Positions 1 to 38,341 of a stretch of DNA of 38,341 nt are shown one piece after another; the first letter of the stretch is position 1; each line of letters opens with the position of its first letter. The notes beneath the pieces were generated by a model that did no database searches, was not told the DNA's origin, and saw nothing but the letters and a program-made list of their open reading frames with translations. The stretch covers positions 1-38,341 of the forward strand of contig CAJATL010000205.1 in assembly GCA_903944895.1 (NCBI GenBank). The letters are read 5' to 3'. The translations under genes and the position numbers were made by a program. The DNA comes from an uncultured Bacteroidota bacterium (GTDB lineage Bacteria > Bacteroidota > Bacteroidia > Bacteroidales > 4484-276).

Positions 1-1
1 G

Positions 2-1168
2 GCTGTGAACACCAATAAATTCAATGTGACTGCAGCAAGCGGAAATACCTCCGTTGGAGGAACGCTTGGCGTAACCGGCGATGTGGCTGTGAACACCAAT
101 AAATTCAATGTGACTGCAGTAAGCGGAAATACTTCCATTGCCGGTACGCTTGGCGTAGGTGGCACTGTGTCCATCAACGCCGATGGCTCGGCACCAAATG
201 GGAGCGCCATGTTGGATGTAAGTTCAACCTCCAAAGGATTTTTGCCGCCACGCATGACTTATTCAGAAAAGACTGCCATTACCAGTCCCCCCGCAGGTTT
301 AATGGTATGGTGCAGCAATTGTGGTACTTCCGGCGAATTGCAAATTTATAACGGAACTGCCTGGCAAGGCCTTACCGCAGGTACTGCCTCAGGCTTACCG
401 GGTGCGCCAACAATAGGAACAGCAACATGGGGAGATGCACAGGCATGGGTACCATTTAGCGCGCCTGCTAGCACTGGTGGAACAATAACATTCTACACAG
501 CCACTTCAACGCCTGGCAGTTTTACCGGCACATTGACACAGGCAGGAAGTGGAATAATAAACGTAACCGGGCTGACCAATGGTACAGCCTATACTTTTAC
601 CGTTACAGCTACAAATGCTGCTGGCACGAGTGCAGCAAGCTCTGCTTCTAATTCGGTAACGCCTGCGGTGGTATTGGCTATCGGCCAAAGTTATGCGGGA
701 GGAATAATAGCTTATATTTTACAATCAGGCGACCCTGGTTACATGTCAGAAGTACAACATGGTTTAATAGCCGCTACTGCCGACCAAAGTACCGGAATCA
801 TTTGGGCTATAACTGCCTACCAAAACATTGCAGTACCAGGGGGGACAACCACCGCCATCGGGACAGGCTTAGCAAACACCAACAATATCATCACCCAGAA
901 TGGCGCTGGCTACAGTTATGCTGCAGGTCTGGCACGAGGCTACACAGGTGGTGGCTATTCCGACTGGTATTTGCCGAGCAGGCATGAGTTGGATAAACTT
1001 TACGCGATGAAGGTACTTGGATTTGGCGGTTTTGATCCTTATGGATATTATTGGAGTTCGTCCCAGTTCCTTCCAGGTAACGCCTGGTCCAATGACTTCT
1101 TCGAGGGCTACGAGAAAACCGAACCTAAGAGCTACACCTTCTCTGTTCGCGCTGTTCGGTCTTTTTAA
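2..1168 (+). CDS. Fibre-like surface protein with FN3 and DUF1566/C-type-lectin-like domain (5' end outside window)
   Basis: The reading frame is open from the first bases, so the start lies left of the window; about 389 codons are visible. The N-terminal part has two 28-residue repeats with the core VNTNKFNVTA and G-rich turns (84-nt period, from 1 and from 85), as in tail-fibre or adhesin stalks. A segment with GFLPPRMT and a CSNCG pair follows, a block common in Bacteroidota surface and fibre proteins. Residues about 130-218 read as a fibronectin type III domain. The last 160 residues match the DUF1566 (Lcl_C) fold, with DWYLPSRHEL, YYWSSS, an AW pair, and the ending VRAVRSF. The codons between WSSS and VRAVR mostly end in C or T, which suggests a retroelement-diversified region (see findings). 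Role inferred: surface binding or ligand display. A strong hairpin terminator follows the stop. Confidence 0.8.
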   Translation, partial: AVNTNKFNVTAASGNTSVGGTLGVTGDVAVNTNKFNVTAVSGNTSIAGTLGVGGTVSINADGSAPNGSAMLDVSSTSKGFLPPRMTYSEKTAITSPPAGLMVWCSNCGTSGELQIYNGTAWQGLTAGTASGLPGAPTIGTATWGDAQAWVPFSAPASTGGTITFYTATSTPGSFTGTLTQAGSGIINVTGLTNGTAYTFTVTATNAAGTSAASSASNSVTPAVVLAIGQSYAGGIIAYILQSGDPGYMSEVQHGLIAATADQSTGIIWAITAYQNIAVPGGTTTAIGTGLANTNNIITQNGAGYSYAAGLARGYTGGGYSDWYLPSRHELDKLYAMKVLGFGGFDPYGYYWSSSQFLPGNAWSNDFFEGYEKTEPKSYTFSVRAVRSF

Positions 1169-1255
1169 TTATCCGTTTAGCTATTTAACCATTTAACAAT
1201 ACCGCTGCTTGTACTGAGCGAAGTCGAAGTAAGCGGTCGGAATTTTTTGGGTCTC

Positions 1256-1293
1256 AAAGGTTTCACCTTTGCAAAAGGTGAAACCTTTTTTTT
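1256..1293 (+). terminator. Rho-independent terminator after the fibre-like gene
   Basis: A perfect 15-bp stem (1256-1270 with 1274-1288) closes a 3-nt loop and is followed by a T run to 1293. Stem arm: AAAGGTTTCACCTTT. It is palindromic enough to work in both directions. Related, more degenerate hairpins recur at about 1497-1534 and 1920-1955. Confidence 0.75.
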
Positions 1294-1777
1294 ACGATAA
1301 AGGGAAACTGGCAAAGGAAACCAGGTGCAGCGCACCGGCAATATTTGTAGAAAAAACGCAACCAGGCAAAATCAAAACGTGCAGCGCACCGTAACCTTTT
1401 AAAAGAGAATATTCCGGTGCCCTGCATCTTTCAAATCCCGGGATGGGCAATCATGCGACAAATATTATGTGGCGCTGCCGCTTTTACATATGTTTTAAAG
1501 GTTTCAGCTTACCGTAAAGGTGAAACTTTTTTTTAACCAAATAACAAGGTTTTGGGCTTACATTAAAAAGGCGGCGGCCTTTTCAAATTTACAGGCGGCC
1601 TTTTACCCAAAAGGCGGCGTGTAATTTTAATTTGCAGGCGGCCTTTTTAAATTTACAGGCGGCCTTTTGCCTAAAAGGGTTCGTGCATTTAAAAACGAGG
1701 TATAAAGCTGTTGCTTTTAAGGTTTCATCAGATGGAAAAATGAAGCCTTTTCATAATAGCCCCATCCCCGTCCCGCG

Positions 1778-1914
1778 TTGAGCGGCATTTGCAATGCCGC
1801 TCAAAATATGAGACAATTTACAATTGTCCAGATAAAACATAAAAGTGAAAGTATACTATTTTTTGTTGAATTGCAAATTCAAAAATCATCAAAGCGGCAT
1901 TACAAATGCCGCTT
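1778..1914. repeat. REP/MITE-like cluster of four hairpins
   Basis: Four perfect stems with 3-nt loops lie in 137 bp: 1778-1804 (12 bp, core GAGCGGCATT), 1812-1828 (7 bp, GACAATT), 1866-1882 (7 bp, TTGAATT) and 1892-1914 (10 bp, AAGCGGCATT). Each has the tip ATT-NNN-AAT. The outer two share the GCGGCATT arm, so the cluster is bounded by near-identical palindromes. This resembles REP/BIME structures or the ends of IS200/IS605-type elements; no transposase is present, so that origin is inference. Confidence 0.6.
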
Positions 1915-2018
1915 AGCTGGGGTTACACCTTTTGTAAAGGTGAATCCTTTTTTTTATGTGGGGTTTTCTCAGGATCTGGTGCGAGCCGATCCCCGTTTTA
2001 CCTGCACGCTGTTGAAAA

Positions 2019-3530
2019 TCAAAACGACTTTGTCGTAAACTTTTTCATATCTTTTTTACAGATAATCTGGGCAACATGCCTCCCTGTCATTAATCCTGCC
2101 GGAAGCCCGCCACCAGGAGCAATCCACTGGCCTATCATGTAAAAATTCTTTAATCCCGGCAACTCTTTTTTCATCTGCTTCAGTCCGATTTTTGGGGTGA
2201 GTACCCAGCCTTCGAAACTACCTTTCCAGTTATTGGTATATCGGATTACCGTTGCCGGGCTTGAAACATCAACTTCCTCAACGTTTTGGGCTACATTGCC
2301 CAGACGCTTTTCGAGCAGGTCGATCAGAACCCGGGCAATCCGTTGCTTTTCGGACTGATATTTTTCTTTATCATATTTTCGCAGTTCCGTCCAGTACCTG
2401 TAATTCTTTGTCCCAAGCGTGGCTACAATAGCCGTTTTTCCTTCAGGGGCAAGGGTGGGGTCATAATTGAAAATCCTGAAACCAACCATGTCTGTGGTGG
2501 TTTGATCATCAATACGCAAGGTTTCGTTCAACGGCAAAACCAACAAGGTAGGTTCATTTTCAAAGGTGCGCGCTACTCCCAGCGAAACCTGAAGATACGA
2601 ATCAAAAACCAGGTAGTTGTTAAAATAATCGTTGATGGTTTTATCCATAAAACGGCCGCCAAGCATTTCGAAAATGGTATAATGGCCATCGGCAGCCGAA
2701 ATAACAATATCGGCAGGAACAACTTCACCATTTTGAAGTTCAACGCCTCCTGCAATTTCTTTTCCGTTAACCTGAGTTGTTGTAATTTTTTTCACCCTGG
2801 CATGATAACGGATTTTACCACCCAGGTTCAGGTATCTTTGTTCGAGCAAACGGGCAAGGTTAAGGGAGCCGCCAACCGGATAAGCGCTGCCTTTGCGGTG
2901 CATGTCGGCAAGGGCGAAAATCAGGAATATTGCTGACATCTCGGGCACAAAACCTTCACGGATGGCCCTTTTCAGGAGAGGATTTTTAAATTTCTCCGAA
3001 TACTCCTTTAATGAAACAGACCCAAATTCACGGTATGTTTTAATGTATGGAAGCATGCTCCAGATCATTTTTGCAGTGTCAGCCAGCGTTATCACTTCCG
3101 GAGCTTTTTTGTTGGTAAAATCGAGTTTTGCAAGGTGGCGTATGGCCTGCGTTAACCTGAGTACCTCAACCTTGTCTTTGGGAGCTTTTTCGAGCAATTC
3201 CTTTTCGAGCTTATCAGCATCCCGGAAAATGGTAAGGCTTTTACCATTTTTGTCTTCCATCACAAAATAATCATCCGAAAAAACCATTGGAAGATTTTTC
3301 ATATCCATCAACTCATTCCACATCCGGTAAATCGAATTTACGGGTGTGGCGCCCATCAGCCAGTGTACGCAGCCATCAAAGCGATAGCCGCCCCGGTCCC
3401 AGGCGGTGCATAACCCGCCGGGAACGTTGTGAAGCTCAAAAATTTCGGTTTCGTAACCATTCATTTGTAAATAGCTGCCGGCACATAAACCAGCTACTCC
3501 GGCGCCGATGATGTTGATTTTCTTAGCCAT
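2019..3530 (-). CDS. CrtI/phytoene-desaturase-like FAD-dependent oxidoreductase
   Basis: A 503-residue flavoprotein. An N-terminal Rossmann dinucleotide-binding motif (GAGVAGLCAG, residues about 9-18) is followed at residue 32 by an acidic residue and PGGLC, as in the phytoene desaturase / carotenoid isomerase / retinol saturase superfamily. The C-terminus carries the family's FAD-closing segment, MIGQWIAPGGGLPAGLMTGR. The length is typical. No signal peptide is seen, so it should be cytosolic or membrane-associated. The substrate cannot be told: no phytoene synthase or other carotenoid gene is nearby, and related Bacteroidota proteins are mostly uncharacterised. It lies downstream of maeB on the same strand, but a hairpin terminator separates them, so it probably has its own promoter. 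No Shine-Dalgarno precedes the ATG. Confidence 0.85.
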   Translation of the reverse strand: MAKKINIIGAGVAGLCAGSYLQMNGYETEIFELHNVPGGLCTAWDRGGYRFDGCVHWLMGATPVNSIYRMWNELMDMKNLPMVFSDDYFVMEDKNGKSLTIFRDADKLEKELLEKAPKDKVEVLRLTQAIRHLAKLDFTNKKAPEVITLADTAKMIWSMLPYIKTYREFGSVSLKEYSEKFKNPLLKRAIREGFVPEMSAIFLIFALADMHRKGSAYPVGGSLNLARLLEQRYLNLGGKIRYHARVKKITTTQVNGKEIAGGVELQNGEVVPADIVISAADGHYTIFEMLGGRFMDKTINDYFNNYLVFDSYLQVSLGVARTFENEPTLLVLPLNETLRIDDQTTTDMVGFRIFNYDPTLAPEGKTAIVATLGTKNYRYWTELRKYDKEKYQSEKQRIARVLIDLLEKRLGNVAQNVEEVDVSSPATVIRYTNNWKGSFEGWVLTPKIGLKQMKKELPGLKNFYMIGQWIAPGGGLPAGLMTGRHVAQIICKKDMKKFTTKSF

Positions 3531-3637
3531 TTTTTTGTAATCTTTTAACTTGAGAAAAAAGTATAACTATCAAATTTTCAGAAAAATCTTATCGTGAAAA
3601 CTGCATTCAAAAAGACAAAATGATATCCCTTCAACTA

Positions 3638-3674
3638 AAAAACCCCCGGCATAAGATGAATGCCAAGGGTTTTT
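3638..3674 (-). terminator. Terminator hairpin after maeB
   Basis: Arms 3638-3645 and 3667-3674 (AAAAACCC with GGGTTTTT) and 3648-3652 with 3660-3664 (GGCAT with ATGCC) form an interrupted stem with a 7-nt loop. On the minus strand it ends in a T run 17 bases past the maeB stop. It could also act on the plus strand. Confidence 0.7.
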
Positions 3675-3690
3675 GATTAAAATGAAAAAA

Positions 3691-6018
3691 CTATTTTCCT
3701 GAGTGACGGGTAAAGAATTTTACCCTGCTTTCTTCGGATCCCGGATGTTGGACGCCTTGAGCATCAATAACGGCAACCATCACCATGTTGATGATTTCGG
3801 TTACCGAACTTCCCATCTGCAAAATGTGAACTGATTTGCTCATTCCATTGATAATCGGGCCAATCACGTCGAACTTACCCATTTCCTGCATCAGCTTGTA
3901 GGCGATATTGCCGGCAGTAAGGTACGGGAAAATGAGTATGTTGGCCGGGGCACCCCTGAGTTTTGAGAATGAGAAATTCTCTTCGATCAACTCCGGATTG
4001 AGCGCTACGTTGGCCTGCATTTCGCCATCAACAATAAGATCGGGATAATCGCGGTGTAAAATTGCAACGGCATCGCGGGCCAGATCAGGAATACGTCCCC
4101 GGTTTGAGCCAAAATTGGAATACGTAATCAGTGCAACCCGCGGCTCGATATTAAACTGTTTTACAGCGTAGGAAGTCTGAAGTGCAATCTCGACCAGTTG
4201 TTCGGTGGTTGGATTTTTATTGACCGTACAGTCGGCAAAAAATACAGGGCCCTGCTTGGTATTGATGATGTACATCCCCGAAACCAGGCTTGAATTTTTG
4301 CGAATGCCAATCACTTCGATGGCTGGCCTGAGGGCTTCGGGATAGTTGTTGGTAAGTCCTGAAACCATCGCATCAGCATAGCCGGTTTCGACCAGCATAG
4401 CACTAAAATACTGACGATGAAGCATCCTTTCGACAGCATTTTGCATGGTGATACCTTTTCGTTGCCGTTTTGCGAATAAGAGTTTTGCAAATTCGATGCG
4501 TCGTTGATCTTCTTGTTCTGATCTTGGATTGATGATTTCGATATGTGGAATTTCGAGATCGTGTTCCCTGATAAGATTCATGATAATGTTTTCATCGCCC
4601 AACAAAATTGGAGTAGCAACTTTTTGATTGCAGACAAACTCAGCGGCTTTGAGCATCTTATAATTTTCGGCATCAGCAAAAACAACCCTTTTCGGATCTT
4701 TCAGAGCACTCATTCTGATCTGGCGCACCAGCGGATGGCTGATTCCAAGTTTTTTAACCAAAAGTTCGCGGTACGCATCCCAATCGGTGATGGGTTTACG
4801 GGCAACGCCGGAATCCATGGCAGCTCTGGCTACTGCCGGAGCCACGCGGGTAATCAATCGTGGGTCGAAAGGTTTTGGAATAATATAATCTTTTCCAAAC
4901 GAGAAGTTTGTAGCATGATAGGCAACATTAACAACATCCGGAACCGGCTCGGTAGCTAATTCGGCTAAGGCCATGGCAGCAGCCAATTTCATTTCATCGT
5001 TAATCACCCTGGCTCTCACATCCAGAGCACCTCTGAATATGAACGGAAATCCCAGAACATTGTTGATCTGGTTGGGAAAGTCGGAACGTCCGGTTGCCAT
5101 AATGAGGTCGTCCCTGGTTTCGATGGCTTCCTTGTATCCGATTTCCGGAACCGGGTTTGCCAGGGCAAAAACAATAGGATTTTTGGCCATTTTGAGTAGC
5201 ATTTCCTTTTTCAGCACTCCGGCAACCGAAAGGCCAAGAAACATATCAGCATCAACAATGGCATCTTCGAGGGTATGCAGATCGCGTTTTGTTGCAAACA
5301 TTTGTTTGGTGGGTGTCAGATTGGGGCGATCGCTGCGAACAACACCTTTGCTGTCGAGCATGACGATATTTTCGGGTTTTGCCCCAAGCTTTACATACAG
5401 CCGGGTGCATGATATCGATGCAGCACCTGCACCATTCACCACAATTTTAAGGTCCTCGATTTTTTTACCAAGGATTTTGAGGGCATTGATCAAACCTGCA
5501 GAAGTGATGATTGCTGTACCATGCTGATCGTCGTGCATTACAGGAATATCCAAAGCAGCCTGGATTTTTTGTTCGATCTCGAAACACTCCGGAGCTTTGA
5601 TGTCTTCGAGGTTGATACCTCCAAAAGTTCCGCCAATAGCCACAACTGTATCGATAAATTTTTGTGGATCCTTTAAATCCACTTCGATATCAAAAACATC
5701 AATATCGGCGAAAATCTTAAACAGGAGTCCTTTTCCTTCCATCACAGGCTTTCCGGCGGCAGCGCCTATATCACCCAGCCCGAGAACGGCTGTTCCGTTT
5801 GAAATTACTGCAACAAGATTCCCCTTGGCGGTGTACTTGTAAACATCATCGGGATTATCCTTGATTTTAAGACAAGGATCAGCAACCCCGGGCGAATAGG
5901 CCAGCGACAGATCGCGGTTGGTTGAGTATGGTTTGGTGGGAATTACTTCAAGTTTTCCCGGACGACCCTCAGCGTGATAGCTCAGGGCGTCTTTTCTGAA
6001 TAAGTTGTCCATTAACAT
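3691..6018 (-). CDS. maeB: NADP-dependent malic enzyme with C-terminal phosphotransacetylase-like domain
   Basis: Catalyses oxidative decarboxylation of malate to pyruvate, supplying NADPH and linking the C4 pool to pyruvate in the cytosol. The 775 residues match the two-domain MaeB architecture (E. coli enzyme about 760). The malic-enzyme half has SPGVADPC (about residue 42), HDDQHGTA (about 160) and the nucleotide-binding GAGAAS (about 197). From about residue 440 the sequence reads as a phosphate acetyl/butyryltransferase domain, thought in this family to be regulatory (acetyl-CoA sensing). Start: the ATG at 6018 gives MLMDNLF, but family alignment begins at the third residue, so the ATG at 6012 is equally likely. 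A Bacteroidota-type promoter lies 35 bases upstream and a terminator follows the stop, so it looks monocistronic. Confidence 0.95.
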   Translation of the reverse strand: MLMDNLFRKDALSYHAEGRPGKLEVIPTKPYSTNRDLSLAYSPGVADPCLKIKDNPDDVYKYTAKGNLVAVISNGTAVLGLGDIGAAAGKPVMEGKGLLFKIFADIDVFDIEVDLKDPQKFIDTVVAIGGTFGGINLEDIKAPECFEIEQKIQAALDIPVMHDDQHGTAIITSAGLINALKILGKKIEDLKIVVNGAGAASISCTRLYVKLGAKPENIVMLDSKGVVRSDRPNLTPTKQMFATKRDLHTLEDAIVDADMFLGLSVAGVLKKEMLLKMAKNPIVFALANPVPEIGYKEAIETRDDLIMATGRSDFPNQINNVLGFPFIFRGALDVRARVINDEMKLAAAMALAELATEPVPDVVNVAYHATNFSFGKDYIIPKPFDPRLITRVAPAVARAAMDSGVARKPITDWDAYRELLVKKLGISHPLVRQIRMSALKDPKRVVFADAENYKMLKAAEFVCNQKVATPILLGDENIIMNLIREHDLEIPHIEIINPRSEQEDQRRIEFAKLLFAKRQRKGITMQNAVERMLHRQYFSAMLVETGYADAMVSGLTNNYPEALRPAIEVIGIRKNSSLVSGMYIINTKQGPVFFADCTVNKNPTTEQLVEIALQTSYAVKQFNIEPRVALITYSNFGSNRGRIPDLARDAVAILHRDYPDLIVDGEMQANVALNPELIEENFSFSKLRGAPANILIFPYLTAGNIAYKLMQEMGKFDVIGPIINGMSKSVHILQMGSSVTEIINMVMVAVIDAQGVQHPGSEESRVKFFTRHSGK

Positions 6019-6052
6019 GATTGAATGTTTTATTGTGAATAATGTAACAAGA

Positions 6053-6086
6053 CAAAGCTAAGTAAAAAACAGAGACATCGAACCAA
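6053..6086 (-). promoter_or_regulatory. Predicted maeB promoter
   Basis: Read on the minus strand, TAGCTTTG (6053-6060) fits the Bacteroidota -7 consensus TAnnTTTG exactly. A TTG (6084-6086) lies 23 nt upstream as the -33 element. The -7 box ends about 35 bases before the maeB ATG. Confidence 0.55.
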
Positions 6087-6363
6087 TCAGCGGGAAATCA
6101 AAATTGACTGGAAAATAATATTTATTGAACTTATTGATATTCAAATCACCGGTGCCAATATAGAATGAATATAAATTTTTTAAAGATTAACGGCTACCTT
6201 GATGGAAAAGGTTTAAACCTTGAAAAATTGGGTCGCAACGAATTATTAAACAAATGTATCCGGTGCATGAAAATCATGGTCCTGAAAATAATGGATGGAT
6301 TGACTTCTTAAAGAGCCTGGACCCTCTCAAAAAATCCGATCATGGCAAAATGAAATTTCCACG
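6087..6363 (+). other. Divergent maeB-ruvA intergenic region with two overlapping short ORFs
   Basis: This stretch separates divergent maeB and ruvA. Apart from the two promoters it holds two overlapping short open frames: 6165-6311 (48 codons, MNINFLKINGYLDGKG...) and 6254-6367 (37 codons, with ENNGWIDFLKSLDPLKK). The two frames overlap by +2 and have coding-like composition, so they could be a frameshifted remnant of one small gene. I recognise no family, and chance is possible. Confidence 0.25.
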
Positions 6364-6395
6364 TTGAGGCTCATATCTGAATTTTTGTACATTTG
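6364..6395 (+). promoter_or_regulatory. Predicted ruvA-sprA promoter
   Basis: TACATTTG (6388-6395) matches TAnnTTTG exactly, with a TTG -33 element at 6364-6366 and a 21-nt spacer. The ruvA ATG is 40 bases downstream of the -7 box. The 15-nt ruvA-sprA gap makes co-transcription of sprA from here likely. Confidence 0.6.
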
Positions 6396-6435
6396 CCGCC
6401 TTTGCTAAAAAAACTGATTAAAAGAATTTATAAAA

Positions 6436-7032
6436 ATGCTTGAATTTTTAAAAGGGAAATTAATCGAAAAAAATCCGGCCTACGTCGTTATCGAAAATGG
6501 CGGGATTGGCTACCTGGTGAATATTTCACTTCAAACATTCAGCTTCATCAAGGAAGCAGAAGAGGCAAAATTATTTACCCATCTTGCCTTCAAAATTGAA
6601 GCTACAACGCCCGTGGGTCTTGTGGTTTATGGTTTTGCAACGGCAACCGAACGACAACTCTTCAGGCTTTTGGTCTCGGTATCGGGCGTGGGGAACAGCA
6701 CAGCCCTGCTGATGCTTTCGGCACTTTCGCCGGATCGTATCATTTCGGCTATTCAGAATGGGGAACTTGCTGTACTTCAATCGGTAAAAGGCATCGGCAG
6801 CAAAACAGCCCAGCGCATCATCATCGACCTCCAGGATAAGATTGGTAAAGAAAAAGTAAGTACCGAATTTTTAGGAATAGCGCACAATACACGAAAAGAT
6901 GAGGCGTTAATTGCATTGACTACGCTCGGCTTTAATAAAGCAAATTCCGAAAAAGCCCTCACCAGGCTCTTGCAGAAGAATCCGGAGTTATCGGTTGAGC
7001 AGTTAATTAAAGAAGCTTTGAGAATTTTATAA
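6436..7032 (+). CDS. ruvA: Holliday junction branch migration protein RuvA
   Basis: RuvA binds four-way DNA junctions as a tetramer and loads the RuvB motor, for recombination and repair in the cytoplasm. The 198 residues match the family length (about 190-205). It starts MLEFLKGKLIEKNPAYVVIE, the OB-fold N-terminal domain. It continues with two helix-hairpin-helix segments (VSGVGNSTALLML and VKGIGSKTAQRIIIDLQDK) and ends with a three-helix domain III (residues about 150-198: KDEALIALTTLGF...), which contacts RuvB. Domains appear intact. It is followed after 15 nt by sprA; ruvA-sprA linkage is known in other Bacteroidota. ruvB and ruvC are not in the window. Confidence 0.97.
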   Translation: MLEFLKGKLIEKNPAYVVIENGGIGYLVNISLQTFSFIKEAEEAKLFTHLAFKIEATTPVGLVVYGFATATERQLFRLLVSVSGVGNSTALLMLSALSPDRIISAIQNGELAVLQSVKGIGSKTAQRIIIDLQDKIGKEKVSTEFLGIAHNTRKDEALIALTTLGFNKANSEKALTRLLQKNPELSVEQLIKEALRIL

Positions 7033-7047
7033 AGAAAAAGCGATTTT

Positions 7048-10000
7048 TTGAGAAAAAAATTCACCTACATAGTTGCATTTCTTACGCTTGTTTCGATCCT
7101 CTATAACCTAGCAGGATTTACAAACCCACCCGGTAAATTACTACCGGGATTTTTACTATATGCCCCACCCACCGACAGCACCGATAACAGCGATACAACC
7201 TTGATTTTTCCCTTTCGGGATAACAGCGTCAATGCAATCGATCCGGTGACCAACTCGCCAATGTATCTCAAGAATCCATCCAACGTTCAAACAACTTCTG
7301 AATACGATCCCGAAAAGAATGAGTACACCATACAACAGAAAATCGGAAAATTCGATTATCGCTTGCCTTATTCGATGGATCGAGACGAGTACCTGAAATA
7401 CGACCTCGACAGATCAGTAAAAACCTACTGGAGCGAGCGCGCAAAAGCTTCGGGAGCCAAGGCCACCGGTGATGGAATTATTCCTCAGATTTTTGTTGGG
7501 GGCAGCGCCTTCGAAACCATTTTTGGTTCCAACACCATCGATATCCGTCCCCAAGGATCGGCCGAGATTACTTTCGGCATTTTATCAAACCGCCGCGACG
7601 ACCCCACGCTTAATGTGAGACAACGCAAAGTGACCAACTTCGATTTCCAGCAGAAAATCCAGATGAGCGTTTTGGCTAAAATCGGCGACAAAATCGAGTT
7701 TCAGGTAAACTATAATACCGAAGCTACTTTTGAATTCGAAAATAAACTCAACTTAAAATACGAAGGTAAGGAAGACGAAATTATTCAACTTATCGAAGCA
7801 GGAGATGTAACCCTTCCGTTAACCAGCACGCTCATTACCGGTAGTCAGGCGCTTTTTGGGATTAAGACAAAATTAAAATTCGGCCGCACCACGGTAACCG
7901 CCGTGTATTCCGAACAAAAAAGTGAAACCTCCAACATCACCGTACAGGGAGGTGCGCAAACAAACCGTTTTACGCTCAACTCCGATCAATACGAAGAAAA
8001 CAAACACTTCCTGCTGGCTCAGTATTTCAGGAATAGCTACGATGGCGCCCTGACCGAATTACCTATCATCAGTTCGAATGTAAATATTACCAAAATCGAG
8101 GTTTGGGTAACCAACATCGGTGCAGCGGTTACCGAAAACCGTAATATTGTCGCCTTTCAGGATCTTGGCGAAAACCAACCCTACAACAAAACCATTACCG
8201 GAAAACCAGGCGTTTTCCCTGATAATGAAGGATCGAACAACCTTTACGACAAACTTATGGCTGTCGAATCGCAGATTCGTGACATCGATAAAGTATCAGG
8301 TATTCTTACAGGACCAGGTTTTTATTTTACCCCGGGGATAGACGCTTTTAAAGTTGAAAGTGCCAGAAAACTAAATCCTAACGAGTTTTCGTTCAACAGC
8401 AAACTTGGTTTCATTTCGCTTTCGACAACCTTAAATTCCGACCAGGTACTGGCTGTGTCCTATCAATATAATGTTATCGGCGATACCACCATTTACCAGG
8501 TGGGTGAATTTTCGGACCAGGGAATCAATTCGCCGCTTACGCTGATGGTGAAATTGCTGAAAAGCACCACCTTAAGCACCAATGTTCCCATCTGGGACCT
8601 GATGATGAAAAACGTTTATGCCATCGGCGCTTACCAGGTACAAAAACAGGATTTTATCCTCAACATCCTTTATTCGGGTAACGAAAACGGCGTTCCTACC
8701 AGCTATCTTACCGAAGCCGGCGATGCAAGCGGGGTTCCGCTTATCAGGGTTTTAAACTTCGATAATCTCGACCAGCAACTCAACCCTCCTTATGATGGTA
8801 TTTTTGACTATATCGATATGGCGGCAACGCAGGGTGGTACTATTCAGGGGTCGAACGGCAGAGTTTATTTTACTTGTCTGGAACCTTTTGGAAGCTACCT
8901 CCGGACGAAAATCGGAAATCAGGAAATTGCCAACAAATTTGCGTACGATTCGCTGTACACCCTTACCAAAAACGGCGCACAGCAATATCCCGAAAAAAAC
9001 AAATTTATCCTCGAAGGATTTTACAAATCTTCCTCCGGATCTGAGATAGCGCTCAATGCGCTGAATGTGCCGCAGGGTTCGGTAAAAGTAACTGCCGGTG
9101 GTGCACCGTTGGTCGAAAATGTGGATTACACCGTTGACTACACCCTTGGACGGGTAAAGATTATGAACGAAGGGGTGCTTAACTCAGGAACCCCCATCAA
9201 TATCTCACTCGAAAGCCAGTCGTATTTTAATATCCAGACCAAACGGCTGATGGGGACCCACATCGAATATAAAGTAAACAAAGATTTTATTCTTGGCGGT
9301 ACAGTGCTAAACATGACCGAAAGGCCGCTTACCCAAAAAGTGAATTATGGCGATGAGCCAATCTCAAACACGATCTGGGGGATGAATTTTGCCTATCAGA
9401 CCGAATCAAGGTTTATCACCAAATTGGTCGACAAATTACCATTCATCAAAACCAATGAACCCTCAAAGGTGATCGTTGATGGAGAATTTGCCCATTTTAT
9501 TCCGGGCCATTCCAAAACTATCGGAGGCGTCGGAACAGCCTATATCGACAATTTCGAAGGCAGCAAATCAACCATCGACCTCAAAAATGTGAGCTTCTGG
9601 TACCTTGCCAGCACTCCACAGAAACAGACACAGCCTGGCTTTTTTCCTGAGGCTGCACTAAATACCGATCTTGCTTACGGCTTTAACAGGGCTAAACTTG
9701 CCTGGTATATTATCGACCCGCTGTTTTATGACGAAACCGGGAATTTACGTCCACCGAATATTGATCTTACCGAACTTTCCGATCACAGCGTGCGGCAGAT
9801 TCTCGAAACAGAAGTGTTTCCCAATAAAGAGGTTCCTAACGGTATTCCTACAAATATCCCGGTATTGAACCTTTCCTTTTATCCATCCGAACGTGGCCCC
9901 AACAATTATGATGTAAATGCGAGCAGCTTTTCTGCCGGTTTGAATGAAGACGGAACGCTGGCTAATCCGGAAAGTCGCTGGGGCGGGATCATGCGCAAAA

Positions 10001-13000
10001 TCGAATCGACAGATTTTGAAGCCACCAATGTTGAATATATCGAGTTTTGGATGATGGACCCATTTACCAAAGACGAAACCAATACCGGAGAATTGTATTT
10101 CAACCTGGGGGATATTTCGGAAGATATTTTACGCGATTCGCGCAAATCGTTCGAGCACGGGCTTCCTGCTTCTGAATTAGCCGAAAATGTTGATACAACG
10201 ATATGGGGGCGTGTTCCAACCCAACAGGCACTCGTCGATAACTTCAGCAACGAAGCCGGATCACGTGCTTTTCAGGATGTAGGTTATGATGGTTTGAGAG
10301 ATGAAGATGAACTTTCATTTTTCGATGCCGGATACCTGCAGGCAATAGCCGGTAAATATCCATCAACTTCAATTGCTTATCAGCAGGCACTGGCCGATCC
10401 TTCGTCGGATAATTACCACTACTTCCGGGGAGGTGATTTTGACCAGAATGATGCTTATAGCAGTATCCTTGAACGATACAAATACTATAACGGAACCGAC
10501 GGCAACTCTCCCACCGACGAACAAAATCCTGAAGCCTACCCTACTTCGGCAACCTCGATGCCAAATATCGAAGACATCAACAAGGATAATACCCTGAGTG
10601 AAAATGAACGTTATTTCCAATACCGCGTCGAACTCGACCGCAACAAAATGAGTGTGGGTGAGAATTTTATCACCGATGTTTTTCATGCTCAGGGAATTCG
10701 TTTGCCAAATGGCGAAGTTGGCGATGTAAACTGGTACCAGTTTAAAATACCCGTCCGCGACCCGCAAAAAATTATCGGCGGTATCCAGGATTTCCAGTCG
10801 ATACGGTTTATGAGAATGTTTATGAAAGGCTTCGAGCGCCCGATGATCCTTCGTTTTGCTACGCTGGAACTGGTCCGCGGCGAATGGAGAAGATATCGTT
10901 ACGATCTGCTCTCTCCGGGCGAATACGTTCCCAACGATGTCCAAAGCGGGACAGCTTTCGACATCCTCTCGGTTAATATCGAAGAAAACGGCCGCCGTCA
11001 ACCGGTACCTTATGTTATCCCTCCGGGTATTGAGCGCGAAATCAATATTGGAACAACAAATCTTCAGCAGCTTAACGAGCAATCGATGGTTTTGAGGGTT
11101 TGCGATCTGATCGACGGCGATGCCCGCGGCGCCTATAAAACTACCGATTTTGATTTCAGGGAATATGGCAAGTTGCAGATGTTTGTCCATGCCGAAAAAT
11201 TAATCGAAGATCAAATCATGAATGATGGCGACCTCACCATTTTTGTGAGGATTGGCTCCGACCTTATTCAAAACTATTACGAATATGAAATCCCGCTCAA
11301 ATTTACGCCCTGGTTTACTTCGCCAACCGACTTAAATGCAATCTGGCCCGAAGAAAACCGCTTCGACATTGATCTGGAAAGGCTTGTAAATTTCAAACAG
11401 GAGCGAAATATCGAGATGCGAAAACCCGGATCAGGTGTTTTTATGAATATGCCATATTACATCTACGACGGGCCAAATAAAGTCACTATTCTTGGAAGCC
11501 CCAGCATCAGCGATGTTAAGGCCATGATGATCGGTATCCGCAATCCTAAAAAGACCACCTTTAACAGCGATGATGACGGCGAAAGCAAATGCGCCGAAAT
11601 CTGGGTAAACGAACTCAGGCTGACCGACTTTAACAGCAAAAGCGGACTTGCCGCCACCGGACGCATCAAAACCGACCTGGCCGATCTTGGAAATGTTACC
11701 CTTTCGGGATTATACAGCACCCCGGGCTATGGAAGCATCGAGAAGAAAACCAACGAGCGTTCCAAAGAATTTACAAGGAACTTCGATATTTCGACAAATC
11801 TTGAACTCGGCAAATTCTTCCCCGAAAAATTTGGCATTCGTCTGCCCATGCACTTCGATTATTCCGAAGCCCGTCTCACCCCAAAATATAATCAACTCGA
11901 CCCCGATGTTATCCTTAAAGACGACCTCAAAAACTTTAATACCCAGGAGCAGGATTCGCTCAAGGCTTTGAATGAAAACTTCATCATGCGTAAAAACCTG
12001 AACTTCATCAATGTCAGGAAGGATAGGGTTGGCGCTTCGACAAAGAGTCATTTTTATGATATCGAAAACTGGGATTTCACCTATTCATACTCCGAGATTT
12101 ATTCGCGAAATGTTGATATCGAATACGAGTTGCATCGCACCTATCGGGGAGGCATCGGCTATAATTTCAACAATAACCCTAAAAACTACAAGCCTTTTAA
12201 TAATGTCAAATTCTTAAAAGGAAAAGCATTTGCACTGATCAGGGATTTCAACTTTTACCTGCTGCCAAAATTATTCTCTTTCCGCACCGACATGGATCGG
12301 GAATACAGCAAACGCGTGCTGCGGAACAAAAGCCAATACGACGTTATTATCGAACCTACCTATCTTAAAAAATGGGACTGGATGCGTAACTTCGACCTGA
12401 AATTTGACCTAACTACTTCGCTGAAGTTAGATTACACGGCTGATATTGTCTCCTACGTTGATGAACTTCCGGGTGGATTGGAAAAGGATGATCCAACCTA
12501 TGACCTGAAACAGGAACAGATAAAAAGCCAGTTGCTTTCGCTCGGAACAAAAAGTCAGTACAACCATAATCTTGCGATTAATTATACCATCCCCATCAAT
12601 AAAGTGCCATTGCTCGACTGGCTGAATGCTTCGGCACGTTACCAGACGAATTATAAATGGATGGCCTCTCCTATCTCTATTCAGGATCGTCTCGGAAACC
12701 AGATCGAAAACTCGAACAGCCTTCAGCTCAACGGAACTGCGAGCCTCGACAAGTTTTACAATTATTTCCCCTTCCTGAAAAAGGTTAACGAAAACAAAAA
12801 GGGCGGCGCACGAATGCCCGATCCAAAAGCAAAACAGAAACCAACAGCGGATGATAAAGCTGTTGCCGATACCACGAAAACAAAGCCAAAAACCAACTAC
12901 GCCAAAATTGTTGGGAACGGCGTGCTCAAATTGCTGATGAGTTTTAAACGGGCTTCTTTGTCCTACACCGAAGGAAACGGCATTTATATGCCGGGCTTTA

Positions 13001-14283
13001 AGCCACAGCCGGGTTTGGTAGGAAATAACTGGGGGCTTGATGCTCCGGGAATGGGTTTCGTTTTTGGTAGCCAGGAGGATATTCGTTACAAAGCCGTTCA
13101 AAACGGATGGCTAACCACGGATACGCTGCTCAACACGGCATATATGACAAAATTCAATCAGCAGCTAAGTTTCAGAGGGTCCATTGAGCCTATAGCCGAT
13201 TTTAAGATTGAGCTTACTGCCGATCGTACATACTCAGAAAACCATCAGGAATATTTCAAGTCGGATGCCAACGGTGATTTCAGCTCATTTTCGCCGGTCG
13301 ATCAGGGAAGTTTCAGCATGTCGATCATTACATGGAAAACTGCCTGGACAAAAGACAACGATAAAGACGAGAACCAGAATTTTGAGGATTTAAAAGAGAG
13401 TCGGTTACGGATAGCTCAACGTCTGGCCGAAAATAATCCGAATTTCAGCGGCAATATTGTCGATTCGACTGGCTTCCCCGAAGGATACGGACCAACCCAA
13501 CAAAATGTACTTCTCTTTTCGTTCCTCTCGGCCTATACCGGGAAAGATGCAGGGGTTTACTCGCTTAATGCCATGCCCAGTATTCCGCAGCTCAACTGGC
13601 GCATCACCTACAATGGGCTTTCAAAAATCCCGGCGCTTAAGAAGTACCTTCGCAGTGTAACCATCACCCATGGCTACCGAAGCACTTACAGTATCAATTC
13701 GTTCCAGTCGAATGTCCTCTATAAAGGTGCCGACGGGTACCCAACAGCCTATGATGGGAATAATAACTTTATTTCAGAACTTCAGATTTCACAGGTGAGC
13801 ATTATGGAGCAGTACAGTCCGCTCATCACTTTTGATATGACCTGGATAAATAGCCTGATGACGAAATTTGAGATCAAGAAAACCCGTAATCTTTCGATGA
13901 GTTTTGCAAATAACCAGCTTACCGAAGTTACCAGCAACGAATTTGTAATCGGCACCGGCTACCGGATTAAAGATGTAAAATTCGGGATTCGCTCGGTAAG
14001 TACAGGCTCACTTTCAAATGTTAAAAGCGACCTGAACCTGCGCGGTGATTTCTCGATACGGAAAAACAAAACCGTACTTCGCCGGATTGATGAAGATGTA
14101 AACCAGGTTTCCACCGGACAGCAGGTTTTATCTATCAACCTTTCGGCGGATTACATGGTAAATTCCCGTTTGAATATCCGTGTTTTCTTCGACAAGGTGA
14201 TCAACGATCCGTATGTTTCCTCGCAATTCCACAACTCCACCACCAATGGCGGCATCAGCCTGAAGTTTACGCTGGCGCAGTAA
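7048..14283 (+). CDS. sprA: Type IX secretion outer-membrane translocon SprA (Sov)
   Basis: SprA forms the very large 36-strand outer-membrane pore of the type IX secretion system, which exports sorting-domain proteins and, in gliders, motility adhesins. The 2411 residues match SprA of Flavobacterium (about 2400). Residues 2-25 are a signal peptide (RKKFTYIVAFLTLVSILYNLAG). The body has typical family stretches: an FDYRLPYSMDRDEYL region near residue 100, plug-like segments, and many alternating beta strands up to the C-terminal aromatic-poor strand GGISLKFTLAQ. A basic, low-complexity loop (KPKAKQK type, near residue 1930) is probably surface or periplasmic. Start: the TTG at 7048 is the only sensible start after the in-frame stop at 7030-7032, and it places the signal peptide correctly. 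Likely co-transcribed with ruvA. Other secretion genes (porU, gldKLMN) are not in view. Confidence 0.95.
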   Translation: MRKKFTYIVAFLTLVSILYNLAGFTNPPGKLLPGFLLYAPPTDSTDNSDTTLIFPFRDNSVNAIDPVTNSPMYLKNPSNVQTTSEYDPEKNEYTIQQKIGKFDYRLPYSMDRDEYLKYDLDRSVKTYWSERAKASGAKATGDGIIPQIFVGGSAFETIFGSNTIDIRPQGSAEITFGILSNRRDDPTLNVRQRKVTNFDFQQKIQMSVLAKIGDKIEFQVNYNTEATFEFENKLNLKYEGKEDEIIQLIEAGDVTLPLTSTLITGSQALFGIKTKLKFGRTTVTAVYSEQKSETSNITVQGGAQTNRFTLNSDQYEENKHFLLAQYFRNSYDGALTELPIISSNVNITKIEVWVTNIGAAVTENRNIVAFQDLGENQPYNKTITGKPGVFPDNEGSNNLYDKLMAVESQIRDIDKVSGILTGPGFYFTPGIDAFKVESARKLNPNEFSFNSKLGFISLSTTLNSDQVLAVSYQYNVIGDTTIYQVGEFSDQGINSPLTLMVKLLKSTTLSTNVPIWDLMMKNVYAIGAYQVQKQDFILNILYSGNENGVPTSYLTEAGDASGVPLIRVLNFDNLDQQLNPPYDGIFDYIDMAATQGGTIQGSNGRVYFTCLEPFGSYLRTKIGNQEIANKFAYDSLYTLTKNGAQQYPEKNKFILEGFYKSSSGSEIALNALNVPQGSVKVTAGGAPLVENVDYTVDYTLGRVKIMNEGVLNSGTPINISLESQSYFNIQTKRLMGTHIEYKVNKDFILGGTVLNMTERPLTQKVNYGDEPISNTIWGMNFAYQTESRFITKLVDKLPFIKTNEPSKVIVDGEFAHFIPGHSKTIGGVGTAYIDNFEGSKSTIDLKNVSFWYLASTPQKQTQPGFFPEAALNTDLAYGFNRAKLAWYIIDPLFYDETGNLRPPNIDLTELSDHSVRQILETEVFPNKEVPNGIPTNIPVLNLSFYPSERGPNNYDVNASSFSAGLNEDGTLANPESRWGGIMRKIESTDFEATNVEYIEFWMMDPFTKDETNTGELYFNLGDISEDILRDSRKSFEHGLPASELAENVDTTIWGRVPTQQALVDNFSNEAGSRAFQDVGYDGLRDEDELSFFDAGYLQAIAGKYPSTSIAYQQALADPSSDNYHYFRGGDFDQNDAYSSILERYKYYNGTDGNSPTDEQNPEAYPTSATSMPNIEDINKDNTLSENERYFQYRVELDRNKMSVGENFITDVFHAQGIRLPNGEVGDVNWYQFKIPVRDPQKIIGGIQDFQSIRFMRMFMKGFERPMILRFATLELVRGEWRRYRYDLLSPGEYVPNDVQSGTAFDILSVNIEENGRRQPVPYVIPPGIEREINIGTTNLQQLNEQSMVLRVCDLIDGDARGAYKTTDFDFREYGKLQMFVHAEKLIEDQIMNDGDLTIFVRIGSDLIQNYYEYEIPLKFTPWFTSPTDLNAIWPEENRFDIDLERLVNFKQERNIEMRKPGSGVFMNMPYYIYDGPNKVTILGSPSISDVKAMMIGIRNPKKTTFNSDDDGESKCAEIWVNELRLTDFNSKSGLAATGRIKTDLADLGNVTLSGLYSTPGYGSIEKKTNERSKEFTRNFDISTNLELGKFFPEKFGIRLPMHFDYSEARLTPKYNQLDPDVILKDDLKNFNTQEQDSLKALNENFIMRKNLNFINVRKDRVGASTKSHFYDIENWDFTYSYSEIYSRNVDIEYELHRTYRGGIGYNFNNNPKNYKPFNNVKFLKGKAFALIRDFNFYLLPKLFSFRTDMDREYSKRVLRNKSQYDVIIEPTYLKKWDWMRNFDLKFDLTTSLKLDYTADIVSYVDELPGGLEKDDPTYDLKQEQIKSQLLSLGTKSQYNHNLAINYTIPINKVPLLDWLNASARYQTNYKWMASPISIQDRLGNQIENSNSLQLNGTASLDKFYNYFPFLKKVNENKKGGARMPDPKAKQKPTADDKAVADTTKTKPKTNYAKIVGNGVLKLLMSFKRASLSYTEGNGIYMPGFKPQPGLVGNNWGLDAPGMGFVFGSQEDIRYKAVQNGWLTTDTLLNTAYMTKFNQQLSFRGSIEPIADFKIELTADRTYSENHQEYFKSDANGDFSSFSPVDQGSFSMSIITWKTAWTKDNDKDENQNFEDLKESRLRIAQRLAENNPNFSGNIVDSTGFPEGYGPTQQNVLLFSFLSAYTGKDAGVYSLNAMPSIPQLNWRITYNGLSKIPALKKYLRSVTITHGYRSTYSINSFQSNVLYKGADGYPTAYDGNNNFISELQISQVSIMEQYSPLITFDMTWINSLMTKFEIKKTRNLSMSFANNQLTEVTSNEFVIGTGYRIKDVKFGIRSVSTGSLSNVKSDLNLRGDFSIRKNKTVLRRIDEDVNQVSTGQQVLSINLSADYMVNSRLNIRVFFDKVINDPYVSSQFHNSTTNGGISLKFTLAQ

Positions 14284-14299
14284 GACTTGGAGAGGAAGA

Positions 14300-14357
14300 G
14301 AAGAGGAGAAAGGGAGATTGGAAGATTGGAAGGTTGGAAAATTGGAAGATGGGGAGA
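14300..14357 (+). repeat. Purine-rich tandem octamer repeat after sprA
   Basis: About five copies of an 8-nt unit close to AAGATTGG follow a GAGGAAGAG-rich lead-in, between the sprA stop and the convergent kdpE remnant. Runs of this kind are common in Bacteroidota intergenic DNA. No hairpin terminator for sprA is obvious. Confidence 0.6.
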
Positions 14358-14390
14358 TGAAGCGAAAAACAAATTCCAGAGACAATTTTT

Positions 14391-15020
14391 TTATTCCATC
14401 GCTTTTGCACAAAACCTGTAACCAATTCCTGATTCGGTTGAAATAAAGCGCGGGTCGTTGGGATTTGTCTCGATTTTCTTCCGCAACTGCCCGATAAATA
14501 CCCTTAAATACTGCGATTGCTCCGTGTAACCTGGCCCCCAGATTTGCCTCAGGATAAACTGATGAGTTAAAACCTTTCCTTCATTCTTAGCAAGCAAAGT
14601 TAATAATGCGTACTCGGTAGAAGTAAGTTTTAGCGGTTCATTATTGAGTTTTACGGTGTGGCTTGTCAGGTCAATGGCAAGGTTGTCGAATTCGAGAATC
14701 TGGAGCTGGGCGGTGTTTTGTGTCTGGCGCAAAGCTGTCCTGATTCGCGCCAGGAGTTCGCCTGTTCTGAAGGGCTTTGTAAGATAATCGTTGGCACCGT
14801 TATCCAGCGCTTTGACGATGTCTTCCTCGCTGCTCCGTACCGAAAGAATAATGATTGCCCCAAGAAACCACTCCCGGAGTTTTTTCAAAACCTGCTGCCC
14901 GTCTTCATCAGGCAAACCCAAATCCAGAATAATTAAATCGGGAGGGTGCATCACTGCCATCGTGATGCCTTCTTTGGCTGTTGCCGCCAGAATGGTATCA
15001 TATTCTGCCAACCGGCGCAA
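14391..15020 (-). pseudogene. kdpE: kdpE 3' part: response regulator cut off at codon 29
   Basis: An OmpR/PhoB-type response regulator close to KdpE (potassium-starvation regulator). Visible are the phospho-acceptor loop LIILDLGLPDEDG, the KPF switch lysine, and a C-terminal winged helix with LTSTEYALLTLLA and ESGIGYRF. What is missing is the front: beta-1 with the acidic pair IDDE is absent. That missing piece lies on the opposite strand at 15108-15194. Joined at their shared tyrosine, the two give about 231 residues, normal for KdpE (225-230). The frame opens after a TGA and can only start at a TTG (15020), whose first six codons are not KdpE-like but the reverse strand of kdpD. A protein made from this would lack the acidic pocket, so I call it broken. 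Confidence 0.85.
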
Positions 15021-15124
15021 AATTCACGCTTGATATTCCAACAGAAGCACTGCCTTTAAATATAGATTTTGAGTCAGCTGACCTCACAAATAAACAAATC
15101 AATGATCATGAACCCAAAAACTAA
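15005..15124 (+). pseudogene. kdpD: kdpD 3' fragment (sensor kinase C-terminal tail)
   Basis: Thirty-nine in-frame codons ending in TAA read LPTGAKFTLDIPTEALP and on to a polar tail. The PTGAKFTLDIP stretch is the last beta strand of a histidine-kinase ATPase domain, as at the end of KdpD. The stop overlaps the kdpE start by 17 nt in another frame, the translationally coupled arrangement expected for kdpD-kdpE. Everything upstream of the ATPase end is missing; to the left the sequence switches abruptly into kdpE in reverse orientation. Confidence 0.7.
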
Positions 15125-15221
15125 CATCCTGGTCATTGACGATGAAATCCAGATTCGCAAACTGCTCGAAATCATTTTAAGCACCAACGATTATAGCCGA
15201 GCAATAAAGCTGCAAGAATAA
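15108..15221 (+). pseudogene. kdpE: kdpE 5' part: first 29 codons, inverted
   Basis: ATG at 15108 starts MNPKTNILVIDDEIQIRKLL and runs to STNDY (codon 29, ending at 15194), the beta-1/alpha-1 segment missing from the minus-strand fragment at 14391-15020. After codon 29 it passes into unrelated sequence (the reverse of kdpF) and stops at TAA 15219-15221. The aspartate pair IDDE for Mg binding is intact here. Two further in-frame starts lie at 15102 and 15105. Confidence 0.85.
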
Positions 15222-15237
15222 AAGCTGTTGTCATCAT
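15172..15237 (-). pseudogene. kdpF: kdpF 5' fragment
   Basis: On the minus strand ATG-ATG at 15237/15234 starts MMTTAFILAALLLGY, a hydrophobic N-terminus like that of KdpF, the ~26-residue single-span subunit at the head of kdpFABC operons. After codon 15 the frame enters reversed kdpE sequence and stops at 15172-15174. KdpF is tiny and poorly conserved. The call rests on the hydrophobic start together with the adjacent kdpD/kdpE pieces and an upstream promoter. Confidence 0.55.
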
Positions 15238-15262
15238 AATTTTTGTATTAAAATTCAGGATA

Positions 15263-15297
15263 CAAAATTATGCTGAAGGTTATAAGGGAAAAATCAA
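15263..15297 (-). promoter_or_regulatory. Predicted promoter of the lost kdp operon
   Basis: On the minus strand TAATTTTG (15263-15270) fits TAnnTTTG. A TTG at 15295-15297 lies 24 nt upstream, slightly longer than usual. It sits 26 nt before the kdpF start codon. If active, it now transcribes only the scrambled remnant. The rest of 15238-15430 shows no gene. Confidence 0.4.
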
Positions 15298-15430
15298 GAG
15301 TGGTGGCCGGGGTGTAAGGATTTTATAAAGAAAGAAGGAACCTTTTAGATTTGTCAGACACAAATTTAAAGAAAGCCAGGCTACAAAATAGTTGCAGGAA
15401 CAAGCACTGTCCAGTTCAGGACATTAACTA

Positions 15431-15655
15431 TCATGCAAATTTAACCGATTCCAATTCAATCTTTTCGATGTCGCTGGCTTTGATATTTTCGGTTGGTTCC
15501 ATGATGAGTAATTCTGAATTAAGTACCTTGTGCTTATGCAATATTTTTCCGCTTTTCAAAATTACTTTAACAATCTGGTAGCCCATTCCGCTTTCGGGTA
15601 AATTGACCAGTATTTTTATAAAACTTTCTGGTAATTTTAATGTTTGATTTTGCAT
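15431..15655 (-). CDS. Small protein of unknown family, paralogue of the upstream 218-residue protein
   Basis: 74 residues, no signal peptide or membrane span. It shares with the N-terminus of the upstream protein the pattern PE(S/T)GMGYQ(I/V), then IKxG or ILKSG, then VLNSE, over about 45 residues. So the two are paralogues and the small one corresponds to a single copy of that domain. It starts 12 nt after the upstream gene's stop and is probably co-transcribed. I do not recognise the family. The ATG at 15655 (MQNQTLKLPESF) is the natural start. Confidence 0.65.
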   Translation of the reverse strand: MQNQTLKLPESFIKILVNLPESGMGYQIVKVILKSGKILHKHKVLNSELLIMEPTENIKASDIEKIELESVKFA

Positions 15656-15667
15656 AAATGTATAGAT

Positions 15668-16324
15668 TTAATAAGGTGTTTGTTTGAGAAATGTATTTAT
15701 TGCTGTCCCTTTGGCGAAGAAGGCTTCTTTCCCTCCGCCTTGTTTTCCATAAGCAGGTTGCACAATTCCTTTTTGTAATGTGTCGGTTTTCACAGGCTTG
15801 AAATGAAAAGCAGATATGATTTCATTGTTTGTAGGGAGTGCATAACGTTGAATGGGGTCGCATTCCATAAATTTACATGTTACATAATCATCCTCTGTAG
15901 TTGTGTAGCTGCCCGGGCGTAAACACTTGTTTATTTTGTCAACTCTTTTCTCCTCTTCAAAAGCTGAAAGGCGCACAAAGACTTCCTTTCCATCCGCATT
16001 TTCAACAGGGTTTTCTGTAGCCCCTTTTTCGTTTTTGGGTTCGTTGACATTATAGCGGACTTGCCTTTCACTTAAAACCCAAATTTGGCTAAATGTAATG
16101 AGTCTGGCATTTGTTTTAACAGAAAAAATTCCATTGTCAAATACTTCACTGACATTTTCGGTTAAATGGCCATCCATTTCAATTACTATTTCGGAATTGA
16201 GAACGAGATATTCTTCCCGAACATAACTTCCTGTTTTGATTGCTTCAATAACTTGATAACCCATTCCTGTCTCGGGTTCACTTATCAGAAAGTCCTCTTG
16301 TGCTTTGCTAAGCCTGTAAAACAT
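15668..16324 (-). CDS. Unknown protein: GMGYQ/VLNSE domain plus GGG-motif C-terminus
   Basis: 218 residues without an obvious signal peptide. Residues about 15-60 carry EPETGMGYQV, then VLNSEIVIE, a module shared with the 74-residue protein immediately downstream. The middle is charged (NEPKNEKGATENP). The C-terminal 30 residues contain AYGKQGGGKEAFFAKGTA, a glycine-rich motif followed by aromatics. No function can be assigned. Its -7 promoter element lies 23 nt upstream. It follows the convergent wreck of kdp and may be part of a small acquired unit, but its base composition is not clearly different from its neighbours. Confidence 0.7.
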   Translation of the reverse strand: MFYRLSKAQEDFLISEPETGMGYQVIEAIKTGSYVREEYLVLNSEIVIEMDGHLTENVSEVFDNGIFSVKTNARLITFSQIWVLSERQVRYNVNEPKNEKGATENPVENADGKEVFVRLSAFEEEKRVDKINKCLRPGSYTTTEDDYVTCKFMECDPIQRYALPTNNEIISAFHFKPVKTDTLQKGIVQPAYGKQGGGKEAFFAKGTAINTFLKQTPY

Positions 16325-16346
16325 TTTTTTGTTTGATTAATTGGTG

Positions 16347-16381
16347 CAAATTTACAGATTATTTTGTTGTTCCTATTTCAA
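16347..16381 (-). promoter_or_regulatory. Predicted promoter of the unknown paralogue pair
   Basis: On the minus strand TAAATTTG (16347-16354) matches TAnnTTTG, with TTG (16379-16381) 24 nt upstream. The ATG of the 218-residue protein follows 23 nt downstream. An 8-bp inverted repeat (TTGTTGTT / AACAACAA, 16364-16371 and 16387-16394) flanks the -33 area. Confidence 0.45.
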
Positions 16382-16476
16382 TCCAAAACAACAATATTGG
16401 ATAATACGCATATTGAATTATTGTATTTCAAAATATCACTCCTGCTTTTAATCCTGCTGCGCTCAGGTCGCTTAGT

Positions 16477-18792
16477 TTACGCTGTAAAAAGCGCATTAAA
16501 AATTCTTACAGTGTCGGTTACAGCCTGATCGGGCTTCAGGGAAGTGTCAGAAATTCCCGAAACCACGCGGGTAATGTCATGGTCAACAAGTCCTTTGGTG
16601 TTCCAGGTATTTGCGGCAGCAGCCGTTATATAGGCCGAAAAATTATGATGCCCTGATCCGGGACGTTCACCGATAATATGGATGATTCCTTTTCTTTTGC
16701 CGGAATTTCCTGCCTGGCCAAAAAGGATTTCTCCACAGGCATAACCAGCACGTACTCTTCCATGCCTGATGACAATATTTTGGTCGCCAACGTGATAATT
16801 GAGTTTTTGTAACGACTTTTTTAGTCCTTTGAGAAACGGGGCAAGATGTTCGGAATCCATCAAAGCTTTGGCGTTAAGACCGTCAGAAATGATAATTTGC
16901 ACATCAGGAACATTACTTGCCCATCTTTTTCGCAATTTCTCCAATATCTTAACCGATTTAACACTCACCTGTTCGCCTGATTGGGGATGATAAACATAAT
17001 CTTTGCGGTCGGCTGATTTGGTAATAATGGCCAATGAAGCAGGAACTGAAGCTACGAAAGCAGCGGGCATTTCAGTCCAGATGCACTCCCTGGCATCCTT
17101 GTAAAGCCATCGGACCAACTGGTCGAGTTCGGGATTTAAGTCCCATAAGTTTTTCCCGTGACCTTCGGCAATGGAAACTCCCCTTTGCCGTATCCTGTAA
17201 AGGCACTGTTTCCCTTCTTCATAAATTTCGACCTGACTTCTGGTATCCTTTTTAGCCAGGCAATATTGATAATAGACCCAGATGGGATCTCCAAAATGCG
17301 CAGTTGGATTGCCATTTGCATCAAGTACTTCTATCTTTTTGAAAAATTCCCACATCTCATCGTTCACTTTGTAACCGAATTTCTCCCGTATCTTCACATG
17401 ATCGTTGAAGGCAGTGGTGAGGTAGCCCAACATGGGGTCATTCTTGGTGGGCAGCGCTATCAGATAGGCCGGATTTGCAGGCATAACCTGCTCAATACAC
17501 CAGTCCAGATCATCCAGGCTTACATCCATGTGCAGGGTTGAGCAGATATCCAGCCCTATCGTCAATCCGTGTAATTTTCCCATCACAATATCTTCGAGGC
17601 AACAACGCACCAACTGCTCCCTGCTTCTGAAAACTTCAGGACCAATAAAACCTGCTACATCGTTAACAAACACCCAGGGCGGAGCGTCGAGGGTTTTTGA
17701 AGCTGCCATTTTCATTTTCAAAGCACGCAGGAATCCGTATTTTCTCGATTCATGCACCACCATGTCGAAGCCTTCGCCATGCCCGTTGGTAAAGTCGGCG
17801 CCTTGTCCGGTCTCGGCATATAAGCCATATTTGCCGTTTCTTTCAGCGATGTGGCCGAACATTTTTTCGATGGTCACATCGAAAGTCTGGTTGGCTTTTA
17901 CAGTTCCAGCCAGGCTCTGAAACCAGATTCCGGTTGTTCCGGGTTGCATTTCTTCAACTTCTGCCTGTATGTCGATATGCGAAAGCACCGAGTTGGGCAA
18001 GACTTCCCGGAGGTTAAAAGTGCTGATGATATCGAAAAGTATATTTTCGATTCGGGCCACCGAATCGGGTTCACTGGAAACCGGATTTGTGCCTAAAACC
18101 AGATCGCCAACGCCATAAGACCAGGCGTCGAAAACCTGCCAGGAGATATCCTCGGTATTGTCGGTTGGAGAGTTGGGCTGGACGCGGGCACTCATGTAGC
18201 CCTTGCTCCCGATCTTACTGTCGGGCAAAGGATTGAATACTTTCCGCCCCACCAAAATCAATTCATCGTTGCTCATCAGTTTTACCAGACAGGCAATTAC
18301 ATCGCTTGTTAAGCCGGGCATGATGGCTTTAATGGATTCTTCAGGTTCGGTGAGCACAAAATGCTTGAGTTCACCCATTGTCCAGGTTTGGTGAGCCTGG
18401 TTTTGAGCAGTAGTCTGATGAATGAGTTCCAGAATTCCATCGCTGAACAAGGCGTTTTGATCCAGATCCTTAATTTTGGTTTGCATAAGCAGGGCGCGGG
18501 CATTGAGACGCGAGGCCTCGCTGCTGGCAGCTACACCAATGGTAAGGTCGCCTTCTTTAAATGCGTTGGCCGCCCCGATAATCTGCCGGTATAGGGTCAG
18601 GTCCCACTGCCTTTTAACTCGTTGAATGTACAAAAAAACATCTTCTCCCTGCAAAGGAGTGCCGATGCTGACCGGTTCGATAAATCCGGGAATGTGCGAT
18701 CCTGTCTCAAAATTACACCTGTTTAAGAGGATCAATGAAGCCCCCAGCATACTGGTTTGGGCAAGAAATTTTCTTCGGGTTATGGTATTCAT
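16477..18792 (-). CDS. eutBC: Fused ethanolamine ammonia-lyase EutB-EutC with twin-arginine leader
   Basis: Ethanolamine ammonia-lyase uses adenosylcobalamin to convert ethanolamine to acetaldehyde and ammonia. It normally has two subunits, EutB (about 450 residues) and EutC (about 290). Here a single 771-residue frame holds both. Residues about 40-490 are EutB-like (ETGQGADFTNGHGEG; AGFIGPEVFRSREQ near 380; DICSTLHMDVSLDDLDWC). About 560-765 is EutC-like (DVQIIISDGLNAKAL; HGRVRAGYACGE near 675; IGERPGSGHHNFSAY near 710, the cobalamin-side loop). The N-terminus is TRRKFLAQTSMLGASLILLNRC: a Tat-type motif, hydrophobic stretch and a cysteine at 26, though not a classic lipobox. This predicts export, unusual for a B12 enzyme. 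It starts 14 nt after the mscS-like gene on the same strand, so they likely share a transcript. No eutA, eutH or microcompartment gene is present. Confidence 0.88.
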   Translation of the reverse strand: MNTITRRKFLAQTSMLGASLILLNRCNFETGSHIPGFIEPVSIGTPLQGEDVFLYIQRVKRQWDLTLYRQIIGAANAFKEGDLTIGVAASSEASRLNARALLMQTKIKDLDQNALFSDGILELIHQTTAQNQAHQTWTMGELKHFVLTEPEESIKAIMPGLTSDVIACLVKLMSNDELILVGRKVFNPLPDSKIGSKGYMSARVQPNSPTDNTEDISWQVFDAWSYGVGDLVLGTNPVSSEPDSVARIENILFDIISTFNLREVLPNSVLSHIDIQAEVEEMQPGTTGIWFQSLAGTVKANQTFDVTIEKMFGHIAERNGKYGLYAETGQGADFTNGHGEGFDMVVHESRKYGFLRALKMKMAASKTLDAPPWVFVNDVAGFIGPEVFRSREQLVRCCLEDIVMGKLHGLTIGLDICSTLHMDVSLDDLDWCIEQVMPANPAYLIALPTKNDPMLGYLTTAFNDHVKIREKFGYKVNDEMWEFFKKIEVLDANGNPTAHFGDPIWVYYQYCLAKKDTRSQVEIYEEGKQCLYRIRQRGVSIAEGHGKNLWDLNPELDQLVRWLYKDARECIWTEMPAAFVASVPASLAIITKSADRKDYVYHPQSGEQVSVKSVKILEKLRKRWASNVPDVQIIISDGLNAKALMDSEHLAPFLKGLKKSLQKLNYHVGDQNIVIRHGRVRAGYACGEILFGQAGNSGKRKGIIHIIGERPGSGHHNFSAYITAAAANTWNTKGLVDHDITRVVSGISDTSLKPDQAVTDTVRIFNALFTA

Positions 18793-18806
18793 AGTTTCTT
18801 TAATAA

Positions 18807-21233
18807 TTATTCCAAATCCTCCGGCTTACTTTTTACATGCAAATCCATCTGAGGGAAAGGTATTTCGATATTATTTTCTTTAAATTTGTTGTAGATAGCA
18901 ACCGAAACATCACTTTTGGCCTGCAATCCCAATTCAAAAGGAATCCAGAAAAGCAGCCTGAAATTCAATGAACTTTCACCAAAGCCATCAAATAAAGCAA
19001 GTGGTTCGGGTTCTTTAAAAATATTCTGATTTTCATCAGCAACTTCCTGAAGTATTTTAATCACGATGTTTGGGTCTGACTCATAAGCTGCGCCAATCTT
19101 AACTTCTAACCGCCGCTTGTTATCAGACAAAGTCCAGTTGATGAGCTGGTTCGAAATCAGGTTGCCGTTTGGAACAACCACTTCGGCGCCATCGTAAGTA
19201 ACAACATGGCTCGACCGGGGACCAATAGTGGTTACCCGCCCCATCAGGCTTTCGATTTCGATGGTGTCGCCTACCTGCAAAGGACGTTCGTAAATAAGTA
19301 TCAATCCTGAAATAAAATTGTTAACGATGTTTTGAAGTCCAAAACCGATACCCACGCCTAATGCACCTGCCAGCAGACTAAACTTTCCTAGATCTATTCC
19401 GGCCATCGACAAGGCAAACATTATCCCGATGAAGACAATTATATACCTGATTGAAACAGAAATCGCATGCAATACGCCCTTGGGAAGCTTCGAACGACTA
19501 ATAAATTCATCATCAACAACAAATCTTATGATCCCGGTAAGTAAAAATGTAAATAAAACGATCAAAACAAAGGCTACTACCGCCCATAATGAGATATGCA
19601 AATTTCCAATGGTATGTTCTTTTAACATGAAATCGCTCATCCAAAGGTAGGTTGGGGCACCCAATTCGAACAAAACGATAACCGAATAGATCCAGAAGAA
19701 CACCAAAAAAAGCCTTACAAACTGCAAAATCCGCATTTCCATCTTTTCCCAGTAATGGGTCAGATAAGTCTGTTTCCTGTTCTTAGCTACCATCAAAGTG
19801 GCACTGGTGAGGGCAATCCAGATCCGATAAATTCCAAAGAAAACGATGGTATATACCGGAATATGAATCCCGACTTTTAATAAAAGGATGTTCAGATCGA
19901 AGTAACCGAAAAGATTACAAAATAGCGATAACAAGTAAAACACAAAAACATTGATGTACAAGTACCCCGAAAATCGCAACAATTTATATTGCGAAGGTAC
20001 TTTTTTCCAAAAAGCAGGTTTAAGATAGTATGCGCTGATGATTAAGCCAATAATCTGTTCGACCAGAATATAGTACCTCGACAGATAGCCAAAATACCAG
20101 AACATGACCTGCAGGTAATTTAGTACCAATATAATAATCAGCCCCATGAAGAATCGCTTTCCCTGATTTCCTTTGTCATGAAAGCCCTGTAATAAAAATT
20201 GTGAGGCAATTAAAAGGAACAGCACTGTGAGCTTTCCAATAATCAAAGGGTGATATGGGAAAAACAGACGGTATGAAAGGAAAAACAACGCAAAACCTGC
20301 CAGGGTCGGGTAATTGAATAATATTGCCTGTATCCCGTTTTTTTGTATCACATCCTCGTTGCTGATATGATATCTGGAAAAACTGTACTTGATCGAATAT
20401 ACAAACAGTAAACAAAAGATCAGCAAAGCAAAGATTAATCCTTTGCTTTCGGAGATCAGATAAATTTTTATTGTTTTGGAGGAACGATGCAGGAATGTCT
20501 TAAAACTGTTGTCAAAATTCAGGAAGTGGCCAGTATCACTTGCCGAGTTCCATAATTGTGGCGAAGTAGGATAAAAAAGGCTATCCCTGAGGCTTTCCTG
20601 CAACAACAGTACATTTTCGACAATATCTGTGCAAAAGGAAGATTCCTGCGCGATCTCGTTTTCAAGAACGATCAATTCCTTTTCCCGTTCAAGAAATGAG
20701 GTTTTCAATTTTGTTATCTCATCAAGCACCGACTGGATGCGCACACTTACATGCTCTGCTGCAACAATTTTATTCTGGCCTTCCAGTGTTAGCTTCCATC
20801 GCTGTTCCATTACCTCCAGATCGCTGAGATTAATCCGGTTCTTTTTAATTTTGTAATTTATTTTTGACTGCCATTCCTGCAGTTTCATATTGAAATCCGA
20901 CCAGATAAAATAGGTATTATCGAGTACAAATTTCGAATAATGAGATAATTTGTGCTCACTCACTTCCTGAAATTCCTTTTTCAGGGTAACCTGATAAGCC
21001 CTGAATTCGATATCAATCCTTTGAACAGATGCATCGGGGCCCAGGCCGTAATTCATCCTGTTAAACTTCTTTTCAGCCTTTTCAATTTCACTGTTGATGT
21101 CGTAAATTTCATAAGGTGAATGAGCCGTGACCCTGGTGGTATCAGCAAAACCAGGAATAATACCGGCAAGTATTGTATTTGCCAGCAACATAAAATGAAA
21201 AATCAAAAGCTTTGGAAGCAGATATCTTATCAT
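18807..21233 (-). CDS. MscS-family mechanosensitive channel with long periplasmic domain
   Basis: About 808 residues. Residues 1-25 form a signal peptide (MIRYLLPKLLIFHFMLL...), followed by a roughly 200-residue coiled-coil-rich periplasmic region. Several membrane spans come next (from about residue 250). The MscS pore and beta domain is near 610-710: GALGVGIGFGLQNIVNNFISG, then YERPLQVGDTIEIE, GRVTTIGPRSS and VPNGNLIS. This is the layout of large MscK/YbdG-like family members. It probably releases solutes on osmotic downshock. Start: the frame extends upstream to a TTG at 21257, but the ATG at 21233 places the signal peptide correctly. The eutBC fusion follows after 14 nt. Confidence 0.92.
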   Translation of the reverse strand: MIRYLLPKLLIFHFMLLANTILAGIIPGFADTTRVTAHSPYEIYDINSEIEKAEKKFNRMNYGLGPDASVQRIDIEFRAYQVTLKKEFQEVSEHKLSHYSKFVLDNTYFIWSDFNMKLQEWQSKINYKIKKNRINLSDLEVMEQRWKLTLEGQNKIVAAEHVSVRIQSVLDEITKLKTSFLEREKELIVLENEIAQESSFCTDIVENVLLLQESLRDSLFYPTSPQLWNSASDTGHFLNFDNSFKTFLHRSSKTIKIYLISESKGLIFALLIFCLLFVYSIKYSFSRYHISNEDVIQKNGIQAILFNYPTLAGFALFFLSYRLFFPYHPLIIGKLTVLFLLIASQFLLQGFHDKGNQGKRFFMGLIIILVLNYLQVMFWYFGYLSRYYILVEQIIGLIISAYYLKPAFWKKVPSQYKLLRFSGYLYINVFVFYLLSLFCNLFGYFDLNILLLKVGIHIPVYTIVFFGIYRIWIALTSATLMVAKNRKQTYLTHYWEKMEMRILQFVRLFLVFFWIYSVIVLFELGAPTYLWMSDFMLKEHTIGNLHISLWAVVAFVLIVLFTFLLTGIIRFVVDDEFISRSKLPKGVLHAISVSIRYIIVFIGIMFALSMAGIDLGKFSLLAGALGVGIGFGLQNIVNNFISGLILIYERPLQVGDTIEIESLMGRVTTIGPRSSHVVTYDGAEVVVPNGNLISNQLINWTLSDNKRRLEVKIGAAYESDPNIVIKILQEVADENQNIFKEPEPLALFDGFGESSLNFRLLFWIPFELGLQAKSDVSVAIYNKFKENNIEIPFPQMDLHVKSKPEDLE

Positions 21234-21870
21234 CGTTACATCAGTTTTGGTTAACAATTAATGTTTTATCACAAATAAAAACATCAAAAGCAGGTTTCAA
21301 AAATACACAAAAAGGATAGCCCACAGCAACCGATAACACATAATCTCCAAAGAAATCATGATTATCGAAAATCCAAAAACCCACATTCAGCATTTTGAAT
21401 GTGGGTTTTTTGGTTTTATATAGGGCCGACCGAATAAACAGATGATCGTCTCCTGACACGGGTTATCAAATCTCATCAAAAATCGTAGTATGATAAAAAT
21501 CCATTGCACAGGGAAAATGAATGATTTTTGGGTTTCAAATAGGTAAATCCGGCATCCAAAAAAACGGATTTAAAAACTTAGAATAGGCTGTAAAAGCGTC
21601 TGTTGTAATTCTTCGCGCGCGTACTTCCGATCTTGATTGCCAAGTCCTGACTTCAGACACCCATCAGGACTTGAAGGAATCAATCATCTGAACCCTTCTT
21701 CTTCCCTACACGACCCAGGAAATTAACCTGCAACTCAAATTTTGTACCCTACACACTATTTCAATTACATTGATTTTGTGTACTTTAAAAGCTCTGCGTT
21801 GCCCTACAACAGAAAAGTTAAAATATTTTATATAAAAATATTAAAACCGAATGAACAAAGCTTAATAGGC
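21234..21870. other. Gene-free divergent region between mscS-like gene and phosphate island
   Basis: No coding frame here has family features. Contents: a bidirectional terminator hairpin at 21375-21411, a 10-bp inverted repeat at 21641-21650/21664-21673, and two strings identical to parts of the Illumina TruSeq adapter at 21624-21633 and 21702-21714. The last 60 bases are A/T-rich promoter-like DNA leading into the DUF47 gene. Confidence 0.6.
21375..21411. terminator. Orphan bidirectional terminator hairpin
   Basis: A perfect 15-bp stem (21375-21389 with 21396-21410; arm AAAAACCCACATTCA) with a 6-nt loop, A-rich before and T-rich after. It sits between two divergent genes with no gene on either side to terminate. 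Confidence 0.7.
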
Positions 21871-21878
21871 TATTTTTG
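21871..21878 (+). promoter_or_regulatory. Predicted -7 element of the phosphate operon
   Basis: TATTTTTG matches TAnnTTTG and lies 21 nt before the DUF47 ATG. No clear TTG is found at the right spacing upstream. A missing -33 element can indicate an activator-dependent promoter, which is inference. Confidence 0.4.
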
Positions 21879-21899
21879 CACAAATAAAAACCTTTTGCG

Positions 21900-22547
21900 A
21901 TGCTAACATTTAAACATGCCACCAAGTCCATCGAACTTATCGAGCGATTTCTATCTCAGGTCGATCAGGGCGTTTTGGTTTTTCAGGAGGGAGTAAAATG
22001 TTATTTGGCCGAAAACCACCAAAGTTTCTCGGATAACCTGCGAACCCTGTCAACATTGGAAACCGATGCAGACATTGTAAAGCGCAAAATCGAAAACCTG
22101 CTCTACACCAGGTCGCTAATGCCACAGCTTCGCGGAGATATCATGCGGCTGCTCGAAGATATCGACAATATTATCGACATGGCCAAATCCAGCCTGTACC
22201 AGTTTGATGTGGAGGTTCCTTACATTCCGGCGGAGTTACATGCTGATTTTATAAAACTAACCGAGGTAAGCGTTGCGGCTGTTGAAACTGTAATTCCTGT
22301 TGCACGGGCTTACTTTCGTGACCCCGAATCGATCAAGGAAAAGATACACCGGGTTTACTTTTACGAAAAGGAGGTCGACAAAATTGCGATGACGCTGAAG
22401 CGAAAAGTTTTCCAGGAAATGACAAACCTGAAACTGAGTGAAAAATTTCATTTGAGGTATTTTACCCTGCACATCGAAAGCCTTTCGGACAGCGCCGAAA
22501 AAGTTGCTGACCTATTATCAATAATGGCTATCAAAAGAACTTTATAA
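21900..22547 (+). CDS. DUF47/PhoU-like phosphate transport accessory protein
   Basis: 215 residues, all alpha-helical in pattern, with the family's heptads (FLSQVDQGVLVFQEGVKCYL; LETDADIVKRKIENLL; RLLEDIDNIIDMAKSS; FYEKEVDKIAMTLKRKVFQ; LHIESLSDSAEKVADLL). DUF47 proteins are PhoU relatives, usually encoded just before a PiT phosphate permease and thought to modulate it. That is exactly the arrangement here: the PiT gene starts 23 nt after the stop. Cytoplasmic, no signal peptide. Length is typical (210-220). It is the first gene of the phosphate operon, with a -7 element close upstream. Confidence 0.92.
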   Translation: MLTFKHATKSIELIERFLSQVDQGVLVFQEGVKCYLAENHQSFSDNLRTLSTLETDADIVKRKIENLLYTRSLMPQLRGDIMRLLEDIDNIIDMAKSSLYQFDVEVPYIPAELHADFIKLTEVSVAAVETVIPVARAYFRDPESIKEKIHRVYFYEKEVDKIAMTLKRKVFQEMTNLKLSEKFHLRYFTLHIESLSDSAEKVADLLSIMAIKRTL

Positions 22548-22570
22548 TCACTTAAAAATTCAAATTCCCT

Positions 22571-24319
22571 GTGTCACTGTTTCTGATCTTTATTTCCAGT
22601 GGACTTTTTCTGGGTTGGTCGCTTGGAGCAAATGATGCCGCAAACATTTTTGGTTCGGCTGTTGGCTCTAAGATGCTAAGCTTTAAAAAGGCAGCAACCA
22701 TTGCAAGTATTTTTGTGATTCTGGGAGCAGTATTTCAAGGCCGTGGCGGCGCTGAAACTCTTAACGAACTAAGCACCGTGGATGCGTTGGCGGGAGGTTT
22801 CACTGTTTCGTTATGCTCGGCTTTTGTTGTTTTTTTTATGACAAAACGCGGCCTCCCGGTTTCAACAAGTCAGGCCGTGGTTGGGGCAATCATCGGCTGG
22901 TCGTATTTTACAGGCCATGCTATGGACACAAAAGTTTTGGGTAAAATTGTGAGTACCTGGGTGAGTGGCCCATTGCTGGGGATGGGTTTTTCGGCAGGAT
23001 TGTTCGTTTTAACCAGGTTGTTTTTACGTAAATCGAAAATTCACGTTATTAAGCTCGATTATCTGATTCGCGTCGGTTTGATTGTGGCCGGGGCTTTCGG
23101 AGCATACAGTCTCGGAGCTAACAACATCGCCAATGTGATGGGGGTTTTTGTTAGTGCTGCCCCCGAAATTGAGTTAAACTTCGGCCTTTTTACCCTCGAC
23201 GGCGTTCAGTTGCTATTTCTTTTAGGGGGAGTGGCCATTGCAGTTGGAATTTTTACCTATAGTGAGCGTGTGATGAATACTGTTGGAAACGGGCTATTGT
23301 CGCTTTCTCCGGAAGCCGCCATCGTTGTTGTTCTTTCGCACGGTCTGGTATTGTTCGTTTTCTCATCCGTTGCATTTTCTCATTTACTTACCTCAATCGG
23401 GCTTCCATCACTTCCTTTGGTTCCTGTTTCGAGTACGCAGGTTATCATTGGATCGGTGCTGGGGATAGGAATTGTAAAAGGTGCCAGAGAAATCCAGATT
23501 AAAACACTGGTTGGGATCGGGTTAGGTTGGATTGCTACGCCCATTATTTCGGGTGTTGTTACCTTTTTTATGTTGTTTTTTGTGAAAAATGTCTTCGATC
23601 TGAAGGTCACCAGCAGCTTGCCAGCAAAGGAAATGATCGAATCAGCTCCTGCCATTAGCCCTGAAGCCCTTCGCCAGGTGGATTTGATATTACCTGGAAT
23701 TCTGATCATAGCAGCCCTTACCATTTTTGTGCTGATTTATGTGGTGTTCAAACAACAGAAACTTCGGCTGAAAGCCGAAAACGACCTGTTAATCCAGCAA
23801 AACCAACTCTTTTCATCGCAAAAAGCACTCAACGAATTCGAGATTACTGCCATTCAACGCGAAAAAAACCTCCTGCAGACCAAACTGGAATTAAAGAAAA
23901 AAGAATTTACAAACGCTGCCCTCAATCTGACTGACCAACGGACTTTTCTTGACAAAATTTTAGCTGAAATTGAGCAGGTGAAACAGAAAGAGTCCATTAT
24001 TGAGGTAAGAAGTAAACTTCAGGAAATAACACTTCTAATCAGACAACGAATGTCGTTTGCCGGAAAAAAAGAGGATTTAAACAACCATGTTGACCAGGTT
24101 CATAAAGATTTTATCTTAAAACTCGAAAACAAATTTCCAAAACTTACCGAAAACGAAAAACGCCTTGCAACCCTGACCCGGATGAACCTTTCGACCAAAG
24201 AAATTGCCACATTGATGAACATTTCGGCCAAAGGGGTCGAAGTAGCGCGTTACCGGCTAAAGAAAACATTTGGCCTTACAAGGGCCGATAATTTAATTCA
24301 TTTTATTCATAACATTTAA
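22571..24319 (+). CDS. PiT-family phosphate permease fused to coiled coil and LuxR-type HTH
   Basis: Residues 1-365 are a PiT inorganic phosphate symporter. Both inverted-repeat signatures are present, GANDAAN at 19-25 and GANNIAN at 182-188, along with STSQAVVGAIIG and SSTQVIIGSVLG. An extra membrane span (about 374-394) leads into a cytoplasmic coiled coil (396-500, KQQKLRLKAENDLLIQQNQ). A DNA-binding-type helix-turn-helix ends the protein (about 519-582), with TENEKRLATLTRM, LSTKEIA at 540-546 and GVEVARYRLKKTF. This span-coil-HTH module is otherwise known in Bacteroidota at the end of TPR- or sensor-type membrane regulators. The frame is unbroken and the HTH is complete. It starts at GTG 22571, where the first helix begins. 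Inference: a phosphate transporter that also signals to DNA. A pure transporter with a structural tail is the alternative. Confidence 0.93.
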   Translation: MSLFLIFISSGLFLGWSLGANDAANIFGSAVGSKMLSFKKAATIASIFVILGAVFQGRGGAETLNELSTVDALAGGFTVSLCSAFVVFFMTKRGLPVSTSQAVVGAIIGWSYFTGHAMDTKVLGKIVSTWVSGPLLGMGFSAGLFVLTRLFLRKSKIHVIKLDYLIRVGLIVAGAFGAYSLGANNIANVMGVFVSAAPEIELNFGLFTLDGVQLLFLLGGVAIAVGIFTYSERVMNTVGNGLLSLSPEAAIVVVLSHGLVLFVFSSVAFSHLLTSIGLPSLPLVPVSSTQVIIGSVLGIGIVKGAREIQIKTLVGIGLGWIATPIISGVVTFFMLFFVKNVFDLKVTSSLPAKEMIESAPAISPEALRQVDLILPGILIIAALTIFVLIYVVFKQQKLRLKAENDLLIQQNQLFSSQKALNEFEITAIQREKNLLQTKLELKKKEFTNAALNLTDQRTFLDKILAEIEQVKQKESIIEVRSKLQEITLLIRQRMSFAGKKEDLNNHVDQVHKDFILKLENKFPKLTENEKRLATLTRMNLSTKEIATLMNISAKGVEVARYRLKKTFGLTRADNLIHFIHNI

Positions 24320-24328
24320 TTATTTCAC

Positions 24329-25918
24329 ATGAAAAATCTTAAACTACTTCTCGCCCTGATCATGAGCCTGAACCTGGCTTTGGCATTCGGGCAAACAAGA
24401 ACTGTTACCGGCAAGGTTATATCATCGAAAGATAGTGTGCCTGTTGCCAATGTTGAGGTGAGACTAAAAGGAGCCGTTCTCATCACCAAAACCGCTGATG
24501 ATGGCAGGTATTCGGTTGATGTGCCTGTGAACTCATCAGAAATGCTTATTTTTACGCATCCTGATCATGATGAAGTTGAGGTTTATCTCAACAACAGGAT
24601 TGAGATTGACGTTTTGATGCAGGACAATGTGCGTTACAACCAGTATGGTGTCAGAGTAAACCGCAATCCGCTTTACATCGAAGAACGTAACGGAATTCTG
24701 GTTCATGAAAGTAAATCAGGCGACTACAAGTTTTGGTTTGATGCCCGTGTTCAGGTAGATGGAGCCATGTTTTTTGGTGAACCACTCAATCCCATCGGCA
24801 ATGGAACGTCCATCCGGCGTGCAAGGTTTGCCGCCAAGGTTGAGTTTTTAAATAATTGGTATGCCGAAATTGATATGGACATTGCCAATTCTGAACTTGA
24901 ACTCAAGGATGCATACCTGGCCTATGATAACAACAATGGTTTGGAGTTAAAAGTAGGTAATTTTAAAGAAGGATTCTCGATGGAATCAACCACCACCTCG
25001 CGATACCTTACATTTATGGAGCGTCCCAACGCCGTAAACACCTTTGCCCCTTCACGCCATGTTGGGCTTGGTGCAAAATACAACAAGAAATGGTTGCTTG
25101 CTATTGGAGGCATTCATTTCCAGGCCATAGATGACATCGAGGAACGTACTTTCTCGAAAGACAACAATAAAGATTACGGAACCGATGAAGGCGTATCTTT
25201 TACAGGAAGATTAGTTGCCATGCCGCTTTACAACGATTTGGACAAAGGTTTACATTTTGCTGTTGCCGGTTCCTATCGTACTCCTAAATCTGATGCAGAA
25301 GTCCCGGGAACTGTTCGCTATGACACCAGGTCGCTTTCATCAATCAACCGTAAAAAATACATGGACACCGATCTGATCGGAAATGTTGATTATACAACCT
25401 TAACTGGTTTCGAAATGGCTGGTTACCATAAAAACCTCCGCATTCAGGGCGAATATCTGATGAGCAGCATTCATCGTGCTGATTCGGTGGAGCTACCAAC
25501 CGAAAACTTTGATGGCTTTTATGTTTTTGGAAGCTGGCTGGTTTTTGGAGGGAAATACAATTACAACACCACCGAAGGAGAATTTACACAAGTTTCACGT
25601 GGCAAAAAATGGGGCGATCTCGAAGTGGCACTGCGCTATGATTACCTGAGCCTAAACAGTGGTTTTGATAAAATAATGGGCGGAGCTGGTGAAGGTATTA
25701 CTTTAGGACTGAATTATTATGCCAACAACAACGTCAAAATCATGCTCAATTACGCCTACATGAACCACGACAGGTATGCCAGCGGCAAAAATAAATTGTA
25801 TGTCGGGAATGATATTGATGGAAACCTCACCCGCGATCCACGACTTGTGGCAGATCCTGAAGGTGAAGCCGGAGACGATTTCCACATGCTGAGTATCAGA
25901 TTTGAAGTTGATTTTTAA
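24329..25918 (+). CDS. OprO/OprP-type phosphate-selective porin with N-terminal carboxypeptidase-regulatory-like domain
   Basis: 529 residues. Residues 1-21 are a signal peptide ending in AFGQ. Residues about 24-95 form a beta-sandwich of the CarboxypepD_reg type (TVTGKVISSKDSVPVANVEV...DGRYSVDVP), usual on TonB receptors but rare on porins. From about residue 120 the sequence is the porin O/P family (KFWFDARVQVDGAMFF, IRRARFAAKVEF, ELELKDAYLAY, NFKEGFSMES, NTFAPSRHVG), ending in a C-terminal strand with terminal phenylalanine (SIRFEVDF). It should let phosphate or polyphosphate cross the outer membrane. It starts 9 nt after the PiT-HTH gene, so co-transcription and a joint role are likely. 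Confidence 0.92.
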   Translation: MKNLKLLLALIMSLNLALAFGQTRTVTGKVISSKDSVPVANVEVRLKGAVLITKTADDGRYSVDVPVNSSEMLIFTHPDHDEVEVYLNNRIEIDVLMQDNVRYNQYGVRVNRNPLYIEERNGILVHESKSGDYKFWFDARVQVDGAMFFGEPLNPIGNGTSIRRARFAAKVEFLNNWYAEIDMDIANSELELKDAYLAYDNNNGLELKVGNFKEGFSMESTTTSRYLTFMERPNAVNTFAPSRHVGLGAKYNKKWLLAIGGIHFQAIDDIEERTFSKDNNKDYGTDEGVSFTGRLVAMPLYNDLDKGLHFAVAGSYRTPKSDAEVPGTVRYDTRSLSSINRKKYMDTDLIGNVDYTTLTGFEMAGYHKNLRIQGEYLMSSIHRADSVELPTENFDGFYVFGSWLVFGGKYNYNTTEGEFTQVSRGKKWGDLEVALRYDYLSLNSGFDKIMGGAGEGITLGLNYYANNNVKIMLNYAYMNHDRYASGKNKLYVGNDIDGNLTRDPRLVADPEGEAGDDFHMLSIRFEVDF

Positions 25919-25944
25919 TAACTAAGATATAAAATCGTATAAAA

Positions 25945-28014
25945 ATGAAAAATAGTAGAATATTCGCAATGCTGGTAATCATGAGTTTGATTATTACAGC
26001 ATGTGTTAAAGATGAAGTATTTCAAGGCCCGCCGGTAATTAGCAATGTGGTTTTAACTCCACAATCGCCTATCGCAGACCAGGCCGTACAAGTGACCGCA
26101 AAAGTGACCGACCTTAATGGCGTACAAAATGTTACCCTGTTTTACGAAACGGCGGCAAAAGCTTTCACTGAAGTTGCCATGACTGCAACCGGAAGTACCT
26201 ATTCAGCCCAGATTCCTGGTCAGGCTTCTGATGTTACTGTAAATTATTACATCATGGCACAAAACAAACTGGGACTTATCACCTACTACCCTGATGCCGC
26301 TCCAAACACTACGGCAGTATTTACGGTTGGCGCTCCACTTATTGTGTTGAATGAAGTTTACTCGCGCGGTATTCCTGAGGTTGATCCCGACTGGGTCGAA
26401 ATTTATAATGATTCCGATACAGAGGTAAATATTGGTGGTTACACGGTTTATGATAACGGAGGCCAATCAGGAGCAAAACCAAAACTGGCAATACCCGAAG
26501 GAACCATCATTCCTGCGAAAGGATTTTTTGTAGTAGCAACTGACATCGGTGGCGAAAATGGATTTGGCCTTTCCAGTGGCGGCGAAGAAATCTGGCTCGA
26601 AAATACCGGCGGAAACCTCGTTGATAACATTATTTTTCCCGCAATGGAAATTACCCAGTCATTTGGCCGTAATCCTGACGGCAGTGCAACCTGGGAATTG
26701 CTCAATGTGATAACCCGTGGTTTACCCAATTCAACAGCCGCACCACAGGCCATTGTTAAAATCAACGAAATATTCAGCAAGGGAACAACCGAAAATCCCG
26801 ACTGGATCGAAATTTACAATACCTCCGACTTTGAAGCCAATATTGGCGGATATAAACTGTACGATATCGATGGCCAGCTTGGCGCGAAACCGAAAAAAGA
26901 AATCCCTGCCGGAACTGTTATTCCAGCCAAATCATGGTTAGTTATTGTTGTTGACGATGCCGAAGCAAGTGGTTTCGGACTGTCGGGCACAGGAGAAGAA
27001 GTATGGTTTGAAAATACCACAGGTATGATCATCGACAATGTTACCTTCCCTGTACTCGAAGATGGCCAGTCGTATGGCAGATATCCTGACGGAGACGCCA
27101 ATATGCAGGTTTTGTTTGTGATTACAGGAGGAGCAGCCAATGATAACTCAACACCTCCCCCATCCGGAATTGCAGTAATAAACGAACTCAACTCCCGCGG
27201 AACTACCGAAAGTCCTGATTGGGTCGAATTCTTTAACCCATCCGCAAATGATCTGGATATCGGCGGTTACAAAATTTATGACCTCGGAGGCTTTGAAGGC
27301 ACTAAACCAAAGAAAGAAGTTCCTGCCGGTACTATCTTGGCTCCCGGAGCCTGGTATGTTATTGTTGTTGATGACGACGATCCCAATGGAAGCGGATTTG
27401 GTTTATCAAGCGGTGGCGAAAAAATCTGGTTCGAAAATGTTGAAGGAACTGTTGTTGACAGCATCGAATTCCCTGCATTGGAAGAAGGCCAGTCATACGG
27501 CAGATACCCGGATGGAGCCACTTTATGGCAGACACTTTTAATCCCGACACCAGGCGCAGCCAACAATAATTCGACTCCTCCTCCAACGATAACCGTGGTA
27601 GTGAATGAACTATTTTCGAGGGGAACTACCGAAGATCCCGACTGGGTCGAGATTTACAATGGTTCAGCCAGCGAAATCGACCTTAGCGGTTATAAAATTT
27701 ATGATAACGGCGGTTTCGCCGGAACAAAGCCTAAAAAGGAATTTCCTGCCGGAACAGTCATCCCGGCCAATGGATTTTTTGTAATCGTTGTTGACGACGA
27801 TAACCCCGACGGAAGCGGGTTTGGATTGTCGAGTGGTGGCGAAGAAATCTGGTTCGAAGGTCCGGATGGTACGATAATCAATAATTTCACTTTCCCCGAA
27901 ATGGTCGAGGTAACCTATTCATACGGCCGTCAGCCAGATGGAACCGACAACTTTTTTACCTTCACCGAGGTAACAAAAGGTTCATCAAATAATAATGCAA
28001 CCATTCTTCCATAA
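25945..28014 (+). CDS. Lipoprotein with four tandem lamin-tail domains
   Basis: 689 residues. The lipobox IITAC puts the lipidated cysteine at residue 20. Residues about 28-128 form an Ig/FN3-like domain (PPVISNVVLTPQSP...). Four lamin-tail domains follow, starting near residues 132, 270, 409 and 550 (138, 139 and 141 apart), each with NE(V/I/L)xSRG, PDWVEIYN, IxGYxxYD, AGTxIPA, FGLSSGGEEIW and a closing SYGRxPDG. Bacterial lamin-tail domains are typically extracellular and often accompany nucleases, phosphatases or other secreted hydrolases. No catalytic domain is present. It begins 26 nt after the porin gene and is the last gene before a terminator. Role inferred: surface scaffold or binding partner of the porin; unproven. 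Confidence 0.88.
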   Translation: MKNSRIFAMLVIMSLIITACVKDEVFQGPPVISNVVLTPQSPIADQAVQVTAKVTDLNGVQNVTLFYETAAKAFTEVAMTATGSTYSAQIPGQASDVTVNYYIMAQNKLGLITYYPDAAPNTTAVFTVGAPLIVLNEVYSRGIPEVDPDWVEIYNDSDTEVNIGGYTVYDNGGQSGAKPKLAIPEGTIIPAKGFFVVATDIGGENGFGLSSGGEEIWLENTGGNLVDNIIFPAMEITQSFGRNPDGSATWELLNVITRGLPNSTAAPQAIVKINEIFSKGTTENPDWIEIYNTSDFEANIGGYKLYDIDGQLGAKPKKEIPAGTVIPAKSWLVIVVDDAEASGFGLSGTGEEVWFENTTGMIIDNVTFPVLEDGQSYGRYPDGDANMQVLFVITGGAANDNSTPPPSGIAVINELNSRGTTESPDWVEFFNPSANDLDIGGYKIYDLGGFEGTKPKKEVPAGTILAPGAWYVIVVDDDDPNGSGFGLSSGGEKIWFENVEGTVVDSIEFPALEEGQSYGRYPDGATLWQTLLIPTPGAANNNSTPPPTITVVVNELFSRGTTEDPDWVEIYNGSASEIDLSGYKIYDNGGFAGTKPKKEFPAGTVIPANGFFVIVVDDDNPDGSGFGLSSGGEEIWFEGPDGTIINNFTFPEMVEVTYSYGRQPDGTDNFFTFTEVTKGSSNNNATILP

Positions 28015-28035
28015 TATTTCGATAGAATAAAACAG

Positions 28036-28076
28036 CAAAAACGGGGGTGGCAACAAATCCTGCTGCCCCTGTTTTA
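28036..28076 (+). terminator. Imperfect terminator after the lipoprotein gene
   Basis: An interrupted stem, AAAAC-GGGG-GGCA pairing with TGCC-CC-GTTTT, lies 22-60 bases past the stop with an 11-nt loop. The T run is short. It probably separates the phosphate operon (21900-28014) from the CYTH genes. Confidence 0.45.
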
Positions 28077-28113
28077 CTTGCTCACAGCCAAACAAAACAG
28101 GTATTTATCAATC

Positions 28114-28133
28114 AAAAAGTAAGCTTACTTTTT
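28114..28133. promoter_or_regulatory. Perfect 20-bp palindrome before the CYTH-like gene
   Basis: AAAAAGTAAGCTTACTTTTT is self-complementary with no loop and lies 17 nt before the ATG at 28151. A palindrome without spacer is more like a dimer operator than a terminator. It could control the two CYTH genes. Confidence 0.4.
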
Positions 28134-28150
28134 TAATAAGAAAACCAACA

Positions 28151-28795
28151 ATGGAAAAAGAAAAAATGGAGATTGGCGGTGTGTCGAAACCGCGTTATGA
28201 ATTCAGAACCTTTGGGCAAAATTTTGACAATGCACATCATCGCATGGCCCGTTTTTCGGTGCCGGTTCCCGAAAAAGTCTGGGAACGCCACTCCGACGAA
28301 ATTTACATCATGTCGCGAACCAACGACATCAACAATACAAAAATCCGTGATGGAAAAATGGATATCAAGACTTATGTTCACACGCTGGACGAACTGGAGT
28401 TATGGAATCCTTTGATGAAAGGCGGTTTTCCGATGAAGGTGGAGATGATTGCACAGGAGGTTTTTCCTGCATTTCAGGTCGAAATACCCGACTTTAACAA
28501 AGAAATCTACACCTTTGAAGAGTTCATCCACATGATTCAGATTCATCCCGACCTGCAGGCCGTCAGGGTTCGTAAACAAAGGTTTGGCTATATGGTCAAC
28601 AATACGATTTGTGAATATGGTGTGGTTTTGATTAATGGTGCACGGGTTGTTACCATAAACTCCGAATCCACCGAAATCGACGACATCAAAAAAACCATCA
28701 GAGAAATCGGGCTTGAAGGCGTCGAAAATATCAATTATCTTCAGGCAATTAAGCGTGTTACAGGAATGATTAATAAACCATTGGCAAACGAATAA
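28151..28795 (+). CDS. Divergent CYTH-like (triphosphate tunnel) protein
   Basis: 214 residues, cytoplasmic. I see a pattern like a CYTH/triphosphate-tunnel fold: an opening beta strand (PRYEFRTFGQNF), a strand pair EIYIMSRTNDINNTKIRDG then KMDIKTYV, a central LELWNPLMKGGFP, then VRVRKQRFGYMVNNTICEYGVVLINGARV with alternating basic residues, and a closing helix INYLQAIKRVTG. It lacks the plain ExExK start of classical CYTH enzymes. The very next gene (11 nt on) is a canonical CYTH protein, which strengthens the reading. Possible role: phosphoanhydride or polyphosphate binding beside the phosphate genes. Assignment to the fold is inference. Confidence 0.6.
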   Translation: MEKEKMEIGGVSKPRYEFRTFGQNFDNAHHRMARFSVPVPEKVWERHSDEIYIMSRTNDINNTKIRDGKMDIKTYVHTLDELELWNPLMKGGFPMKVEMIAQEVFPAFQVEIPDFNKEIYTFEEFIHMIQIHPDLQAVRVRKQRFGYMVNNTICEYGVVLINGARVVTINSESTEIDDIKKTIREIGLEGVENINYLQAIKRVTGMINKPLANE

Positions 28796-28806
28796 ACTTA
28801 AAAATC

Positions 28807-29274
28807 ATGGCACAGGAAATCGAGAGAAAATTCTTGGTAAAAGGCGACTTCAAACCTTTTGCCTATAAAAGTTCACGTGTAATCCAAGGCTACCTCTGCT
28901 CAGTTCCTGAGCGGGCTGTCAGGGTTCGTGTAAAAGGAGAAAAAGGCTTTTTAACCATTAAAGGTATCGGAAATAAAGAAGGCACAAGTCGTTATGAATG
29001 GGAAAGAGAAATTCCGGTTTCAGAAGCTGAAGAACTCCTGAAAATCTGCGAACCCGGCGTAATCGACAAAACCCGGTATCTGGTAAAACAGGATGATCAC
29101 ACCTTTGAAGTGGATGAGTTTTATGGCGAAAACGAAGGTTTGGTAGTTGCGGAAATCGAACTAAAATCCGAAACCGACGTATTTGAAATGCCGGATTGGC
29201 TTGGCAAAGAAGTAACCGGAGATGTTCGTTATTACAATGTAATGTTGATGAAAAATCCGTTTACAACCTGGTAA
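28807..29274 (+). CDS. CYTH-domain protein (inorganic triphosphatase family)
   Basis: 155 residues, the length of single-domain CYTH enzymes such as NE1496-type proteins. The signature ExExK is present (EIERKFLV, residues 4-11), followed by RVIQGYL, AVRVRVKGEKGFLTIKG, EWEREIP, KTRYLV, FEVDEFYGENEGLVVAEIEL and a closing DVRYYNVMLMKNPF. These are the basic and acidic residues that line the metal-triphosphate tunnel. Family members hydrolyse tripolyphosphate or other organic triphosphates. Cytosolic. It follows the CYTH-like gene by 11 nt, and the pair sits between phosphate uptake genes and an SLC13 transporter. Confidence 0.9.
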   Translation: MAQEIERKFLVKGDFKPFAYKSSRVIQGYLCSVPERAVRVRVKGEKGFLTIKGIGNKEGTSRYEWEREIPVSEAEELLKICEPGVIDKTRYLVKQDDHTFEVDEFYGENEGLVVAEIELKSETDVFEMPDWLGKEVTGDVRYYNVMLMKNPFTTW

Positions 29275-29350
29275 ATTATCATAAAGTTATAATGTCCTAT
29301 TTTTGCGGCTTCTAATTCTGCTTTTCTAAAATCAACCAGGCGAATATTTT

Positions 29351-29513
29351 GAACCACAATAGGCACAATAGGGCACATAGAAAAAGAAGAAAAAACACTA
29401 GGAGTATTTTTACAGCACAATAGATGAATATTAAAAGTATTTTCATGAATTGAAACGCGACAATTATGTTGAAAACATAATTTCTATTGTGAACTATGTG
29501 CCTATTGTGGTTC
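29351..29513. repeat. 17-bp perfect inverted repeat bounding a ~163-bp element
   Basis: GAACCACAATAGGCACA (29351-29367) and its exact reverse complement (29497-29513) face each other, with partial extra repeats of GGCACAT/ATGTGCC next to each arm. Inside is a further hairpin (29462-29470 with 29474-29482; 9 bp, 3-nt loop). The element fills most of the 283-bp gap between the CYTH gene and the SLC13 gene. It is MITE- or REP-like; repeats close to CTATGTGCCTATTGTGG are known from other Bacteroidota intergenic DNA. A TATTTTTG -7-like box lies at 29298-29305. Confidence 0.6.
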
Positions 29514-29557
29514 CAATTTTATTATCGTAAAGTAGAACTAACCAAAAAACATAAGTG

Positions 29558-31177
29558 ATGCAGGAAACAACTTCCAGGTCAACGCAGGCTTTCGATCCGC
29601 TCGACATGAACAATTACCGGATCGAGAAACTTCCAAAGCGCAGGAAATCTTCCATCGAAAGAATGCTTGCATTGCTTGGGCCACCACTTGCCCTCATTGC
29701 CTTTGTTTACTTTGGTTTTTTTGCTGATCTGCCATTTCTCAGCAGCTTCGATCCTTTAGAAATTGTTTCTGAATCTGCAAAAAAAGCGCTCGACAAAAAC
29801 GGTATGGAGGCTTTTGTCCACAGCAATCACCTGATGCTGGCTATCTTTATTGCCGCTATTATCCTGTGGATCACAGAGGCAATTCCCAATTATCTCACCT
29901 CCCTCATTGTCATTATCAGCCTGGTGCTTACCGGCGTTTTAACCGAAAAAGTAGCTTATGCCCAACTCGGTCACCCGGTTATGTGGCTTAACATCATGTC
30001 GTTTGTTCTGGCCAGCATGTTGGTAAAAACCGGAGTTGCCAAACGTTTTGCGCTCTGGTTTATCCTTCGTTTTGGCAAAAGTGCCAGCTCCATTTTTTTC
30101 AGTTTTATTCTGATAAATATTGTTCTTTCGGCATTTATCTCAGCAACCACAGCCAAAGCAGCCATACTGCTGCCCATTTTTATGGTGATCTCATCGATCT
30201 ATGGGGCACGCAGCGGTGACGGGAAAAACAATTTCGGGCGGAGCATCGTGCTGCAAAACCTGCTCAACATTAACCTGGGAGCGGGTGCTTTTGTAACGGG
30301 ATCGGGAGCAAATTTACTGGCAGCAGCGCTCATCGGCGGAGCTATCGGAGGCTCCGTATTTTTTACCGACTGGATGATGGCGATGTTTCCAATCGTGGTT
30401 GGCCTGATGCTTATTGGCTATGTATTAGCCATGAAAGTTTATTTTCCACTCAAAAAAGAGGAACGCCTGCCGCTAATCGAAGGTGGGATGGAACGCCTCA
30501 AACAGGAGCTTCATAAGATGGGAAAACCATCAGCTCAGGAAATAAAGTCGGTGATTATCTTTCTGCTGATTCTCGGCTTTTGGGCTACCGACCGGGTTCA
30601 TGGAATCAGCGCTACCGCGGTGGCTTTTGTAGGTGCAATTGTTGCGTTGCTGCCGCGTATCGGCATCGTGCAATGGAATGACGTGGATATCCCCTGGCAC
30701 CTGATGCTTTTTTCGGCGGGTGCTTATACCCTCGGCTCTGGTCTGGATGCCACCGACCTTGCCTCGATAAGTGTTAATGCCTTTTTCGATGGGCTGGGGA
30801 TTGCCAATCAGACACCGTTTTGGGTGCTTTATCTCTTACTCACAGGTGTGATGATTTTCAGTGCACTGATTTTCCAGTCCAAAACCATGCGCACCATGAT
30901 ATTTGTACCCATCGCCATTGGCGTTGCCGGCAGATTTGGATATGAAATCATCAGCCTGGCACTGCCTGTGGCTTTCATGATCGAACATGTTTATGTGCTG
31001 CCTTTCAACAGCAAACCTGCTGCACTACTTTACGAAACCGATATGTACACCTACCCCGATTCGTTCAAATTCGGGTTTACCATGATGGTTATTTCGTGGC
31101 TTTTGATTATCCTTGCAGGCGAAACATGGTTCAGAATACTGGGGATTACCCCGAATGGTGTTTTCGGATTGTTTTAA
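29558..31177 (+). CDS. SLC13/DASS-family anion:sodium symporter with altered SNT motifs
   Basis: 539 residues with about 12 membrane spans, LWITEAIPNYLTSLIVII near residue 105 and an overall DASS layout. The family carries dicarboxylates, citrate, sulfate or, in yeast Pho91, phosphate. The two Na+/substrate SNT motifs are changed: the first reads SATTAKAAILLPI (from about residue 195), the second SKTMRTMIFVPI (from about 441), so asparagine is replaced in both. A loop of about 50 residues carries a KKEERLPL region. Start: GTG 29555 is possible, but ATG 29558 (MQETTSRST) is preferred. Position after the phosphate and CYTH genes makes phosphate or a phosphate-ester anion a reasonable guess; citrate-type acids remain possible. 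Confidence 0.88.
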   Translation: MQETTSRSTQAFDPLDMNNYRIEKLPKRRKSSIERMLALLGPPLALIAFVYFGFFADLPFLSSFDPLEIVSESAKKALDKNGMEAFVHSNHLMLAIFIAAIILWITEAIPNYLTSLIVIISLVLTGVLTEKVAYAQLGHPVMWLNIMSFVLASMLVKTGVAKRFALWFILRFGKSASSIFFSFILINIVLSAFISATTAKAAILLPIFMVISSIYGARSGDGKNNFGRSIVLQNLLNINLGAGAFVTGSGANLLAAALIGGAIGGSVFFTDWMMAMFPIVVGLMLIGYVLAMKVYFPLKKEERLPLIEGGMERLKQELHKMGKPSAQEIKSVIIFLLILGFWATDRVHGISATAVAFVGAIVALLPRIGIVQWNDVDIPWHLMLFSAGAYTLGSGLDATDLASISVNAFFDGLGIANQTPFWVLYLLLTGVMIFSALIFQSKTMRTMIFVPIAIGVAGRFGYEIISLALPVAFMIEHVYVLPFNSKPAALLYETDMYTYPDSFKFGFTMMVISWLLIILAGETWFRILGITPNGVFGLF

Positions 31178-31203
31178 CTTTTAATTTTCAAAGTGTCGTT
31201 TGA

Positions 31204-32373
31204 ATGAAAAAATACAGCACCATGATCGCATCATTTTTGGGAGGCATGATTCTTTTTTTTGGAATTAACGGATTTTCCCAGGATTTTGTAATCCCCTCCA
31301 TAAACACCATTTTTGATGGCACCATTGTAGCACGTCCCATTACCCAAATTCCTCGTTTAATCAAAGAAAGCTCCGGCATTTCCGTCTCCGGTCCCAACCG
31401 CATCTGGTCGCACAACGACGCCGGAAACCCAAACGAACTCTATTGTTTCGACACCATTGGAAATCTTTTACGCGTACTCGAAATTCTGGATGCAACAAAT
31501 GTTGATTGGGAAGACCTGACCGAGGATAACCAAAAAAGGGTTTACATCAACGATGCCGGAAACAACAACAACGACCGCCAGAACCTCAGGATATACCGGA
31601 TTCCCGACCCACAAACCGTTACAGGAAATGTAGTTGAAGCCGAGGCAATCAAATTTGTTCTGGAAGATCAGTTTCAGTTTCCTCCACCTGCAAATAATAT
31701 GAATTTCGATATCGAAGCTATGTTTTGGAAAGACGACTCGCTGAACCTCTTCACCAAAAACAGAAGTGAACCACAGAGCGGGATTTGCAAATTATACCGC
31801 CTCCCTGCCCTGCCCGGAACCTACACCGCAAAACTGATTGGTGCGATTCAACTTGGAAATAGCTTTAAAGATGCGCAGGTAACCTCGGCAGATGTTAATT
31901 TATCTACCGGCGAAGTGCTGCTCCTTACCGAAAAAAAAATCGTTTCGTTCACCAATTATCCGGGCAACCGTTTTTTTGATGGTGATATTACGATGAATTA
32001 TTTCGCCGAAGAAACCGGACAGGTTGAAGGCGTTGCGTTTGTTGATAACAACAGGCTATTTCTGACTGCAGAAGGGAACAATAATTCAGGCGGTTATCTT
32101 TACGAGGTTTTGTGGGAAAATTCCAGTGCTGTAAATGAGTCCAATCCTGATAAAGTAAGGATATTTCCCAACCCATTTCTCAATAACATGGAAATCGGAA
32201 TGTCGTTTGAAGGAAAACTAATGATTGAGATCACGGATATTCGGGGTAATTTGATTTACAAAAATCCTGACGCAGGAAAACTGATTGATTTGCACCATCT
32301 CCAACCGGGAGTTTACATCCTCAGACTTTCTTATGATAATGAAATCCTTATCAGGCGAATCATCAAACAGTAG
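31204..32373 (+). CDS. Secreted protein with type IX C-terminal sorting domain
   Basis: 389 residues. Residues 1-25 are a signal peptide (MKKYSTMIASFLGGMILFFGINGFS). The middle (about 40-310) has beta-propeller-like repeats with ESSGISVSGPNRIWSHNDAG, NVDWEDLTED and YINDAGNNNNDRQN, acidic loops that may bind calcium. The last 75 residues are a type A sorting domain (VRIFPNPF, MIEITDIRGNLIY, GVYILRLS and a basic end RRIIKQ). These domains are cut off after export through SprA, so the protein should be surface-bound or secreted. It starts 26 nt after the SLC13 gene. Enzymatic activity unknown; a phytase-esterase-like propeller is one possibility. Confidence 0.85.
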   Translation: MKKYSTMIASFLGGMILFFGINGFSQDFVIPSINTIFDGTIVARPITQIPRLIKESSGISVSGPNRIWSHNDAGNPNELYCFDTIGNLLRVLEILDATNVDWEDLTEDNQKRVYINDAGNNNNDRQNLRIYRIPDPQTVTGNVVEAEAIKFVLEDQFQFPPPANNMNFDIEAMFWKDDSLNLFTKNRSEPQSGICKLYRLPALPGTYTAKLIGAIQLGNSFKDAQVTSADVNLSTGEVLLLTEKKIVSFTNYPGNRFFDGDITMNYFAEETGQVEGVAFVDNNRLFLTAEGNNNSGGYLYEVLWENSSAVNESNPDKVRIFPNPFLNNMEIGMSFEGKLMIEITDIRGNLIYKNPDAGKLIDLHHLQPGVYILRLSYDNEILIRRIIKQ

Positions 32374-32441
32374 TGAACAAAATAGCGCAGGACACGTTTA
32401 ATGAATAAATTTAATCATTCAACATCTTAATATTTACAACA

Positions 32442-32651
32442 ATGACAAAAAACATGGGTTCTGCTGACAAAGTAATCAGATTTTTACTTGCAGCCTTATT
32501 TGTAATACTGTTTTTCACGAATACAGTTACCGGCACTGTCGGAATTATCCTTTTGGTACTTGCTGCTGTGTTTGTACTTACAAGCCTGATAAGCTCCTGC
32601 CCGCTTTACATACCTTTTGGCCTGAAAACCACCTGTGCCAAAAAAAAATGA
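32442..32651 (+). CDS. DUF2892 small membrane protein
   Basis: 69 residues with two predicted spans (IRFLLAALFVILFFT and VGIILLVLAAVFVLT) and a conserved SCPLYIPFGL ending. This is the DUF2892 / YgaP membrane-anchor family, often attached to rhodanese domains, but here free-standing. Function unknown. A strong terminator lies 49-85 bases past the stop. Confidence 0.88.
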   Translation: MTKNMGSADKVIRFLLAALFVILFFTNTVTGTVGIILLVLAAVFVLTSLISSCPLYIPFGLKTTCAKKK

Positions 32652-32699
32652 GTAACCATTTACCGGCCTGATAAAAGCAGCCGGAAGTGTAAAAAACTG

Positions 32700-32736
32700 A
32701 AATCCGCAATCCCAAAAAAGGGGTTGCGGATTTTTT
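32700..32736 (+). terminator. Rho-independent terminator after the DUF2892 gene
   Basis: A 14-bp stem with one G-U pair (32700-32713 with 32720-32733; AAATCCGCAA arm) closes a 6-A loop and is followed by T's. It ends the plus-strand block, ahead of convergent minus-strand genes. Confidence 0.85.
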
Positions 32737-32793
32737 ATTGGAGTAAACTCATTAAAACACCAAGCCAAAATATTTCAAAACCAAAATTAATTT

Positions 32794-34044
32794 CTAATGT
32801 TGGAAACCTGAAACTGCCTTAGGATCGTGTTTATGCTTGAAAAATACTGCAAACAAGATGGCTACAACCATTGAATAAGCTGCAAAAGTCAGCCAGATTC
32901 CTTGCCAGTCGAACTGTTCGCCTGTTTTGAAATAAGTATCGATTACAATACCGCTGATTCTGCTCCCAAGAAAAGCTCCAACACCATTTACCATCATCAT
33001 GAATAAACCCTGTGAGCTGGCTCTAACTCTTGGGTCGGTCTGGGTTTCGACAAAAAGAGAACCCGAAATATTAAAGAAATCAAAAGCCATCCCGTAAATA
33101 ATGCACGAAAGAATGATCATCCATAAACCCGCAGCAGGATCGCCATAAGCAAACAGGCCAAACCTCAAAACCCAGGCTATCATGCTAAAAATCATCACCT
33201 TTTTTATTCCAAATTTCCTCAGAAAAAATGGAATCGTGAGAATAAAGAGTGTTTCCGAAATCTGAGAAATCGACATGATAATTGCCGGAAACTTTACAGC
33301 GATCAGATCTTTAAATTCGGGAATTTTTGCGAAATCATGTAAAAAAGTATCGCCGTATGCGTTGGTCAATTGGAGGGAGGCGCCAAGCAACATGGCGAAA
33401 ATGAAGAAAAGCGCCATTTTGGTATTTTTAAACAGGGCAAAAGCATTCAACCCAAAAGCTTCGACAAAAGTTCGTTTATGTCCCTGTGCAGGTGGAGGGC
33501 ATTTTGGCAGCGTAAAGGCATAAATCCCCAGGAATAATGAAGCCGCCGAAGCTACATAAAACTGCATAGCTGATTTTTCAAAACCGGTGAGGCTGATAAT
33601 CCAGAGGGCAACAATAAAACCTATTGTTCCCCAAACCCTGATTGGCGGGAAGGCTTTGATGATATCCAGATTTTTGTTTTTCAAAGCTGAATACGAAATG
33701 GTAATCGAAAGTGAAATGGTTGGCATGTAAAAACACATATTCACCAGCATTATCCAAAACATGGTAGATGGATCGTTTACGGTGGGCACCATAAAAAGGA
33801 TTATTGCTCCCATAATATGAAAGAAGCCATAAAGCCGTTCGGCGTTGATCCAACGGTCGGCGATGATTCCAGCAATTGCAGGCATAAATAAGGATGCAAT
33901 TCCCATGGTTGAGAAGATTGCGCCAAATTCAGTTCCCGACCAGTGTTTTGTTTGAAACCAGTAAGCCCCGATTGTTAAAAGCCATGAACCCCAGACAAAA
34001 AACTGAAAAAAGTTCATCAAAATTAGACGATTCCTGATACCCAT
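32794..34044 (-). CDS. MFS nucleoside:H+ symporter-type permease
   Basis: 416 residues with about 12 spans. The start MGIRNRLILMNFFQFFVWGSWL and the segments FSTMGIASLFMPAIAGIIADRW, FPPIRVWGTIGFI and IIYGMAFDFFNISGSLFVE match the NupG/XapB nucleoside-H+ symporter family. Imports nucleosides across the inner membrane. It is flanked upstream by a repeat-rich gap. No nucleoside-salvage gene is adjacent. Confidence 0.9.
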   Translation of the reverse strand: MGIRNRLILMNFFQFFVWGSWLLTIGAYWFQTKHWSGTEFGAIFSTMGIASLFMPAIAGIIADRWINAERLYGFFHIMGAIILFMVPTVNDPSTMFWIMLVNMCFYMPTISLSITISYSALKNKNLDIIKAFPPIRVWGTIGFIVALWIISLTGFEKSAMQFYVASAASLFLGIYAFTLPKCPPPAQGHKRTFVEAFGLNAFALFKNTKMALFFIFAMLLGASLQLTNAYGDTFLHDFAKIPEFKDLIAVKFPAIIMSISQISETLFILTIPFFLRKFGIKKVMIFSMIAWVLRFGLFAYGDPAAGLWMIILSCIIYGMAFDFFNISGSLFVETQTDPRVRASSQGLFMMMVNGVGAFLGSRISGIVIDTYFKTGEQFDWQGIWLTFAAYSMVVAILFAVFFKHKHDPKAVSGFQH

Positions 34045-34079
34045 CTTTGTTTACCTTTTTGTTGTTGTTAACACTATAT

Positions 34080-34262
34080 TTTGAAAAATCTCAAATCATC
34101 CCGATAGCTATCGGGACAAAAATCAAATCATAAATCTGAAAGCATAAATCATAAATCCGAAATCTCAAATCTCAAGTCTGAAATCTGAAATCATAAATCA
34201 CAAATGAAACATTTAAGACTACTCAATTTTGGGATTTGTAACTGTCGGGATGCTATCGGGAT
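34080..34262. repeat. REP-like palindrome and AAATC low-complexity repeats
   Basis: A perfect 18-bp palindrome TCCCGATAGCTATCGGGA lies at 34099-34116. A second, decayed copy (TCGGGATGCTATCGGGA, 34245-34261) overlaps the stop of the bifunctional-nuclease gene. Between them is a run of AAATC/AAATCTGAAAT units with a roughly 10-nt rhythm. Such ATAGCTAT palindromes are dispersed repeats in many Bacteroidota. Confidence 0.7.
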
Positions 34263-34843
34263 TTACCTCTCCTTTTTATCTCATCCCGGATTTTAGAGGC
34301 TTTTTCGTATTCTTCATTCTCGATGGCCATCTGAATTTGCTTTTCAAGTTCATCGACCGAAAGCAATTCCCATGGATTTTGCTCCTTTTTTTCGCTATCC
34401 TGCCATTCGTTGTCGTCCTCTTCCTTTTTGTCGTCGTCAACTACAACACCGGCTGCCGACATAATATTTTCGTAAGTAAAAATAGGACAATTAAACCTGA
34501 TGGCGATGGCAACTGCATCTGAGGTGCGCGAATCGATTTCGATAACCTGTTTTCCGTCGTTGCACACCAATTGCGCATAAAAAACGCCTTCAAAAAACTT
34601 ATTGATGATTACCTCGGTAACCTTGATGTGAAAGGCCACTGCCAGACTTTTGAGCAAATCGTGCGTTAGCGGACGGGCAGGTTTCATTTTTTCCAGCTCG
34701 ATTGCAATGGCCTGCGCTTCAAAGCCTCCGATGATTATCGGCAATCTTCGTTTTCCACCGGCTTCTCCCAAAATGAGTGCGTAAGCCCCGCTTTGCGATT
34801 GGCTGTAGGACATTCCCAGAATTTCAAGTTTGATTTTATCCAT
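34253..34843 (-). CDS. Bifunctional nuclease (DUF151) family protein with UvrB/UvrC motif
   Basis: 196 residues. Residues 1-135 form the BFN/DUF151 domain (LGMSYSQSQSGAYALILGE, LPIIIGGFEAQAIAIELE, RPLTHDLLKS, GVFYAQLV, IDSRTSDAVAIAIR), a family reported to have nuclease activity. An acidic linker (DDDKKEEDDNEW) leads to a UvrB/UvrC coiled-coil motif near 158-190 (LEKQIQMAIENEEYEKASKIRDEI). The combination is standard in Bacteroidota. Cytosolic; physiological role not settled. The stop codon lies within a REP-like repeat. Confidence 0.93.
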   Translation of the reverse strand: MDKIKLEILGMSYSQSQSGAYALILGEAGGKRRLPIIIGGFEAQAIAIELEKMKPARPLTHDLLKSLAVAFHIKVTEVIINKFFEGVFYAQLVCNDGKQVIEIDSRTSDAVAIAIRFNCPIFTYENIMSAAGVVVDDDKKEEDDNEWQDSEKKEQNPWELLSVDELEKQIQMAIENEEYEKASKIRDEIKRRGKSR

Positions 34844-34936
34844 TTATTTAAATCATTGTCTTTTTTCGAAAGCTTTAAATTATTCCGTTGTCTAAAAATC
34901 TAAAAAGTTAAAAATTATTGTTATCGGATGCGTTAA

Positions 34937-35809
34937 TTATTGTTCATTCAATTCTTTACGAAGTTTTTCTATTAGTGAAACGGGTAATTTTGAATATCTG
35001 AAAATTTTTTCATCAGGCTCATTTTCGATGATCATTTGAATCGCAAGTTCGTATTTTTCTTTATAAACTGCATCAAAAATCATTGTCTGAGCAATGCTTG
35101 CATCCGAACTCAACCGCTCCAAATACCTGGAATAATCGGCCATTTGCTTTGCCGACATTTTAATTGTTTTGAGCTTTTCCCGTGCTTCGGCCAATCCTTT
35201 GGCACTGAAATTATCGGGTATCTCACTGTTTTTGAAGAAATAAATCCATTCATCAATGGTGTTTTTTGCAACATCATCAAACTGGTTTACCCGTATCAAA
35301 TAATGAAAAGGGAAAATATCGGAAACAGTTTCTTTACTAAATAAAGCTCTTTGTTCGTCGGACAATTCAAAAATATCATGCTGGTTAATGCCTTCAAATT
35401 TGGTTTCGCCTTTGTAAAGATAATCCTTGCCTTGTCCAAAATTGAAATACACAACACTTATTGTAATAATTTTTTTCACCATCGCGTAAGGTGAACCTTC
35501 TTTCATGTACTCGGTTATCGCTTTTGAGGTGCCATACAAAACCCTGAATAAATAATCTATCTCTCTGGTATTCTGTATCTCAACAATAATAATCTCGCCT
35601 TTTGAATTTTCGATTAAAATGTCAACCCTGTTACTTTTATCGTCTTCGGTTTCTTTGTTTCCCTCTTCCGAAAGCAGCGATTTTATTTTTACATCTTCCA
35701 AAAATAATTCAGATAAAAAGCCTTCCAGAATGCCAAAGTTAGCTTTGCTGCGAAGGATTTTTTTTACAGCCCAATCAAACCTGATATGTGATTTTGCCCT
35801 GGTTATCAT
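34937..35809 (-). CDS. Rpn/PD-(D/E)XK nuclease-family protein (transposase-like)
   Basis: 290 residues. FDWAVKKILRSKANFGILEGFLSELF starts the Rpn (recombination-promoting nuclease) / PDDEXK_2 family, and the catalytic core is present: VDILIE aspartate (about residue 63) and VEIQ (75-78), the family's E-x-Q form. The ending LIEKLRKEL is also typical. Family members nick DNA and promote RecA-independent recombination. The gene is full length, in a minus-strand row between ordinary housekeeping genes, so it may be a domesticated or recently arrived element. No terminal inverted repeats are seen. Confidence 0.9.
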   Translation of the reverse strand: MITRAKSHIRFDWAVKKILRSKANFGILEGFLSELFLEDVKIKSLLSEEGNKETEDDKSNRVDILIENSKGEIIIVEIQNTREIDYLFRVLYGTSKAITEYMKEGSPYAMVKKIITISVVYFNFGQGKDYLYKGETKFEGINQHDIFELSDEQRALFSKETVSDIFPFHYLIRVNQFDDVAKNTIDEWIYFFKNSEIPDNFSAKGLAEAREKLKTIKMSAKQMADYSRYLERLSSDASIAQTMIFDAVYKEKYELAIQMIIENEPDEKIFRYSKLPVSLIEKLRKELNEQ

Positions 35810-36009
35810 TATTTTAAAATAAATATCCTAAACTTGATTTACGATTTTAAAAAATTTGTTACCTCCATTTTCGCCGCATTCACCTATCATCTTTTAAACC
35901 CAATTTCTAAACCGATTGTTCATTAACAAACATCATCATTTTTACTAATCTTCAAGAGAACTTTTTCACCATCAAGTCCATGCAGAAATTATTTCAATTC
36001 CGGCTTTCC

Positions 36010-36954
36010 CTAGAAAAGCGAAAGTTTAACATAACGCTTGGGGTTTAACCGAATGTCCTCGAGAAGTTTATCGAGGCTTGAAGTTGATTTTTCGAGGTTG
36101 TAATACAAGGTATCGTTTGTAAACAACTGGCCGATGGTGCCTTCACCCCGGTTAATTTTATCCGAAATTTCCTTCAGGTTATTGATGGCAACTCCGGCTT
36201 CACGAACCGTTTTCGACAAATCAGAGCTGGCAAGCGAATCGCTCAGCGTTTCGAAATTGGTTAAGATGTTATTGATTTTTTCATTATTACCGTCCAGATT
36301 GTGTGAAATCGATTCGAGATTGGCCAAGATCGCCCCTACCCTGCTTTTCTCATTATTAAGAATCGTGTCGATATTTGCTGAAACACTTTCAGCATTTCGT
36401 AGCGTATTTCGAATGTTTTCGATGGTACTGGCTAAGTTCTGACGGGTGTTTTCATTGAAAATCGACTGGATTACGGCCATTACCGAGTCGATCGAATTAA
36501 TTAAAACAATGGCTTTGCGTTTGAGTGGCTCCACCTCTTCGGTCAACTGGTCTTTGAGGCTGCTTTCGAGGCTTGAAATGAGGGTATCGCCATCCACGAG
36601 GTAAACGGGTGAATCACCCATCACAATCTCAACGGCCTTGCTGCCCAAAAGGTCGGTGGCAAAAATTTTGGCTACCGAATTATCAGGAATTTCAATGTCG
36701 CTTTTGATGTACATTTCGACGATAATCTTTGGCGAGCCTACGATAAAATCCATATCCTGCACCTGACCAATGCGTAAACCATTTACAAGAACTTTATTAG
36801 ATTTTTCGAGTCCGTCAACTTTGTCGTAAACTGCATAAAAATACCGGGTCTTCGAAAAGAGATTTGTCCCCTTTAAAAAATTGAAACCCCAAATAAACAG
36901 TGCAATTGCAGCTAAAAAAATTAATCCGACTTTAAATTCGCGTGTAAATTTCAC
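36010..36954 (-). CDS. mlaD: MlaD-type MCE-domain lipid transport protein
   Basis: 314 residues. One N-terminal span (VGLIFLAAIALFIWGFNFLKG) anchors an MCE domain at about 35-115 (FYAVYDKVDGLEKSNKVLVNGLRIGQV, EMYIKSDIEIP, ATDLLGSKAVEI). A long helical C-terminal half follows (IENIRNTL, NLESISHNL, INNLKEISDKINRGEGTIGQL). It would bind phospholipids in the periplasm for an Mla-type ABC system. It starts 21 nt after the amidase gene stop and is probably co-transcribed. The ABC permease and ATPase genes are not in the window. Confidence 0.93.
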   Translation of the reverse strand: MKFTREFKVGLIFLAAIALFIWGFNFLKGTNLFSKTRYFYAVYDKVDGLEKSNKVLVNGLRIGQVQDMDFIVGSPKIIVEMYIKSDIEIPDNSVAKIFATDLLGSKAVEIVMGDSPVYLVDGDTLISSLESSLKDQLTEEVEPLKRKAIVLINSIDSVMAVIQSIFNENTRQNLASTIENIRNTLRNAESVSANIDTILNNEKSRVGAILANLESISHNLDGNNEKINNILTNFETLSDSLASSDLSKTVREAGVAINNLKEISDKINRGEGTIGQLFTNDTLYYNLEKSTSSLDKLLEDIRLNPKRYVKLSLF

Positions 36955-36975
36955 AATATTTATTTTTTTACAAAT

Positions 36976-38100
36976 CTATTCCTTTTTTTTCAAATAAAGT
37001 TTTACGCTTTCCCGTGATTTGATCTGGCTATTCTCGAAAGTAATTATTTCGGCGCTTTTCAGGTATTTTTTGCTAATCCATTTGTTCTCCGACACGAGAG
37101 TGTAAATCGACAAAGCGTCATCTTTGGAAAGTCCGGTCCCAAAAGTGTACAAATAAGAACCATTTTCATAGAAATATTTTACATCGGGCAAATGTTCAAA
37201 TTCGGAATCGTTTGACGGTCTGAGTCTTTTAAAGGTGGCAAATCCAATTCTGAACACTTTTTCGGGGATATTTTCAACGATTTTAGTTTCAGTAAATACC
37301 GGCTCAATAATGGTTGGCAGCGGTTTTTCGAAAGTAAATTTATAATCTTTCACAGCCTCAAGGATTGCCAAAGCAATTTTATCCTGATTCACCGGATCGA
37401 TCAGGAATTTTTCTTCCACAGGATTACTCATAAATCCGGCTTCGATTAAAATTCCTGGCATGGTGGTGAGGTACAAAACCACGAATCCGGCCTGCTTCAC
37501 TCCACGGTCGTGCATTCCGGCAATCGTCATCATTTTGTTTTGTGCAATTTGCGAAAAATCCAGGCTTTGCTCGATATGAGCGCTCTGAAACATATTTAGG
37601 GTGATGTAATCCTCGTCAAGATTCGGATCGAAGCCATCATACTGGTTCAGATAATTTTCTTCCATAAGAATGGCCGCATTCTCGGTTTTGGCAACTTCGA
37701 GGTTTTCGGAGGTTTTGTGAAGGCCCATCACGTAAGTTTCGGCCCCGAAAGGCTTTGGTGAGAGGTTGGAGTTACAGTGAACCGAGATAAACAGATCGGC
37801 CATGCTATCGTTGGCAATCGCGGCACGCTTATGAAGTTCAACAAAAACATCTTTTTTGCGTGTATAAATTACCCGGATTCCCGGCAAGCTGTCCTGGATT
37901 AATTTTCCGGCCTTTAAAGTAATGGCGAGTGTGAGATTTTTCTCAAAAGCGATTTTTCCGATCGCACCTTTGTCGTAGCCACCATGTCCGGCATCAAGCA
38001 CGATTTTATCAAACCCATTCCCGTTTTGTGCCGAAAGGTTCAGACTAAATATCAGGATGAATAAAAAAGTAAGAAATTGCAAAATGCAGCGTTTCATCAT
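36976..38100 (-). CDS. N-acetylmuramoyl-L-alanine amidase (Amidase_3)
   Basis: About 374 residues. It cuts the amide bond between N-acetylmuramic acid and the peptide stem, in the periplasm during cell separation. Signal peptide: MMKRCILQFLTFLFILIFSLNLSA. The zinc-binding DAGHGGYDKGA (about 35-45), HCNSN and the catalytic EAGFMSNP (about 217) are all present. The C-terminal 90 residues (FRIGFATFKRLRP, FYENGSYLYTFGTG) look like a SPOR-type domain. Start: the frame opens at GTG 38133, but the ATG pair at 38100/38097 places the signal peptide correctly. mlaD follows after 21 nt. Confidence 0.93.
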   Translation of the reverse strand: MMKRCILQFLTFLFILIFSLNLSAQNGNGFDKIVLDAGHGGYDKGAIGKIAFEKNLTLAITLKAGKLIQDSLPGIRVIYTRKKDVFVELHKRAAIANDSMADLFISVHCNSNLSPKPFGAETYVMGLHKTSENLEVAKTENAAILMEENYLNQYDGFDPNLDEDYITLNMFQSAHIEQSLDFSQIAQNKMMTIAGMHDRGVKQAGFVVLYLTTMPGILIEAGFMSNPVEEKFLIDPVNQDKIALAILEAVKDYKFTFEKPLPTIIEPVFTETKIVENIPEKVFRIGFATFKRLRPSNDSEFEHLPDVKYFYENGSYLYTFGTGLSKDDALSIYTLVSENKWISKKYLKSAEIITFENSQIKSRESVKLYLKKKE

Positions 38101-38175
38101 TCTGAAAATGGTTTGTGATACTATTAAAAACACCTGAAATTACCTTTTTAGTGATTGCTTCTTTTTGAAGTGTCA

Positions 38176-38183
38176 CAAAATTA
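38176..38183 (-). promoter_or_regulatory. Possible -7 element for amidase-mlaD
   Basis: On the minus strand TAATTTTG matches TAnnTTTG, 75 nt before the amidase ATG. No TTG at proper spacing was found. The rest of 38101-38341 shows no gene. Confidence 0.3.
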
Positions 38184-38341
38184 GGCGAAAATGATGAACT
38201 CGCATCATAAAACACATCTGCAAATTGATTTTCTTTGCAGTAATTTTTAAATTAGAAGGAATTTTAACAAATTTTGGAAATCCTGATCAGAAATTCTGGC
38301 AACAAACAGCATAACCGGAGAGTCATTTTTTTAACGAAAAA

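Follow-up and report, generated by a model that had tools for sequence, protein, structure and literature searches.

The locus raises the question of whether a PiT-type transporter can carry its own DNA-binding domain and use it to switch the operon that encodes it. Comparison across genomes suggests that in many uncultured Bacteroidales it probably does. The window, the whole stretch of DNA that was analysed, is 38,341 nucleotides long. On its forward strand, the frame at 22571..24319 opens with GTG and encodes a protein of 582 residues. The original prediction described this frame as an unbroken fusion of a PiT symporter, an extra membrane span, a coiled coil and a helix-turn-helix (HTH), and the ORF list, Pfam and a structure model confirm it.

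The PiT transporter domain occupies residues 1-350 (22571..23620, forward strand), as identified by Pfam, a PDB relative, alignment and fold. Both predicted signature repeats are present. GANDxAN is found in the first half only, as GANDAAN; the second half reads GANNIAN, with the usual Asp replaced by Asn. C-terminal to this domain is an extra membrane helix (residues 373-395, 23687..23755, forward strand; model and hydrophobicity), followed by the sequence KQQKLRLK. The coiled coil and short helices come next (residues 396-510, 23756..24100, forward strand; models), and the protein ends in an HTH of the LuxR/GerE fold (residues 511-582, 24101..24316, forward strand; profile, alignment and tail model). 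PF01384 (PHO4/PiT) is matched in Pfam at 187 bits against a cut-off of 33.7. The GerE profile scores 18.9 bits at the C-terminus, which is below its cut-off of 23.5. In the 27 aligned members, PF01384 is matched at E 0.01 or better in all 27 and GerE in 26, with L083 as the sole exception. The best GerE score among these members, 34.3 bits in L107, is over the cut-off.

The AlphaFold model of the full protein has a mean pLDDT of 83 and a pTM of 0.63. Its best fold match is the Thermotoga maritima PiT 6L85 (Foldseek E 1e-12, TM 0.64 by target), which is also the sole sequence relative in the PDB. Residues 373 to 471 form a single unbroken helix that comprises the extra span and the coiled coil, and the most hydrophobic windows after the PiT domain begin near residues 371-377. 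The original prediction staked its reading of the tail on a structure model. Modelled alone, the tail forms a long coiled-coil helix, shorter helices and an HTH of the GerE-type fold. This HTH superposes on DosR-C, GerE and NarL at 2.0-2.4 Å over 57-59 residues; the Foldseek probabilities are 0.99-1.00, and the E-values of about 0.07-0.28 are weak. The span and the HTH are present in one modelled chain, and the predicted cytoplasmic side of the tail rests on KQQKLRLK. By the positive-inside rule, this stretch after the span would place the coiled coil and the HTH in the cytoplasm. According to PMC3126765, tag work on human PiT1 and PiT2 suggests an extracytoplasmic C-terminus, and an older model has the C-terminus inside. 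If the PiT C-terminus is extracytoplasmic, the extra span would be what brings the tail inside.

An artefact of one contig was considered and rejected, because fusion and operon are both found again in many families of the order. This is the outcome of the Bacteroidota search that had been proposed as a check, and it removes the concern that the fusion might be unique to this contig. A PiT match at E 1e-20 or better is found in 40 of 393 genomes of the order, the source genome included, and the tail is present in 27 of these 40. An open frame of at least 581 residues surrounds the PiT in 26 of the 40 (with an internal stop in G085, and ending before the HTH at a contig end in G269). The stop codon in G085 breaks the PiT-HTH frame of L072; intact copies occur in its genus (G188 and G279). 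G382 adds a contig-split tailed copy with an internal stop. Four named MAG contigs, assigned to Lentimicrobium or to other Bacteroidales/Bacteroidetes, also contain the fusion, and two of them duplicate the sampled G231 and G373. None of the 33 matching plasmid records covers 80% of the query at one place. In the alignment, the HTH is well conserved and the tailless orthologues stop before any HTH.

In the window's own family, a close PiT match is present in 3 of 12 genomes, including the source genome. In the tree, the window's PiT-HTH groups more closely with copies from other families than with those found in its own. Horizontal transfer or misbinning of the contig (G000:C205) is therefore possible.

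The predicted neighbours, a DUF47 gene before the fusion and an OprP-like porin gene after it, are both present. The first operon gene encodes a DUF47/PhoU_div protein of 215 residues (21900..22547, forward strand; PhoU_div 75 bits). Downstream of the fusion are genes for an outer-membrane porin of 529 residues (24329..25918, forward strand; Porin_O_P 143 bits, with a CarbopepD_reg_2-like match below cut-off) and for a 689-residue, presumably surface-located protein with four lamin-tail-domain (LTD) stretches (25945..28014, forward strand). The order DUF47, PiT-HTH, porin and LTD protein recurs in most tailed loci, and the DUF47 gene adjoins the PiT gene in nearly all loci. On contigs long enough to tell, an adjoining porin is found in 24 of 25 tailed loci but in only one of 12 tailless loci. 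The LTD protein lies behind the porin in most tailed loci.

Upstream of the DUF47 gene is TATTTTTG (21871..21878, forward strand), which we take to be a -7 box of the Bacteroidota type. By eye it has no clear -33 element, in agreement with the original prediction. No known RNA element is found between 21200 and 24400 at the Rfam gathering score. Further upstream is a tail-dependent array of candidate operator boxes, which the original prediction did not contain. On the forward strand of the window, the predicted boxes are TCCCTACA at 21703..21710 (CTACA at 21706-21710), ACCCTACA at 21746..21753 (CTACA at 21749-21753, 43 bp after box 1) and GCCCTACA at 21801..21808 (CTACA at 21804-21808, 55 bp after box 2). 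These cores, at 21706, 21749 and 21804, precede the -7 box by 165, 122 and 67 bp, which would be the position of an activator. Throughout the tailed loci, the boxes are direct repeats of CHCTACA upstream of the DUF47 start, often three in number and about 43 and 55 bp apart.

Up to 300 bp upstream, the 28 tailed loci contain 64 copies of CTACA and 7 of TGTAG; the 13 tailless loci contain 2 and 3, respectively. Of the 28 tailed loci, 24 have a spaced pair, defined as CTACA (or the variant TATACA) at 41-44, 52-57 or 95-100 bp; none of the 13 tailless loci has one. In 200 rounds of shuffling, the number of tailed regions with a spaced pair is 0.48 on average and 3 at most. The four tailed loci without a spaced pair are L064, L073, L084 (which has just 96 bp upstream) and L085. 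The duplicates L080 (of L064) and L076 (of L066) are removed, and L101 and L102, with no DUF47 gene in their contigs, do not enter the array counts. L086, whose HTH is truncated at a contig end, is counted as tailed, and L083, which has no box, is kept apart from both groups in the spaced-pair count. The spacing windows were chosen after the boxes had been seen, and the shuffles used identical windows, so an independent check matters. The base two positions before the core, which was not used in box selection, is C in 54 of 64 boxes against a background of 18%. Columns outside CHCTACA carry little information, which argues for selection on the boxes themselves.

Pairs of CTACA only are found in 20 of 27 operon upstream regions and in none of the 142 regions upstream of other genes at these loci. 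The other control regions with pairs number 7 for TGTAG upstream, 6 for CTACA downstream and 2 for TGTAG downstream, and 5, 6 and 0 of these, respectively, overlap the DUF47 upstream region itself. The exact triple occurs once in the window. In the source genome (7.17 Mb) it occurs only at the PiT operon and in CTACATTC tandem repeats. Across 39 genomes, the exact triple is not commoner than its backward control (16 versus 15). By place, the 16 comprise six at PiT operons, three beside tail-type regulators, three in CTACATTC tandem repeats and four elsewhere. The exact triple takes its meaning from its place and not from its genome-wide frequency. One CTACA triple (L119, G195:C62) lies in a 2.9-kb stretch without a 100-codon ORF, in a genome whose PiT is tailless.

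The three exact triples beside tail-type regulators (L111, L115 and L116) are in other genomes, directly behind genes for TPR regulators (TPR by Pfam). GerE is found in two of these three regulators. A nine-locus tblastn aligns their tails with the PiT tail at E-values of 1e-33 to 1e-20. The arrays beside the stand-alone regulators are oriented oppositely, relative to neighbouring genes, to the array at the PiT operon. Outside the PiT group, the closest relatives of the PiT tails in the tree are TPR-type regulators; the original prediction had likened the HTH to that of Bacteroidota TPR/membrane regulators. The tree data do not reject a single origin for the PiT tails (p-AU 0.165). With L111, L115 and L116 excluded, the regions up to 350 bp downstream of 33 other tail-type genes contain 31 copies of TGTAG and 3 of CTACA (p 8e-7); random sequence of equal make-up gives a mean of 8.3 and a maximum of 19. 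A spaced pair is found downstream in three of these 33 genes against 0.1 by chance. Behind 140 control genes, TGTAG and CTACA number 20 and 41. The HTH class and the CTACA boxes thus appear to go together, and the boxes point to a site that a class of membrane regulators in Bacteroidota may recognise. To our knowledge, recognition sites have been determined for few members of that class.

The array could instead be the site of a separate TPR-type regulator coded elsewhere, with the PiT tail as a competitor or a passenger. Stand-alone regulators with related tails do exist in the order, some with CTACA boxes beside them. This reading is quite unlikely, as the array is missing where the PiT tail is missing (L087) or its HTH has decayed (L083), and the HTH of the PiT tail is strongly conserved in most members. 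No array is seen at the PiT operons (L099 and L105) of the tailless genomes G113 and G092, which do have stand-alone regulators.

Control by the PiT tail itself is further suggested by loci in which one part of the fusion has diverged. Identities are given as percentages to a core set of 16, within which PiT domains are at 69-75% and tails at 47-59%. In L083, the PiT domain is normal (66%), the tail has drifted (38%) and has no GerE match, and the array, porin and LTD protein are not found. In L103, L104 and L107, fast-evolving PiT domains (51%, 49% and 46%) are joined to tails at 52%, 51% and 36%; the HTH, array and porin are kept in all three. Their first signatures read GSKDTVN in L103, GAQGASN in L107 and GTNDTLN in L104, in which N-D is kept. 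The decay appears reciprocal: loss of array and porin accompanies a degenerate HTH, and HTH, array and porin persist where the PiT domain evolves fast. Within one genus, L087 has no tail, array or porin and L088 has all three. L095 is an exception, with a porin and an LTD protein but no tail or array, and its first signature is GANELTN.

In one genus of the window's family, G010 contains the full fusion and G011 has shortened DUF47 and PiT parts with an intact tail. The latter copy (L164, G011:C904, 2010-3477) represents real decay or an assembly error. In G006 (L163, G006:C72, 7433-8131), a membrane-anchored HTH protein of 233 residues without a PiT domain precedes the porin. Its first residues resemble the DUF47 start by eye; it may be a remnant that kept the switch, or an assembly error. 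The three CTACA upstream in G006 are 110 and 78 bp apart in place of 43 and 55 bp. Together with L083, L103, L104, L107 and the L087/L088 pair, the G010, G011 and G006 patterns suggest that array and porin generally track the HTH and not the transporter. In a few members, the transporter part seems to be drifting with the switch retained.

On the tree, the tail state changed about five times (gains or losses), at least two of them on supported branches. L072, with its broken frame, and L102, in which the start is missing, are not in this tree. Repeated change of this kind would be consistent with an accidental fusion, in which the tail is structural and has no regulatory output. Such a fusion is highly improbable given an HTH conserved over many families, a conserved box array and the linkage of the operon. 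Only two independent tail/no-tail pairs are on well-supported branches, too few for significance, which is out of reach for the phylogenetic pairs tests of tail against array and of tail against porin. In these tests L083 counts as tailed, the array test uses rows with at least 300 bp upstream, and the porin test uses loci that no contig end cuts.

In all 44 rows that cover the second signature, its Asp is Asn (GANN). The D506N change in human PiT2 abolishes phosphate transport (PMC6872723, PMC3126765), and the PiT clade has Asn where PiT2 needs Asp506. Some or all members might then be non-transporting, with the PiT domain as a substrate receptor only. The loss of first-signature residues in the fast-evolving L103 and L107, and the change of others in L104, point in the same direction, as does G328, home of L107, which has no other PiT. 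A receptor-only role is nevertheless unlikely. The N-D of the first signature is kept in 40 of 43 rows, and identity within the core set is higher for the PiT domain (about 72%) than for the tail (about 54%). Tailless members also have the Asn, so it marks the clade and not the fusion; their persistence suggests that transport is retained. For the site residues of the T. maritima PiT, the literature gave nothing useful.

The DUF47 partner and the type of porin both speak for phosphate as the most likely substrate. DUF47 proteins elsewhere accompany phosphate PiT genes. Another oxyanion, either sulfate, as for CysP, or arsenate, is a doubtful candidate: the best NCBIfam match is a sulfate permease model, but at 93 bits it is far below the cut-off of 400, and a DUF47 gene adjoins the PiT gene in nearly all loci with a Porin_O_P porin downstream. 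Assignment to the sulfate permease family was rejected, as the CysP-type model is far below cut-off in the window protein and in five relatives. Phosphate flux, which the original prediction took to be the quantity sensed, would be the presumed signal.

The evidence as a whole favours, with fair confidence, a one-protein transceptor that activates its own operon through the CHCTACA array. The PiT domain in the inner membrane would bind, and in most members probably carry, an oxyanion, most likely phosphate. The extra helix, which resembles those of membrane regulators in Bacteroidota, would lead the chain into the cytoplasm, where the coiled coil would pair subunits. The LuxR-type HTH would then bind the array, whose boxes in the window precede the -7 box of the protein's own operon by 67, 122 and 165 bp. 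From this position it would most likely activate rather than repress the promoter, which has no clear -33 element, and so set the level of the DUF47 partner, transporter, porin and LTD protein. Activity is presumably higher when the transporter is empty, and DUF47 may serve as a PhoU-like go-between. Comparison supports the architecture, the conservation of fusion, operon and array, and the co-occurrence of array and intact tail; the HTH fold is seen in the model. The predicted membrane-tethered regulator of its own operon is well supported on this comparative basis, with the conserved, tail-dependent operator array as evidence.

Where phosphate is sensed through a transporter, a kinase pathway (Pst-PhoU-PhoR) is normally required. 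There is a roughly even chance that the transporter wired to a DNA-binding domain, with a PhoU-like DUF47 protein and a multi-box operator, is a one-component counterpart of that pathway, and that in some lineages the transporter is becoming a pure receptor and the switch is kept.

The system would belong among membrane one-component regulators and transceptors. According to Ravcheev et al. 2013 (PMC3878776), the SusR-like membrane regulators of Bacteroides have predicted direct-repeat operators with 67 or 77 bp between centres, thought to sit on one side of the DNA. The PiT-HTH system is predicted to share with them a membrane anchor, a sensor outside, a C-terminal HTH inside and long-spaced direct repeats, the last through its predicted boxes, whose distances differ from those of SusR. 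Unlike SusR-like regulators, it has a complete transporter as the putative sensor, boxes about 43 and 55 bp apart and an operon without SusC/SusD. Bacteroidota TPR regulators, the nearest kin of the tail, share the membrane span, coiled coil and HTH, and three have CTACA arrays beside them; they differ in a TPR sensor in place of the PiT domain and in an array that is reversed relative to neighbouring genes. CbrA of Pseudomonas is a transceptor in which an SLC5 transporter is fused to a histidine kinase (PMC13022988). Both proteins combine a transporter domain and a signalling output, putative in the PiT-HTH protein, in one chain, but the fusion described here has a PiT domain and a DNA-binding domain and no kinase. 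Transmembrane transcription regulators (TTRs) are, according to PMC10269533, one-component regulators that act from the membrane, as proposed here, and are enriched in Bacteroidota; in that text the word transporter occurs once, inside a cited title. With the PiT transporters 6L85 and human PiT2, the window protein shares the fold and the signature repeats; it differs from them in the extra helix, the HTH tail and the Asp to Asn change in the second signature.

Among the matches listed in searches of open-licence PMC papers, no title or abstract start describes a PiT-HTH protein, and no transporter fused to a DNA-binding domain was found in these searches. One protein would be both nutrient gate and gene switch. 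How a transport cycle becomes a transcriptional signal could be tested with this protein and a DNA piece of some 110 bp.

In other classes of the phylum, members of the PiT clade are found in 12 of 395 genomes besides the source genome, and by eye none of them has an HTH. A porin-like ORF is downstream in most of these 12 loci, also by eye. The pairing of PiT and porin therefore seems older than the HTH. Nine of the 12 (L126 and L129-L136) have a hydrophilic C-terminal extension of about 150 residues with no obvious membrane span, which is probably periplasmic. In these extended proteins, the first signature begins with GANH or GANN in L130-L136 and with GAND in L126.
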